This document shows positions 1 to 64,000 of a DNA stretch of 64,000 nt, in pieces. Location: contig NC_045142.1 of the NCBI RefSeq assembly GCF_008831285.2, positions 3,849,501-3,913,500 of the forward strand, read 5' to 3'. This stretch comes from Nymphaea colorata (Eukaryota; Streptophyta; Magnoliopsida; Nymphaeales; Nymphaeaceae). Positions within the stretch are counted from its first letter, which is position 1. Each line of letters begins with the position of its first letter. The position numbers were made by a program, and so were the translations under genes. Under the pieces are notes generated by a model. The model worked only from the letters and a program-made list of their open reading frames with translations, had not been told where the DNA came from and did not search any database.

Positions 1-270
1 GAAATTCGATTGCGCGGATTGATTTTCATTGCCAATTCGTATCGAACGGACAGTTCCATCACAAATTTTCAAATAATAATTTTTATTTAGAAAAAATTAT
101 GCCATTGTTTTTAGAGGGCAAGTTTGATTTTCCTAGATATTTGTGTCTGATAGTTTGTTTTTCCTAAATATTTACGTTTGATGAATTAATTTAGATGAAA
201 AAGTTTCGAGCCGAGCAAGATATGAGTCCAGCCAAGAACTCGAGCTCGACTCGGCTCCTGAACAGCCCTA
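1..270. mobile_element. Right part of a hAT-like MITE cut by the window edge
   Basis: The stretch ends with GAACAGCCCTA at 260-270, the inverse of a TAGGGCTGTTC terminus. The same TAGGGCTG opens the complete element at 25,455. Just inside the end lies a GAGCTCGACTCGGCTC-type motif (about 229-256), which is also the internal signature of the two complete elements of this window. No left terminus or matching target duplication is visible, so the left end is probably outside the window. Superfamily assignment is inference from the terminus. Confidence 0.45.
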
Positions 271-2599
271 CCAAACACTCTTTAAAGTGGGAAGTTTGAT
301 GGAACCAGTAGCATTTAGTGCTAGTATGCAAAAAAATTGCGAAAAACCTTACGTTGTATCATGCAGACTTCTTGCCTTCGTATATCATTATTAAAGCTCA
401 ATGATTCCCTAGTTGATCTTAAGTAGAACCAGGTGTGGAGCCAAAAATTTTGTTTCATGGAGCACTAAGCGCATAATTAACAAATTTTTAATTGACCTTA
501 GGTCAGTGACCTAATCCTCGCGGGGCTACTCTATTTAACTGAACTTAGGTTCAGTGAGGTTCACCATGTAAGTTTAAGGCTTCAGAATAGGTTCAACTCT
601 GTGGGGCATACGTCAATGAAATTTGATATATTTAAATCAGATTTTAGTGATTACCTAGTTGATCTTACTAGATTCAAGACCGGAGCCAGAAATTTTGTTT
701 CATAGAACACTAAATATATATTAAACAAATTCACAACTGACATTGGGGCAGTGACCTTATGGGTCTACTCTAATATAACTGAGCTCAGGTTTACCTATAT
801 CCAACACGTAAGTTTAAGGTCTCATATTAGACTCTGTGGAACATACATACGTCCAATGATGACCCTATGTATCTCCACCCTTGAATAGCTTCTTCAAAAC
901 AAACGCGTAGTCTAGGCTGGTTGACTTAGTCATCCTCTTTGGCTAAGAAAGATTAAAAAAACTATAAAAAATGTTAAAGAAAGCGACCCTTATGTTCCGA
1001 CAAGTAGAATTAGGCATCGGGTTGGGCCCGGGCCTTAAAGTAAGGGCTCATGCCAGCCCGATAGTACATATATTATTAAGATTATTTTAAATATATTTAT
1101 ATCCACTTTTCATTATAAATATTGTATTTATGTATATGAATATTTTTTTTATTCTTCCATTAAACTTACACCTATTTACGGCTCGGTTAGAGATGCGGGC
1201 ATAGCCTCTAGGGCATCCCCAACCAAACTTTGAATGGGGGCTTCTGCCCTACCGACAAGGGTTGATTGTGGTGTTGTGGTAAAAACCCGAACACCAAAGG
1301 CCATGGTTTTTCCCTTGATGTCAGGGATAATTTATTGATTTTAACTTTTTATGATATATTTTATAATTTTAAAAAAATTTTCTTAAGTATTTTGCATCAA
1401 GAGGGGTAATTTTATAAATTTTCATTCTGTGCCCTCTTTTCAGATATAAACTACTCGAAGCTTTTAGTTGTTGGCCGTAAAAAAGCTATTAGATGTCCTT
1501 TTCTTCCAGCATTCAAACACCCCTTCAAGTTGCCAGAGTTGTCCAAAGAAGTTTTTTTTCTACTAAAAATTGAAAAAATTAAAAATATTACAAAAAAAAA
1601 ACTTTTGAAAATTGACACTTGACAGTCTATGACTTGCTTGGAACAACCTTTTTAAGCCGTTGAAAGTTTCATGAACATTGACAGGCTTTTTTAAATACAT
1701 TTTATGGTCCTCCCATGTGAGCAATAACGACCAAGCCCCCTTATTATGAGCGAGAATCTGAAGCCAAGATAATAATAGATATGTTATTAATATTTAATAT
1801 TTTTCATGAATGTGGTGGACTTGGGGAAGAGTCTTGTCCACATGTTGAATTCTGAGCTGGTCATGAGCAAGCAAGAGCCGACAAAATGGGAATTCATTAA
1901 GTGATGAAAAATCACTTGATGCGTGACACTAATGCTGCACCCGAATCCGAATTCAGAATTGAACATGACCTGATGATGTAGATTTGAATCCATATCCGAA
2001 CAAACACATGCAAATATAGAATTTGGATCAGATACTGACTTGAAGCTAAATCACAGACCTACCTTAAAAACAGGAGCGGAGCCAAGATTTTGCTATTGAG
2101 GCGGCCGAACGTGAAAAAATTGCATGTCTAAATAACACTTTTGAAAGCCTCTCGTAGGGGTCGACTACATTTTTGAAATTTGTTAGAGGGTCTGGAATAA
2201 AATTCTTTAAAATTTTAAGGGATAAAATGTTATTTTCACTCCGGGTCCTATTTTAACAATTCAAATCTACATACATACAGTATTCAAATCTGGATTGGAA
2301 TATCCATCTAATTTTGCTCCAACTGTGCTCCTAGTGAGAACCCAAATGGGTGCCAACATGCTGCTCAAGCTGGCATGTAGACTTAGTTGATAAGAAACCC
2401 CACAGTTTGAGGACACGTGGCTCGCGGGCCGGCCGAATTACCTTTAATAATAATATTATGGCCAGCTGGGTTCAGGCAGATCTGTGTGGACTCAGTCAAG
2501 AGAACGAGATGTTAAGCTGTATCAAACTAGTACAATGTCATTGCAATTCTTAGCTGTCCCTGATCGAAAGTCATTGACCAGAATCTGATCCATTTGGAT
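271..2599. other. Intergenic DNA, no gene seen
   Basis: No coding region with recognisable similarity or splice logic is visible. It holds a diverged direct duplication (400-870, listed separately) and, at 1011, a TAGGCATCGGG plus GGGCCCGGGCC motif that looks like the end of another small hAT-like element. The rest is AT-rich with short poly-A and poly-T runs. The ORFs here are short and unsupported. Confidence 0.5.
400..870. repeat. Diverged direct duplication of about 220 bp
   Basis: About 400-620 and 645-870 share, in the same order, CTAGTTGATCTTA, GGAGCCA(A/G)AAATTTTGTTTCAT, CAGTGACCT, CACTAA, AAGTTTAAGG, ACTCTGTGG and CATACGTC. Similarity is clear but with many substitutions and small indels, so the duplication is old. 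The shared GGAGCCAGAAATTTT core resembles the ends of the CAGTGGCGGAGCC MITEs seen elsewhere in the window. Confidence 0.7.
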
Positions 2600-2725
2600 C
2601 CCTTACGTTCCGTGGCGGAGCCACCACCCTTGTCCATGATCACACATGTGGGAGCCTCTGAGATTTGAACCAGAGGTCGGCCATCTGTCAACTTCTGGCT
2701 CATCCAGTTGCACCACTTCTTTTTC
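2600..2725 (-). repeat. tRNA-derived SINE-like repeat
   Basis: On the minus strand a Pol III A-box-like TGGTGCAACTGG (near 2710) is followed about 45 bases on by a B-box-like TGGTTCAAATCTC (near 2667). Spacing and order fit a tRNA-related SINE head. It does not fold into a full cloverleaf by eye, so it is not called as a tRNA gene. Confidence 0.4.
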
Positions 2726-3451
2726 ATAATTGATGTTGACAAGAATCTTAAAGATTGAGAACAGATCATATTTACACGTTAAGTTTATGAGAAATTTAAT
2801 GGAAAATCTTCATTATTATTTTTTTTAATATTATGTTGATTCTAACATTTGTGTTTATTTCAGAAGAAACTGTAAAAATATTTTTTTTTCTTTTTTTTGG
2901 GGTGCTGCTTCATTCTCATCAACTCTAGAGTTAGAGGTGCAAACGGATCTTACTGGGAGTAGTTCCGATAGATCTAAATGCAGGCTCAATAAATCCGATT
3001 GGCAGAACCAGATCCGAAATATTTGATCAAACATATATGAGTCTGATCCTCTTCAAGCACAAGCCAGAACCAAATCTGACCCACTTTTATATCCTGTGGT
3101 TGTTTCTCAATTAAAGTACCCTTCTCTGATCTTGTTTAGCTGGTCAAGCTGGTAGACCGTTTTATTTTTCCAAATTTTTTTAGCAACAAGCCAAGAAATT
3201 GGCCCTTGAATACTTCCAGAGATATGGATATGGACATGTGTCGACATTACATTGATATTATTTCCTAAAAGAAAATTGCAACCATTAATGTTAAAAATAG
3301 AAAAAATTTACTTTCTTACAATTTTAAAAATTGAAAAAGTTTCACATCCCCGTGTCCAATATTCAAAAACCATTTCAAAATTTACGAGTCGAACTTGTGT
3401 CGTGATTGATACCGTGATCAACGTTCGTGACACAAGTTTCTATCTCTAATG
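2726..3451. other. Intergenic DNA, no gene seen
   Basis: AT-rich DNA. At 2932 the string TAGAGGTGCAAACGG resembles a plant hAT terminus, followed by CCGATAGATC, AATCCGATT and AGATCCG motifs typical of the degenerate GATCCGAAT repeats seen throughout the window. A matching right terminus was not found. Confidence 0.35.
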
Positions 3452-3631
3452 TGCAGTAGAAGAGCCAAAAACATTTTCTGATGGGGCCGTCACTCACAGA
3501 TTTTCATATCTGAAGGGGCACTCGTACATATAACAAACAAATATTTGAAGATGTTAATATGAAATAAAAAAAATATTAAGGGGCTGGTGTGGGCAGTTGC
3601 CCACGCCAGCCCCTATGCGGCTCCGCCACTG
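3452..3631. mobile_element. 178-bp MITE, CAGTGGCGGAGCC-type termini
   Basis: The right end GGCTCCGCCACTG (3619-3631) is the inverse of a degraded left end CAGTAGAAGAGCC (3454-3466). The element is flanked by CTCTAATG at 3444-3451 and at 3632-3639, an 8-bp target-site duplication of the size made by hAT transposases. Near the right end lies a 34-bp near-perfect palindrome (3580-3613; 16-bp arms, one mismatch) centred on GTGGGCAGTTGCCCAC. Related copies lie at about 30,975-31,137 and 58,085-58,263. Confidence 0.7.
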
Positions 3632-3639
3632 CTCTAATG

Positions 3640-4204
3640 CTTAGAATAAAGACCGTGGATCAGGCTATTTGAGATCGCACAAGACGCAAATGGAGCATAT
3701 GCTTCTCTATATATTATATATAAGCAAGCATCTTGCAGTGTGTCCAAATGTGTTTATTGGGGACATTTGATAAACCCACTTAGATAAGGTCAAAAGTTTT
3801 TTCATTGTGCTCCAATATACAATATCTAATGTCATCTTATCTTGCATCAAGTAGGCACATTCAAAGGCCAAAAAAGTTTGCATCAAATCAAACAGTACAA
3901 ATTCAAAACGTTTGGGTCTGCGTCTGTAGGAAGAATATTTTATCCTACGTTCACTTGAGAGCTGAAGCCCCTATCCTTCACCTGTCTTCCCTTTCCCCAT
4001 GGTTTTCCAAGGTACGAATCTGTTTTCGGTGCTTCAGGATGATGAATCTACTATGCTTTAACTTGTATATCAGTGACCTTTCTTTTTGTAATTCAAATAA
4101 CTGATGTAACGGGAATTTGAAGCGAAGACATACCACCTACCAACCTCGGCTCTTCAGATATACACAGTAACACAAGTTTATATTTCACTTAACAAGTCTT
4201 TCAG
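3640..4204. other. Intergenic DNA, no gene seen
   Basis: No recognisable gene, RNA or repeat structure. A 99-codon ORF (3805-4104, +) has no known domain and looks like chance. Confidence 0.4.
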
Positions 4205-6305
4205 AAGACTTAAGTGCAGCTTTGTTTGATGGGCTCTTTGCACTTGGATCCATCAATTGGCTCAAGATATCGAGAAACAAAGTGGCGGTGTGTCCATTTT
4301 TATGCGTTGAAGCTGAAGCAGCAAACTCAATAAGTTCCCATTCTGCTACATCTACTGGTTCATTGCCATGTCAAAATAGCATATTGTTAAAAGACTTATT
4401 GGACCGATAGGTTGATTAAGAAAGCCCTTTGATGCTATAACATTTGAATAAACTGGTTTATTTATCGAAGATTAAAATATTAAAAAATATTAAAAATCAC
4501 TAAAAACATAAATATATAAAATTTAATTGTATTTATAATACATTAAAAATTAGTTAAAATTCGAACATGGAACTCCGGAATTGGCCAAAAATATTAGTAA
4601 ATTTAATTAAATCTTGAAATATGGCACTCTTGAGTTGGCCACATAATTGAAATTCACCTGGGCTTGGTCTTGCCAGCTCGCCGTTTCCTTATATACAATT
4701 ATCATGATCGTTAGGTTTGACTAAGACCAACTTAAACTGACCATTTGGCCTAGTTGCCATTTATTATTTTCTTGACTGGCAAACAACCTCTAATTGCAAC
4801 CTCGAACTTGGTCTTGGGCTAATTACTTGGTCCAGTTTGGAGTCATTTGACTCAATATTATTCTACTCTTGGAGCCGGTCAAGTCTGCTCACTTTGGCTA
4901 CGTCTTTTGGCTGAAGTACAATGTCAAATGGGATCAATGACTTGCATTTTTGTCTGGTTTTTCGACTTGAATTGTTCACTTATCAATTGTTTACGGAGCC
5001 CCGATCCTACTAGTAATTAGGACCTATTTTCTTCTCCACACCCATCTAAACAAATACATGATCAGAATCCATATGGAGTAAACCAAGCCCATGTAGATAG
5101 GAGTGAACACGAGCCGAGTCAAGCCCGAGTTCAGTCAGCTCAAGCTCGGCTCGACTAATGAAACCTCGAGGTCGACTCGGCTCTAGCTCGACGGAAGAAG
5201 CTCGAGCTCGACTCGGCAGTTAAACGTGTTGAACTCGAGCTCGACTCGGTAGTTAAACGTGTTGAGTTCGAGCTCGACTAAATTAAGGCTCGACAAACTC
5301 GTTTAAATGAAATTGATATTCATCGTTACATGTTGAGCTTGAACTTGTCTCGATTAAAGCTCGACAAACTCGTAAAATCGTTTGAATATATCAACTCGAT
5401 TAAGGCTCGAGAAACTCGATTAAGGCTTGAGCTCGACTCAGCAGTTACGTGTTGAGCTCGAACTCAACTCGATTATTTGAACGAGTCGCTCATGAACTCA
5501 AGCTAGACTTGTTAAGCAAAGCGACTCGAATTCGTTCACGAGCCTAACTTTAACGAGTCGATTGTTCATACCTACATGTAGAGGAATGGCTTTCCCATGG
5601 GAAACTTGGGAAGATTGCTCTTCACGTGTCAAGAGGGCATAGCATCTTCCCTAGTGCATACTTCCAAATTAAACTATATATAAAAGGACATATATTGTTC
5701 ATAAGTTTTACTACACGAGTTCATGTATAAAAGGAAGATACCAAAATGCAGCTTAATTAGATGGGGCCTTTGCGCTTGGCTTGATCAGTTGGCTCAAGAT
5801 ATAAGAAACAAAGTGCAAGTGGATGGAATATAAAGATTTGAAGCTGAAAAACAGCAAATTCATTTATTTTCTGCTGATTTGGTGCATCAAAAACTGCCAG
5901 AAACATTTAAAAAGTCATTAAAAAATAACCAAAACTGATAAAAAAATGAAAATTTAAATTTAGTACAAAAGTTAGTTAAAATTCAACACATTGCACACTT
6001 GAACTGCCCACGGAATCGAACTGGGGACGCCCGTTTTAGACGTGGCAACGTGTTCATGACTTGGTCTGGGTCTTGGTGGCTCGCTGTTTTCGGTTTGACT
6101 AAGACCAACTTAACTGACCATCGGCCGAGTTGCCATTTGTTATTTTCTTGATTGGCAAAACAGTTCCAATGGGGACCCTCCTCCGGTCTTGCGCTAATTA
6201 CTTGGTCCGGTTTGGATTCATTTGAATCAATATTATTCTACTCCTACAGCCAGTCATGAGTCAAATCTGCTCACTTTTGAGACGACTTAGCCTTGTGACC
6301 TGAGG
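4205..6305. repeat. Large diverged direct duplication, units about 4205-4925 and 5745-6305
   Basis: Both units contain in order: TGCAGCTT, a TTTGCRCTTGG block, TTGGCTCAAGATAT, GAAACAAAGTG, TTGAAGCTGAA, a run of AAAATTTAAAT-like sequence ending TTAGTTAAAATTC, then GTTTGACTAAGACCAACTTAA, AGTTGCCATTT, TTATTTTCTTGA, GCTAATTACTTGGTCC, CAATATTATTCTACTC and TCTGCTCACTTT. The offset is 1.54 kb at the left and 1.37 kb at the right, so indels have accumulated. The hAT-like MITE at 5098-5574 lies between the units. No coding capacity is apparent. Confidence 0.75.
5098..5574. mobile_element. Complete hAT-like MITE rich in GAGCTCGACTCG motifs
   Basis: The element begins TAGGAGTGAACA and ends TGTTCATACCTA, 12-bp terminal inverted repeats with two mismatches. 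Flanks carry a perfect 8-bp target duplication, CATGTAGA, at 5090-5097 and 5575-5582. The 477-bp interior has no coding capacity. It is made of irregularly repeated GCTCGAGCTCGACTCGG, AAACGTGTTGA and AAGGCTCGACAAACTCG modules. The TAGG start and 8-bp duplication fit a non-autonomous hAT element. Confidence 0.85.
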
Positions 6306-6365
6306 AGTCAACAGCTCTCATTTTTTATTGAGTTGAGTCAGTCAAAGTTCGGTTTGTAATAAAAC

Positions 6366-6480
6366 TTAGGAGGTGGAGGGTGCAAACTGGAAGTTGATCA
6401 TTAGTTTGATTTTTGTGGATGTTATTCTTTTATATTGCAAACGAAAAATGTGAGACACACTAATTGATAGATGCGTCACT
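6366..6480 (+). repeat. Degenerate SINE-like copy
   Basis: The order GGAGGTGGAGGGTGCAAACTGG, TTTTTGTGGATGTTAT, ATTGCAAACG and TGTGAGACACAC parallels the better copy at 27,828-27,935. It is called a repeat by this shared order; tRNA ancestry is less clear here than there. Confidence 0.35.
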
Positions 6481-6664
6481 CTTCACTCAAGTTCTGAATA
6501 GAATCCAAAAACAAAAAAAAGAAAGATCTCTCTTATTTTCTTAAAAGAAAATGGTCCAAGGCTCATGGGAGAAGCCACTATTAAAACTTACCTTTTCTTC
6601 CTCCAGGTTCTTATAGCGGGATATATTCCTTTTCCTCTAAAACTCTCCACAAACATAACCAGCC

Positions 6665-6860
6665 TAATCCACCTATGCATGACAAGGGTCTCAAGGCCCT
6701 TTAGCTCTGATTGATTTTTTTTAATTTTAAATTTACATGTAAATTTTAAAAATTTTTACTTGTCTTATATAAAAATTTTTAAAAATAATATTTTGGTTCT
6801 TATCAAAAATTTAAAAACTTTAATTTGGCCACCTTCATCAAAAAATTCTAGTTTTGCACA
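6665..6860. repeat. Dispersed repeat family B, copy 1
   Basis: AT-rich unit with the order AAATTTACATGTAAATTT, TTATATAAAAATTTTTAAAAATAATATTT, AAAATTTAAAAACTTTAATTTGG and CATCAAAAAATTCTAG. The same order recurs at about 54,715-54,905 and inverted at 7545-7742. Ends carry degraded GGAGCCAG/GGCTCTG-like sequence, suggesting a MITE. Confidence 0.55.
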
Positions 6861-7544
6861 AAAGATATTTTGAGCTTCAGCCAGTCGCCCCACCTTTTAC
6901 GCCACACACATAAGATAAATAAATTAACATATATATATATATATTATATAAAATATCTTTGTAATAAAGTGAACGGAGGCCTAGCCTCCTACAAGTCTGT
7001 TTTGGAAGAAAATACATAGATGTGCTTTTTTAATTAGAAAAGCAAAAAAAATCATATTTATGTGCATATGTAAAAAAAATTTAACAAGTCAAATGGGAAA
7101 CATGTGCCTCTGTGGCTCCGCCATCGCAAATAATTATAATTTAATTCTCATAGTTGCTAGCTTGCACAAGACAGAACTGCTTCTCTTAATTGAAACGTTT
7201 TTTTGAATGAACTTTACTGTTAGCCTCTGCAATTTTTTCTTCTTAAAATCATGGATATCCTAATAAGGAAAAACCATGCCCTTAATTTTATACAAACTCT
7301 ATGCTTTGGGTGTTCTGACTCCATGCTCAACCATTTTAAAAGAGAAGCATTCTCATCTTTTCGAAAGTTTTATTTATTTTCTCCACATTTGCCTTGTGAG
7401 GGGGCCTTCTTTTTTTTTTTTTTTTTTTTTTTTTACCGCAAACGATAATTTGCTTATTTCTTGTCTTTTAACATATTTGAAACTTTCATTTAACTCCATC
7501 CATCTTAAGGGCATAAGGTTTGTTTTTTGTGTCTATCGCCCCCG
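6861..7544. other. Intergenic DNA, no gene seen
   Basis: Contains a short (AT)n at about 6930-6953 and a poly-T run near 7410-7434. The ORFs crossing the poly-T are artefacts of low complexity. No gene or RNA recognised. Confidence 0.4.
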
Positions 7545-7742
7545 CTTAGAGGCGGAACCAGAAATTTTTCATGAAAGAGGCCGAATTAAAGTTTCTGATT
7601 TGACATAGACCGAAATATCATTTTTTAAAATTTTTATATAGGACAAGTAATTTCTTAAATTTACATTTAAATTTTTAATTTTTTTTTTCTTAAGGTGGGA
7701 CTAGGGCCCATGCGGGGCCCTCTTGGCTTTGCCCCTGCTCCC
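7545..7742. repeat. Dispersed repeat family B, copy 2, inverted
   Basis: Begins AGAGGCGGAACCAGAAATTTTTCATGAAAGAGGCCGAATTAAAGTT-like sequence and ends GGCTTTGCCCCTG. Ends are partly inverse of each other (GGCGGAACC against CAGGGGCAAAGCC), as in a short inverted-repeat element. Interior matches copy 1 and the copy at 54.7 kb in reverse. Confidence 0.55.
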
Positions 7743-8602
7743 GCCACACTTCAACTTGCATTTGCAGCATAAGAAGTTGGCATTTCGGGTATTCAACAAG
7801 AAGAACTGGCTCCTTACCAATTCCATCTTCAACCATTGCACCAACCTTTTTTAGGACACTTATTATACTTTTTTTTTTTTTTACAAAATGTAAGAGAATA
7901 TTGGATATAAATATTTATTTAAAACTAAATATAATATTACTTATGTATATCTAAATCTGTATCCAATTGGATGTCATTTCTTAAATTTAAATTCGATATG
8001 ATTTCTTAATTATATGTATATATTTTTTATATCTAATTGTTTTGAAATGGTTCAGTCGAATATCCAATCCAAATCAAACATCAAATGCATCTATTATAAA
8101 AGAAAAAACCTTGACTTTTTTCCTCCTGATATGTGTTTGATTTGTTTCTAAAGAACTTAGAAACTTCCTATAGAAAGAGAAGGTGCCTGCTAGTTGTCAT
8201 TCAATGAGAAATCTTGGTGACATCTTTTTGATGGAAAAATTAAATGTATGGTGCTTCCACTTTAAGGCACATCTGCGTGACTAGATTTCATTCCCTGATT
8301 ACACTTCCACACTGGAGCTTTCTCCTTCAAGGTAAAAAAAAGAAGAAAGTAAATTTTATCTTAAATAATTTTCTCCATACTTAATACTACGATGAAGACA
8401 ATCTTTACAAGAAATAAATGTCTTCCAAACAGTTAAGCGTACTTAAGGTAAAAAAAAAACCCACAATCGAGTAGTGAATTTAAATCTTGCTCCCCTGACC
8501 AAACAGGTAAACTAAATGATTAAGATCTTTGCATTAGCCGAGGGAGAAATCTTTTAAATATGTGTACTAACACATAGTATCTCCAATTTAGACAAAATTT
8601 TA
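7743..8602. other. Intergenic DNA with degenerate CCGAT/ATCCAAT repeat
   Basis: At about 7910-8100 the motifs ATCCAATTGGATGTCATTTC, TTAAATTCGATATGA and GAATATCCAATCC mark a degenerate dispersed repeat also present at about 30,035-30,346 and 57,443-57,800. The remainder shows nothing I can support. Confidence 0.45.
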
Positions 8603-8858
8603 GGGGCCTTTGGATGACATTCTCTTGCTAACACACGTATGTAAAAACTTAGTTTTTTAAAAATTAAGTTTTTTAATGAGTTCTGAAAACACCGTTCCAT
8701 GTTTGGATGATGCACCCAAGATCGTGAACAATTTAGGAGATCAGGTTTTTCTTTCCCTAAAAAACCAGGTTTTGTCAAAACCAAGTTGTTCACGAACTTA
8801 ATTTTGATGTCACCCAAACACTTCCTAATGCTATTTTTGAATGCCATCCAAACACCCC
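8603..8858. mobile_element. 256-bp foldback MITE
   Basis: Left end GGGGCCTTTGGATGACATTC (8603-8622) and right end GAATGCCATCCAAACACCCC (8839-8858) are inverse copies over 20 bases with three mismatches. The interior has no coding capacity; overlapping ORFs on both strands merely reflect the inverted structure. A target duplication is not clear, so the superfamily is left open. Confidence 0.65.
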
Positions 8859-8859
8859 A

Positions 8860-10080
8860 TTTAAACGCTTTAATACAAAGTATAATATTTTGGGACACCA
8901 ATATTTATATGGGTTTGGGTAGTCAATTGCCCACACTAATTCTTAGTCTGCCCAAACAAATTGTACTTAATAAGGACTTGTCTGTTTGTTTAAAAGCTTC
9001 AAATATCTAGTTTCACTTTATACTCTATACCACACAATTAAGGTGACAAACGACAAGACAAATAAGTACTAGGGATCAGTCCAAAATCAGATCCAATAGT
9101 ATAATAAAAATTGACAAGACCATCAAACTAGATCTATCTAACTCAACTCTGGTATGGCAAAAAAGAAGGAGAATGCTATCATTGAGTGTGCAGTTAACAA
9201 TCCACTACTCAAAAAAGACTTGAAAGCTCCAGGTTACATTGGTGATGTTACCTTTTATAAAAAAAAAAAACTTATTGGTAATGTTACTTTTTACAGTTCA
9301 AGACAATAACACCCACAAAAATTAAACAAGTGAGAAAAAACAAAAAAAAAATATCCTTCTCCCTCTGTAAAAATATACAACAGAATGTCTTTTTTTTTTT
9401 TTAAAAAAAAAATTGAAAACAACAGATACCGTTACCATTGGATGAACATTTTTTTTTAAATTTTGTGTTGCTTAGAACATTGCAAAAGGTGTATTAGCAA
9501 TTTAGCTACAATACTTAGCCACAGTTTCTAACAACAACAGAATGCATGACGGTTCTTGATGAAACAAATAAAAAAAATATTCAACGATAAAGGTAGATTT
9601 CTGTTCAATTTTCCTCCATTATTTTAGTACAATGGGTAAAATTAAGGTTAGGGAGTCTTGCCCATCACAATCTCTCACGTCAAACATAATGATGGAGCAG
9701 GCAATCACAAATCTTTCAATAACCTGACCACCCATCTGAAAACTGAAAAACGTACGAGGAAAAGTGAAAAAGGAAAAGTTTGGGGAAAATTGCAATGACT
9801 TCCTCGGGAGGGTCTCCCATCCTTCCCACACGGTCCCCATGTTAAAAGAACGCGGAGAGAGAGAAAAAAGGAAGTTGGATTCTGTAAAACTCATAAGCGA
9901 CAAGCTGAATAACACCAAGAACAAGACCAAGTCCTTCTTTGGCCACCTGCACAGGCTATTAACGTGGCAAGCTGGCAAGGTCGACTTGATTTCAGGATAT
10001 AAACAAGTTTCTCCCCGCCGAAAAGGAAAAAAACCGAGAGAGACAGAGAGGCGCCGGGAGTGGTATGATCGTGGGGGCCT
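8860..10080. other. Upstream region of the RABE gene
   Basis: AT-rich DNA with poly-A and poly-T runs. Base composition shifts at about 9620 to more balanced, purine-rich sequence toward the promoter. Two long overlapping ORFs (9619-10,161 - and 9764-10,246 +) run through GA/CT low-complexity sequence and the promoter; I do not regard them as genes. Confidence 0.4.
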
Positions 10081-10086
10081 TATAAA
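10081..10086 (+). promoter_or_regulatory. Probable TATA box of the RABE gene
   Basis: TATAAA lies about 335 bases upstream of the start codon, after a GC-richer stretch and about 35 bases upstream of a long CT tract. Spacing would place transcription start near 10,110-10,115. This is inference from motif and position. Confidence 0.6.
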
Positions 10087-10109
10087 GCACCGTTCTTCCT
10101 GTGAGTGCG

Positions 10110-10416
10110 CGTCTTCTTTCTCTCTCTCTCTCTCTCTCTCTCTCCGTCTCTCTTTGTTCATGATCTTGAAACGGTCACCTGAGAGAGAGAGAGAGTCCTC
10201 TGCAAGTTGGAACCTTCAACGCCAGACGACGAACTTCAGAGGGTAACTTTCTTTATCTCTCTCTCTTGCTTTTTTGCCTTCTGCCCCTTCTCGTTGTTCT
10301 GTTTTTATGGTTGGTTAACGTTCTTCTTGTCTTTTGGTTCGAAAGTTGAGCGAGAATTACCCCCCAAAACCTCAGCCTCCCAGTTCTTCGTCTTGCTCTT
10401 GTGCTTCCATCATCAA
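10110..10416 (+). other. 5' leader of the RABE gene with CT and GA tracts
   Basis: The leader holds a (CT)n tract at 10,119-10,144, a (GA)n tract at about 10,181-10,193 and further pyrimidine-rich sequence up to the ATG. CT-rich leaders are common in plant genes. A possible leader splice donor (AGGGTAAC at 10,238) was noted but not assigned. Confidence 0.5.
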
Positions 10417-14877
<4,461 letters not shown>

Positions 14878-15110
14878 GGGTAATGCAGAGAGGTCAAGGT
14901 GTGGTGACTACTTCAGCAGAAACTAATTGTTTCTTCTTTTCCTGCAGTTGATGATGGTATGATGTCGGTACAGGGGGGTGCTTGTATTTTTCAACTTATC
15001 ATTCTTTTCAACTATTAGTGTGGAATTTTTAGTCTGTTGTTGAACAGGAATCATCAAACTGGTTGTTTCAGCTGCTGCTAATTATGAGATACACTTCCAA
15101 CTATATAGTT
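14878..15110 (+). other. Probable 3' UTR of the RABE gene
   Basis: Sequence after the stop is T-rich with no further coding logic. No canonical AATAAA was found in the expected range, so the polyadenylation site is not placed. Confidence 0.35.
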
Positions 15111-15454
15111 GAATTATTTAATGTTTCAGATTACTTGGCTAAATTTTCATCTGTTAATCTTTCCTTTTCACTGGAATCTGCATTTTCACTCACTATTAAT
15201 CATGAAGCGGTTGAAGAGAACTGATCAGAAAAGGTTTTTGTATATATGTTTTTTCCCGTGTGAATTAGCTGACATAGATTGGTTACTAAGAGGTTGAAGA
15301 GCTGACTGCCTCATCAAAAAAGAAAGAGAAATTTACAAGGAACTGCCTGACCTTTGGCATGTTTACAGAGGACTTCCTATTTTTTGAAAATTACATATAG
15401 CTGCCTCTGTTCATGCCTGATTCGCAAGGGATTGCCTCTGCTTAACCACATACG

Positions 15455-15553
15455 CTTACCTGTAATTAAGCTTGAGTCGATCAAACTAAATGACTGCCTC
15501 TTTTTCCATTCTTACCTGTAATTAAGCTTGAGTCAATCAAATTAAACGACTGC
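15455..15553. repeat. Tandem duplication of a 43-bp unit
   Basis: CTTACCTGTAATTAAGCTTG followed by AGTC(G/A)ATCAAA(C/T)TAAA(T/C)GACTGC occurs at 15,455-15,497 and 15,511-15,553, with three differences. Recent local duplication with no obvious function. Confidence 0.85.
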
Positions 15554-16859
15554 AGTACCAGTGGGAGAGCCCCAGCGGCAATTGCTCTGCAGCCGATGAC
15601 ACTGGTGCACGGCAGCAGTAGGAGAGGCGCTGGTCTTCTTGGCAGCGGTTGTGGGCGGGGGCCTGCTCAATGTGCTTGCCGGTGAGGGGGGTTCTTGAAA
15701 GACGCCCATTAGGATGGTTTTAAGGGCAGTTCTGGTTATTTGCTTCTGCTTGGAAACGGAATGGTGGTGGTGGTGGTGGTGGTTATCCGGTTGGTGCCTG
15801 GGATTGAGAAAGGTGGTCAAGAGGATGGAGGTTAGTAAGAGCCTCTAGAAAGGATCATTTGAGCACTTCTGTTGATAGCTCTGCCGCCAGTTCTGCAATT
15901 CACAATGGCTGTTGGGGAATTTGGAGGTCTGGAAATGGGTTTCTTTTCTATGAGCACTTCATAGGATTTGTTCATGTGGGTCGTCGTTATTTTCTTGCTT
16001 TTTTTTGTTGGTCGGTGTTGGTGGTGGTATTAAAAACAATGATTTTATACACTACATGGCTTATGGCATATGATTCTGCTAATGGCATTGGCAACACTAT
16101 AGGTTCAGCTGTTGCCACCAAGCAATATAAAAAGGACCGGGGAAAGAACATATGAGATGGGTCATTGAGAATATACAAAACCCTGCAACACACACGGTTT
16201 GATTTTCAAGTGAGGACTCGAAAGAGAACTTCTAGAGAAGGGTCCTTCGTGAGGAGGGTTCTCTTTCCGAAGTACTTCTTTAGCTTTTTAGGGTGGTAAC
16301 CTTATGAAGAAGGTTGGGCGAGGAGCCAAGGCCCCTCTCTTCCTATGCCCTCAAGGTTTGGGGTTGCTTTAAGCTTAGTCAGGGTGTTTGTGTTCATGCC
16401 ACTGGAGCCAGCAGCTATACATCTACCAGTCAGTGGTTCTTTGGATTGCTGGTTTCTAGGAAAAATGTTGAATTGGATGGACATCCGAACAGTTTCAGAG
16501 CATTATCTAGTGACTAGTATTATAGTCCTTAGAAACACCGAGTCACCGAAAGCAGATTTGGTACCTTTAGAGGATAAAAGTATGGGTTGCGGCAAAGTCG
16601 CTTTGAATCTGAACAGCAGGACAGATTAATGTGGGTGAATTTAATAGTTGCATACGGAAGATATGCTAGGCGTTTGGGAAATTCTACGTGCTTGATGATG
16701 TTTAATTGAAAGTTTTGGATTTAAGCGCCATGTTCAATTTAACTCATAGGGTGTTCTACATTTCTCATGGTGGGAAACTTTGATGTTTGACATGTGTGAT
16801 TGTTATTCTCTGCATGATATTCAGTTATATAGGAGAATGAAATTTTTAGTGGGGATGTC
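15554..16859. other. Intergenic DNA with a GC-richer segment, no gene assigned
   Basis: 15,560-15,840 is GC-richer and contains a (GGT)n run near 15,762-15,783; the histidine-rich ORF on the minus strand there is the translation of that run. 15,850-16,640 has several 60-98-codon ORFs with coding-like composition (for instance 16,345-16,629, +), but no domain I recognise. It may be a decayed transposon or gene fragment. Confidence 0.3.
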
Positions 16860-17200
16860 ATCTGATCGGATCTAACCATAACGACGATCTGGTTAATCAC
16901 ATAGTTGCATATCCAGATTTAGGTTTGGATTTGAATTCAAATTCAAATCAAGAAAAAATCAAAAGACACACGAGTCCGATTCTCAAAGTTGCAACGAAAT
17001 CAGTTCCAAATCTGACTTTGATGGTAGTTCTGATACATCTGAATCTGATTGTATCCAAAGATGGAGTTAAAATCGGATTTAGAAGTTGAATTAAATATGA
17101 ATATGCAAAATAGTAGTTGGATTTATTACATTAAAGGGTGATATCCATTATTCAATCAAACATTATGTAAAACCAACTCAGAATCTGATCGGATGTCATT
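16860..17200. repeat. Degenerate GATCCGATT/GGATTTGGATTTG dispersed repeat
   Basis: Repeated CATCTGATCGGATCTAACC, GGATTTGAATTCAAATTC, AATCTGATCGGATGTCATTTTC motifs link this to the degenerate hAT-like repeats at 30.0-30.3 kb, 57.0-57.8 kb and 43.2-43.4 kb. Ends are not defined. Confidence 0.4.
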
Positions 17201-17700
17201 TTCCAAAACTGATTTTTTTTGGTGATTGGTTTCTGTCCTTTTGAGAGAGAGAGAGGTACCAATTGGAAAAAATCCTTCTTGAACTTGAATTCGATTGGTA
17301 GTTGGATCTGTTTTTTTTTAATTGAAATTGACTAATAAAAAAACTAACACAAAAATTTCTAAATAAACTAATATTTTAATTTGGTATTAAGAGAAAAGGA
17401 ATGAAGGAACTGATTCCTGAAGCTTGCCGCCTCTTTAAATGACGACCGCACACGCTTAAGATTCCTGAAGCAGCGCCATCATCTACCCTTTGTTTCTTAA
17501 ACGACGAACACGAAAAATACGCTTTTTCCAAAGATAAATATGATGGTCGAACAGATCATATGCTCAACCAATTATATTTTCGGTAAGGATGTGAAATCTC
17601 AATCACTCATTTTAGGGTTGTGAAGACGAAATATACTGTACCTCATGCATCTTCCCTCACGCGCAAGCAAAAAAAATTTATGAAAAGTCGGAAAGATGTC

Positions 17701-17704
<4 letters not shown>

Positions 17705-17748
<44 letters not shown>
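17705..17748. repeat. (AT)n microsatellite
   Basis: Uninterrupted AT dinucleotides over about 44 bases. Confidence 0.95.
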
Positions 17749-17750
<2 letters not shown>

Positions 17751-17936
17751 TGAACGATATCACAGTCGTTCATCTAAAGTAGATGGGTGGTTGACGGAAA
17801 AACAAAGAAAAAAATGTATAAACTAATGTTAGATGATAAAAATAGCCATCACCTTTTTTTCATTTTTTTTTACAATCCATCGTGTTGAATTATACATTAG
17901 ATGACTGAGTGATTATAAAAAGTTAAAGTCATCATT

Positions 17937-17939
<3 letters not shown>

Positions 17940-17999
<60 letters not shown>
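17940..17999. repeat. (AT)n microsatellite
   Basis: Uninterrupted TA dinucleotides over about 60 bases, one of the longest in the window and likely to be length-polymorphic. Confidence 0.95.
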
Positions 18000-18001
<2 letters not shown>

Positions 18002-18955
18002 TTACTATTTTATACTTTGTCTAATTATGGCCATTCGACGCAAGTATGATTAAAAACACTACCCATGCATTGCATTTGGCGGCATGCTGTCAAAGGCTCA
18101 ATAAATTTTTTATCCAATGAAATAAGCCGACTGCATTTATGACCAAATGGGTTTTCTTTTTTTTTTAAAAAAAATCAATGCTAAAAATCGTTCCAAATGG
18201 TGAATCCCATGGCTAAAAACTGTACTAATAAACTACTGTCACAAAATGTATCGTTTGCGACGGTTTTTAGCATCATAAGATTTAAAAAACCATTCAGTTA
18301 TAGAGATTGGCTGTTGACTTATATATATATATATATAGCAGTGCGATGAAAAATTTATATTGAGATATATGTGAGAGCAACACTTCAGTGAGAGAAGACA
18401 ATCTTCTAGACGCCCCTGTGGCAGACGACACAATGTGGACGTTAAGGCGGTTACAAATTTCAAAGCACCATCGTTCCCATCCAAGCTAGCTAGAGACTAA
18501 AACTGGCGGCAATGAATAGTCCTATATTGAAAATGTTGATAACTCTTGTAAGAATTGATGTGCCTCCATTTTGTACTATTATGCACCAATTATGGCTATC
18601 GAGCCATTCTCTCACTTTATTAAGTAATCATTGTTTATAACTTTAAGATAAATATAGTTAACAATGAACATTTGATGAAGAGAGACATAGATACAGTGGC
18701 TATATTGCTGTATATCTCGCTTCCTTTTTGAAAATGTAAAACTTGGAAAATCGCGTGATTTTATTGCACTTAGAGAAAGAATGTTCTTCATGCTTGCCAA
18801 CACCGTTCGTTCAAGTGAAGGGAAAAAGATTAAAAGTAAGTATTGGAATACTGTATGATCCTCATTAAAAGTAACACCAAGCTTCAGGAATCCAGTTCCT
18901 TCATTACTTGGCTGTTAGAAGATAATGCTATAGACAGATCAGGTACCAAATAATT

Positions 18956-19460
18956 AGAGATTTGTGTAAACTCGATAGCACAACAAAGTATAACATTAGT
19001 AAATGCTTATTTTTTGTAATTATTCTTAATCTTCATCAGCTGAATTTAATAAGAAATTCACATCAAATTATTAATGTAATCCAGATCCAGCACGGAATTT
19101 CAGAGGTAAGCTCTCTAGTAAGAGAAAAGAGACTAACTGCCAACGTGCAATTGATAATAGAAAACCGTGTGCGTGAGAGACATCCTGAACAGTGATCACT
19201 TTCATATTCACTAAAATAGATTTGCAGGTCTCATTCTGGATGGCGATCACTTTTTGTATTTACTAACACACATTAATGCAGAAATATTTGAGCACTTTAC
19301 GATTCACTTAATTGTTCTCAGGGACAAAATTGACAGCAGGAACAAAAGAAAAAATGGAGAGGCCACAAATGCAAATGCATTCGACTCAAGTACCTCGATA
19401 CAACTTCCTGACATTATTATTTCTGAGAAAATAGTATAACATCTGAATGTAGCCAGTGCC
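18956..19460. other. 3' flank of the OGDH gene, no gene seen
   Basis: Includes the probable 3' UTR of the minus-strand OGDH gene next to 19,460. No separate coding region is supported; the ORFs here are short and unlike known proteins. Confidence 0.35.
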
Positions 19461-19759
19461 TCATGGGAACTTAATTGGCTCAGGTTGCATTGCTTTCTGC
19501 ACCAGTTCGGTTTGTTCCTGAACATGCGCTTGATAGAAACCAGTAGCTGTGGCAGCAGATGGTGCTCGTCCTACGTACTTGACGTCCTCGTATCCCCCTC
19601 TACCCAGTGCTTTCATGGCAGTCGTCAGACGGGGTGTGATGTAGTGATAAGCACCCATGTTCATTGGCTCTTCCTGGCACCAAACAATCTCAGCCTCTGT
19701 AACACAAAAAGGAACAGCCAATCAGTGTGGAAGTTAGACATAACTAATAAAATGTATTG

Positions 19760-19846
<87 letters not shown>

Positions 19847-22265
19847 TGACAAGTTGATAATTCGATTTGCTGAATGTCTTGTAAAATAACCCTAATATTC
19901 CTGACAGAAGCCCTGTCCTGAATCCTTCAACTGACAAAATTAGAAAAATCTGTAGGCTGATTGATCAAGAAGCAGTCAGAAGACACTACGTCAACAAGGA
20001 GATCCATAGGACATACTTGGGTATCTCTTCAGCTCTCTCTGGATAAGGTCGTAAGGGAATGGACAAAGCTGCTCAACTCTGCAGATTGCAATATCTTTAG
20101 CACCTACTTTCTTCCGTTCTTCATCCAGTTCATAATAAACCTGCACGGTTGACAATGATTACGGTTACTTGTGAATATTGCAAGATTAAATGATTGTTTA
20201 TTTTTAACATACCTTTCCCGAGCAAAGAACCAAACGTCGGATGCCCTCCTCAAGAAGAGAGTGGTCATTCTGGTCCTTTATCAGACGCTTGAAACGTGTT
20301 CCTTGCTTGTCAAAACCTGGGTGGCCTTGGACATCATCAAACTCTGACAGATTTGATTTACAATCTTTGTGACGAAGCAGATTCTTTGGAGACATGACAA
20401 TCAACGGTTTTCTGAATTCCCTGTGTATCTGTATAAAGCAAATATTTTAATAGTTGACAATTGATTTCAGTAATGGAATATGGAAGAAAAGCTACTAAGC
20501 AATCACCTGGCGACGTAAAACGTGGAAATAATTGGCAGGAGTGGTTACATTCACAACCTGCCAATTGCACTCTTGGATCTGCTTCCTAAGAGTGGGATCC
20601 ATTTCAGGTATCACAAAAGGATTGTCATCACTCATCTGCAGTAGCAAAAAAAGCCTCAATTAGTCAACAAGCACACATTCCATAAGGCACTTTCAGACTT
20701 GCAAAGTTTGGTTGCGAAGGCAAGCACAACTTATACATACAACTTTGAAAGTGTTTGTTAAGTAAAATACTATAGCATTTCTAACTGCCATGTTGCTCTT
20801 AAGCAAGTCAGCAGAAAAAGGAAGCCACTGGAAAAGATGAAAATATACACAAGACCCAAGGGAGGTTGGTGTAGTGGGCTGAGCTTCAGCTGTCATGAAA
20901 TCAGTCAGAGTTCAAACACCATGAGAGCCATTCCCTGCATAAAGCCCAAGCATGCATACGGCAGGGCGTTGAGGGTACTAGCCTTGACGTTTTACACCCA
21001 CCAGGAGTGCGACTAAGTCTCACTGCTCAGGTGTAGTTTCCTCAATGAGAAGAAACGAGCAATCACAAATCACATACAACTGGACGAAACCAAGAGGATA
21101 AGTCAAACTACACCTGAAGAAAGCGCTCCAATCTTGCACTTGAATGCTCAGGCCCCTGGCCATCATAACCATGTGGAAGCAACACCACCAGGCCAGTTTG
21201 GCGAAGCCATTTAGACTCTCCACTACTTAAAAACTGATCAAACATTACTTGAGCACCATTTGCAAAGTCTCCAAACTGAGCTTCCCACAAGATCAGTGAA
21301 TTTGGATTTTCCATCGAATAGCCCAATTCAAACCCCAGGACACCAAATTCAGAGAGTGAGCTGGAACACAAACTCAGAATTTTAGACCATATTTTGATTA
21401 AATATGGACGCTTCAAAATTTAATTGCAAGCCCAAAATATACATGGTGTAACGTCAAAATAAAGAAAGAAGTTGCAACACTATTCATCCAAATTTTAAGC
21501 AAATATTAACTGCATTATACATCATAGAAATGCGTCAAAGGAGACCAAATTTATAGATGTCAGCAGCTAAATTAATGATTGTCACAAATAATTTGCTCTG
21601 TGCTGAGTTTTCATTTTTCCTAGCGCAATTATAAGCATTAACTAATGAATATTCTCAACCAGATTGAGTTTCATTTTTCTATGTTTTCCTAGGTGGACCT
21701 GCAATTTGGTACACCCAGAGAACCTGCCCCCTAATCTAGACTTTGCTAAGTCATCGTACTTGATAACGGTTCGGATTGAACTTTCTGGAGCATAAATTCA
21801 TAGCTAAAAAGAAACAGAATTATCAACTAGCATGCAGGATAAATTTCATAGACATTTGTCTTGGAATATTGAGAAGTAATAAACTTCATGAGAACTTAAC
21901 CAGACATACCTGTTGCTAACAGTAAACATTTCCTCATCTTGGTTTGTGGTAAGGTGATCAAGTGGGCAGTACTGCTCTCCTGTTTCCTGGTCATGCAGGA
22001 CTGCATGGCGATGGCTAAAAGTACCTCGTTCAACATCCTGACCACTCAGTCGAACATGGTTTCCTTCTACTAATAGTGTAGCAAATGCAAGTGCCTCCCC
22101 AACAGCCCAATCAATGCCTTCTCCTGTTTCAATCATCTGTGCTCGTTGCTCAAAAATCTTTTTGACTGCTCGGTGAGGCTTGAATGTCTCAGGAAGTGTG
22201 GTAATGGCTTTTCCAACGTTCTTTAGAATTTCTGGCTTCACCCTATAAAACAGCATGATGTTACA

Positions 22266-22302
<37 letters not shown>

Positions 22303-24492
22303 ATGCAAATAAAATACGTTAAAACACAAAACTATACCCTGTGTTGCGGATACGAGAAAGCTGCTCAGGAGACTTGAACCCAGACCAATATGCAGAAAGC
22401 CAATCCCTTCTCTTTGGCACATAATCTTTGCTGCTTATAAATTCTTCATTAAGAATAGAGTTCACTTTCTGATGTATTGCAGAAACATCTTCCTTAGTTA
22501 GCTGCCCAAACTCTATAAGTTGTTTCTCATAGATATCCATGGCTCGGGGATGATTCCTAATTACCTGTTTGCATTCAAAAGCAAAACCAGTTTATATCCT
22601 TTACTTGCCTGAGTAACAAAGGAAATAAAATCTACATATTCTGAGAAGCTTTTCCCAACTGAAACAGACTTCCACTAACAACCACAACACCGATAGGAAG
22701 TTGAAGAAAACCATTATCACATGATTACAGGTGAGAAACAAAGGATACCAAGTATTTTTGTAGGAAAGCTGTGGTGGAAAAGATAAACATGAAAATTGAC
22801 CAACAGAGATTACAAAATAATAATAATAATAATAATTTCCATGTACTAAGACATGCATGAAATAAAAAATGGAAAATGTCTAATAAGACTTGACTGTCAA
22901 GTTAATAAACCGTGATAATTAGAGTTAAAAGGATTTACCTGATACATTTTGGGCTGTGTAAAAGATGGCTCATCAATCTCATTGTGTCCAAACCGACGGT
23001 AACATACATAGTCCACAACCACATCTGAGTGAAATGTCTGACGCCATTCAGCAGCAAGTTCAAAAACATGAACAACAGCTTCAACATCATCACCATTGAC
23101 GTGGAAAATAGGTGCATTTAAAGCCTTTGCAACATCTGTACAATACTGAGAAGATCTACCAGATCTTGGATCAGTAGTAAATGCCACTTGGTTGTTAACA
23201 ACAATGTGAATTGTCCCACCAGTTGAATAATTTGGAAGGGCACTAAGATGCAAAGTTTCATAGACCACACCTTGTCCTGCAAAACTTCCATCCCCATGGA
23301 TCAACACACCCATGTTTTTAGTCCTATCCACATCATTAGAGTAATACTGCTTTGCCCGAGTTTTTCCAAGTACAACTGGATCCACAGCCTCTAGATGACT
23401 TGGGTTTGCCACCAAAGACAGATGAATTCTCTTCCCACCCCTGGTTGGTCGATCATAGGATGTACCCAAATGATATTTCACGTCGCCAGTTCCTGTGTAT
23501 AGCCCAACCTCATCAACAGGCTTTGTGCCACCACTAAATTCACTGAAGATTTGACGCAAGGGCTTCCTGACCACATTGCCCAAAACATTCAATCTTCCTC
23601 TGTGAGACATGCCAATAACAATACTTTCAACACCAAGATCTGCTGACCTATCAAACATTTCTTTCATACCAGGAATGAGAGTCTCTCCACCTTCAAGACC
23701 AAATCGCTTTGCTGCTGTCCACTTAGTAGCCAAGAAATTCTCAAATTCAGTGCTCCAGATAAGCCTATCAAGTATAACTTCACGGCGCTGCTGACTGTAT
23801 CCTCTTGGATTCACCGTCTCAATTTTATCTCTCAACCAGTTACACTGGTCACGGTTTGCAATATGCATGTACTCATATCCAATTGTTCCACAGTAGGCCC
23901 GTTCAAGCTTGTTCAGAATTGTTCTGAGAGTCAGAACTGGGCGATTCTCAGAAAGGAAACCAGCCATCCGCCAGACCCCAAGGAAAAACTCTCTATCCAA
24001 GTCTGCATCCGTGAAGCCGTAAAGTGCTGGATCAAGATCGACTGGTATTTCTCTTTCCTCCAATCCTAGAGGATCCAACTTAGCTTTCATGTGCCCGTTG
24101 ACTTGGTATGCTCTAACAAGCAACAAGAGACGCATACTTTCCTGAATTGTCTGCCCCGAAATCCCTGGCGAGGTTGCAGCCTGCCCAACAAAATTACGGA
24201 AGAAATTGTCCCAAGATTCATCTACACTTGATGGGTCAGCCTCCCAAGCTCTCTGCAACTCCTCCAGATAAACACTGCTCGTACCATTGAGGAAGCTATC
24301 AGTCAGCCTCGAAAGTGGCACTGGATGAGGGACAGGAGCCACTTGGGCTTGTGATTTTCGAACTGTGGAATGGAATGCGCGGCCATATGACGGAGCCGTC
24401 CATGTTCTTCGAGTCGAATAAGAAGCCCTAGCTAAGTTCTTTCTAACAGCCGCTCTGGCTAGCCCAGAAGCAGCTGCTCTAAACCAAGCCAT
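19461..24492 (-). CDS. 2-oxoglutarate dehydrogenase E1 component, mitochondrial
   Basis: Thiamine-diphosphate E1 subunit of the 2-oxoglutarate dehydrogenase complex of the citric acid cycle, in the mitochondrial matrix. Eight coding exons in transcript order: 24492-22939, 22564-22338, 22242-21910, 21360-21114, 20635-20507, 20428-20213, 20140-20017 and 19696-19461; all GT-AG, frame continuous, 3066 nt for 1021 aa, close to the usual plant length. The N-terminus (1-50) is rich in Arg, Ala and Ser with no acidic residue, as in a mitochondrial presequence. Motifs: [11 protein letters not shown] (294-304), [11 protein letters not shown] (363-373), [11 protein letters not shown] (398-408), [12 protein letters not shown] (431-442), GDD (467-469) and [11 protein letters not shown] (499-509). 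Exon 4 has [14 protein letters not shown] and exon 8 has [14 protein letters not shown], both typical of the C-terminal transketolase-like half. The unusually long first exon carries half the protein. No frameshift or missing catalytic motif was seen. Confidence 0.96.
19762..19844. repeat. Compound (AT)n(GT)n microsatellite in OGDH intron 7
   Basis: About 29 bases of AT followed by about 54 bases of TG, inside the 320-bp intron 19,697-20,016. On the gene strand it reads (CA)n(TA)n. Confidence 0.95.
20862..21010 (+). repeat. SINE-like tRNA-derived insertion in OGDH intron 4
   Basis: On the + strand, opposite to the host gene, TTGGTGTAGTGGGCTGAGC fits a Pol III A box and about 35 bases on AGAGTTCAAACACC fits a B box. 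The head resembles the copies at 27,828 and 2600. A tail boundary is not clear. The intron (20,636-21,113) still keeps intact GT-AG borders. Confidence 0.5.
22268..22300. repeat. (AT)n microsatellite in OGDH intron 2
   Basis: A run of TA dinucleotides makes up about one third of the 95-bp intron 22,243-22,337. Confidence 0.95.
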
Positions 24493-25160
24493 CTCGTAAA
24501 GGCAAGCAAGCTAATCTCGGGAACCAAATATCTTCGTTAAAGAAGCACCAAAAATCTTATTCCCCAGTATCCGTTTTTGTTTATTCTGTTTCACCTACAA
24601 ACTCTCACCAGCAGCAACAGCACGAAAACCAAATTTATCAGAAAGAAAACCAACAAATACATAAACAAAAAAAACAAAAAAATTAATCAGAAATGGCCAT
24701 AAAACGGAAAAAAATCAGAGCAACAAGACCACAATCAATCGAGAAAGACAAGCCTATGAATCCTAAAACACACAAAACAGAAGTCCATACACATCATACA
24801 TAATCGAGGAAAACATTAGTTTTGCCTTCATTCTTACCACGACCATAATCAAACAGCCCGAACAGATGAAGAGAAAACTACACATTTCTTTCCACAAATC
24901 ACAAAGACGAAGGAGAAAATGTTGGGGAGCAAATTCTTAGGCCCATCATATAGAAAGAAGAAAGCAAAAAAGAAGCGAAGAAAGCCCAACAAAGGGGAAA
25001 AAAAGAGAAGAAAATATCTCATCGAATGGTACCATAAACATCCACAATCCTTGATCCTCCGAGAAGAGAGAGAGAGAGAGAGAGAGAGACAGTCGATACC
25101 CAAAGACGGAGAGAGAGAGTCAATACCCAGAAATGGTCGGCAATTATACAAAATAATATG
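24493..25160 (-). promoter_or_regulatory. Leader and proximal promoter region of the OGDH gene
   Basis: Upstream of the ATG the gene strand carries CT tracts (plus-strand GA at 25,065-25,089 and 25,104-25,116). A TATAAT-like string lies near 25,143-25,150. The 600-bp distance and the pyrimidine-rich stretches suggest a leader intron, but I cannot fix its borders. Short ORFs on both strands through the GA tracts are not genes. Confidence 0.4.
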
Positions 25161-25446
25161 AGAGAGCTACTCCGGCGGCCGTGGAACTTGTCCCTCTGCC
25201 CCTGTCTTCCCACTTTTCCGCAGCAGGAAGATTGGAGAAGAAGGAGAAAGCGTCGTCCCAACCTACCCTGGAAGAGCAGCGAAAATGCCTTGCAATGATG
25301 GTCTCCAAAGTCGTTCTCTCCCTCCATGTTACTTTAAGCCCCTTTAGCCGTCCAGGGAAACTTTTTCAGTTAGGTGACAATGGTTTTCCACTAATCCCGG
25401 TACAGACCTAAATTTTCCTGAATTTCTATTATATGCCAGCTATCAA
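25161..25446. other. Intergenic DNA upstream of the OGDH gene
   Basis: GC-richer flank with no supported gene. It could hold upstream promoter elements of the OGDH gene, but none was recognised. Confidence 0.35.
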
Positions 25447-25454
25447 AATAGAAA

Positions 25455-25743
25455 TAGGGCTGCGGCCGAGATCATGATCGGTCAGCTCGAGCTCGAGCTT
25501 GACTCGACCGAGTCGCAGGAGTTGTACCACCTCTTCATTTTCATCTGACCTGATCTTTTTTCTCTGTTTTAAGCTATAAAAAAGAATAAACGAGTTTACT
25601 CAAGTTTAATTGAGTCATGTTCATGCAACACGTGCTTAACTCGTTTATAAATTCGAGTTTTCAGTTAAGCTCGAGCTCAAGTCAAACTTAGCCATCCCAG
25701 TTTGAATCGGGCTTGAGTTCGCTCGATTCATTGTAGAACCCTA
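25455..25743. mobile_element. Complete hAT-like MITE, 289 bp
   Basis: Starts TAGGGCTGCGGCC and ends GTAGAACCCTA. Inverted ends share TAGGG and are otherwise diverged. A perfect 8-bp target duplication AATAGAAA flanks it at 25,447-25,454 and 25,744-25,751. The interior carries GCTCGAGCTCGAGCTTGACTC and TCGAGTTTTCAGTTAAGCTC motifs like those of the element at 5098-5574, placing both in one loose family. No coding capacity. Confidence 0.8.
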
Positions 25744-25769
25744 AATAGAAACCCAGGCTAACAAGTGAC

Positions 25770-25866
25770 AAAAACATAAACAATTCAGGTTCAGATAATT
25801 TAAATCCATAAAAGAATTTTGATTATGATCGGATCCAATATAAGCTTTAAAACCCAACATCCCTAG
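25770..25866. repeat. Right end of another hAT-like repeat
   Basis: Ends AACCCAACATCCCTA, the inverse of TAGGGATGTTGGGTT, after GATCGGATCCAATAT. The terminus matches that at 30,334-30,346. No left end was found, so this is a fragment. Confidence 0.45.
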
Positions 25867-27827
25867 TATTATACCTTACAAGCTTATGTTATTTCTAAAA
25901 AGAAAGCGAGATTTATTGAAGTTTCATATCTTTGTTTTTTTGGGGTTATATTTTCCTTGTCCTTTAAAACAAACGAGGATCCACAATTATTACTTGAGTT
26001 GAAAGATATAAGTGAACTTCAATTTGAGATAAAGTTTTATGGGAAAAGCAGCTTCCCCTAAAATAAACATTAAAGAAGGTTGAGTTAAATAGGTTTTCAT
26101 AAAAGTGAGCCTCTGTGTCATCTTCAAGCAAAATGGTATGATGTGGTACCTCTTTTCAGAAAACAGGTTGGGTATAGTTGAAAATCTTTCCTCTGCTGTG
26201 CCTTTTTTTCTAAAATGAATTAGTAAATTAGATGTGAAGTCTACGACCATCCTGGCCTGGTCAAAGGTGCTAATGTCATTAGACTCGGTTGATTCGAAGC
26301 CCATTCACCTTTTAATTGTTTTTAAAATGTTATTTTAAATGGTTTATTTTAATTATATTGAGATAACTTTTCATCTATATATTTCTAGAAATGATTTTAA
26401 AACTATTTTTGACCGATTTACTATGAATCGTCCCTTCACTTTCATTTAGAAACCGATTTTTAAAACACTAAAATCTCCAGTAACTACACTTTTAATCTAA
26501 TTGTTTCCAGTTTGGCTTGCAGACCTAGCTTTACACGCTGAACTCTCTACTAAGTGGTACACTTTTGATCATTTTTTATGGAAATTTCATTTTTCTTCTT
26601 TGGGGACCTTCCCAAGATACCAACTTTTAATATTTTTGCTATTGAAGTCTTTTTAACATTTAATGTAAAGAGAGATAATTTTTATGATATAAAAACAAGT
26701 TTAAATAACAATGAATATTAGCATTAAGTGTTATATACATCAATCTCCAAGTCTGATCGTGCTCTTCTTCACCTTTTTATTATATCCCTATGCAGAATAT
26801 TCATTCTAATTGTTGATGAGATTATACACTCTCAGGACCCAATTTATAACCAAGGCGTAGAAGAAGCACCAAGGAAGTCCTCAAAAAAAGAAAGAAAAAA
26901 ACAATTTGTTGGATCATATTATTTTCCTTCACGTACATGCTTGGGCTGGAATCAGCATTGCACTTATAGTTTGCGCATTCTTCTCCCCCATTACAGCATA
27001 AGAGAAGAGCGACTATGCTGCTCGATCTAGTGACCGGATGCCTACCAACCATTAACTCAAGCGAGTCGCCCTACACCCCTCATGTAGATCTGTATGATGT
27101 TTGATCTATCCAGATTTTTGGAATTAAAATACACATTTATTAAGAAATTCAAATTGTTAAACAAATAAAGTATTTTGTTTTCGGAATTTAAAAACTTAAA
27201 CCTAAAAATTTGATTCCATTTCAATTTAAAAAGGAATTATGAGTCTCGAATTTTCATTATTAATCAAAATTCAAAACCCTCAAAAGACTATCAAGCAATG
27301 TGACACCGGCTTGGTGAAGTACTGAAGTTCCGTTCCGTAATTTGGTAGACATCTTGAGTATGCCCGTAGTAAGCTTCAATGGCATCCTTATTTAGCAAAT
27401 TTAACCATTTTGTCAATTGAGGGAATGACTTGACAATTTGGACAAGTTCACGCGGTTAGATGGTAAGCTTAAAGTGGTCTGGTCTAACTAAAAAACTTCA
27501 AATTAGAAAGGCTTGACGTTTAATAACCAAAAATTTCCAAGGGAGTTTGGCACGGGACTGACTTCACCAAGATTAGAAAGTTAAAAGAAGCATGAAAGTT
27601 TAAGAGGTTATGAAAGTTTGAGAAGGGGTTGGCACAACAGTTTAGGGTTAGGGTATGTAGGCGGTTAGTTTTTCATGCCGTTTAGTAAAAAGGTGGGAAT
27701 GTGCCTTCCCATGTTAAAGGCATAACATGGAAAGTGCTTTCATGGTGGAGTTAGAAGTTTGAGTGGAAGCACTCTTCTAAGCTGCCGAATAGAGAGAACA
27801 TTATATATAACTATAGTTGCTTCCATC
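25867..27827. other. Intergenic DNA, no gene seen
   Basis: Several short ORFs (for example 25,990-26,304 -, 26,728-27,030 +) show no domain or splice logic. No RNA gene recognised. Confidence 0.4.
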
Positions 27828-27935
27828 CCTCAAGGGGGTTGGTGCAATGGTCAGGGCGGGGGCCGATAGGTTGCCAGTTTTCGTTTTGATGTTTTGTGGC
27901 ATTAACCCTCTATGCTGCAAATCGTGAGACACCAA
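27828..27935 (+). repeat. tRNA-derived SINE-like repeat
   Basis: AGGGGGTTGGTGCAATGGTC fits the start and A box of a plant tRNA-derived SINE. It is followed by GGCCGATAGGTTGCCAG, then a body TTTTGTGGCATTAACCC, GCTGCAAATCGTGAGACACC. A diverged copy of the body is at 6366-6480. Confidence 0.45.
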
Positions 27936-28488
27936 TATTTTCGTTTCATTCACCCGAAATTGTAGTTATTTTCATGTTTGGCAAAAACATAGATATTCTG
28001 CGGTCGGTTTTGGGTGGGGGGAGGGGGAATGCATTTTTTGAATGTAGTTGGGGAAAAACCTGAATATATTATTATTATTATTATTATTTTTGAAAAAGCA
28101 AATTTCACTTTTATCTATTCTTGCCCTTATAAGAGAGAGTCCTCTTTTTCAACTACAAGGGGCATTTCAGTGATTTCAAGCCCTAATAAGCAACCTTGTT
28201 AGGACCTACGTATAACTGGTCTTGGCTCAATATGAGAAATGTGTGGATATGTTTGAGGTACAGAAAGGATATTAATCTCTTTAGAGCAGGCAAGTTATAT
28301 GTTAGATCCGGACTGCATGTTAGGGGCTAAAATTATTAAAATATTCTTGAAGTAAACGGGAAAAAACCCTTTTAAAAAGATTTTTTTCGCAAAAGACAAT
28401 AATACCCCTTTAGTGAAATCAAGGGAACATGAGTCCCTTGCTTAGCCACTTAAGAGGGAGCCTGTTTCTATCCCAAGATATTTTAGGG

Positions 28489-29000
28489 TTTGTTTGGTAC
28501 CAATAACAATTGTTACTGTTCTTTGAATCTGTGCAACAAAATTGAATATATTCATTAAACATAATGTTTGATTAATACATGAATTTACCTTAATTTTTAG
28601 GTAGATTAATGGGACAATAACAACTTATTATGATTGCCAAACCGCCCCTACTGTAAGTTTGAATATTAAGATGCTTAACAATAAATTGTTTAAACCTTTA
28701 CACCACTATTAAATTGAGGAATTTATTTAGGGGGTGTTTGATTGGAAGAGATTTTCTATGTTACGCAGTTGATATAAGAACACATGTTTCCACGTTTTAT
28801 CATAGAGGTATTTTGGTAATTTTACAAGGAAAAAAAAATTGTGGCTTCACTTTTGCCATTGTAAGAGGTGGGTCTTCCAATCTAGTCAGTAAAGATAATT
28901 TGATCATTTCTCCACATTTTATTAGAAGGGAATTTTGATAATTTTATTAGAAAATTACATGGTTTTACTTTCACGTTTATAGGAGGAGGGTCTTCCATTT
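28489..29000. repeat. Diverged tandem duplication, units about 28,793-28,885 and 28,914-29,000
   Basis: Both units read TTTTAT, AGAGGTATTTTGGTAATTTTA or its variant, then AAAATT, GGCTTCACTTTTGCC or GGTTTTACTTTCACG, and end GGAGG(A/T)GGGTCTTCCA. The upstream GGGGTGTTTGATTGG (28,732) resembles the start of a foldback MITE. Confidence 0.5.
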
Positions 29001-29237
29001 ATCAAATGAAATGAAGGTATTTTGTGTTATTTATTGCCCATGACACATGGTTCCTTGTTAGGACCTCCAAGTTTGAATGGTGGAGGAGGATGTTCGAGAC
29101 AAATATTTTTGTATGGATGACGCACTTCTCATTCAAACACGGTGGAGGATGTATACTGACACCTATCGTATAACCAAGTTTAAGAAAATGTTTACTGGAT
29201 CTTAGAATTAGATCCAACGGAATCTCAAACCCATGAT

Positions 29238-29277
29238 AGCTGAAATCCACGATTGTATTAAACCATGGATTTCAGCT
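29238..29277. repeat. Short perfect-arm hairpin
   Basis: AGCTGAAATCCA (29,238-29,249) and TGGATTTCAGCT (29,266-29,277) are exact inverse 12-mers with a 16-base loop. The surrounding 29,200-29,420 repeats GTGGATTT and AAATCCA several more times, so it is probably the core of a foldback repeat. Confidence 0.6.
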
Positions 29278-29420
29278 TCTACCCCCAACATTGGATTTCA
29301 AATCCACAGTTTAATGTAAAAAGTGTGGATTTGGAACCAGATGGAAGGGGTCAGATTTGAAAACCGTGGATTTGGTGATCTGAGTTTACCGTAGATCCTG
29401 TGGATTTTAGATCTGTGGTA

Positions 29421-30034
29421 ATCAAAACAAAAACTTAAAAAAAAATTATTGAACTCTTTATAACAGGTTTATCATAGTTGACTTGAATCAACTGATTCAA
29501 ATCCAATTGTTGGCAAACCGATTTGATTTGGCAGCCCATTCATGACGTGCGCCATGTTCAAGTCTTAACTATTTTTCAAGATATTATAAGATGTTTTCCA
29601 TTTATTTTTTCAAAAATAATTGTTTGAATATTTTTGGCCCATTCACCGAAACCCCCTGCAGATATTTCTATTCAATTCACGAATCCAATTTTAGAACGCT
29701 GCTTTGAAGTGCAGCAAAAAATCGTGCGACCTTTTGTCTAAGATGGCAAGCACTTGATTTCCGTTGTCCACACTTGACCCTAACGCTAAAGCTGCAATTT
29801 TATATCAGAAATCTTGAATGATGTGGATATAAATAAAGATCCAAAGCCTGAATCTAATTAGTTTTGGGTGGACCTGCCCAGCATCACTTGGCTGAAGGGC
29901 CGAAGGCCAATGCTTCCACCCAACTTCAGAATAACTTGCACACCCTCTTTTTATATTACAGAGAGTTGACATATCAAGAATCAAAATACAGTTTGACTAC
30001 CTATCAATTCCTACCCACTCTATTACAGTTTACA
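29421..30034. other. Intergenic DNA, no gene seen
   Basis: Nothing recognised on either strand; ORFs are short. Confidence 0.4.
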
Positions 30035-30346
30035 ATCCGAATCTGATTTTTATATATATATCTGAATCTCCATCTGAATTTTGAACTATATTTTACCAAT
30101 TTTCAAAATTTAATGACATCATATACAAGATATTTGTCTAAAAATGAATCCAATCCGAGTTCGTATCTGAATCCGATCGGATATTTATATATATCCAAAT
30201 TCGAATCTAAATCCAATCAGATGTCATTTATTAAATCCTAATCCGATCTAATTTCTTAATCAAATAATATATTTTTTTCATATACGATTTTTTTCAGATC
30301 GGATTGGTTGAATATCGGATTCAAATCAGATATATTAACATCCCTA
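30035..30346. repeat. Degenerate hAT-like repeat with CCGATCGGATAT motifs
   Basis: Ends TATTAACATCCCTA, the inverse of a TAGGGATGTTAAT terminus. The interior repeats AATCCGATCGGATAT, ATCCGATCTAATTTC and TCAGATCGGATTGG. The left end is not found. Same family as 57,443-57,800 and 7910-8100 by shared motifs. Confidence 0.5.
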
Positions 30347-30974
30347 ATTGCACCAACCCATTGGAAGACAAAGTCTAGATTAGCAGCCTTGATACCAAAA
30401 GTAGGGCATTGGAAGAAAAGTGCACTGTTTTTTAGCTATTCTCATAGCTAGAGAGGTTGCCCTGTGTTCCGTGCCTAACATGGGGCCCCATGTGATATGA
30501 AGAACGTATTTGGTATTTTTGAAAATAGACATTTCCTTCATTTTTAGGAAAAAAGATACCTTTTCATTTCCAATTTTATGAAATAAAACGATGAGCACCA
30601 ATGAACGGATGCCACACTTGAACTTAGCTAGAAAGGCCAAGAAAGGTATAAATAAAGTGATGAACTCACATTTGACTTGATGGCAAATAAATATTTATCT
30701 TCTTCTAAAATTTGGATCTTCCTTTGCATAGCCTCTACTACCTTTCCAATTTTTCTCGTTTTTTTTTCTTGAATCTTTGTTCACATTTTTTTCAATTGTA
30801 TGGTTTTAAGTTGAAGATGGACATTAGATCCACTAGATTCAGCCTGTTACCGTATTGATTCATTATAAAAAGAAAAAGATATGACATTTGAACTGTTTAA
30901 ATTGAATTGAGCGAATACTCTGCATAATCTCAAGCCTAGAACAGCCCATCTGTTGTCGGCTGTGTCAGAGCCAG
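30347..30974. other. Intergenic DNA, no gene seen
   Basis: No supported feature; ORF 30,380-30,640 (-) has no recognisable similarity. Confidence 0.4.
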
Positions 30975-31137
30975 AAATTTCTGGTTGAGAGGCATTTTAA
31001 GCTTAAATTTCAAACTGAATGGGTACTTATATGTAAACAAACTAAAAAGCAAGATGTTTTCATATATAAACAAGGTAAAATTTGTAGGCTGGTGTGGGCA
31101 ATTGCCCACACCAACTATAACGTAGCTCCACCACCAG
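30975..31137. mobile_element. CAGTGGCGGAGCC-type MITE, degraded copy
   Basis: Left end near GTCAGAGCCAGAAATTTC, right end TAGCTCCACCACCAG, inversely related. Near the right end is a perfect 22-bp palindrome, GGTGTGGGCAATTGCCCACACC at 31,091-31,112, equivalent to the palindrome of the copy at 3452-3631. No clear target duplication. Confidence 0.5.
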
Positions 31138-31189
31138 TTATGGGGAGGGGTACCCCTCTATTCAGGCTCATGTCTGTTTGAGGTGATGG

Positions 31190-31316
31190 GCCAGCCCGGT
31201 TTGGCTCGGTGACCACCACTAATGTGAGTGTTTATGTATTTGCGGGCCTGAGATGATTAGTGGGCCAAGCCGCCCTAGCCCGGTGCCCCGCACTAGTGCA
31301 AGTGCCTATGGATGTT
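31190..31316. repeat. Tandem duplication of a ~60-bp GC-rich unit
   Basis: GATGGGCCAGCCCGG, ACCACTAATGTGAGTGTTTATG is followed by AGTGGGCCAAGCCGCC, GCACTAGTGCAAGTGCCTATG. Similar order, clear divergence. Confidence 0.5.
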
Positions 31317-33234
31317 CTTATTCATCTCACACTGCCTTCCTTTTTTTTTCCTTGTTCTTTTAAGGGTTCAAAGGAAAAACATCTTTACAGGTCGCTTTTT
31401 TTTTTAAAGATATAACGGCATGGAAGGCAACTACTTTGTCTTTGTTCGCAGTCGTTGCTTCTTCTGTTTACTTTAACAAGGCATTTGTTTACTCTTCTTT
31501 AAGGCGCTTCTCACGCTGGCAGAAAACAAGAAAACATGGCTTTGAAAGAAGCCAAGTTTGTTTCTGGCAAACCGGACACTGCCATTAGGCAAGAAAGTCT
31601 GTTGTTGAGCGCCTTGAGAAGAGTTCTGGCAAGAGAAAGACTTAGTTCTTTGAAATGCAGTGTTCTATAAATGTGTCCTGTAGTTTAAAGAACTCAGAGT
31701 GTGTTCCTGTTACCAATCGACTTCTAAGGGAAGCCTAGAACAGTGCACATGATGCACGTCCAGCATCCTAAGTTTGAATTTTGCATGATCCATGAAATGT
31801 CAGGCGCCGTGACCTTCAGTTCAGTTCAGTTCACCTGAGCTAGATTCAAGCATCGAAACTGGTGTTCCAGTCAAGCTCAAGCCAAGGTTTTAAATCCCAG
31901 CCACATTTCAAACCAAGGGCAGCAGAGGGAGGAGTAGGTACTGTATGGGCAATTGCTCACACGGACCCACAAAAAATTCTATTTTCATATTGATATATCA
32001 GGAAAATTTTCTTGCTCTTTAAAATTTTATAACTAATACCCTTTAACAACAATTTCTAGCAACAACTACTGTTTTTAGCAGCTCCAGCTCTTCTCTGCAA
32101 CCCTGCCATGGTTAAACCTGGGGTTAGTGCGAGTACCATACATACCTACGCAGTTCCTCCTAGAAACTTATGCGTGGGATTCTGCAATTTGGAAGTCATT
32201 CTATACACAACCTCTGTGACAAAAAGAAAGTAAGAAAAATAATTCAGTGGAAATATATCACGATGTGCCATAAAGTGGGTGTCATTTCTACTGTGCAGGT
32301 GGGTGGAAAGAAGACCAATTAAGTTGCGACTCTAGTCTCTTCACCTCCCTGCTCCCTGCAGAGGAATGGTCAACCAGTTAATTAATTCGTCCAAAAGCAG
32401 GCAATCTACTTTTAGATTAAGCGCACTTCACCGATTCAAAACGATGTAATCCATGAATCAGGAGTAACTTTTCTCCCGAGAGACGATTCCCCACTACGAG
32501 TCTCTTCAACAGACAAGGCACACAAGACTAAATGGCAGACCACAAAGTCCACAATCACAAGGAAAACCACAGTAAAACACTGCTTGAGAAATAGCAAGTT
32601 GACATTGTGACCTCATCTTTTAAATCATTATCGTTTCTGCACAAAAACAACCAAAGAATTATGAACAATTAAGACGACCGACGGCCAGCACAAAGAAACC
32701 AAAACAACTTTGGCAATTCCCATCCCAAAAAGGGAACAGTGAGTGTAATCTCCTTTCTTTTCTCCTTTGCAATCTTCCGTTCTCTCTCTCTCTGTCCTCA
32801 GTAAAATACCAAAACAAAAAGAAAAAAAATTCTGCCCCCTTCTTCCTCATTGACCACAACTACGAGGAAAACCAAGCAAACAAGATCAGCCACGCGTGTT
32901 GTTGACGGAAAATACGATATGATTCACCTCTGCAAACAGCACCCAACTTGTCCTCCTTCATCGTTCCAACCATTCCACCAACAAGCCTCTAACTCTGTAA
33001 TTTTGTCATAAACCTATGAACATGATTTTTTTTTTCTTTGATTTTCTCTATAGGGATGCCCCGGCCAGCTGTGACATTTACTTGCTGGGGAAATATGTAC
33101 AGTAGGGGGACGTAAGTCCTTGCACAGTTGCACCGAACCCCCAGTCAGTGGCTTCTCGACAGTAAGTACGCCCTCTGTCCTAAAGAAATGGACCCACCTG
33201 GAGCAAGTAAGGTTTGGTCCGGTCACCTACCTGC
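31317..33234. other. Intergenic DNA and 3' flank of the 5-phosphatase gene
   Basis: No gene seen. The part from about 32,650 to 33,234 may include the 3' UTR of the minus-strand 5-phosphatase gene. A clear polyadenylation signal was not found on the minus strand close to the stop. Confidence 0.35.
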
Positions 33235-34824
33235 TCAGCATCTCGAGATCTCCATGCAACTCTCTGATCTCGCCAGAAGCTCCTCCGCTTCCACCTTGGC
33301 GCAAGTCACATTGTAGTTCGCGGAGGGCTTCCTGAGCTTGGCCCGGTTGAGGGCGTCCACCTGAACCGAAAAGAGGGCGTGGACAGGCCGGTGGTCGGAA
33401 AACTTGGACTCCCCCCGCACATAGGACAGCTGATGAATCCCTTTCCCTTTCCACAGTATTCTGTCGCACCTGTCACCAACAAGTTTTGGCGATAAAAAAG
33501 ATTCGTTAAGATTAGATGCGTCCACATTGTTTATGTTTTTCCTGCTTCAGTATCAATGCATCTTAACATCAATGACTGGTCTGTCATTCATTTCTCAAAG
33601 TATTGGATGGTTGGCCAATTGGAGGATGAAAGTTAAATGATATATAATTGCAGAAAAATTGGTGTAACTAGACATTACGGTAAATCTGATTTTTTTTTTC
33701 TTTTTTAAAATTCAGGCGTATAGATACACTGATATGGGTAGTTGCCGCACGAGCATACAGGTGCCTTCAAGTATTTGCTCATTTATATATAGTAGAACCT
33801 GAGAAGGAATAAAAAATTGTGAAATAAGTGTCCCTCAACCTCAAACCGAAATTTCTAGCTCCCCCACATTTTTCATAGCTGGAAGTACACATCTTCACAC
33901 TTACTTACTTGAGCATCAAGTTTAGATTCAATAACTTGAAAAAGTTCGTTAAATTCTGAACTCATTTATGAACAGGAGGATATGTTTTTAATTTTAAAAG
34001 GAAAAAAGCCAATTCCACGATTACCATTGCACATATTTTGTGCACTTATCTGATTTTGCGGGAGTTTGCGGGAGGAAGTATACGCTAGAACACTTGAAGA
34101 AAAAAACGAGTTGTGTTCCACATCATGAAGATTTCCGACTGCAAAAAAAGGGCTTATGGGGTCCAGTGCGTCTCTTCTCCATGAAGTCCAGATCCAGCAG
34201 AGTTGCTGGTTTAGGGAGAGGATCAACAGTGGCAGAGACACTGAACGGCTTTCCTACAAAATATTTATTTCTTTGGTCCATAAGTTTCCGGGTTTCGACT
34301 TCTGCCGTCATGCGTGAAGAGTACGCAACCTAGTTGCCGCCAAAGAAATGATTTCTGTTGGAAATGTAATGAGGCAAGTTCGCATCTCGAGACGAAAGCA
34401 ATAGGGTCACCGTGATTGAAGATGAACGAGTCACCAGGACAGCAGAAACATGTGGAAAATCTTTGTCCTTGGACCCATGGACGAGAAAACCAGGTGCCAC
34501 TCCAACCGCCATTGGCAATTGTAGAAAGGATGAAGATGAAAAGAAGAAAGATGAGGTAGTTTCACAAGTTTGACATAAAGAAAGAAAACCAGCCGAAGGC
34601 CAGACTTGATTTTGGACGTTGAGCACAGAATGACAAGACACTCCATCTTTGCCAGAAACGGACAAATACACTTTACTGTCCCGCATCTTGAGGACCCGTT
34701 ATCAGAGAAGATGGGATGAGATGATATACTGGTACCCTGCTTGTTAAAGGAATCCTATTCTATTCTGTTTCACACAGATTTTTATTTGTTCCCTTCTGGC
34801 TTGATGTTTATTTCTCAAAATGAC

Positions 34825-34885
<61 letters not shown>

Positions 34886-37800
34886 CAAGCGGGGGTCCTG
34901 CGCTTATCCTTGGACCTGACAGTTTGGACGGCGTAACGATCTGAATTGGCGAGGTACTTGTACGTGGGAGCGAAGTAGATTCTTCCCTCTTCCCACCCTT
35001 TGAACACGCGCCCTGCTTTTTGCTCAATTCGGAGCTGCCGACAGGAAGCCCCCAAAAAAGAAAAAGAATTAGGCTGTTCGTTGCTTTAAAGTACTCACGA
35101 CAACCTTGAAAGAGAGAACAGAGTGGTGTCTTGACTTTTTTAATCATTTTTGCGTATGAACTAGTGCTGCAAAAATTGGTCTCCGGACCGAATCAGCGGT
35201 GCTACCAGTTCGGTGAATAGGCCGACCAGAAGTACTTAAAAACAAGTTTCTAAAACAATGGAAACAATGTATAGAACTAATTATAACATAAAAAAATCTT
35301 AAAATATTCTAAAGTAATAAAAATGGAGACGTTGGTGCTCTTGATTGGCTACCTTTTTTAGTGGTGGTTGTTAAAGAGATGGAAGAAATATGCAAATCAA
35401 GTTTTTGTGTGCGCTTCTCTAAAAGCTTCCGCATGCAATGGCATGCAACAATGAACGGAACTTCTACAGGATATTTCAGCATGTCTTCTAACCTACACTG
35501 CAACATTTGACATGAACGGCATGTTGAAAGAATCGAAGACCGGCTTGACCATTTACCTGATCCTTCTCCAACAGGGCGTCCCAGTCCTTCCGTTCAAGCA
35601 ACTCGTGGGTATCTTCACGCCCATATGCTAGGCGGTAGTTTAGGTCACCAAGCCAGAAAATCCTACTGCAAATCAACGAGGGCAGCAGTTAGTTACAGTC
35701 TCAAAAGCTTTAGAGGTATCCTAAACGGAAATTTTGATACCACATTTTTTTTTCCAGAAGTCCTTTCGGAGGAAAGCCAAAACGAGGAAACCAACTATTT
35801 AGTTAAACCCTTGGAAGCCAGAGATCACCCTCATTTTTGCAAAACTACCAATCTTGAAAAATGGAAGAAACAGAATACAAAAATATTTCGTGCGTTTCTT
35901 TAGTGCAAAGATAGAGAATGTGGGGTGGACTATTTTCTTTTCCACTTTTAACGACAGAATATGAAACATATGTGGATGAAAAACTATGAATTGATGTGTG
36001 CGAAAGCGAGTGGTCTGCATTAGGGCCTACTTTAACAATTGCTTGGCAGCAGCCATGTTCTTTTCCCCTGCATCAAGTGCACTAGGACCATACAATAAAA
36101 TTGGCTAAAGCAATTATCGACACTAATATTCCATTAAAGCTTGCGGAGACAATGATTGTTCATGTCAACCGCACATTAAGGTCAACTGTCACAATGTATG
36201 CAGCCTTTTTTGCAGTTCTTTCATTCGGACACTTTCTGAAAAACAGTACAGAAGGAAGAAAAAACGGCGAGAAAATGAAAGGAATCAGGAACTCACTCAT
36301 GGCCAAGAATGTTATCAGGAGAACTTAAAGGTCCAGAGAACCTGTGAGACAGAGGGAACCTTGTCTTCCTTAGGATCTCGATGACGTCAGAATTTCTTCG
36401 AATTTCATCACCTTCTTTCTGACCGGAGGTCAAATGTGTGCAGACAAAACATAAGGAAGTCTGACGAAGAGTCAGACTGATTGAAATTGAGCCCTGTGTG
36501 AAACAGATCATACAGTTGTCCATGAAGATTTAGGGAGAAACCGCAAACCGCAATGTAGAAAAACAAAGTAGAAAATGTGCTCATTCTTCAATAAATTTGC
36601 AAAATAAGCCAACAAATGAGTTATACATTCATATTTTCCTTTAAATTTCTGGCTTCCATTTCTTTCATCCAAAAAGAAGTCACCAGTGCAAGTGAACTAG
36701 TAAAGTTCACTTCATACTTAAAAGGAAACACATAAATTTAAAAATCATTGTGCATAAAAGGATGAGTTCAATGACATTCCAGCAACTTAACTGCGTACTA
36801 GCCAAAAGAAAATACTTCTCCTCGTGCTAAAGTCTAAGCAGAAGTCAGAGTGCAGAACAGAACTAGGTCGGACTCAAGTTGAGTTGAATCGCTGTATGTA
36901 TGACATACTCATATAGCAAGCGCGAAGTAGCAGTAAAACGGAACTCACGGGTTCCAACGTACCTGGTGGCTGGTGCCACCGACTGTCAATCGCGGGCCCA
37001 AACAAAGGTCCAACAATCTGTATAAACTTTCAAGCAAGACATAGGTCTGAATCCAATAAGTGGGGCACATCAGACCATATAACCAGACTGGTTGTGCACA
37101 ACCGACAAATGGGTGGCTAGTTGAGCTGGAGGTTTGTTGGCAGTTCTATTGTTCTCCAACTGTGGTGTCTCATAAAGTAAGCGTAAAATGTGCAGTCAAC
37201 AGAATGACAAATAACCAGCGAAGAGGTGGTCGAAAAGTAACTCACCTTGTTGCCCATGTAGCCCATTAGTCCGCGACCAACGCACGAGACCTTGATACTG
37301 CTTATATGTTGTCTCAGCCCTCGGCGGACCCACACGCATAGGAACAGACCCACCATCTGCTTGCTTGCGGCCAAGCAGTATCCCACTTCCCGATGTCTCT
37401 CTTCCTCCCTCGCCGAGTCCACAAAGCCGTTCTGCTGCTCTTCGTCCAAATAGGTAAAAGTCGGGCCGTCAGAGTGGCTTTCCATGGCGAGAAGATCTGA
37501 GAAACTGACTCTGGGCTTTTGCGTTCGCCGGTTGTCATCCTCGTCGCTGAGCGTGATGGTGGTGAATATGGTGGGAGACGGGGGCTCCACAGGTGGGGCA
37601 GTCTCTCTTCCATTAAGAGCTTGACGTATAAGTGAAAGCCACCTCGCCGCAGGGCCGTGGTCCTCTGCACCTAACACGTTCCCGGCATTTAAAGGCACTA
37701 TTTCTTGAAACCTGATTCAACGAAGAGAACAGATCCCATTGAATTTTATAGTTATTTATTATGCATCCCAATTTATGCGAGCATTAATATCATCTGATCG

Positions 37801-40279
37801 ATCTCTCTCTCTCATACACACGCCATATCCTGTTTCTTACTAAAGCAGAAAATGTGGCAAATGTTTCAGATCTTTAATGGGACTCTTTACTACGGCAGAA
37901 AATGTGCTAAATGTTTCAGATCCTTTAATGGGACTCTTACTGAACCCAACCAAAAGAGAGAACGAAATGCCATCATTAATTCAGTAGAACTTATGGTAGT
38001 TGAAACGCCGCCAGAATTATGTTCTCCTTTAGCGCAGTAATGTACAATCTAATTGATAGGAACTAACATCATCTGATTATAACTCCCCGCTTTAACGAGC
38101 CAAAAGAACGTCGAATTTAAGAGAGGTAATGAAGAAACGTCGACATCCTGAAATGGCTGATCTCCAAATCCAAAAATGATAATTCAAATTTTTGGGGTTC
38201 CGATTCAACAGGTCTGGACATAATGTGGAGTAAATCCCAAAATTTCAGCTAGATTTCTGGGGCAATAGTTCAAGAAATATGGGCAACACGCAGAAAAGGG
38301 AACATTAAAGGAAATACTGCAGATCTTTATCCACCTCTTCCGTATATAGAGGACCTGGTGCTTCCCATAAAATTTACGATATTTTCGATTGGTTAACTGC
38401 TACATGCCGTTCAGCACCAAGTGGGTCAGGGATGGCCACCCTCGTAGAACATTCCCCTCAGCTCATAATACAATAATTGGCCATCCCAAATCCTAATCAT
38501 ACAGAATCGATTCAAATTGGAGCCACACTCAAATGATGGGAGAACCGGCGCCACTAGGAGGCAAGGTCCTACAGAGTGGATCGTCCCGCACTTAATGTTC
38601 AATCTAACAGCAAGGGTGTCAATTATGATACGTGGGGTTCATGGGCCATGGCCGCTCTGTCACATCCAGCTTTTACTATGGCAGTCCACCACTAGTGGGG
38701 GACCAAACTTGGAGCACCACATCTCCATAACACGGTGCATGGACGCACGTTCTGGAGGAAGGCCTAGTCTAAAACTCCCTCTACACTGGCTACAGCTCTG
38801 ACGACCATTATTCGTTTCAAAATACCTTGCGCCCACCCAGGCCATACCGACATACTGCTAGTCCGGATCCAGTCCAGGATTTTGTTGATAGACCTTTTAA
38901 ACCAACGATATATTGGGCTTTTGACCTCCTCCGGGCATCTGATGGCAATCATAGATGGCAATTGGGTCAGGAGTCAGGACTACCAAAAGACACCCGGTTC
39001 AACTACAAAACCCTGGAACATATTGGAGAAATGGCTAGCCGGAAAGGAGTAGCGAGGCCCAAAAAAACCACTCATGTGCCATCGGCCACATGCCTTCGCG
39101 CCAAACCGTACTCAAAACCATGGAGGCCATTGATTGTCCTAGTAAAGGCCTCCCCGATGAGGAGAGCGTGGGCAAGGCGGTCAAAGGAAGAAGAAAGAAA
39201 AAAGTGGAAGAAGAGATCGATTTCTCACGAGCCCCGCGTCAAATCTACCCAATTCGAGCCCCACAAAAGAGGAAAAAAAAAGAGTAAGGAGATGAGAGAG
39301 GTTACCCGAGAACGTAGACATCTGCCGGAGACTGTGTGCTCAACCAGTCCTTGAGATTCAGGCCCCAATGGGGCGTCTTGCCTCCCACGTTCCACGTTCC
39401 AACGAACATCCTGATTCAGGAACAAATAAAATAAGCAGAAAACGGATAACTGAGTGGGAGTCGCGACTAAGACCGAAGTCTGCAACTTCTGAAAAGAAGG
39501 CAACAAAACAAACAGGAGTCCAATAAATGCCTGCAAGTAAGATCCTCTGTCCTCTTTGCTCTCTCGACCCACCTCAAGTTCTGAGTACCCGGAATCGGCA
39601 CCTCATTCCTCGGTGACATGGGGCACTCTGGCGCAGCAACGTACCAGCCTCCTGTGGCAGAAATTTGTCATGAAACTAACGAAAACAAGCAGTTAACGAT
39701 TGTAACTTTAGAGTCATGGTCTTTTTTTGTTTTATTCGTCTGAGAATAGTGCTTGAACGTAAAGATTAAAACTAAAGTGACACGTTAAATACTTAAATAT
39801 GCAGCATAGGAACGTGGAGAAGAAACCACATAACAGTTCTTCCGATTGCCATAGGCACCGGTTCGAGATAGAGGAACGAATACCTAACAAATCCCTCGTG
39901 AGGAGGACGCAACGGTCTATGTCGGAGCAGCTGGCTCTTCGTTCTGTCGTGCCTACAGGAAAAGTCCCATCACAATTTGTTTTAACAGTAAAGAGTAAAA
40001 TGGGCAGCATCAGAAAAGACTTAACTAAAAAGAGTGGTTAAGAGGACAGAGGCGTACAATGATGAACAGAGGCATCTGTACCAACGGAATCTGAATGGAA
40101 CTCGTTGGCTTTACTCTTGATATTCAGCCACTTCCTCATCACCACCTTCGGCCAGGAAGAAGACTAGCAAAAAATAAGAAAAAGATCATCACGAAAAGGG
40201 GAAAAGATGCCCTTTTCTGTCAGAGGAATTTCGGACTACACTTCAATGTCATTACCCTGCCCCTGCGCTCTTTCTTCAT
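33235..40279 (-). CDS. Type I inositol-polyphosphate 5-phosphatase
   Basis: Mg-dependent phosphatase removing the 5-phosphate from inositol polyphosphates and/or phosphoinositides, ending IP3/PIP2 signals. Ten coding exons in transcript order: 40279-40256, 40163-40082, 39952-39884, 39651-39573, 39410-39306, 37711-37246, 36493-36297, 35665-35557, 35034-34886 and 33469-33235. All are GT-AG and in frame; 1515 nt give 504 aa. Motifs: GTWNVGG (89-95), [11 protein letters not shown] (121-131), NKGSIS (274-279), THLTSGQ (294-300) and the two family signatures WLGDLNYR (345-352) and TPAWCDRILW (424-433), then SDHRPV (451-456). The N-terminus has the [15 protein letters not shown] stretch (12-26) common in the plant enzymes; no membrane segment is seen. 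The insert between residues 155 and 230 is short and acidic, fitting the short members near Arabidopsis 5PTase4 rather than the long ones. The 8-codon first exon is the least certain, because the frame stays open upstream. Confidence 0.92.
34831..34882. repeat. (GA)n microsatellite beside a splice donor
   Basis: 26 AG repeats lie three bases inside intron 9 of the 5-phosphatase gene. On the gene strand the intron starts GTAC followed directly by (TC)n, so length changes occur next to the donor of exon 9 (34,886). Confidence 0.95.
37712..39305. other. Intron 5 of the 5-phosphatase gene, 1594 bp
   Basis: Largest intron of the gene after intron 9 region. It includes a GC-richer segment at about 38,500-38,960 with ORFs on both strands but no recognisable domain, perhaps an old insertion. 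The borders are canonical. Confidence 0.5.
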
Positions 40280-42110
40280 CTTTGAGGTACCAGACCTCAC
40301 GCCGAAGGCCGGACGCCGGAGGATCCCGTGGATTAAGAGAAGATTGCACGGAAAAAGTATCACAAAAGTAGAGCAAGTGATGTCCTCAACACAACCACCG
40401 GTCACGTACCTCCGCCACTTTGCATTTAAAGCACCACCAGTCCCAAACTCCGACGGGAAACTGACCCAAAACTGCAAGTCGGTAAAAAAGGGCCGTGGGG
40501 GTGTCTCGAATTTGTTTGCCTCCCTATCTTAGGTGCCACCAACGAAAAGGAAGAGTAGATAGAAATAGCAGAATTAGGCAAAATGAAACACAAGGGCCAG
40601 TTAAAGGAAGGAACGCCTGAGATTTTGACTTGATCAGTGGGCCCAAGGGAGAACCTGAAGGAATAGCATCAAGACTTGGAAGTTAAACCGTAACCTGAGG
40701 TGGAGCAACCACCACCAGAACGAGTTGAATCACAACCAGAACGAGTCGAATCGTCTGCGGTATCACTGCCGATGCGCGTTCGGAGAGTTTCCGAACTCCA
40801 GGTTTCATTTAAAACGTAGAAATGAAGGGGAACCGGCTAGGGAGAGATCGGACCTCCGAAACTTCAACTCGCGTTTCGGAACGCCTGGGACTGCATCGCC
40901 AGCAGATCTCGAACCGTGTGAGGCAGATTGTCCATTGAACTGCGTGGATGAAACGAAACAGAACAAGTTGGTTTACTGTTTATCTCTCTGTATCGAAGCA
41001 GGGGAAAATTCCGAGACGATCTCTTCAGGAATCAGAACTTGAAAAAGGAAGAAACAGAAGTTCCTAGAAATCGCGAAATCTTTGAAAGAAGAGTTGGATT
41101 TCATCTGAACCTTCTTTTCTTTGTTCGTATGCCCCATTTTGAAAAGCATCAAACATGAGACTCGAAATCCGGTCACCAAGACCGCAGCAGAGAAAAGAGC
41201 ATCGGCGATCACGGCGGCTTTAAGGAGACCGGTGATCACCCAGTCGGCAAAAAGTTAATCGAGAAAGGGGTTGAGATTCAGCCCGAAAAGAGAGAGCGGG
41301 TACGATAAAAAGGAGAACCAAAGTAAAAAAAAAAAAAAGGCAGAGAAAAGGAAGCCATCAGGGGGGAAAAAGTTTAGCTTTTCATCACAGGTATCATTTA
41401 ATGCTTGATGATAACTGAAAAAGACACAAAATCGACCCACCGAAATCATGAAACGGCGTAGACATGACGAAACGGAATTCAGTAGAAAATGGAGTTTATT
41501 GGAGGAAAAATGCCCCATGAATTATAAATCTGATCAAATTAACAATCAATGAAAGAAGCAACAAACAACGGAAGAAAGGGGAAGATTCAAAGAGCTAGAC
41601 AATTTCCGATTAACTCAGTTAACCAAGTTTGTGGTAGAAAGAAACCACACCACCAGGATCGCAAAATTAGATAATAAATCCAATGAAGAGCGCTATCGTT
41701 CAGGGAAATTGAGCTTAAAATTAGGCCTTTCAAACTCGGAAAAACGCGAAACAAGAGACATACTATGCATAAAATGTGACAATTGGCTTTCTTAACCTGC
41801 ATTTGAAGAGTACATATGGTTTTATCAATCAGAAATCGATTTCGGAAAGTACACTCAGTAGAAAATCAACAAATTGAAAGAGAAATTGGGATTTTAATAT
41901 CAGAAAACAGCAGTTTTCAGGCATCCATAAATGAAACGCAGACAACAAGAAACTCTGATCAAGTTGAGAAGAATCCGGACCGAGACAAAGCATTGCCCAA
42001 GGGAAACTGGAAAAAAGTGAAATTTACATTAAACGTAGTTAATGCCAATCAATGATCCTGATTTACTTGAATTACTTTGCCAAAATAGACTCCGACACAC
42101 ACACACACAG

Positions 42111-42171
<61 letters not shown>

Positions 42172-42595
42172 CTTCTTCCTCATTGAGGACGACGAATCGC
42201 CAGAGCCAGGGGTTTTAACGCAGAGAAACGCACCTAAAGAGCTCGGAACATTTGCCGTTCCGGTTCTCCCGTGGACTTTCACGGATCTACGCCACGCTTG
42301 AAGAAGAAGAGAGAAAGCGAGGAATGGGGCCGAATAAGACGTCGCCGGCCGCCTTGTTATTACCGTCGTCACTTCTCTCCCAACGCATCCGCAAGGAAAA
42401 GAAGGGAAAAGGAGTGTCCCATTCGAGGAGAGGTTGACTCAACCTTCAATCCACTCAGACTTCCTCTGGTTCATCTATCCATTGCGGCAGAACCCGAAGG
42501 AGTCCGTCCACACAGAGCATGACGGGAAGGGTACTGTCAGCGAGAGAGAGATAGAGAGACAGACAGAGCCGGCAAGCCAGGAAGGAGGAGAAGCG
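40280..42595 (-). other. Leader region of the 5-phosphatase gene
   Basis: Between the ATG at 40,279 and the TATA box at 42.62 kb no coding exon was found. A leader exon from about 42,590 to 42,234 ending TTTAG at a good donor GTGCGT (42,233), followed by a leader intron of up to about 1.9 kb, would explain the distance; the acceptor is not identified. Several ORFs on either strand lack known domains. Confidence 0.4.
42115..42169. repeat. (GA)n microsatellite with adjoining (CA)n
   Basis: (CA)n at about 42,094-42,109 is followed by GAGGCAGA and (GA)n to 42,169. It reads CT on the strand of the 5-phosphatase gene and probably falls in the leader intron. Confidence 0.95.
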
Positions 42596-42617
42596 AAACC
42601 GGCGCCTCTGCTTCTTC

Positions 42618-42625
42618 CTTTTATA
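42618..42625 (-). promoter_or_regulatory. Probable TATA box of the 5-phosphatase gene
   Basis: Minus-strand GAGTATAAAAGG contains a perfect TATAAAAG, in a GC-rich segment just upstream of CT-rich sequence. It would place transcription start near 42,585-42,595. Inference from motif and context. Confidence 0.6.
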
Positions 42626-42704
42626 CTCCTCTCCTCAGCTGCTTCGCCTTCCCCGCGGTCACATCGCAGCCTCTCTCCCTCTCTGTCTTCTTTTTTCTTT
42701 TTTA

Positions 42705-42985
42705 ACTTTTTTTCTTTAAACAAGTCCTGATGGGTTCAAATAAATCGGATATCGTAAATAACGGTCCGACCCGGATATGACATTTTAATTGCAGGATTGA
42801 ATGCATATTGCTAAACGAGTAACCCAAAGCCACTATTCAGAAATTGAAGCACCACTTGTTTCTCTTTATTAAAGATCTCAATTATAAGAAACTTTTACTA
42901 TGTAACAATTTATTATCTATATCACTGCATTATAATAATATCAGAGCAATAATGGTTGTATAGTGCACAAAGTGAAACAACCAAA
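42705..42985 (+). repeat. Block A of a ~280-bp repeat shared with the 61.7-kb region
   Basis: From the T-rich run and CTTTAAACAAGTCCTGATGGG through GATATGACATTTTAATTGCA, TTCAGAAATTGAAGCACC, TTTATTAAAGATCTCAATTA, TTTTACTATGTAACAATTT to TTGTATAGTGCACA the sequence matches 61,665-61,945 in the same orientation with roughly 85 percent identity by eye. No coding capacity. It sits just upstream of the 5-phosphatase promoter. Confidence 0.85.
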
Positions 42986-44444
42986 TGATGATTAAATCGG
43001 TATCTTATCAATGTAGAAGACAATTTTGTTTTGTTTCTAAGTTTATTGAAGTTTTAACAATGTATTCATAGTTTGATGCAAATTAATAACACAAAATCAA
43101 TTTGGCATTAGAACCGTAGATTGGATCACATTGATACTAGAGCAATAGTTGCATCAAATTGGTGTTAAAGCAGTAGCATTGGATCACATTGGTATTACGG
43201 CAATAGCAATTAATTTAAGTAATACACGAGAAACGGAAACCAGATCTATCAATGTCCAAGACAAAATTTTCAAGTATTCACATTCAGATTGGATTTGTAT
43301 ACAAGTTTAAAAACATAAGTTATATTTGGATTTGGATTTGGATTTAGATACAAGTACACGGTTAAGGTTGAGATCCAGATCTGATTCCAATCATGGAGAA
43401 GACTTCCAGATCCATAATGGGTGAGAGTCATACACTACTAAGGTTAAAGGCAACTGACGTTGAATAGCTAGAAAAGCTGTGTGGTTCAGATCAATTCAAT
43501 TGTCATATGAGCTTTTTGGGTGAGTGGGAAGGAATAACAAAGCCTGAGTGAGAGGCCGCAACTTCAATCCTTCTCACTGTCTTTAAGGTTAAGAGCTACT
43601 TCGAGACCTGTGTAGTCATATGGTATACCATTTAACTCGAGTGTCGTGCATGCGACTGTTTGTAATCAAACTGAAGACATGTTGACATCACACCACTCAG
43701 GCTGACTAGCTATGCTAAGTGCCTTGGAGCTATGATCAGTGCTTATAATATTGGACTATCCGTAAGTTTGAAACTGATTCATATGATCAGTATTGAGAGC
43801 GGATTGTTTGGGTCCGGCCTGGGTCCAAATCGACCTGTTTGCCTCTTTATGCACAATGTGTCCCGGATTTGAATGACGTGAGGATAACGCTGTGCTCCCT
43901 GAGATCCCTGAGATGGTTATAAATAAGCAGACAAAGAAACACAAACATATAAATAAACATAATGGCTGGTTGATTGGGTTTGGTATGATCCATGCTGGTG
44001 GGTCCAACATACTTGTAGCATAACCTGGATGACAAGAACCGAGATCCAGATCTCACTGGCACAAGTCTTAATCCAGAGGATCCGGAAAGGAAAATATGTT
44101 TGGCTAAGATTGGATTAGGATGAGTGATCGTAAAAAGAAGAGGGAAAATGGATCCGAACATGTAATTACATTTGGATCTAGGTCTTTGTCAGCAAGGCCT
44201 TAAACAAACTTAATTGTAATGGATCGGGTCAGCTTGTCTTTAACAAAAATTGAGATGAACCGTTTCCTAAAATGATAATACCCAGGAATTTTGAGAAAAT
44301 TTCTTGATCAAATAGCGGACTGCGACCATTGACTTGTATATGTGAAAATATGAACAAGGTTTTGAACATTAACTACTATAGAAAATACAATAAAACTTTA
44401 TTCACAGATGAATTTTTTTCCTTCGGCATAAGAGGTTAACAATC
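42986..44444. other. Intergenic DNA, no gene seen
   Basis: Holds GGATTTGGATTTGG repeats at about 43,320-43,400 and, near 43,500-43,700, a TGAGTGGGAAGG / GCAACTTCAATCC pair that faintly recalls SINE A and B boxes. No gene is supported. Confidence 0.35.
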
Positions 44445-44535
44445 CACCAACCGGAAAAGAGGTCCGAAGGGCTCTCCATTCCCCAACACTTCGGATGCAA
44501 AAGCATCACACTTGTGAGAGTCGAACTAAAGACCT
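44445..44535 (-). repeat. tRNA-like (SINE) fragment
   Basis: Minus strand reads GCAGGTCTTTAGTTCGACTC, a B-box-like string resembling ATCTCTAGTTCGATTCC of the repeat at 49,313. Only the B-box half is convincing. Confidence 0.3.
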
Positions 44536-47500
44536 GCTATTCACAGTTTAAAGATGATTTTTTTCCTCATTGCTGATCCAATTCATGTATTTTAGTTTCG
44601 TTTTTATGTGATGAAATTACAGACCTACAACTTTTACGCATCATAGATGCAGAATTTGGTTCTTTTCTTTCTTTCTAGTTTATGCATTAATACTCACAAC
44701 TTACAATATTGCGAAAACCATAACTAGATGTTGCTCTATTGCAGTCACAACTTACAATATTTTTATTTGACAAAAATATTGTGTTAAATCATGTCACCTG
44801 AATATAAAGTAACAAAATTCCAACTCTTAAAAATTAGTACATTGTTGCCATTCATTTGTCTATTAGAACACTCATATTTATGCCAGAACTACTAGGAGTA
44901 AGACTTGCTTTACACTAAAAAAACATACGTAGATAATAATCTAAGAAGATGAAATATATATCGTTAAGAGAAAAATGAACTTATTGTATGTGGGTCTAGG
45001 CTTTTTGAAACACTTGATATACATGTCGATATGAAATCCTCGGGAAAAAAAGTATACATTACACATAAGTTCTAATTGTTTTTTAAAAATGGCTGCAAAA
45101 AATATTTCCTTTCATATAGACATTGTTCAGACAGTGCCTAAGAGATCTTTCTCTCTCTCTTGTCTTGTATATTTCGTTATTTTATTTTGTTTTTGTGGTT
45201 TGTTCTTATATGTAGGGGACTTCTTGTCCCTAAATTTTGTTATGCATTCCCATTTTATCGGCTCTCTCTCTCTTCAAGGAGTACTGCAAAAGCAAAAAGC
45301 CACTTAGAGCTCTGAATCAAAATATTTCCTCTCCATCAAATCTTCTTGTTGATCCCCACTGCTTTAGTTGAAATCAAGCCACCAATTTAGGGTTTTGATG
45401 GCCATGATTCAATTATGGACAAAGACAACTTATTAGTGTCTAAACCTCACTAATTACAATTCATGGCTCTCGACTGCACCACGTGGCGCTCACATAGGGC
45501 GATGTGGCGGCATGTCTTGTCAAGCACAAGCCAGAAAACACATGTGCTATCTGGATTGGGTCCAGACAGCTCAACATGGGGTGACTCGGATCCGGAGTTT
45601 GACCAATCCATAGTCTCCTAGCATGTCCAGCAGTGGGTCCCACATCTGGGCGGGCCAGCATCGCATGGAGAAATGAACAAACATGTGAAGTGGGTCCCAA
45701 CCCATAGTGCTTCCTTGACCTTGGACCCCACCGTAGAGATTGTGAACAGATTGCAACCACCCTTGGGTCTCCCAACTTTACCACATGGGCAATGAGCCAT
45801 GGCAACTAAGGCACCACACAAAATGTGTGTAGGGCCAAGGGCTGAGCCAAATTAGAAGATATGTCAAGTCATGTGTATTAGGACAAATTTTTGACAAGCT
45901 CAGGGCTTGATCATGGACCCTTGGTCCGCGAACCCTCGTGTACTTGGAGCGACCTCCTTGGTTTTATTTTCCTAATTATAGACTTTTTACCGAAACTGTG
46001 ATAAAAACCCTAGACTTGTCGACTACTTGCATAAAGCCGGCTGATATCGGAGTCCAAATTGTGAAATTTACATATAGACTCTTTCTAAATGCCTGGCCCA
46101 TACACATGAAAGGAGACACATTTTTGAGCTGCAAAAATGGATGAATTGTCTGCTAGCTTAGACCTAGATCATAGGCCTCTTTGGGCATCACACTTGGTGT
46201 ACTTGGAGGCATCTTCTTGTGTCCTTCAGTTGGACAGAAACTTGTCATGAACAATTACGAAAGGCCCCTCAACTGCCAATTATTTGCAGAAAGCCACAAT
46301 GTTGATATTGGATGTAAAAGTCAGAAGTAGTTTTTAGAAGCTTAGCTTTTTGGAATGACAACAACAATTACAGAGCTTGTTTCTCTCAATGAGCAAGATG
46401 GGCTTAAATAGCTTATAGCCCATAGTTAAGTTTTCGTGTTGTTAACAAAACACTCTAGGCGTTACCGTTTCATGTATTTGCAGAAAGTGCTTAACGAATC
46501 TGCCTAAATTTTCGGAGCAGATGAATGAAACAATAATGTTGTTGCGAAGCAGTGCTTTAATCTTTTTTCATTAAATTTTTACCATAATTATTGGTTGATG
46601 GATAATTAAAATGTCATTTTAGTCGCGAAAAAGGTACTTTTGAAAATGGTTGGCTCAATTAGTCCGCGATCGCGCATGTGGCTTCCAAGGAGAGTAAAAA
46701 AGGCTGGAGATAGGATCAATCCCCACAAATACAAGTACACACTAACTTGTACATAGTTGAAGCCATCTAAAGCAAAAGGAGATGTTCTCAATTGAGTATT
46801 TTGTTGCGCTCTAGGGTTAGAGGGTGGGGTTGGGCAGAATGGTTCAAGGCTATGTTCCTAATATCACTTCCAAGAAGTAGAAATTTAGATAAGTGGGGCA
46901 CAAATGTGCAAACTTTATGATTTGGAGGTGTCAAATCGTCCATCTTTTATGAACTTATATATATTTCAAATATTTTCCATAAACCCCATTTTGATTGTCA
47001 TACAAATGCCTTGAGCTGTTTTGGAAGAACCAAATGGCGTTTAAGGGTGTCAACCAAACACGCCCCTTACTTGGCATTTGCTTGTACAAGGAGTGACATC
47101 CTTATGCATCAAATTGTGACTATTGTTATGATTGTCTTTGGTATGCCCCAACTATGGTAGCTAGAAGGTTTTAAGCCTAATGAATTAAAGTTAAATGAAA
47201 CCCAGATTAATATTTCTAATGAAGAAAAAGAGATTTAGTGTACATTTAAAGCTTTAATTTCATTCAACTTGGATTAGTAATATCCCAAGAATAACCAAGC
47301 AACCTTGTTCACACTTTTTAGTGAAAATCCACAGCACATGTACGTGTTTTCATTATTGCAAAACTTTGACTGCTATTTTGTCAACTTTTGTGTGAATTTA
47401 TATGCTTTTCAATAGTGCAACTCATCATAGACAATCTTCTGCAAAAAAGAAAAATTGGCCCTTTTGTCACTTTATTCGACGAAAGAAAATCCATATGAAT

Positions 47501-48058
47501 GAAGAAAAAGATCAGAAGTGCTTTAGAACATAATTTTGTATGTCTTAACACAATGGTTGGTGGATTTTGTACAAGTAGTTGATCAATCAGGTGTTGGGTA
47601 GATGTTTCAAGTTTGTGTTGTAGTAAGTGAAGTAAAAAGCACCACTTAGCATTACCCAATATGAGTTCTTGATCTAAAGTTTTAAACAAAGAGCTCCCTT
47701 TGGGGTTGGGCAGGGAAACAACTATAATAAATTATGGTTATGATCATCCGATACAAAACACTACTGTTTTCAGTTATTGAGAGTAAAGATGTTCCTTGTT
47801 TCTTATAGTCATGCCTAGCTTAATTTGACACCTGAGTCTGCATATGTTTGCACTTTTTAAGTTCTTTGCCTAAACATGGCCGCACATAATGTTCCATTTC
47901 TTCCCAATTATGCAATTGTTCAAGTTGTGTCTCAGAAGATCCTGGATCTACTAGACAAATACATAAGTTTTTGTCAGTCCTGGTCGCGTGCACTGACAAC
48001 AAATGAATCAAACATCTGATATCATGTTCATTTGTACATATAATTCAATGACTTAAAG

Positions 48059-48062
<4 letters not shown>
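44536..48062. other. Intergenic DNA, no gene seen
   Basis: The 45,460-45,810 segment is GC-richer than its surroundings with overlapping ORFs on the minus strand (the longest, 45,461-45,805, 114 codons), but with no recognised domain, splice logic or homolog that I know. The remainder is AT-rich and featureless. Confidence 0.35.

Positions 48063-48105
<43 letters not shown>
48063..48105. repeat. (AT)n microsatellite
   Basis: Uninterrupted TA repeats of about 43 bases. Confidence 0.95.
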
Positions 48106-48108
<3 letters not shown>

Positions 48109-49312
48109 GATGTTAAAATTATATGTACATATGTGTGTGGGGCAACTCAATTCTGAGAATTCCATTTCAAATAATTGAACATTAAATGGGAAGATAAGAG
48201 GGAGAGTTGTCAGGGACTACCCTACAATGGGTAAGATGTGAGGGTTTTACGTTGGATGACAACTTAAGACCCTGAAATTATAGTGAAAAGAGGGCAACCC
48301 ACTAAATCATGTTACATAGATGTTCTAGAAGTCAAGATCACTTGAAGATAATATGGATCATATATGTAGATTGCTTGAAATTAAACATTTTACTACCATT
48401 ATATTTACTTTTATGATGTGCCCACATGACCCCTTCTCTATTCCCATAGAAAAGACAATTGATTGCCTTTGATCTCAGATCTATGGATTTGATGTGACAT
48501 ACTATCATTGATATGACAAAAGATAGGGACTAAGATTTACATCTCACCAAAGGAAAGTTCTTAGGTCAGACCTAAGATCTACTTTTGAGTTCTTCATTTT
48601 ATTTTATTTTTATATAAAAAGTTTTAAACCAAGATAAGGATCAGGGAGTAATTTTAAATCCATAAGACTAAACTAAGGATTTCAATCTGATGACATTTAT
48701 CAACTTAGTGACATTTATGAACTAAAACAACCTAATTTCACATTAGAGATGCCTTCATCCATTTTAGTTAAGGCATAATCAAACTTATCATTATTGTTAC
48801 TTTCCTTTTGGTTTGTGAATAGACTCATCAAACTGGGTGAGTAAGATAGCTGAACTGTAAGGTCACACTACTATTGAAAGCTCTGCATCATCATCAAATC
48901 TTTTAGGGGATTATTTTTTGCGGGCTTCTTTATTGAGAAGAGAAAAGTGGACCCATCAAATTGAAAATGAAAGGAAGAAAGAGAATGAGAAAAGATAAAT
49001 GACTATGGAAACTGAGATTTTGGATAGGAATGTTTCTGCTAATAACTCTTTAGCAGACCTACTCGTTACCATACAAAAGTAGGAATGATTTTTTGAAAAA
49101 TTGAATAAGTCATGTATGTCTTGGCAAAAGAAGGCATTATACAAGGACCACTTTGGCAACACCTTCTCCTATAATGTAAATACAACCAACATGGTGCCTA
49201 AGCAATGAATGGAACAACTGCCTTTTTACAAAAAAAGAAAAAAATTTCTATGCAAGAAAATATGAGCTATTTTTTTTAATGGATTTTTCTAGTTGAGCAA
49301 AAGGATTTAGAC
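48106..49312. other. Intergenic DNA, no gene seen
   Basis: AT-rich sequence without a supported feature. Confidence 0.4.
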
Positions 49313-49385
49313 ACAGGCATAGCGTAGATGGTCGAGATAGAGCTTGTAAAAAGGTAGATCTCTAGTTCGATTCCTATGAGTGCTA
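49313..49385 (+). repeat. tRNA-derived SINE-like repeat
   Basis: GGCATAGCGTAGATGGTCGAG fits a Pol III A box and TCTCTAGTTCGATTCC about 35 bases on fits a B box. Ends GCATAGCG and TGCTATGC are partly inverse, as in an acceptor stem, but the arms do not make a proper cloverleaf by eye. The 3' body may continue to about 49,650. Confidence 0.45.
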
Positions 49386-49649
49386 TGCTTCTGTAGATTA
49401 TTGAGGTGAGACTTGACACAAAAGTTGAAATGTGAATCACTGCTATCGTTGATGACAATACAACATAGGCATTGGAGGCAGGGAGAGCGGTTGGGGGATG
49501 GAAGGGCTTCTGGCCTTGTTCTGGACTGTGCGGATAAACCTCTCGTTCACCATGAAAGGGATTACAACATACCACCTAGAAAAAGTGGAACTGTCCTTCC
49601 TTCTTTTCCTTGCTCCCACCGTTCAGGACTGCGCTGGTGCTTGGTGTGA

Positions 49650-50339
49650 GCATATTGTACATCAATTGGTATAATGTTTCGATCTATAATAGAGACATAA
49701 TTCCCACAACGGATACAACACGTAAAAGCAAAATTTTAATTAGAAAAGTTAAGAACTATGTATAACCTTTTCTTTTCACATGCTTTCAATGAGAGTTGTA
49801 AAGCAAAGGAGTCGTGTGGCATGATTGAAATGCACAATAATTGATGCATTACTCATTTCAATAGTATAAGAATTTCACCATGTATGGAACTCAAAGTGTC
49901 CCCACATAGACAATGATGTGTTGAACCATGATATGCACAATAATGGAGGGAGGTACCATAAACGCTTTTGTGACCTCTATTATGAACTTGTTGCCATAAT
50001 GATATAAAGACTGGAAAAAGATGTTCATTGTGAGCCTCACTTTGTGAATCTTACTACAACTTTGATGCCAAATTGATTGAAAGTGGAAAGAAGAAAAGGG
50101 CAAAGGTTGCATTCACTAAGCAGTTTTGGGCATCTCAATTCAAAGAATCTCTCTGGTTTTCATAGGCGTGCATTGTAATACATATCAGCTGCGGAAAACA
50201 TTAATATTCAATGTTTTCAACAGTTTTTGGGGTTCCAATCATCAGAATCCAAGATAAAGACCGGATCTAAATGTAATCTGACCAGATATTTGGATTACAC
50301 AAGGAGTAGAAAATGATGAAATGGCTGAATGACCAAAAA
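49650..50339. other. Intergenic DNA, no gene seen
   Basis: Nothing recognised. Confidence 0.4.
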
Positions 50340-50700
50340 GTTGCTGACGCTATTGATTTCGTCATATATATATGGCCGACCAACTTCTATTGCCGCATGG
50401 TTCTTTTTATAGTTTATGATGCCAAAAACTGTCACAAATGGTGCATTTGGCGACTACAATTGATTGACATAATTTTTAGTCATAAAATGTATCATTGGTG
50501 ATGGTTTTTAGTGTTATAAAATTAAAAAGAAATCCGGCCATAGAGGTAGCCAGTGGATTTCAACTTTTCTATATATGAAAATTGCAATCAGCCGACTGCT
50601 GAATGACAATCAAATTATAGTTTGCTACGGAAAAACATCATAAGCTATTGCTAAAATTATTATAAATCATTGGGACACCATAAACTGTCATTAATGTCCT
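50340..50700. repeat. Dispersed repeat related to the interior of the 17.4-18.9 kb element
   Basis: CCAAAAACTGTCACAAATGG, GTCATAAAATGTATCATTGG and GTGATGGTTTTTAGTGTTAT parallel AAAACTGT, GTCACAAAATGTATCG and GCGACGGTTTTTAGCATCAT at 18,200-18,290. These resemble subterminal repeats of plant CACTA-type DNA transposons. Ends not found. Confidence 0.45.
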
Positions 50701-51632
50701 CGTGGCCAAAAATTTTCCTGGTTGGCTGATGCGCACACATCAATAGGTTAGACTGTTATTAAAGGCGTTGTAGCGCGCTTCATGCCAGATGCGTGCGCAT
50801 CAGGCTCCAACCATTTTTTAAATGTTTTTTTTTGAATATTTCAATTTTAGATTTTTTTTAACCTTCACTCGCGTTACGCTTCGTGCCTGATGCCTCAAGT
50901 TCTTCGATTTTCATGATCTGCACTTGTTATAATTTCAATCCCCATGGCATGACATTGATCTCGTTCGTAAGAATCCGAATTGATCGGGTGCTTAAAAATT
51001 TCTCAATAGGAATAATAATATCACCACTAATGTTTGGCTAAATTTTAATATCCAACTGTCCAAATTCCCAAGGTATTTTCATGAATCTCATTTTTTAACC
51101 TTTGTATGAGCATACCTTAGCTACCAGCATTGAAATGCAATTTCTGGCTTAATAGGTTAGGGTAGATGAGGATAATTTCAAAATCTTAATATGGGCCGAC
51201 ATATAAATTTTCAAAACCTTCATATAGAATTAACTTTTTTTTTAAAATTATATTAGATTGTTTTGTTGAAAAGTTGAGGGGGGCCATGGCCCCTATCTTC
51301 GTCTTATTAATAGATTTATTGTATCTGGTGAGATCGGTCATACTAACCTTTATTTCATTGTCATATTTCAATTATTTGGTTATTGATTTCATGGGGTCAC
51401 GTATAATTCTCTTCGCCATAACTTTTTGTGAAAAATTCTATGAGCATGCATTTTATCCTCATCCGTTCAAGAGATATCCTTTTTGTTTCTGTAAATTGTG
51501 CTTAATAATATGAAGCACATGCAAGCCATATTGGGTCTTTACAGCTTCCTTGTTATTTTGATTGTTCATTTTCACTTTGAACATTATTTGTGTATTTGTC
51601 TTAATACTTACTCATCATTATGCTTTGTTCTT

Positions 51633-51722
51633 CACTACATGCTTGGCGCATTTGAGCCATCGGCGAAAAACGCACTTTGCCGGCGATCATGGCCGTCAAC
51701 ACAATGTGTATTTGTTGTAGTG
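51633..51722. mobile_element. Short CACTA-like MITE
   Basis: Starts CACTACAT and ends TTGTAGTG, inverse over seven of eight bases, with GGCGAAAAACGC and TTTGCCGGCGATC inside, sequences typical of CACTA derivatives. No clear 3-bp target duplication; a further CACTACAA occurs at 51,930. Confidence 0.4.
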
Positions 51723-51729
51723 TTACTCT

Positions 51730-51731
<2 letters not shown>

Positions 51732-51763
<32 letters not shown>

Positions 51764-51777
51764 AGAGAGAGAGAGAG
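51732..51777. repeat. (AT)n then (GA)n microsatellite
   Basis: AT repeats over about 30 bases followed by about 15 bases of GA. Confidence 0.9.
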
Positions 51778-52174
51778 TCATGGTGCTCAAAATCTTGGAA
51801 ATTCTTGTTTTTATGAAGAGAAATCGACGTGCACGATGCGTTACCTCAATGGGCACCGCTTGCCTCTCAACTTGCCCTTTCATGGATAAGCACAACTGCT
51901 GCTTATCATTGGACGAATGACAACTTTGCACTACAAAGGCAGCTCTAGGACAGAAATAGTCACATCGTAGTCAGAAGGTTTGACCATTGCCTACCAAAAC
52001 TTAAATCTTAACTCTCCCCTTGTTGTCGGATAAAATCATATATTTGGTCAGCTAAAAATATGTTACCGGAAGCCTATAATATATCTTTTTTAAGCAACAT
52101 TATGAGATACAATATGATCAATTGCCCAAAAAATAGGAATACTATGTGGAGATGAAATCTCTCTCTCTCTCTTT

Positions 52175-52177
<3 letters not shown>

Positions 52178-52234
<57 letters not shown>
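52178..52234. repeat. (AT)n microsatellite preceded by (CT)n
   Basis: A short CT run at about 52,158-52,173 is followed by about 57 bases of AT repeat. Confidence 0.95.
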
Positions 52235-52237
<3 letters not shown>

Positions 52238-53509
52238 GACCATCTCATTAAAGTGCACCTTCTAAAGTTTGTTGAGAGTGAAAATAAATGGGCTGATGTC
52301 CAAGTTTTCGAAGAACAAGAACGTACGCACGTAGGTACTGGTCACATTCATTATATTCAATTGGCAATTTCTGGATATATTGACATAGAAATATCTGGTT
52401 TGATCAGTTCTTATCTAGTGCCCTCGACCCATCGCTTTAATCAATTTGGCGAGTGATAATTTAAAGCAAAACTTTGCGTTCTGGCCATTGATATGCAGTA
52501 ATGATTGCTGAACATGGATTCAAAGACCTGTTATAGTGACAGAACAAGCAATTATGGACTTTAATTGCTCACGCCTGACACCGGGAAGATCTGGGGAAAG
52601 TTCGATGGGAAAAGTATATAAGGTCAATGTTTGATCAGAGTATGGATGATTGAGCTCTAGGCAGGGATGATAGTACCGGATCCGATCTGGGCTTGAGATT
52701 TTGCAGTTTTGAGTATTTTTCAAATTTGGATCTGGATCCTTTTCTAGGTTTTAGTTTATTTTATTTCAAGGAAATTGCAAAAGATGAAAAAGTTCGAATT
52801 ATTTTCAAACATTTTTTTTGAGTAAATTTCTTTTGCATTGCATAATTAAAAAGACCATTAGTTTGGTGAACGAGAGGTTAATCCCACCGTCCGAATGCAG
52901 AATAAAAAGAATTTTTCCTTTCCCTTATTCTCCTAACGCTCAAGACCCTTTTCGGTGCCATGAAACAACACTTTTATTATACATCAACTTGCATATCAGT
53001 GTCCTTCCTTGTTACAATGCACATAGTTAACTTTTCATGAGTTAGTAACAAAAATTGACCACCTACTAACTCATACCCTGTTAGTTGTGGCCCATTATTT
53101 TTTATGTGAACAAATTTATAATTAATCAAATGGCCTAGACATTATAATTACATCTTGAATTACATTTCTAAAAAAGAAAAGGAACATCTGAAAACCGTTC
53201 TCCTTCCCTTTCTTGATACATTCAAATATTTTTTGGCCACTAAAACCTCTTGGGAAAATCGAATGGGGAGCTTTCTATTATGATTGGGTACGGGTTGGCG
53301 ATTTTTATGATTTGGGATGCTTCAAATCAATGTAAAAAATCTTATTATTGGAGTAAATTCTGCAACTCGAACGGTCAATTTGGATATATATATATATATA
53401 TATAATGAGAGCGTGAGAGAGCGGCTTTCGTTGTGCTCAATTCCAGTCGATCATTTTACTTGGTTGGTTAAAAGTTGTCAAGCAGGTGGGTGAGGGAGGC
53501 GCATTTAAA
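52235..53509. other. Intergenic DNA, no gene seen
   Basis: CAGGGATGATAGTACCGGATCC at about 52,661 looks like one end of a hAT-like repeat; the other end is not found. A (TA)n lies at about 53,382-53,404. Nothing else is supported. Confidence 0.35.
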
Positions 53510-53790
53510 ATAAGAAAATGGTTTAGGCAGGGGAAGGAAGCCGTGGCCTCCCCTCACCGGCGGCAAGCGAGGGCAGGGGAATGACCTCCGGCGCCCGGGG
53601 GAGGCAACAGCCTCCCCTGCCTCAAATTTCTGATGAACATAAAAAAGATAAAAGAAGGGGGCTTGACCGTTGCCTTCCCCACTGCCACCAGCCACCACCG
53701 TCGGTGCCTCGTTGTCGCTGGCGGTTGGTGGCCTCCCCCAGCCAGTGGACGTTCTGCCAGCAGCCGTGGGGGAGGCTGTCTGTTGATGCA
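53510..53790. other. GC-rich island with hairpin, no gene assigned
   Basis: Strong GC excess in AT-rich surroundings. Repeated GGCCTCCCC, GGGGGAGGC and CCACCAC-type motifs, and a hairpin with exact 8-bp arms (53,598-53,605 GGGGAGGC and 53,610-53,617 GCCTCCCC). ORFs are open on both strands because of composition; none has a known domain. Could be the end of a larger transposon, but no partner end was found. Confidence 0.35.
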
Positions 53791-54714
53791 TTCTTGCTCA
53801 GTTCAGAGTTTTTTTTCTTACTTTTCCATTTGTGAAAACGTGGGCCAATGGAACGCCCACACCAGCCGAACATTCCTTTTTGCTGGGTGTTGGCATGAGC
53901 GAAGTAGAAATCTCTCTCTTTTATATATATATATATATATGGAAATTTCGATCCGACTATTTAAATTGTTTAATTTTAAATTTTTTTAAGGAGCCTTCAA
54001 TACGAACACAAGGCTTGTATTTAGAGAAGCTTGTTGACGTTTTCCCCTCTAATGGGTTTGAGCGAGTGTGCCGCTCAGTTCATTCAACAAACAAACGCAT
54101 GCCAAAAGCAAAGGGGATATTATTCAAAATTTTGAAAAAGAATGGTCATTTTTGAGTCTGTTTACCTTTTTTTTTTCAATTTCCTTTTTTGTCATTATAA
54201 AAAATTTCTTGTTTTCTATCAAACGAGCATTTTCGTTATTAAACTGTTGCACCAAATACGGCGTACCATAACCAAGTTGGCTCTTTAGTGACATTTAATT
54301 TGGCGCTACTAATGATGAATTATTATAAAAACATGTTCCAAAATTGTTTCATAAGCAATGTGAAGTTGTGGATGTCAACTCTAAATTTAAAAAATTGAAG
54401 ACATAAGAAAAAAATAGAATCTAAACACGCCTTTTACATGTTTCATGCTCGACCAACTACACTATGCCCTTTTACACACTGTCTGCATGACCAGCTATAC
54501 CACGTTCCTCGAGACCGCTATATTTTTCTTATCCAATACCTTCAAGGGTAAAAAAAGTTGAAGCCGCTTGGCACGAACATTATAAAAGTTTGGCTAACAC
54601 TAAGCTAATAAAAAATGTAGGTCAATTATTCAGTCAAACCAATTTTGATCGTACTTTGACTCTTAAAAAAACATCTCCTTTGATGCAAGACTTAGGCCAA
54701 AGTCAGTTCCAGTT
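53791..54714. other. Intergenic DNA, no gene seen
   Basis: AT-rich, with a short (AT)n near 53,922-53,940. No supported feature. Confidence 0.4.
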
Positions 54715-54905
54715 GCGTGAAGCGGGGACACAGAGCCATGGTAAGCCCGCCTGGGTCTTGGCCCCACCTCAAAATTTTTTTTTTTAAATTTACAAATAAA
54801 TTTTTAAAAAAATTCAGTTGTTTTATATGAAAATTTTGAAAAATGATATTTCGGCTATAGCAAAAATTTAAAAACTTTAATTCGGTACCTTTCATAAAAA
54901 ATTTC
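54715..54905. repeat. Dispersed repeat family B, copy 3
   Basis: GGCCCCACC, AAATTTACAAATAAATTTTT, GTTTTATATGAAAATTTTGAAAAATGATATTTCGG, AAAAATTTAAAAACTTTAATTCGG and TTCATAAAAAATTTCTA follow in the same order as copy 1 and in reverse to copy 2. Confidence 0.6.
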
Positions 54906-56094
54906 TAACTCCATCAACTCAAAAAACTTGTAAACCACGCTCATCACTGATCCTTTATGCAATCAACCAAAATTATATATGGCGGCATGTGAAATTATGA
55001 CCAATGGTACCAACAAGAAAATAATTTTTGAATGTGTTTTCCAACCATTTATGGAAGAGATGCACCTACCTGACCTTTAGATCTATTAATAATACACTTT
55101 ATAGCAAAAACATATTTTTTTGTGGTCAAGAAGTCCAACTTGCTTCCTTCTTAGAGGATAAGAAGTATGCATATAATTTCGGGTGCTGCATAATTTCGTA
55201 CCAATTCAGTCTTCGCCAAGGTGGTATTAATTTGCAAATTTCATTGCATGTGTAATTTATACTCCGAAAAACCAGAATCACTATATATATATATATATAT
55301 ATATGTAAAATATCTGTCGGTGACTCAAACAAGTACGCTAACTTTTGGTTTGCTCGAACAAACAAAATGCAAATGAGAATTTGAAAGCCTGTCCATGGAC
55401 CACCTCCCAACCCGCTTTGGACCTTATTGTATCTATTTGGAAGATGTAAAGTCCGGGAAAGGTTAGGTTTTAAACTTTTGTATTGTTAGTTGGTGTGAGA
55501 TTAAGTTATTTCCCTAATTAAAGGTGCATTCTTTGTCCGTTTTTCTTTAATAAAAGATGCTGCCGATATGACCATTTACCAAGATTGACAATAATCTATC
55601 ATACCGTATCACGTTTATAAAAATAGCGACCCTTTACCAACATATATGTCGTCTCTCTCTTTCTATCTATCTATGTATGAGGCAGGTCCGGCAGGAGAGG
55701 AGAGATGCTGTCTGTTTCTTATTATGAGTGCTACTTCTAGTGAGAGAGAGAGAAGGCAGATCTCCCGTGCATGAGGGATCTCCTCTCATCAATGGTGTTT
55801 CATGCTTTCCATCAGTCGGCCTCTTTTTAAGTGTGATCTTATATATATATATATATGTGTGTGTGTGCGTGTTTTTAAGCAAAGGGATCATATGTTTCAT
55901 CACACTTACGAATAATGTACTATCTTGCATGAAAAATGCCACCGGAATTGTGACATTCTATGATTACTAGCTACTTTATAAAGGTTGTATGTTGTGATTA
56001 CCACTTTACTAAAGGTTATTTCTTAACACTTTTTACTGAAAAAAGTGGTGTCTCCATCGTCAGATGCGTAATGATATTCTAATTTTTTTATTGG
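54906..56094. other. Intergenic DNA, no gene seen
   Basis: Includes (AT)n at 55,281-55,304 and an (AT)n(GT)n at about 55,841-55,867. ORFs crossing these are low-complexity artefacts. Confidence 0.4.
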
Positions 56095-56310
56095 GAAAAC
56101 CTCTTAGCCGGTGCAGTTGGTAACCATTATACTTTGATCATGATGGGAGCATATTAGTGAAGTTAATGTAAACAAAGGCCGTTAGTGGTAGGTTCTGGCT
56201 GGTTTCAAAACAATATAAAAATATATATTAACATTTGTTTTAAGAGGCAATACAAATGGCTCTGAGGGATTGAAGGTTCGAATCCGGTGGCTGTCGTCAT
56301 GTTTCGGTAT
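56095..56310 (+). repeat. tRNA-derived SINE-like repeat, possibly interrupted
   Basis: GAAGGTTCGAATCCGGTGG (about 56,271-56,289) contains a perfect B-box GGTTCGAATCC. The nearest A-box-like string, AGCCGGTGCAGTTGGTAACC, is about 170 bases upstream, so either the SINE is split by an insertion or the two are unrelated. Confidence 0.35.
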
Positions 56311-56480
56311 ATGTTTCATTGAGACGACAAATAATATTCTTTTTTATTATGTTGAACGGCATGCACTTGCCATTGAAACAAATAATATTCTTTTCCATTA
56401 TAATATTGTTAACATTTAAGTGCACCTAACGTCTTATTTCAATCATTTGAACCCAATTTTCTTTTACAAAAAGTGAGGTG

Positions 56481-56589
<109 letters not shown>

Positions 56590-56863
56590 TATAACATAAC
56601 CAGGCCTTTATAGAGATAAAATTTTATGTACTTGCAACAAGAATATTAGTGGTTGTTGCTCTATATTCCTCCTTCATGCGTAGTGCAGACGAGAAATTTT
56701 GATGGAAAACCGGAGATTTGAAAGGACTTTTCATCATTGGGATTTTTTTTTCCATTAAACATGATAAGTAAAGTAACATTTTAAACAGGTAAGCTTATCT
56801 CTGCGATTTTATTATTGAACTCAGGCCACGGTATCAAAGGGAAGTTGGCCATGAAGGTTATAC

Positions 56864-57274
56864 TTGAGGTGTACATGGGAATTGTTAAAAAAAAGTTGGA
56901 TATCGGAAAAAATTTAAAATCCTGTTAAGAATAAAATTAAATTAATGTCTAAAAGATGATATCGGGGTTCAAGTTTGGTTTTAGATAAACATCCGACCGA
57001 CTCGATTGGATTTGTCATTAAATGAATATCCTATACGCAATATTCATATGTTTTTGAAGTTGATCAGCTTTTAATATATAATAATGTGATTTGGATTCGG
57101 TTGCTCATTTAAAAGTTGAATCCAGAATCAATTGTAAGTAGGATTCAAATTAGATTTATATTTAAAATTTTAAATTCGAATTCAGATATGATATACATCA
57201 CTTTCAGATATGGAACACCTTTTTCTTCAATCACATTCGAAGCTAAATATGAATCCGAATATATGAACACCCAA
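56864..57274. repeat. hAT-like degenerate repeat
   Basis: TTGAGGTGTACAT at the left and ATGAACACCCAA at the right are approximately inverse. The interior repeats GGATTCGGTT, AAGTTGAATCC, GATATGATATACATC. No target duplication was found. Confidence 0.35.
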
Positions 57275-57442
57275 TAAATCAGATATATATTCTATTCAAA
57301 TCTGATCCATCAACATCCTCAACTATAGTACTGCCCAAACTATGCAGTTTGGGTGCCATATCTCCAATAGCAGCACTGTAACATGCGGGTCGGTACAATG
57401 GATAAGGTACTCGAATTCTCAGGTCCTGTACTAGATCTTGCC

Positions 57443-57800
57443 TAGGTATGTCAATGTACCCAATTTGGTTCGGATATCCAGTCAAACTGATCTGAAAAAA
57501 ATCGGATATGAAGAAAATTGAATATTCGATTAAGAAATCGGATTGGATCCAGATTCATATGTACATAGATATCTGATCGGATTTGGATGTGGATTCAAAT
57601 CAAATTTATTTATTAACAAATATCCTATATCTAATGCTCTTACGAAATTGGTACAGTTTGATTCAAAATTCGGATATGAATATAAAAAATAGATTTGGAA
57701 CTAAAATTTGGATGACTTTTTTTCTTTTCATTTGCATTGGAATCCAAATATTTGAATATACGGAAAATCACATATGGTTAATTTTTTTTTATTCTTTTTA
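57443..57800. repeat. hAT-like repeat with TAGGTATGTCAATGTACCC start
   Basis: The start is a typical plant hAT MITE terminus followed by TTTGGTTCGGATATCC. Interior: GATTAAGAAATCGGATTGG, GATCGGATTTGGATGTGG, AATATCCTATATC. The right terminus is not recognised, so this is probably incomplete. Confidence 0.5.
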
Positions 57801-58084
57801 ATTATTCGATTTCCATTTTTATCCTTACAATTTTTTTTTCCAATGTGAACTAATGGTATTTAAGTCATTAGCCATACTAGCGCATCCGGTGGGTCAGATA
57901 TATTAGTTTGATCAGCAATGGGCAGATCTGCTAATCTGCAGTTCTACGTATCAACTTACATCACCTTGTTTTCATTTTTCCAATTAAAAAAAGATAATAA
58001 GTTAACCTGAAACAAAACTAAAAATATAAATCCATATCGACCTTGCAGTATAAAAAAATCCATATCGACCTTGCGGTAAAGGGT

Positions 58085-58263
58085 AGTGGTGGAGCAAAAA
58101 AATTTTTTTTTGGAGTGAGCACCCTTCACAGATTTTCGTATCTAAAGGATTCCTCATATACAGAATAAAAAAGTATTAAAAAATATTAGTTAAAAATAAA
58201 GAAATCTTGAGGAGTTGGTATGGGCACACCAGTACATATCTGGCTCTTGGCTCCCCCTCTGGT
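58085..58263. mobile_element. CAGTGGCGGAGCC-type MITE, degraded copy
   Basis: Left end AGTGGTGGAGCA and right end TGGCTCCCCCTCTG. The order CACCCTTCACAGATTTTCGTATCTAAAGG matches CACTCACAGATTTTCATATCTGAAGG of the copy at 3452-3631. Flanks GTAAAGGG and GTAAAAGA are a near match that may be the decayed target duplication. Confidence 0.55.
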
Positions 58264-58620
58264 AAAAGATCGATAAGGTGTAATGACACCTATTAACAAC
58301 CCTACCAAGAACTATGTACCCAATTAGAGCAAAGTTGAAGCATAATTCAGGGTTCATTTGGTGTTTTGGAGCAACCCATTTTTTTTTCCCGTGTTGGGGT
58401 ATACATTTTCACTTACAGCACTTTCTTAAATAATTTTACATATAAAAACAAGATAGATTGTTTATTATGTCTTTCCATCGTCGCAAGTGAAATACACAAA
58501 ACAACTAAAAAACAACTAAAAAAAGGTTGCAATCTATCACAGTAGAATCACAAGAGAAATACACAAAACAACTAAAGAAAGCTAGCAAGCTGTCACAGTA
58601 GAATGAAATAACAACATTCT
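58264..58620. other. Intergenic DNA, no gene seen
   Basis: Contains a short direct repeat, ACACAAAACAACTAAA plus (A/G)TCACAGTAGAAT, at about 58,493-58,550 and 58,561-58,602. Otherwise nothing. Confidence 0.4.
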
Positions 58621-58797
58621 TTATTTTTCAACCTCCTCGTTCATTTGCGAAAACATTTTTTTGATGAAATTTTCTGCTCTAGCGACCAGGTTCGTCTTCT
58701 TCCACCTCCCCTTCTTCCCTAATTTGATCCTCGCAAATGGTTGGGATCTCAATGACAACACCATCACCTAAGGTGGCTCATTCATCTTCCTTATATT
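58621..58797 (-). pseudogene. Exon-2 relic of the small DUF761-like gene family (copy 0)
   Basis: On the minus strand, an acceptor TTTACAG (58,798) is followed by sequence clearly homologous to exon 2 of the intact copy (58,958-59,383) and ending at a stop at 58,621. It is broken by an in-frame TGA near its start and by an extra base near the middle. It also lacks exon 1: upstream on this strand is T-rich DNA and then the divergent start of the intact copy. Head-to-head with that copy. Confidence 0.75.
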
Positions 58798-58957
58798 CTG
58801 TAAACGGCTACAAAAATCAAAACAGCACAAAGAATTTTTTTTTTCAACAAAAAAATCTTAGACACCTCGTGTTTGGCTTTATTAAATAAGTTTTTTTTTT
58901 TTATATATTTCTAACAACTTTATTCATTTCTTTTTGTCTTTTTAAATAGCTTATAGA

Positions 58958-59383
58958 ATGACAAAATTGACGGTTGGAGGGCTGCTAGACTCCGACAAGA
59001 TGGGGCAATTGGGTGTTGTTGGGATATTAGTCTTTGGCTTTAGCATGATCGTTGTATTCCTTGCCAAAGTCGTCGCCATAGTCATCGCTTGCTGCCACCT
59101 CTACAACGACGGCCACGGTACATCACTTTCTTTTCTTACCATTTAACTTCACTGTGTAATTTGTTTCAGTTATGCTGACTTTGACTTTTTGTTGCAGTTT
59201 ACATAAGATAACGAAGTTAGAGGTGCCACCTTAGGTGATGGTGTAGTCATTGAGATGCGAAGCATGTGCGAGGATCGAAGTAGGGAGGGAGGGGAGGTGG
59301 AAGAGGCGGACAAACTCTTCGCCAGATCCGAGAATTTCATCCAAAAGTTCTTTCGGCAAATGAAAGAAGAGGATGAAGAATAA
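58958..59383 (+). CDS. Small single-pass membrane protein with DUF761-like tail
   Basis: Function unknown. Two exons, 58,958-59,117 and 59,208-59,383 (GT-AG intron of 90 bp), encode 111 aa. Residues about 18-48 form one long hydrophobic segment (VVGILVFGFSMIVVFLAKVV and following) ending ACCHLY; the rest is charged and very acidic (EEADKLFARSENFIQKFFRQ and EEDEE at the end). The tail pattern, acidic stretch then Phe-Ile-x-x-Phe with basic residues, resembles the C-terminal motif of plant DUF761 (cotton-fibre protein) family members. It is the only copy of a local cluster of six with an unbroken frame. The acceptor expected from other copies (ACAG) reads ACAT here; using the AAG three bases on keeps the frame. 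The GCAG further upstream would lead to an early stop. I am fairly sure of the exon model from comparison with copies; less sure of expression and of the family name. Confidence 0.55.
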
Positions 59384-59921
59384 AGAAGGTTGATCTGTTT
59401 AGACTTTAGATTAAGCTTATTTGGTTATTGATGTTATTTTGGAGTTTGAATCTTTGATTATTGGACTCGAGAAGCAATTCGGATATATGGTCGGGCAACT
59501 TGAAGGTTCTTCTTGTTTTGTTTAGGGCTAATTGGCATTGAGAAAAACCACGATTGATTATCGAATTTTCCTCATTCTGTAAGCTATTTAAAAGGACAAA
59601 TTAGAATCATTGGGTGACACTGCTATTTTGAAATTAGGGTGTTATAGTTTTTTTTTTTTGTCTCCATGTCTTGTTTTTTATTTTTAAAAAAAAAATTAAA
59701 GATTTTTTTTTTCAAAAAAACTTTTTTTTAAAAAAACCTTTTTCAAAAAAATCTTTTTTTTAAAGAAATCTTGATGGATTAAATAAATAAATAAATTGCA
59801 TTCAAGGGTTTACCTTTTGGCGGTAATTTTAAATATGGGAAATGTAGTTTCTATCTTTCTGATGCGAGTCTCAGTTCTGCAAATAATCCCTAAAAAAGAA
59901 TTTCTGTTTGATAATTACAAA
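59384..59921. other. Spacer within the small-gene cluster
   Basis: Includes the 3' region of the intact copy and then T-rich low-complexity DNA (59,650-59,760) followed by TCTTGATGGATTAAATAAAT and GCATTCAAGGG, a promoter-side sequence shared with 60,620-60,855. Confidence 0.45.
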
Positions 59922-60050
59922 ATGGCAAAATTGGCGTTTGGCGCTCTCTGCAACATAATGGGGCAATCGGCTACTGTTGACATCTTGGCATGCAGCAGGT
60001 TATTTGTCTTAACCGGCAATAGAAAGAGAAGGTTGATGTATGAAGATTGA
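59922..60050 (+). pseudogene. Internally deleted copy of the small gene family (copy 2)
   Basis: The first ~25 codons (ATGGCAAAATTGGC, GGGGCAATCGGCTAC) match exon 1 of the family. They are then joined directly to the end of exon 2 (GGCAATAGAAAGAGAAGGTT). The membrane segment, intron and most of the acidic tail are missing and the final frame differs. The upstream 140 bp are nearly identical to those of copy 3. Confidence 0.7.
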
Positions 60051-60509
60051 GTAACTGGGATCCTGACTTTGTCGTAAGTGGTAAATATTTCTGATCACAG
60101 TGTAACTGATAAGTCTGATATATCATGTCTTTGACTCTTTCTTCTTAAATGAAAGAACCTGTACACCCAAGTTTGTTTGCATGTATTTGTTTCTTCTTTG
60201 GTTTGAATGTCAGTGGCTTCAGAAGGTTGTAGCCTCCATAATCAAATGAGTTTCGTTCTTTTTCCTGTACTTTTAGTTTTGAAATGCATTGTTGGGTTCT
60301 TTATTGGGTTTCTCTGCCAAGCCTTTTTTTCATGTCTTTGGAGAACCTTGTAGTTTTAGAGCTTTAGAGTTATAATCTTTTTTGAAAACTTTACAACTTT
60401 GCCAAACGGCAAGAAAAAGTCAAAGTCAACATAAAAAATTTTGTTAATAAAAACCAACCAAAACCAATTATACAGTAAAGCAGAATGGTAATAAGAGAAA
60501 GTGATACAC
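60051..60509. other. 3' side of copy 2, duplicated downstream of copy 3
   Basis: GTAAGTGGTAAATATTT, ATCACAGTGTAACTGATAAG, ACTCTTTCTTCTTAAATGAA, CACCCAAGTTTGT, TTCTCTGCCAAGCC, GAAAACTTTACAACTT recur in order at 61,270-61,567. These probably correspond to the 3' UTR and flank of the ancestral gene. Confidence 0.6.
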
Positions 60510-60573
60510 CATGGCATTTGCCGCCGTTGCAGAGGCAGCAGCAGGCGAGGACCATGATGACCATGAGGACCAT
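60510..60573 (-). pseudogene. Exon-1 fragment of the small gene family (copy 2b)
   Basis: Minus strand reads the end of exon 1 (CCTCGCCTGCTGCTGCCTCT then GCAACGGCGGCAAATGCCATG) followed by a donor GTG and an intron-like sequence shared with copy 4. The 5' part of exon 1 is missing: at 60,573 the sequence changes abruptly to AAATTAGGGTGTTATAG, which also occurs at 59,633. Confidence 0.65.
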
Positions 60574-60855
60574 AAAATTAGGGTGTTATAGTTTATTTTT
60601 TTGGTCTCCGTATCTTGTTTTTCTTTTTTTTAAAAAAAACTTATTTTTTTTTAAAAACTTTTTTTTTAAATGAACTTTTTTTTAAAAGAACTTTTTTTTA
60701 AAGAAGTCTTGATGGGTTAAATAAATAAATTGCATTCAAGGGTGTACCTTTTGGTGGTAATTTTAAATATGGGAATGTAGTTTCTATCTTTTCTGATTCG
60801 AGCCTAAATTCTGCAAATAATCCCTAAAAAAGAATCTCTATTTCATAATTACAGA

Positions 60856-61238
60856 ATGGCAAAATTGGGGTTTGGCGCTCTCTGCGACAGAATGAGGCAA
60901 TCGGCTACAGGCATGGTGTCATGGTGCTCGCCATGGCCCTCGCCTGTTGCCGCATCTGCAACGGCGGCAAACGCCATGGTATATTACTTTCTTTTATTAC
61001 AATTAATTTGTTTCGGTTGTTTTTTATTAACAAAATTCTCTATGCGAAATTTGACTTTTTGTTGCCACTTACATAACATAGCAAAGATGAAGGAAATGGT
61101 GTCATGATAGAGATGCCAACCATTTCTGGTGATCAAACTTGGGTGGAAGGGGAGGAAGAAGCGGACGAACTATTCCCTAATGCAGAGAGGTTCATCAGAG
61201 ATTTTTACTGGCAACAGAAAGAGAAGGTTGAGGTATGA
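60856..61238 (+). pseudogene. Frameshifted copy of the small gene family (copy 3)
   Basis: Exon 1 (60,856-60,978) has the family start ATGGCAAAATTGGGG and the donor CATGGTATAT, but lacks about 13 bases in the membrane segment, shifting the frame. Exon 2 (about 61,082-61,238) keeps a full family tail on paper (EEEADELF, ERFIRDFYW) but cannot be read in frame from exon 1; the predicted join stops after three codons. Recently inactive, since the tail is well preserved. Confidence 0.7.
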
Positions 61239-61664
61239 AGATTGAGCAACTCGGATTTTGACTTTGTTGTAAGTGGTAAATATTTTTTATCACAGTGTAA
61301 CTGATAAGTCTGACATATCAGGTCTTTAACTCTTTCTTCTTAAATGAAGCAACCAGTACACCCAAGTTTGTGTGCATGCAGTTGTTTCTTTTTTGGTTCT
61401 AATTTCAGTGGCTTCAGAATGTCCCAGCTTCCATAATGAAACGAGTTTCGTTCTTTTCCTGTACTTTTAGTTGGGTTTCTCTGCCAAGCCTCTTTTTCAT
61501 GCCTTTGGAGAACCACGTGGTTTTAAAGCTTTACAGTCATAATCTTTTTTGAAAACTTTACAACTTGCTATTAAAAAGAACTTAAAAAAAGAACTTAAAA
61601 AAACTTTTTTTTAACAAAACTTAAAAAAAAAACTTTTTTTAAACAAAAACTTTTTTTTTCTTTA
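61239..61664. other. 3' side of copy 3, no separate gene
   Basis: Duplicate of the 60,051-60,390 flank, then A/T low-complexity DNA with repeated AAAACTTTTTTT. Confidence 0.5.
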
Positions 61665-61945
61665 AAGAAGTCTTGATGGGTTTCCAAATGAATCAGATAT
61701 CATAAATAACGACTCGACCGAGATATGACATTTTAATTGCAAGATTAGATGCATATTGCCAAACTAGTAATGCAAAGTCATCAATACAAGTGTTCAGAAA
61801 TTGAAGCACCTTTGTTTCACTTTATTAAAGATCTCAATTATAAGAATCTTTTACTATGTAACAATTTGTTATCTATAGCAGTGCATTAGAATAATATCAT
61901 AAGAATAATGATTGTATAGTGCACAGGTTGAAAGATGAAGTTAAA
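61665..61945 (+). repeat. Block B of the ~280-bp repeat shared with 42.7 kb
   Basis: Matches block A (42,705-42,985) along its length in the same orientation. Starts with the GAAGTCTTGATGGG that also precedes copies 2 and 3. A 23-bp stretch inside (61,890-61,912, AATAATATCATAAG onward) recurs exactly at 62,008-62,030. Confidence 0.85.
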
Positions 61946-62014
61946 TGAAAGAACTTAAACATAAGCATTCCTTTTTTATATCACCAACATCCTTCATACC
62001 TGAACCTAATAATA

Positions 62015-62372
62015 TCATAAGAATAATGATGCTTCTTCCACCTCCCCTTCCACCCTAGTTTGATCACCAGAAATGGTTGGGATCTCTATCGCAACACCAT
62101 CTCCTTTATCTTTGTTATCTTCTGTAAATGGAAACAACAAGTCAAAGTCAGCAAAAAGAATTTTGTTAATAGAAACCAACCAAAACAAATTATATAGTGA
62201 AGCTGAATGGTAATAAGAGAATGATATACCGTGGTGTTTGCCGCCGTTGCAAAGGCGGCAACAGGCGAGGACCATGACGACTATGCTAAAGCCGCATGCT
62301 AGGAGCACAATAGCAGCCGATTGTCCCATTCTGCCACGGAGCACACCAAACGCCGATTTTTCCAGATCACTA
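62015..62372 (-). pseudogene. Truncated and chimeric copy of the small gene family (copy 4)
   Basis: Exon 1 remnant is 62,372-62,230 and encodes the membrane segment (IVLLACGFSIVVMVLACCRL) but the start codon region is replaced by LINE sequence (CTGGAAAAATCGG where other copies have ATGGCAAAATTGG). Exon 2 runs from 62,121 after an intact ACAG acceptor. It breaks off after the acidic GEVEEA stretch, where a 23-bp repeat of the 61.9-kb block takes over and supplies a stop at 62,015. The DUF761-like end is missing. Confidence 0.7.
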
Positions 62373-64000
62373 CTGGAAAGGTTAGTCGCCAACACCTGCT
62401 TTGCCATCCTCTCTTGAAAGAGGAGGCGATCCACCACTTGATACCTTGTGAGAAAGACCTGAAAGTCGGACAAGATTTGTGGAATTTGGTGAGGATGTGC
62501 TGCCAAAGGCCAGTAGTAAACGGACAAACAAAGAATAGGTGATCTATAGACTCTTCCTGAGACATGCAGAGAGGGCATCGATTCGGCAAATGAAATCCTC
62601 TCCGTTGGAGGTTGTCAATAGTACGCAATTTACCCTCACTCGCGATGTAAGCGTACCACTGGGCTCTTGGGAGAACAACAGCATTCCAAATAGCCTTTTT
62701 CCAATAGAGGGAGTCACCTTTCTTTCTGATGTCCTCCCAAATAAGCTTACGTTTCCCCAATCTAAGCCCCTCCGTTGCCAGGAATCTTGAGATTGAGATA
62801 GGTAGACACAGTTAAGATGAGGTAGAACACACATAGTCAAGCTTTTCGCATCAAGGTCATCCTGAGTAGCAGTCTTGAAATCTGCAACATAAATAGAACT
62901 CATGGCCTCTAGGATATAGAACATAGATGAGGGAACTTTGAACAACAAAATGCCCTCCCCCCAATCTTCCAGCCACGCATGAGCAGTAAAACCATTCTCC
63001 ATAGACCATCTAACCTCTTTTCTAATGGCATCCCAACTCCATTCTATTCCTTTCCAAAGCCAGGAGTCTTTGACCTTGCCCTTGCGAGTCCAGAGACTAT
63101 AGTTCCTTAGGTACTTCTTGGAGACAAGGGATGCCCAAGGAGATTTCGCATGGCCAACTTCCAAAGCAAGCTTTCTCAAGCAAGCTCTATTTAGGTTTGT
63201 GGTACTTCTCAAGCCTATAGCGCCCTCCTCTTTCGGTCTGCAAAGCTTTTTTCATGCAACTGAATGATGTTTGCGGCAATCTGGATTAGAGCCCCATAAA
63301 AAATTAGCAGCAAGGGATTGAAGTACCTGAATAATCTTTTGCGGAAGTTTGAAAGGAGAACACCAGAAAAATATAAGGGGCATAAAAGAAGATTGGAGTG
63401 GGCACAACCTGCTCGCATAGGAGAGGAGCAAGGCCTTCCAAGAGGCCAACTTCTTTTGAACTATCAAAACAAGAGGTTGACAAAGTTGGAAACTAAGTTT
63501 CCCCACAAAGAGAGGAAGCCCCAAATAGTTGAGTGGAAGGGAGGCAAGGGGCCAGCCAGTAGAGGCCACAACCAAGTTACTCACATCTTCCTGAGCATTG
63601 AACTTTACCAATCTTGACTTTTCATCATTAACTCTTATGCCAGCTTTGGACTCAAAATCGACTATAATACTTTTGATTTCTTGGAACTACTCAAGCTTAA
63701 GTGGGAGGAAGAAAATAATTTCATCAGCAAAAAACAATTCCACTGGTGCTTTCCCAACCCTTGGCAGAGTTGGCCCACTCAGCTTTTTAGTGTTCACACT
63801 GTGTAGAATATGCCTATGAAGACATTCCATGATAACAATGAAAAGGAGGGGTGACATTGGATCACCTTGTCTGAGGCCTCGAGTACTATTAAAGTACTGA
63901 CCCACAACCCCATTGACTGAGATTGCAATTGAAGCTGTGGAGACGCATGTCATAATGCGTGCAATCCAAATATCATGAAAACCCATCGAAAGAAGTGAAT
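62372..64000 (-). mobile_element. Degenerate LINE (L1-type) ORF2, 3' part
   Basis: Non-LTR retrotransposon on the minus strand, continuing past the right edge. In order: reverse transcriptase core (GLRQGDPMSPLLF), an active-site block reading FFADE where FADD is expected, LNYLGLPLFVGKLS, then a long linker and a zinc-binding domain of the RVT type (NRCPLCM, then IDHLFFVCPF). The frame has two nonsense codons that stand where tryptophan is usual (63,687-63,689 TAG; 63,252-63,254 TGA) and one frameshift near 62,780. The 3' end stops within the coding region near 62,372, with no poly-A. Defective. Confidence 0.9.

What the first reader, a model, noticed from the sequence alone, without database searches (positions are those of the whole stretch)
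58621..62372. Six-copy cluster of an orphan-like two-exon membrane protein gene in mixed orientation
In 3.7 kb there are copies at 58,621 (-), 58,958 (+), 59,922 (+), 60,510 (-), 60,856 (+) and 62,015 (-). All derive from one gene with a single membrane segment and an acidic DUF761-like tail. One copy is open; the others have internal deletion, frameshift, missing exon or chimeric end. Inverted copies of a transcribed gene are the classic arrangement for making double-stranded RNA, so the cluster could silence the intact copy or related genes. Sequence relations are seen; the silencing role is inference.
Basis: partly seen in the sequence, partly recalled or inferred. Interest (0 to 1): 0.8.

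Follow-up and report, generated by a model that had tools for sequence, protein, structure and literature searches.

The report
Debris cluster of duplicated plant gene
Six broken or drifting copies of a small membrane-protein gene lie jumbled in a plant chromosome, apparently left by repeated duplication and DNA-break repair; their inverted layout could make double-stranded RNA, but nothing seen here shows that it does.

Summary
In detail: six partial or whole copies of a two-exon gene lie at the stated places and orientations. Two points need correcting. The copies come from two sub-branches: A and B group with an array on contig C13; C, D, E, F group with two open genes at 1.44 and 1.54 Mb of the same contig. 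And the gene is no orphan within this genome: protein searches listed 34 exon matches each, mostly on C5, with open members elsewhere. The cluster is a mosaic: a convergent (+,-) pair duplicated in tandem, with fragments matching sites on C1 and C4, a 23-base filler copy, deletions and a LINE junction stitched in. The open copy, B, has an altered splice acceptor, and its ratio of amino-acid to silent changes is what no selection would give. Three inverted pairs meet the geometry of published rice siRNA hairpins, so double-stranded RNA is possible. But at most 20 bases of any window arm match B exactly, so silencing of B is weakly supported; better matched inverted pairs of the family lie elsewhere. 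Best reading: ordinary pseudogene debris of an expanding gene family, with unproven hairpin potential.

The parts
58612..58841 (-). Copy A: exon 2 plus part of the intron, frameshifted, no exon 1; sub-branch of B
   Evidence: 79% to B over 223 columns; frames broken; 83-86% to five of the six C13 array copies; tree
58958..59383 (+). Copy B: exon 1 58958-59117, intron 59118-59207, exon 2 59208-59383; 111 aa open if the AAG acceptor is used
   Evidence: Translation; own-genome relatives 69-70% over both exons; change ratio as without selection
59631..60399 (+). Left tandem unit U1, holding copy C (59922-60050, deleted between exon 1 and the end of exon 2)
   Evidence: 86.7% and 82.9% to U2 at 60575-60908 and 61204-61566
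60049..60111 (+). Fragment matching C4:13680509-13680571, 87%
60123..60400 (+). Fragment matching C1:34418538-34418815, 90%, the one site listed outside the cluster for this piece
60404..60570 (-). Copy D: second half of exon 1 plus intron; cut off at the unit junction
   Evidence: 85.8% to F over 162 columns
60575..61566 (+). Right tandem unit U2, holding copy E (60856-61240; exon 1 with internal deletion, exon 2 open)
61653..61933 (+). Repeat between E and F, second copy at 42707-42977 (84%)
62008..62030 (.). 23-base exact copy of 61890-61912 sitting where the tail of F exon 2 is missing (filler-like)
62031..62364 (-). Copy F: exon 1, intron and front of exon 2; start-codon region joined to LINE sequence
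   Evidence: 80.6% to E over 252 columns; 86% to L031/L032 over 231 columns
62299..63986 (-). Broken LINE, C-terminal part (RVT-like and zf-RVT pieces), whose end runs into copy F
   Evidence: zf-RVT E 1.8e-20; RVT_1 E 1.4e-5, below its cut-off

Best explanation
A graveyard of a locally expanding plant gene family. Shown: copies of two sub-branches lie together; one convergent pair (gene +, gene -) is present as two tandem units, C/D and E/F; pieces that match C1 and C4 are joined in; there are internal deletions, a 23-base filler copy and a LINE junction. Inferred: the stitching was done by error-prone repair of double-strand breaks (end joining with templated filler), and no copy here is under selection, B included. 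Double-stranded RNA from read-through is possible by geometry but is at most a side effect.
For: Tandem units and their junctions; two sub-branches, supports 99/97 (C,D,E,F with two genes) and 95/93 (A,B with eight rows); C1 and C4 fragments, and of 11 listed matches, 5 of them outside the cluster, none spans two of the pieces; filler copy; B amino-acid changes 17.5 (exon 1) and 19 (exon 2) against 18.4 and 19.1 expected without selection, while some family pairs show constraint, e.g. dN/dS 0.22 between the genes at 6.43 and 6.62 Mb and 0.08-0.34 in the 15 pairs with the 7.08-Mb gene; the ACAG acceptor of A, F and T1 reads ACAT in B; open paralogues elsewhere.
Against: B is open with a GT donor and could be spliced at AAG; T2 to T5 also lack ACAG, so that loss alone does not condemn B. 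Staying open had a 0.49 (exon 1) and 0.45 (exon 2) chance in the simulation, so openness says little either way. Eight codons of B absent from the relatives were left out of that test. Pairwise dN/dS of B runs 0.24-0.77 with one value of 0.09 at saturated silent sites, all below 1. Other family pairs reach 1.2 (T2/T5, E/X32), so constraint in the family is uneven. The repair mechanism is read from structure alone.
Confidence: 0.8

Rival explanations
1. Silencing locus: read-through transcripts of E-F (or transcripts spanning A-B) fold into hairpins, are diced, and lower expression of family members, by sequence most plausibly those of the C13 array rather than B.
For: Three inverted pairs with stems of 149-252 columns and loops of about 340-870 bases; plus-strand duplex energies -249, -171 and -409 kcal/mol against shuffle means of -86, -58 and -145; A shares 35 exact bases and F 26 with the coding sequence of array copy T2; a rice inverted pseudogene pair of 83% identity, 185-nt stem and 1,283-nt loop had mapped small RNAs (PMC2708354, passages).
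Against: Longest perfect arm runs 24 (E/F), 20 (A/B), 17 (D/E); at most 20 exact bases to B and 17 to the open genes at 1.44, 1.54, 6.62 and 7.08 Mb; array copies T1, T2, T3 and T5 lack a GT donor; no RNA evidence.
Confidence: 0.1
2. B is a working gene and the rest are its family's debris.
For: Open frame with usable splice sites; the family is real and has constrained members.
Against: B's changes match a no-selection model in both exons; its acceptor is altered, and using the upstream CAG at 59195-59197 gives an early stop.
Confidence: 0.12
3. The mosaic is a gene-capturing transposon (Helitron or Pack-MULE type).
For: Pieces matching several chromosomes joined in one unit.
Against: No inverted repeats of 40 bases or more in 57000-64000 other than gene copies and AT-rich runs; no listed match spans two pieces. 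Helitron ends were not tested.
Confidence: 0.07

Closest known systems
Inverted pseudogene pairs giving hairpin siRNAs in rice (PMC2708354; abstract part and passages seen)
   Different: There small RNAs were mapped; here there are no RNA data. Here several pairs of two sub-branches sit in one 3.7-kb cluster
Rearranged duplicated gene cluster at maize p1/p2 (PMC2686159; abstract and section headings seen)
   Same: Chimeric copies, filler DNA and non-homologous end joining in a duplicated plant gene
   Different: The P1-wr array is eleven nearly perfect head-to-tail repeats; here the order is mixed and most copies are broken
Plant proteins with a C-terminal DUF761 motif (Pfam PF05553)
   Same: Short C-terminal motif after a hydrophobic segment; DUF761 is the top or only listed hit for 4 of the 8 family sequences scanned (E, X27, T2, X23p)
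   Different: All four stay below the curated cut-off; the other four (B, F frame, X30, X31) give no DUF761 row

Membership tests
DUF761 (PF05553) | Score at or above the Pfam gathering cut-off (22 bits) | tested here: not met
   Best 16.3 bits (gene at 7.08 Mb); X23p exon 2 15.8; T2 13.7; copy E 12.3; B, F, X30, X31 no DUF761 row
DUF761 (PF05553) | Motif at the C-terminal end after a hydrophobic N-terminus (recalled layout) | tested here: inconclusive
   Sub-threshold matches lie at the end (residues 69-88 of 92; 82-94 of 105) and exon 1 reads as hydrophobic; no membrane predictor was run
Hairpin-forming inverted pseudogene pair (rice criteria) | Opposite strands, stem >100 bp, loop <2 kb | tested here: met
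   A/B, D/E and E/F
Hairpin-forming inverted pseudogene pair (rice criteria) | Small-RNA density on the arms | not testable with these tools
   No small-RNA library available
Pack-MULE | Long terminal inverted repeats flanking captured fragments | tested here: not met
   All 9 inverted pairs of at least 40 bases listed in 57000-64000 are gene copies or AT-rich runs; shorter or diverged repeats would be missed
Pack-MULE | Target-site duplication | not tested
   No element ends defined
Helitron | 5' TC and 3' CTRR ends with a hairpin, insertion between A and T (recalled) | not tested
   No ends defined

The most novel reading that the evidence does not exclude
The family repeatedly makes inverted pairs (5 of the 8 multi-copy loci I examined hold at least one), and some, above all the pair at C5:6.792 Mb with 90% alike arms and 32 bases identical to the open gene at 6.618 Mb, make small RNAs that tune the family's open members: a hairpin-rich family regulating itself, of which the window cluster is a decayed case.
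Probability: 0.07. Interest if true: 0.6.

Novelty: new member of a known kind. Interest (0 to 1): 0.25.

Why it matters
It is a clear example of how a small plant gene family spreads and breaks, mixing sub-branches and unrelated fragments in one cluster. If small RNAs were found, the same family offers inverted pairs of graded identity (68-90%) for asking when a decayed duplicate stops feeding RNA silencing.

Tried and rejected
Single-source origin of the six copies: rejected by the tree. Silencing of B through near-perfect matches: weakened by exact-match counts. Excess of inverted over direct neighbours in the family: not seen, 9 inverted to 8 direct among 17 neighbouring pairs in 8 loci of my choosing. 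Structured RNA families at gathering thresholds and tRNAs in the window: none. Papers on DUF761: listings only; nothing there was followed up. Listings only also. I make no claim that this family is not in print.

Errors of mine, redone or dropped: copy B was taken in the wrong frame and fell out (redone); the F row of exon 1 is in the wrong frame and is not used; the splices of X31, X32 and T2 were wrong (redone); rows L31, L32 and L23a were poorly placed. One search was run on 32 rows of my own choosing (six copies and 26 fetched relatives; seven rows under half filled, winD flagged for odd composition). Weak matches at C5:6380325 and 6559709 were not fetched. The consensus is a simple majority of relatives (five rows for exon 1, six for exon 2).

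Full report
What is there. The window is bases 3,849,501-3,913,500 of contig C5 in a genome of 407.8 Mb in 783 contigs. Six copies of one two-exon gene type lie in 58,612-62,364: A (-), B (+), C (+), D (-), E (+), F (-). Copy-to-copy E-values run from 8e-7 (C/F) through 4e-48 (A/B) and 8e-64 (E/F) to about 1e-114 (C/E with upstream flank).

The copies. B has exon 1 at 58,958-59,117, a GT donor at 59,118 and exon 2 at 59,208-59,383, giving 111 amino acids if AAG is the acceptor. The ACAG acceptor seen in A, F and T1 reads ACAT in B; T2 to T5 lack it too. Using the CAG ten bases upstream gives an early stop. A has exon 2 only and is frameshifted. C is deleted between exon 1 and the end of exon 2. 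D holds the second half of exon 1 and the intron. E has an internal deletion in exon 1 and an open exon 2. F has exon 1, the intron and the front of exon 2, and its start region is joined to LINE sequence (zf-RVT E 1.8e-20).

Order of events. 59,631-59,974 matches 60,575-60,908 at 86.7%, 60,009-60,399 matches 61,204-61,566 at 82.9%, and D matches F at 85.8%. So [C, D] and [E, F] are two tandem copies of one older convergent pair. The left unit breaks off inside exon 1 of D; nine bases after the end of the D/F alignment the right unit starts. The right unit carries an extra stretch between E and F, including a repeat also present at 42,707-42,977. Where F's tail is missing sits a 23-base exact copy of 61,890-61,912. 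The unit's 3' part matches C1:34,418,538-34,418,815 at 90% (60,123-60,400) and C4:13,680,509-13,680,571 at 87% (60,049-60,111). Of the 11 matches listed for 59,620-60,400, five lie outside the cluster and none of these spans two pieces; the tool skips very common words, so absence is not proof. The C1 site lies on the same strand as, and upstream of, open frames that I take from recall for exons of a syntaxin gene; Pfam gave no hit at E<=0.01 to the six frames tried there. Which site is donor and which recipient was not tested. Deletions, filler and stitched fragments are, from general knowledge, marks of error-prone break repair; the maize p locus is a published case with filler DNA (PMC2686159, abstract and headings). 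That reading is inference.

The family. A DNA search with B found 14 matches, four of them in the window, among them a head-to-tail array on C13 in which local alignment shows six copies. Protein searches with B and with the gene at 7.08 Mb each listed 34 exon matches at E<=1: 21 on C5, 11 on C13 and 2 on C11 in the first; 27, 5 and 2 in the second (the tool calls its counts lower bounds). Open two-exon members include those at C5 7.08, 6.62, 1.54 and 1.44 Mb. The last two carry two and three copies of an in-frame 69-base acidic repeat. In a tree of 32 rows, A and B fall with the C13 array and the two copies at C5 2.61 Mb (ten rows, 95/93), while C, D, E and F fall with the genes at 1.44 and 1.54 Mb (six rows, 99/97). 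The cluster therefore mixes two sub-branches. DUF761 is the top or only hit for 4 of 8 family sequences scanned, always below its cut-off (best 16.3 of 22 bits).

Is B a gene? Against a majority consensus of relatives, B shows 17.5 amino-acid-changing and 8.5 silent changes in 45 codons of exon 1, and 19 and 7 in 58 codons of exon 2. Five thousand runs of random change, each transition weighted twice a transversion, give means of 18.4 and 19.1 changing (as few or fewer in 37% and 53% of runs) and leave the frame open in 49% and 45%. Eight codons of B that the relatives lack were left out. So B looks unconstrained, though its pairwise dN/dS to relatives is below 1 throughout (0.24-0.77, and 0.09 at saturated silent sites). 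Elsewhere constraint is uneven: dN/dS is 0.22 between the genes at 6.43 and 6.62 Mb and 0.08-0.34 in the 15 pairs with the 7.08-Mb gene, with silent sites near saturation in several, but about 1.2 for T2/T5 and E/X32.

Could it silence? Stems and loops by BLAST are 223 columns and about 340 bases (A/B), 149 and about 375 (D/E), 252 and about 870 (E/F). These satisfy the geometry used in rice. Duplex energies are well beyond 20 shuffles each. Against this, longer arm alignments are 76-80% identical with longest perfect runs of 20, 17 and 24. The longest exact match of a window arm to B is 20 bases (A), and 15 or fewer for D, E and F. To the open genes at 1.44, 1.54, 6.62 and 7.08 Mb it is 17 or fewer. 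To array copy T2 it is 35 (A) and 26 (F). Of four inverted pairs of the family elsewhere, three have closer arms: 85% at 3.95 Mb (loop 2.6 kb, outside the rice criterion), 83% at 14.2 Mb and 90% at 6.79 Mb; the pair at 2.61 Mb aligns at 68% with many gaps. The 6.79-Mb pair shares 32 bases with the open gene at 6.62 Mb. Inverted neighbours are not in excess: 9 inverted and 8 direct of 17 neighbouring pairs.

Verdict. Pseudogene debris assembled by duplication and break repair explains what is seen. Silencing is possible by geometry, unlikely for B, and untested.

Noticed in passing
C5:6,792,274-6,793,215 (L033 2775-2989 and 3510-3716): Inverted pair of the same family with 90% alike arms, a loop of about 520 bases and 32 bases identical to the open gene at C5:6.618 Mb; a better siRNA candidate than the window cluster.
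   Followed up: partly
C5:1,535,257-1,535,754 (L031) and C5:1,443,471-1,444,037 (L032): Two near-identical open genes about 91 kb apart on opposite strands that differ in the number (2 and 3) of an in-frame repeat, GDGEIEIPTISSDHTWVEEEVEE.
   Followed up: partly
C13:5,827,176-5,832,979 (L009): Array of six head-to-tail copies whose intron donors read GC or AC in the four copies checked (T1, T2, T3, T5), so their splicing is doubtful.
   Followed up: partly
window 42707-42977 and 61653-61933: Repeat, 84% alike; genome copy number unknown because the search did not complete.
   Followed up: no
window 48029-48133: Imperfect palindrome of about 105 bases (77% over 112 columns).
   Followed up: no
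C5:3,606,879-3,607,961 (L043 4380-5462): Inverted repeat of about 320 bases (78%) sharing the region upstream of copies C and E; the tblastn at E<=0.1 gave no exon of the gene there.
   Followed up: no
window 21846-24510, minus strand: Exons of a 2-oxoglutarate dehydrogenase E1-type gene (E1_dh E 2.6e-49, 2-oxogl_dehyd_N 8e-16, Transket_pyr 7e-9).
   Followed up: no
window 37117-37716, minus strand: Exon of an endonuclease/exonuclease/phosphatase-family gene (PF22669, E 1.8e-9).
   Followed up: no
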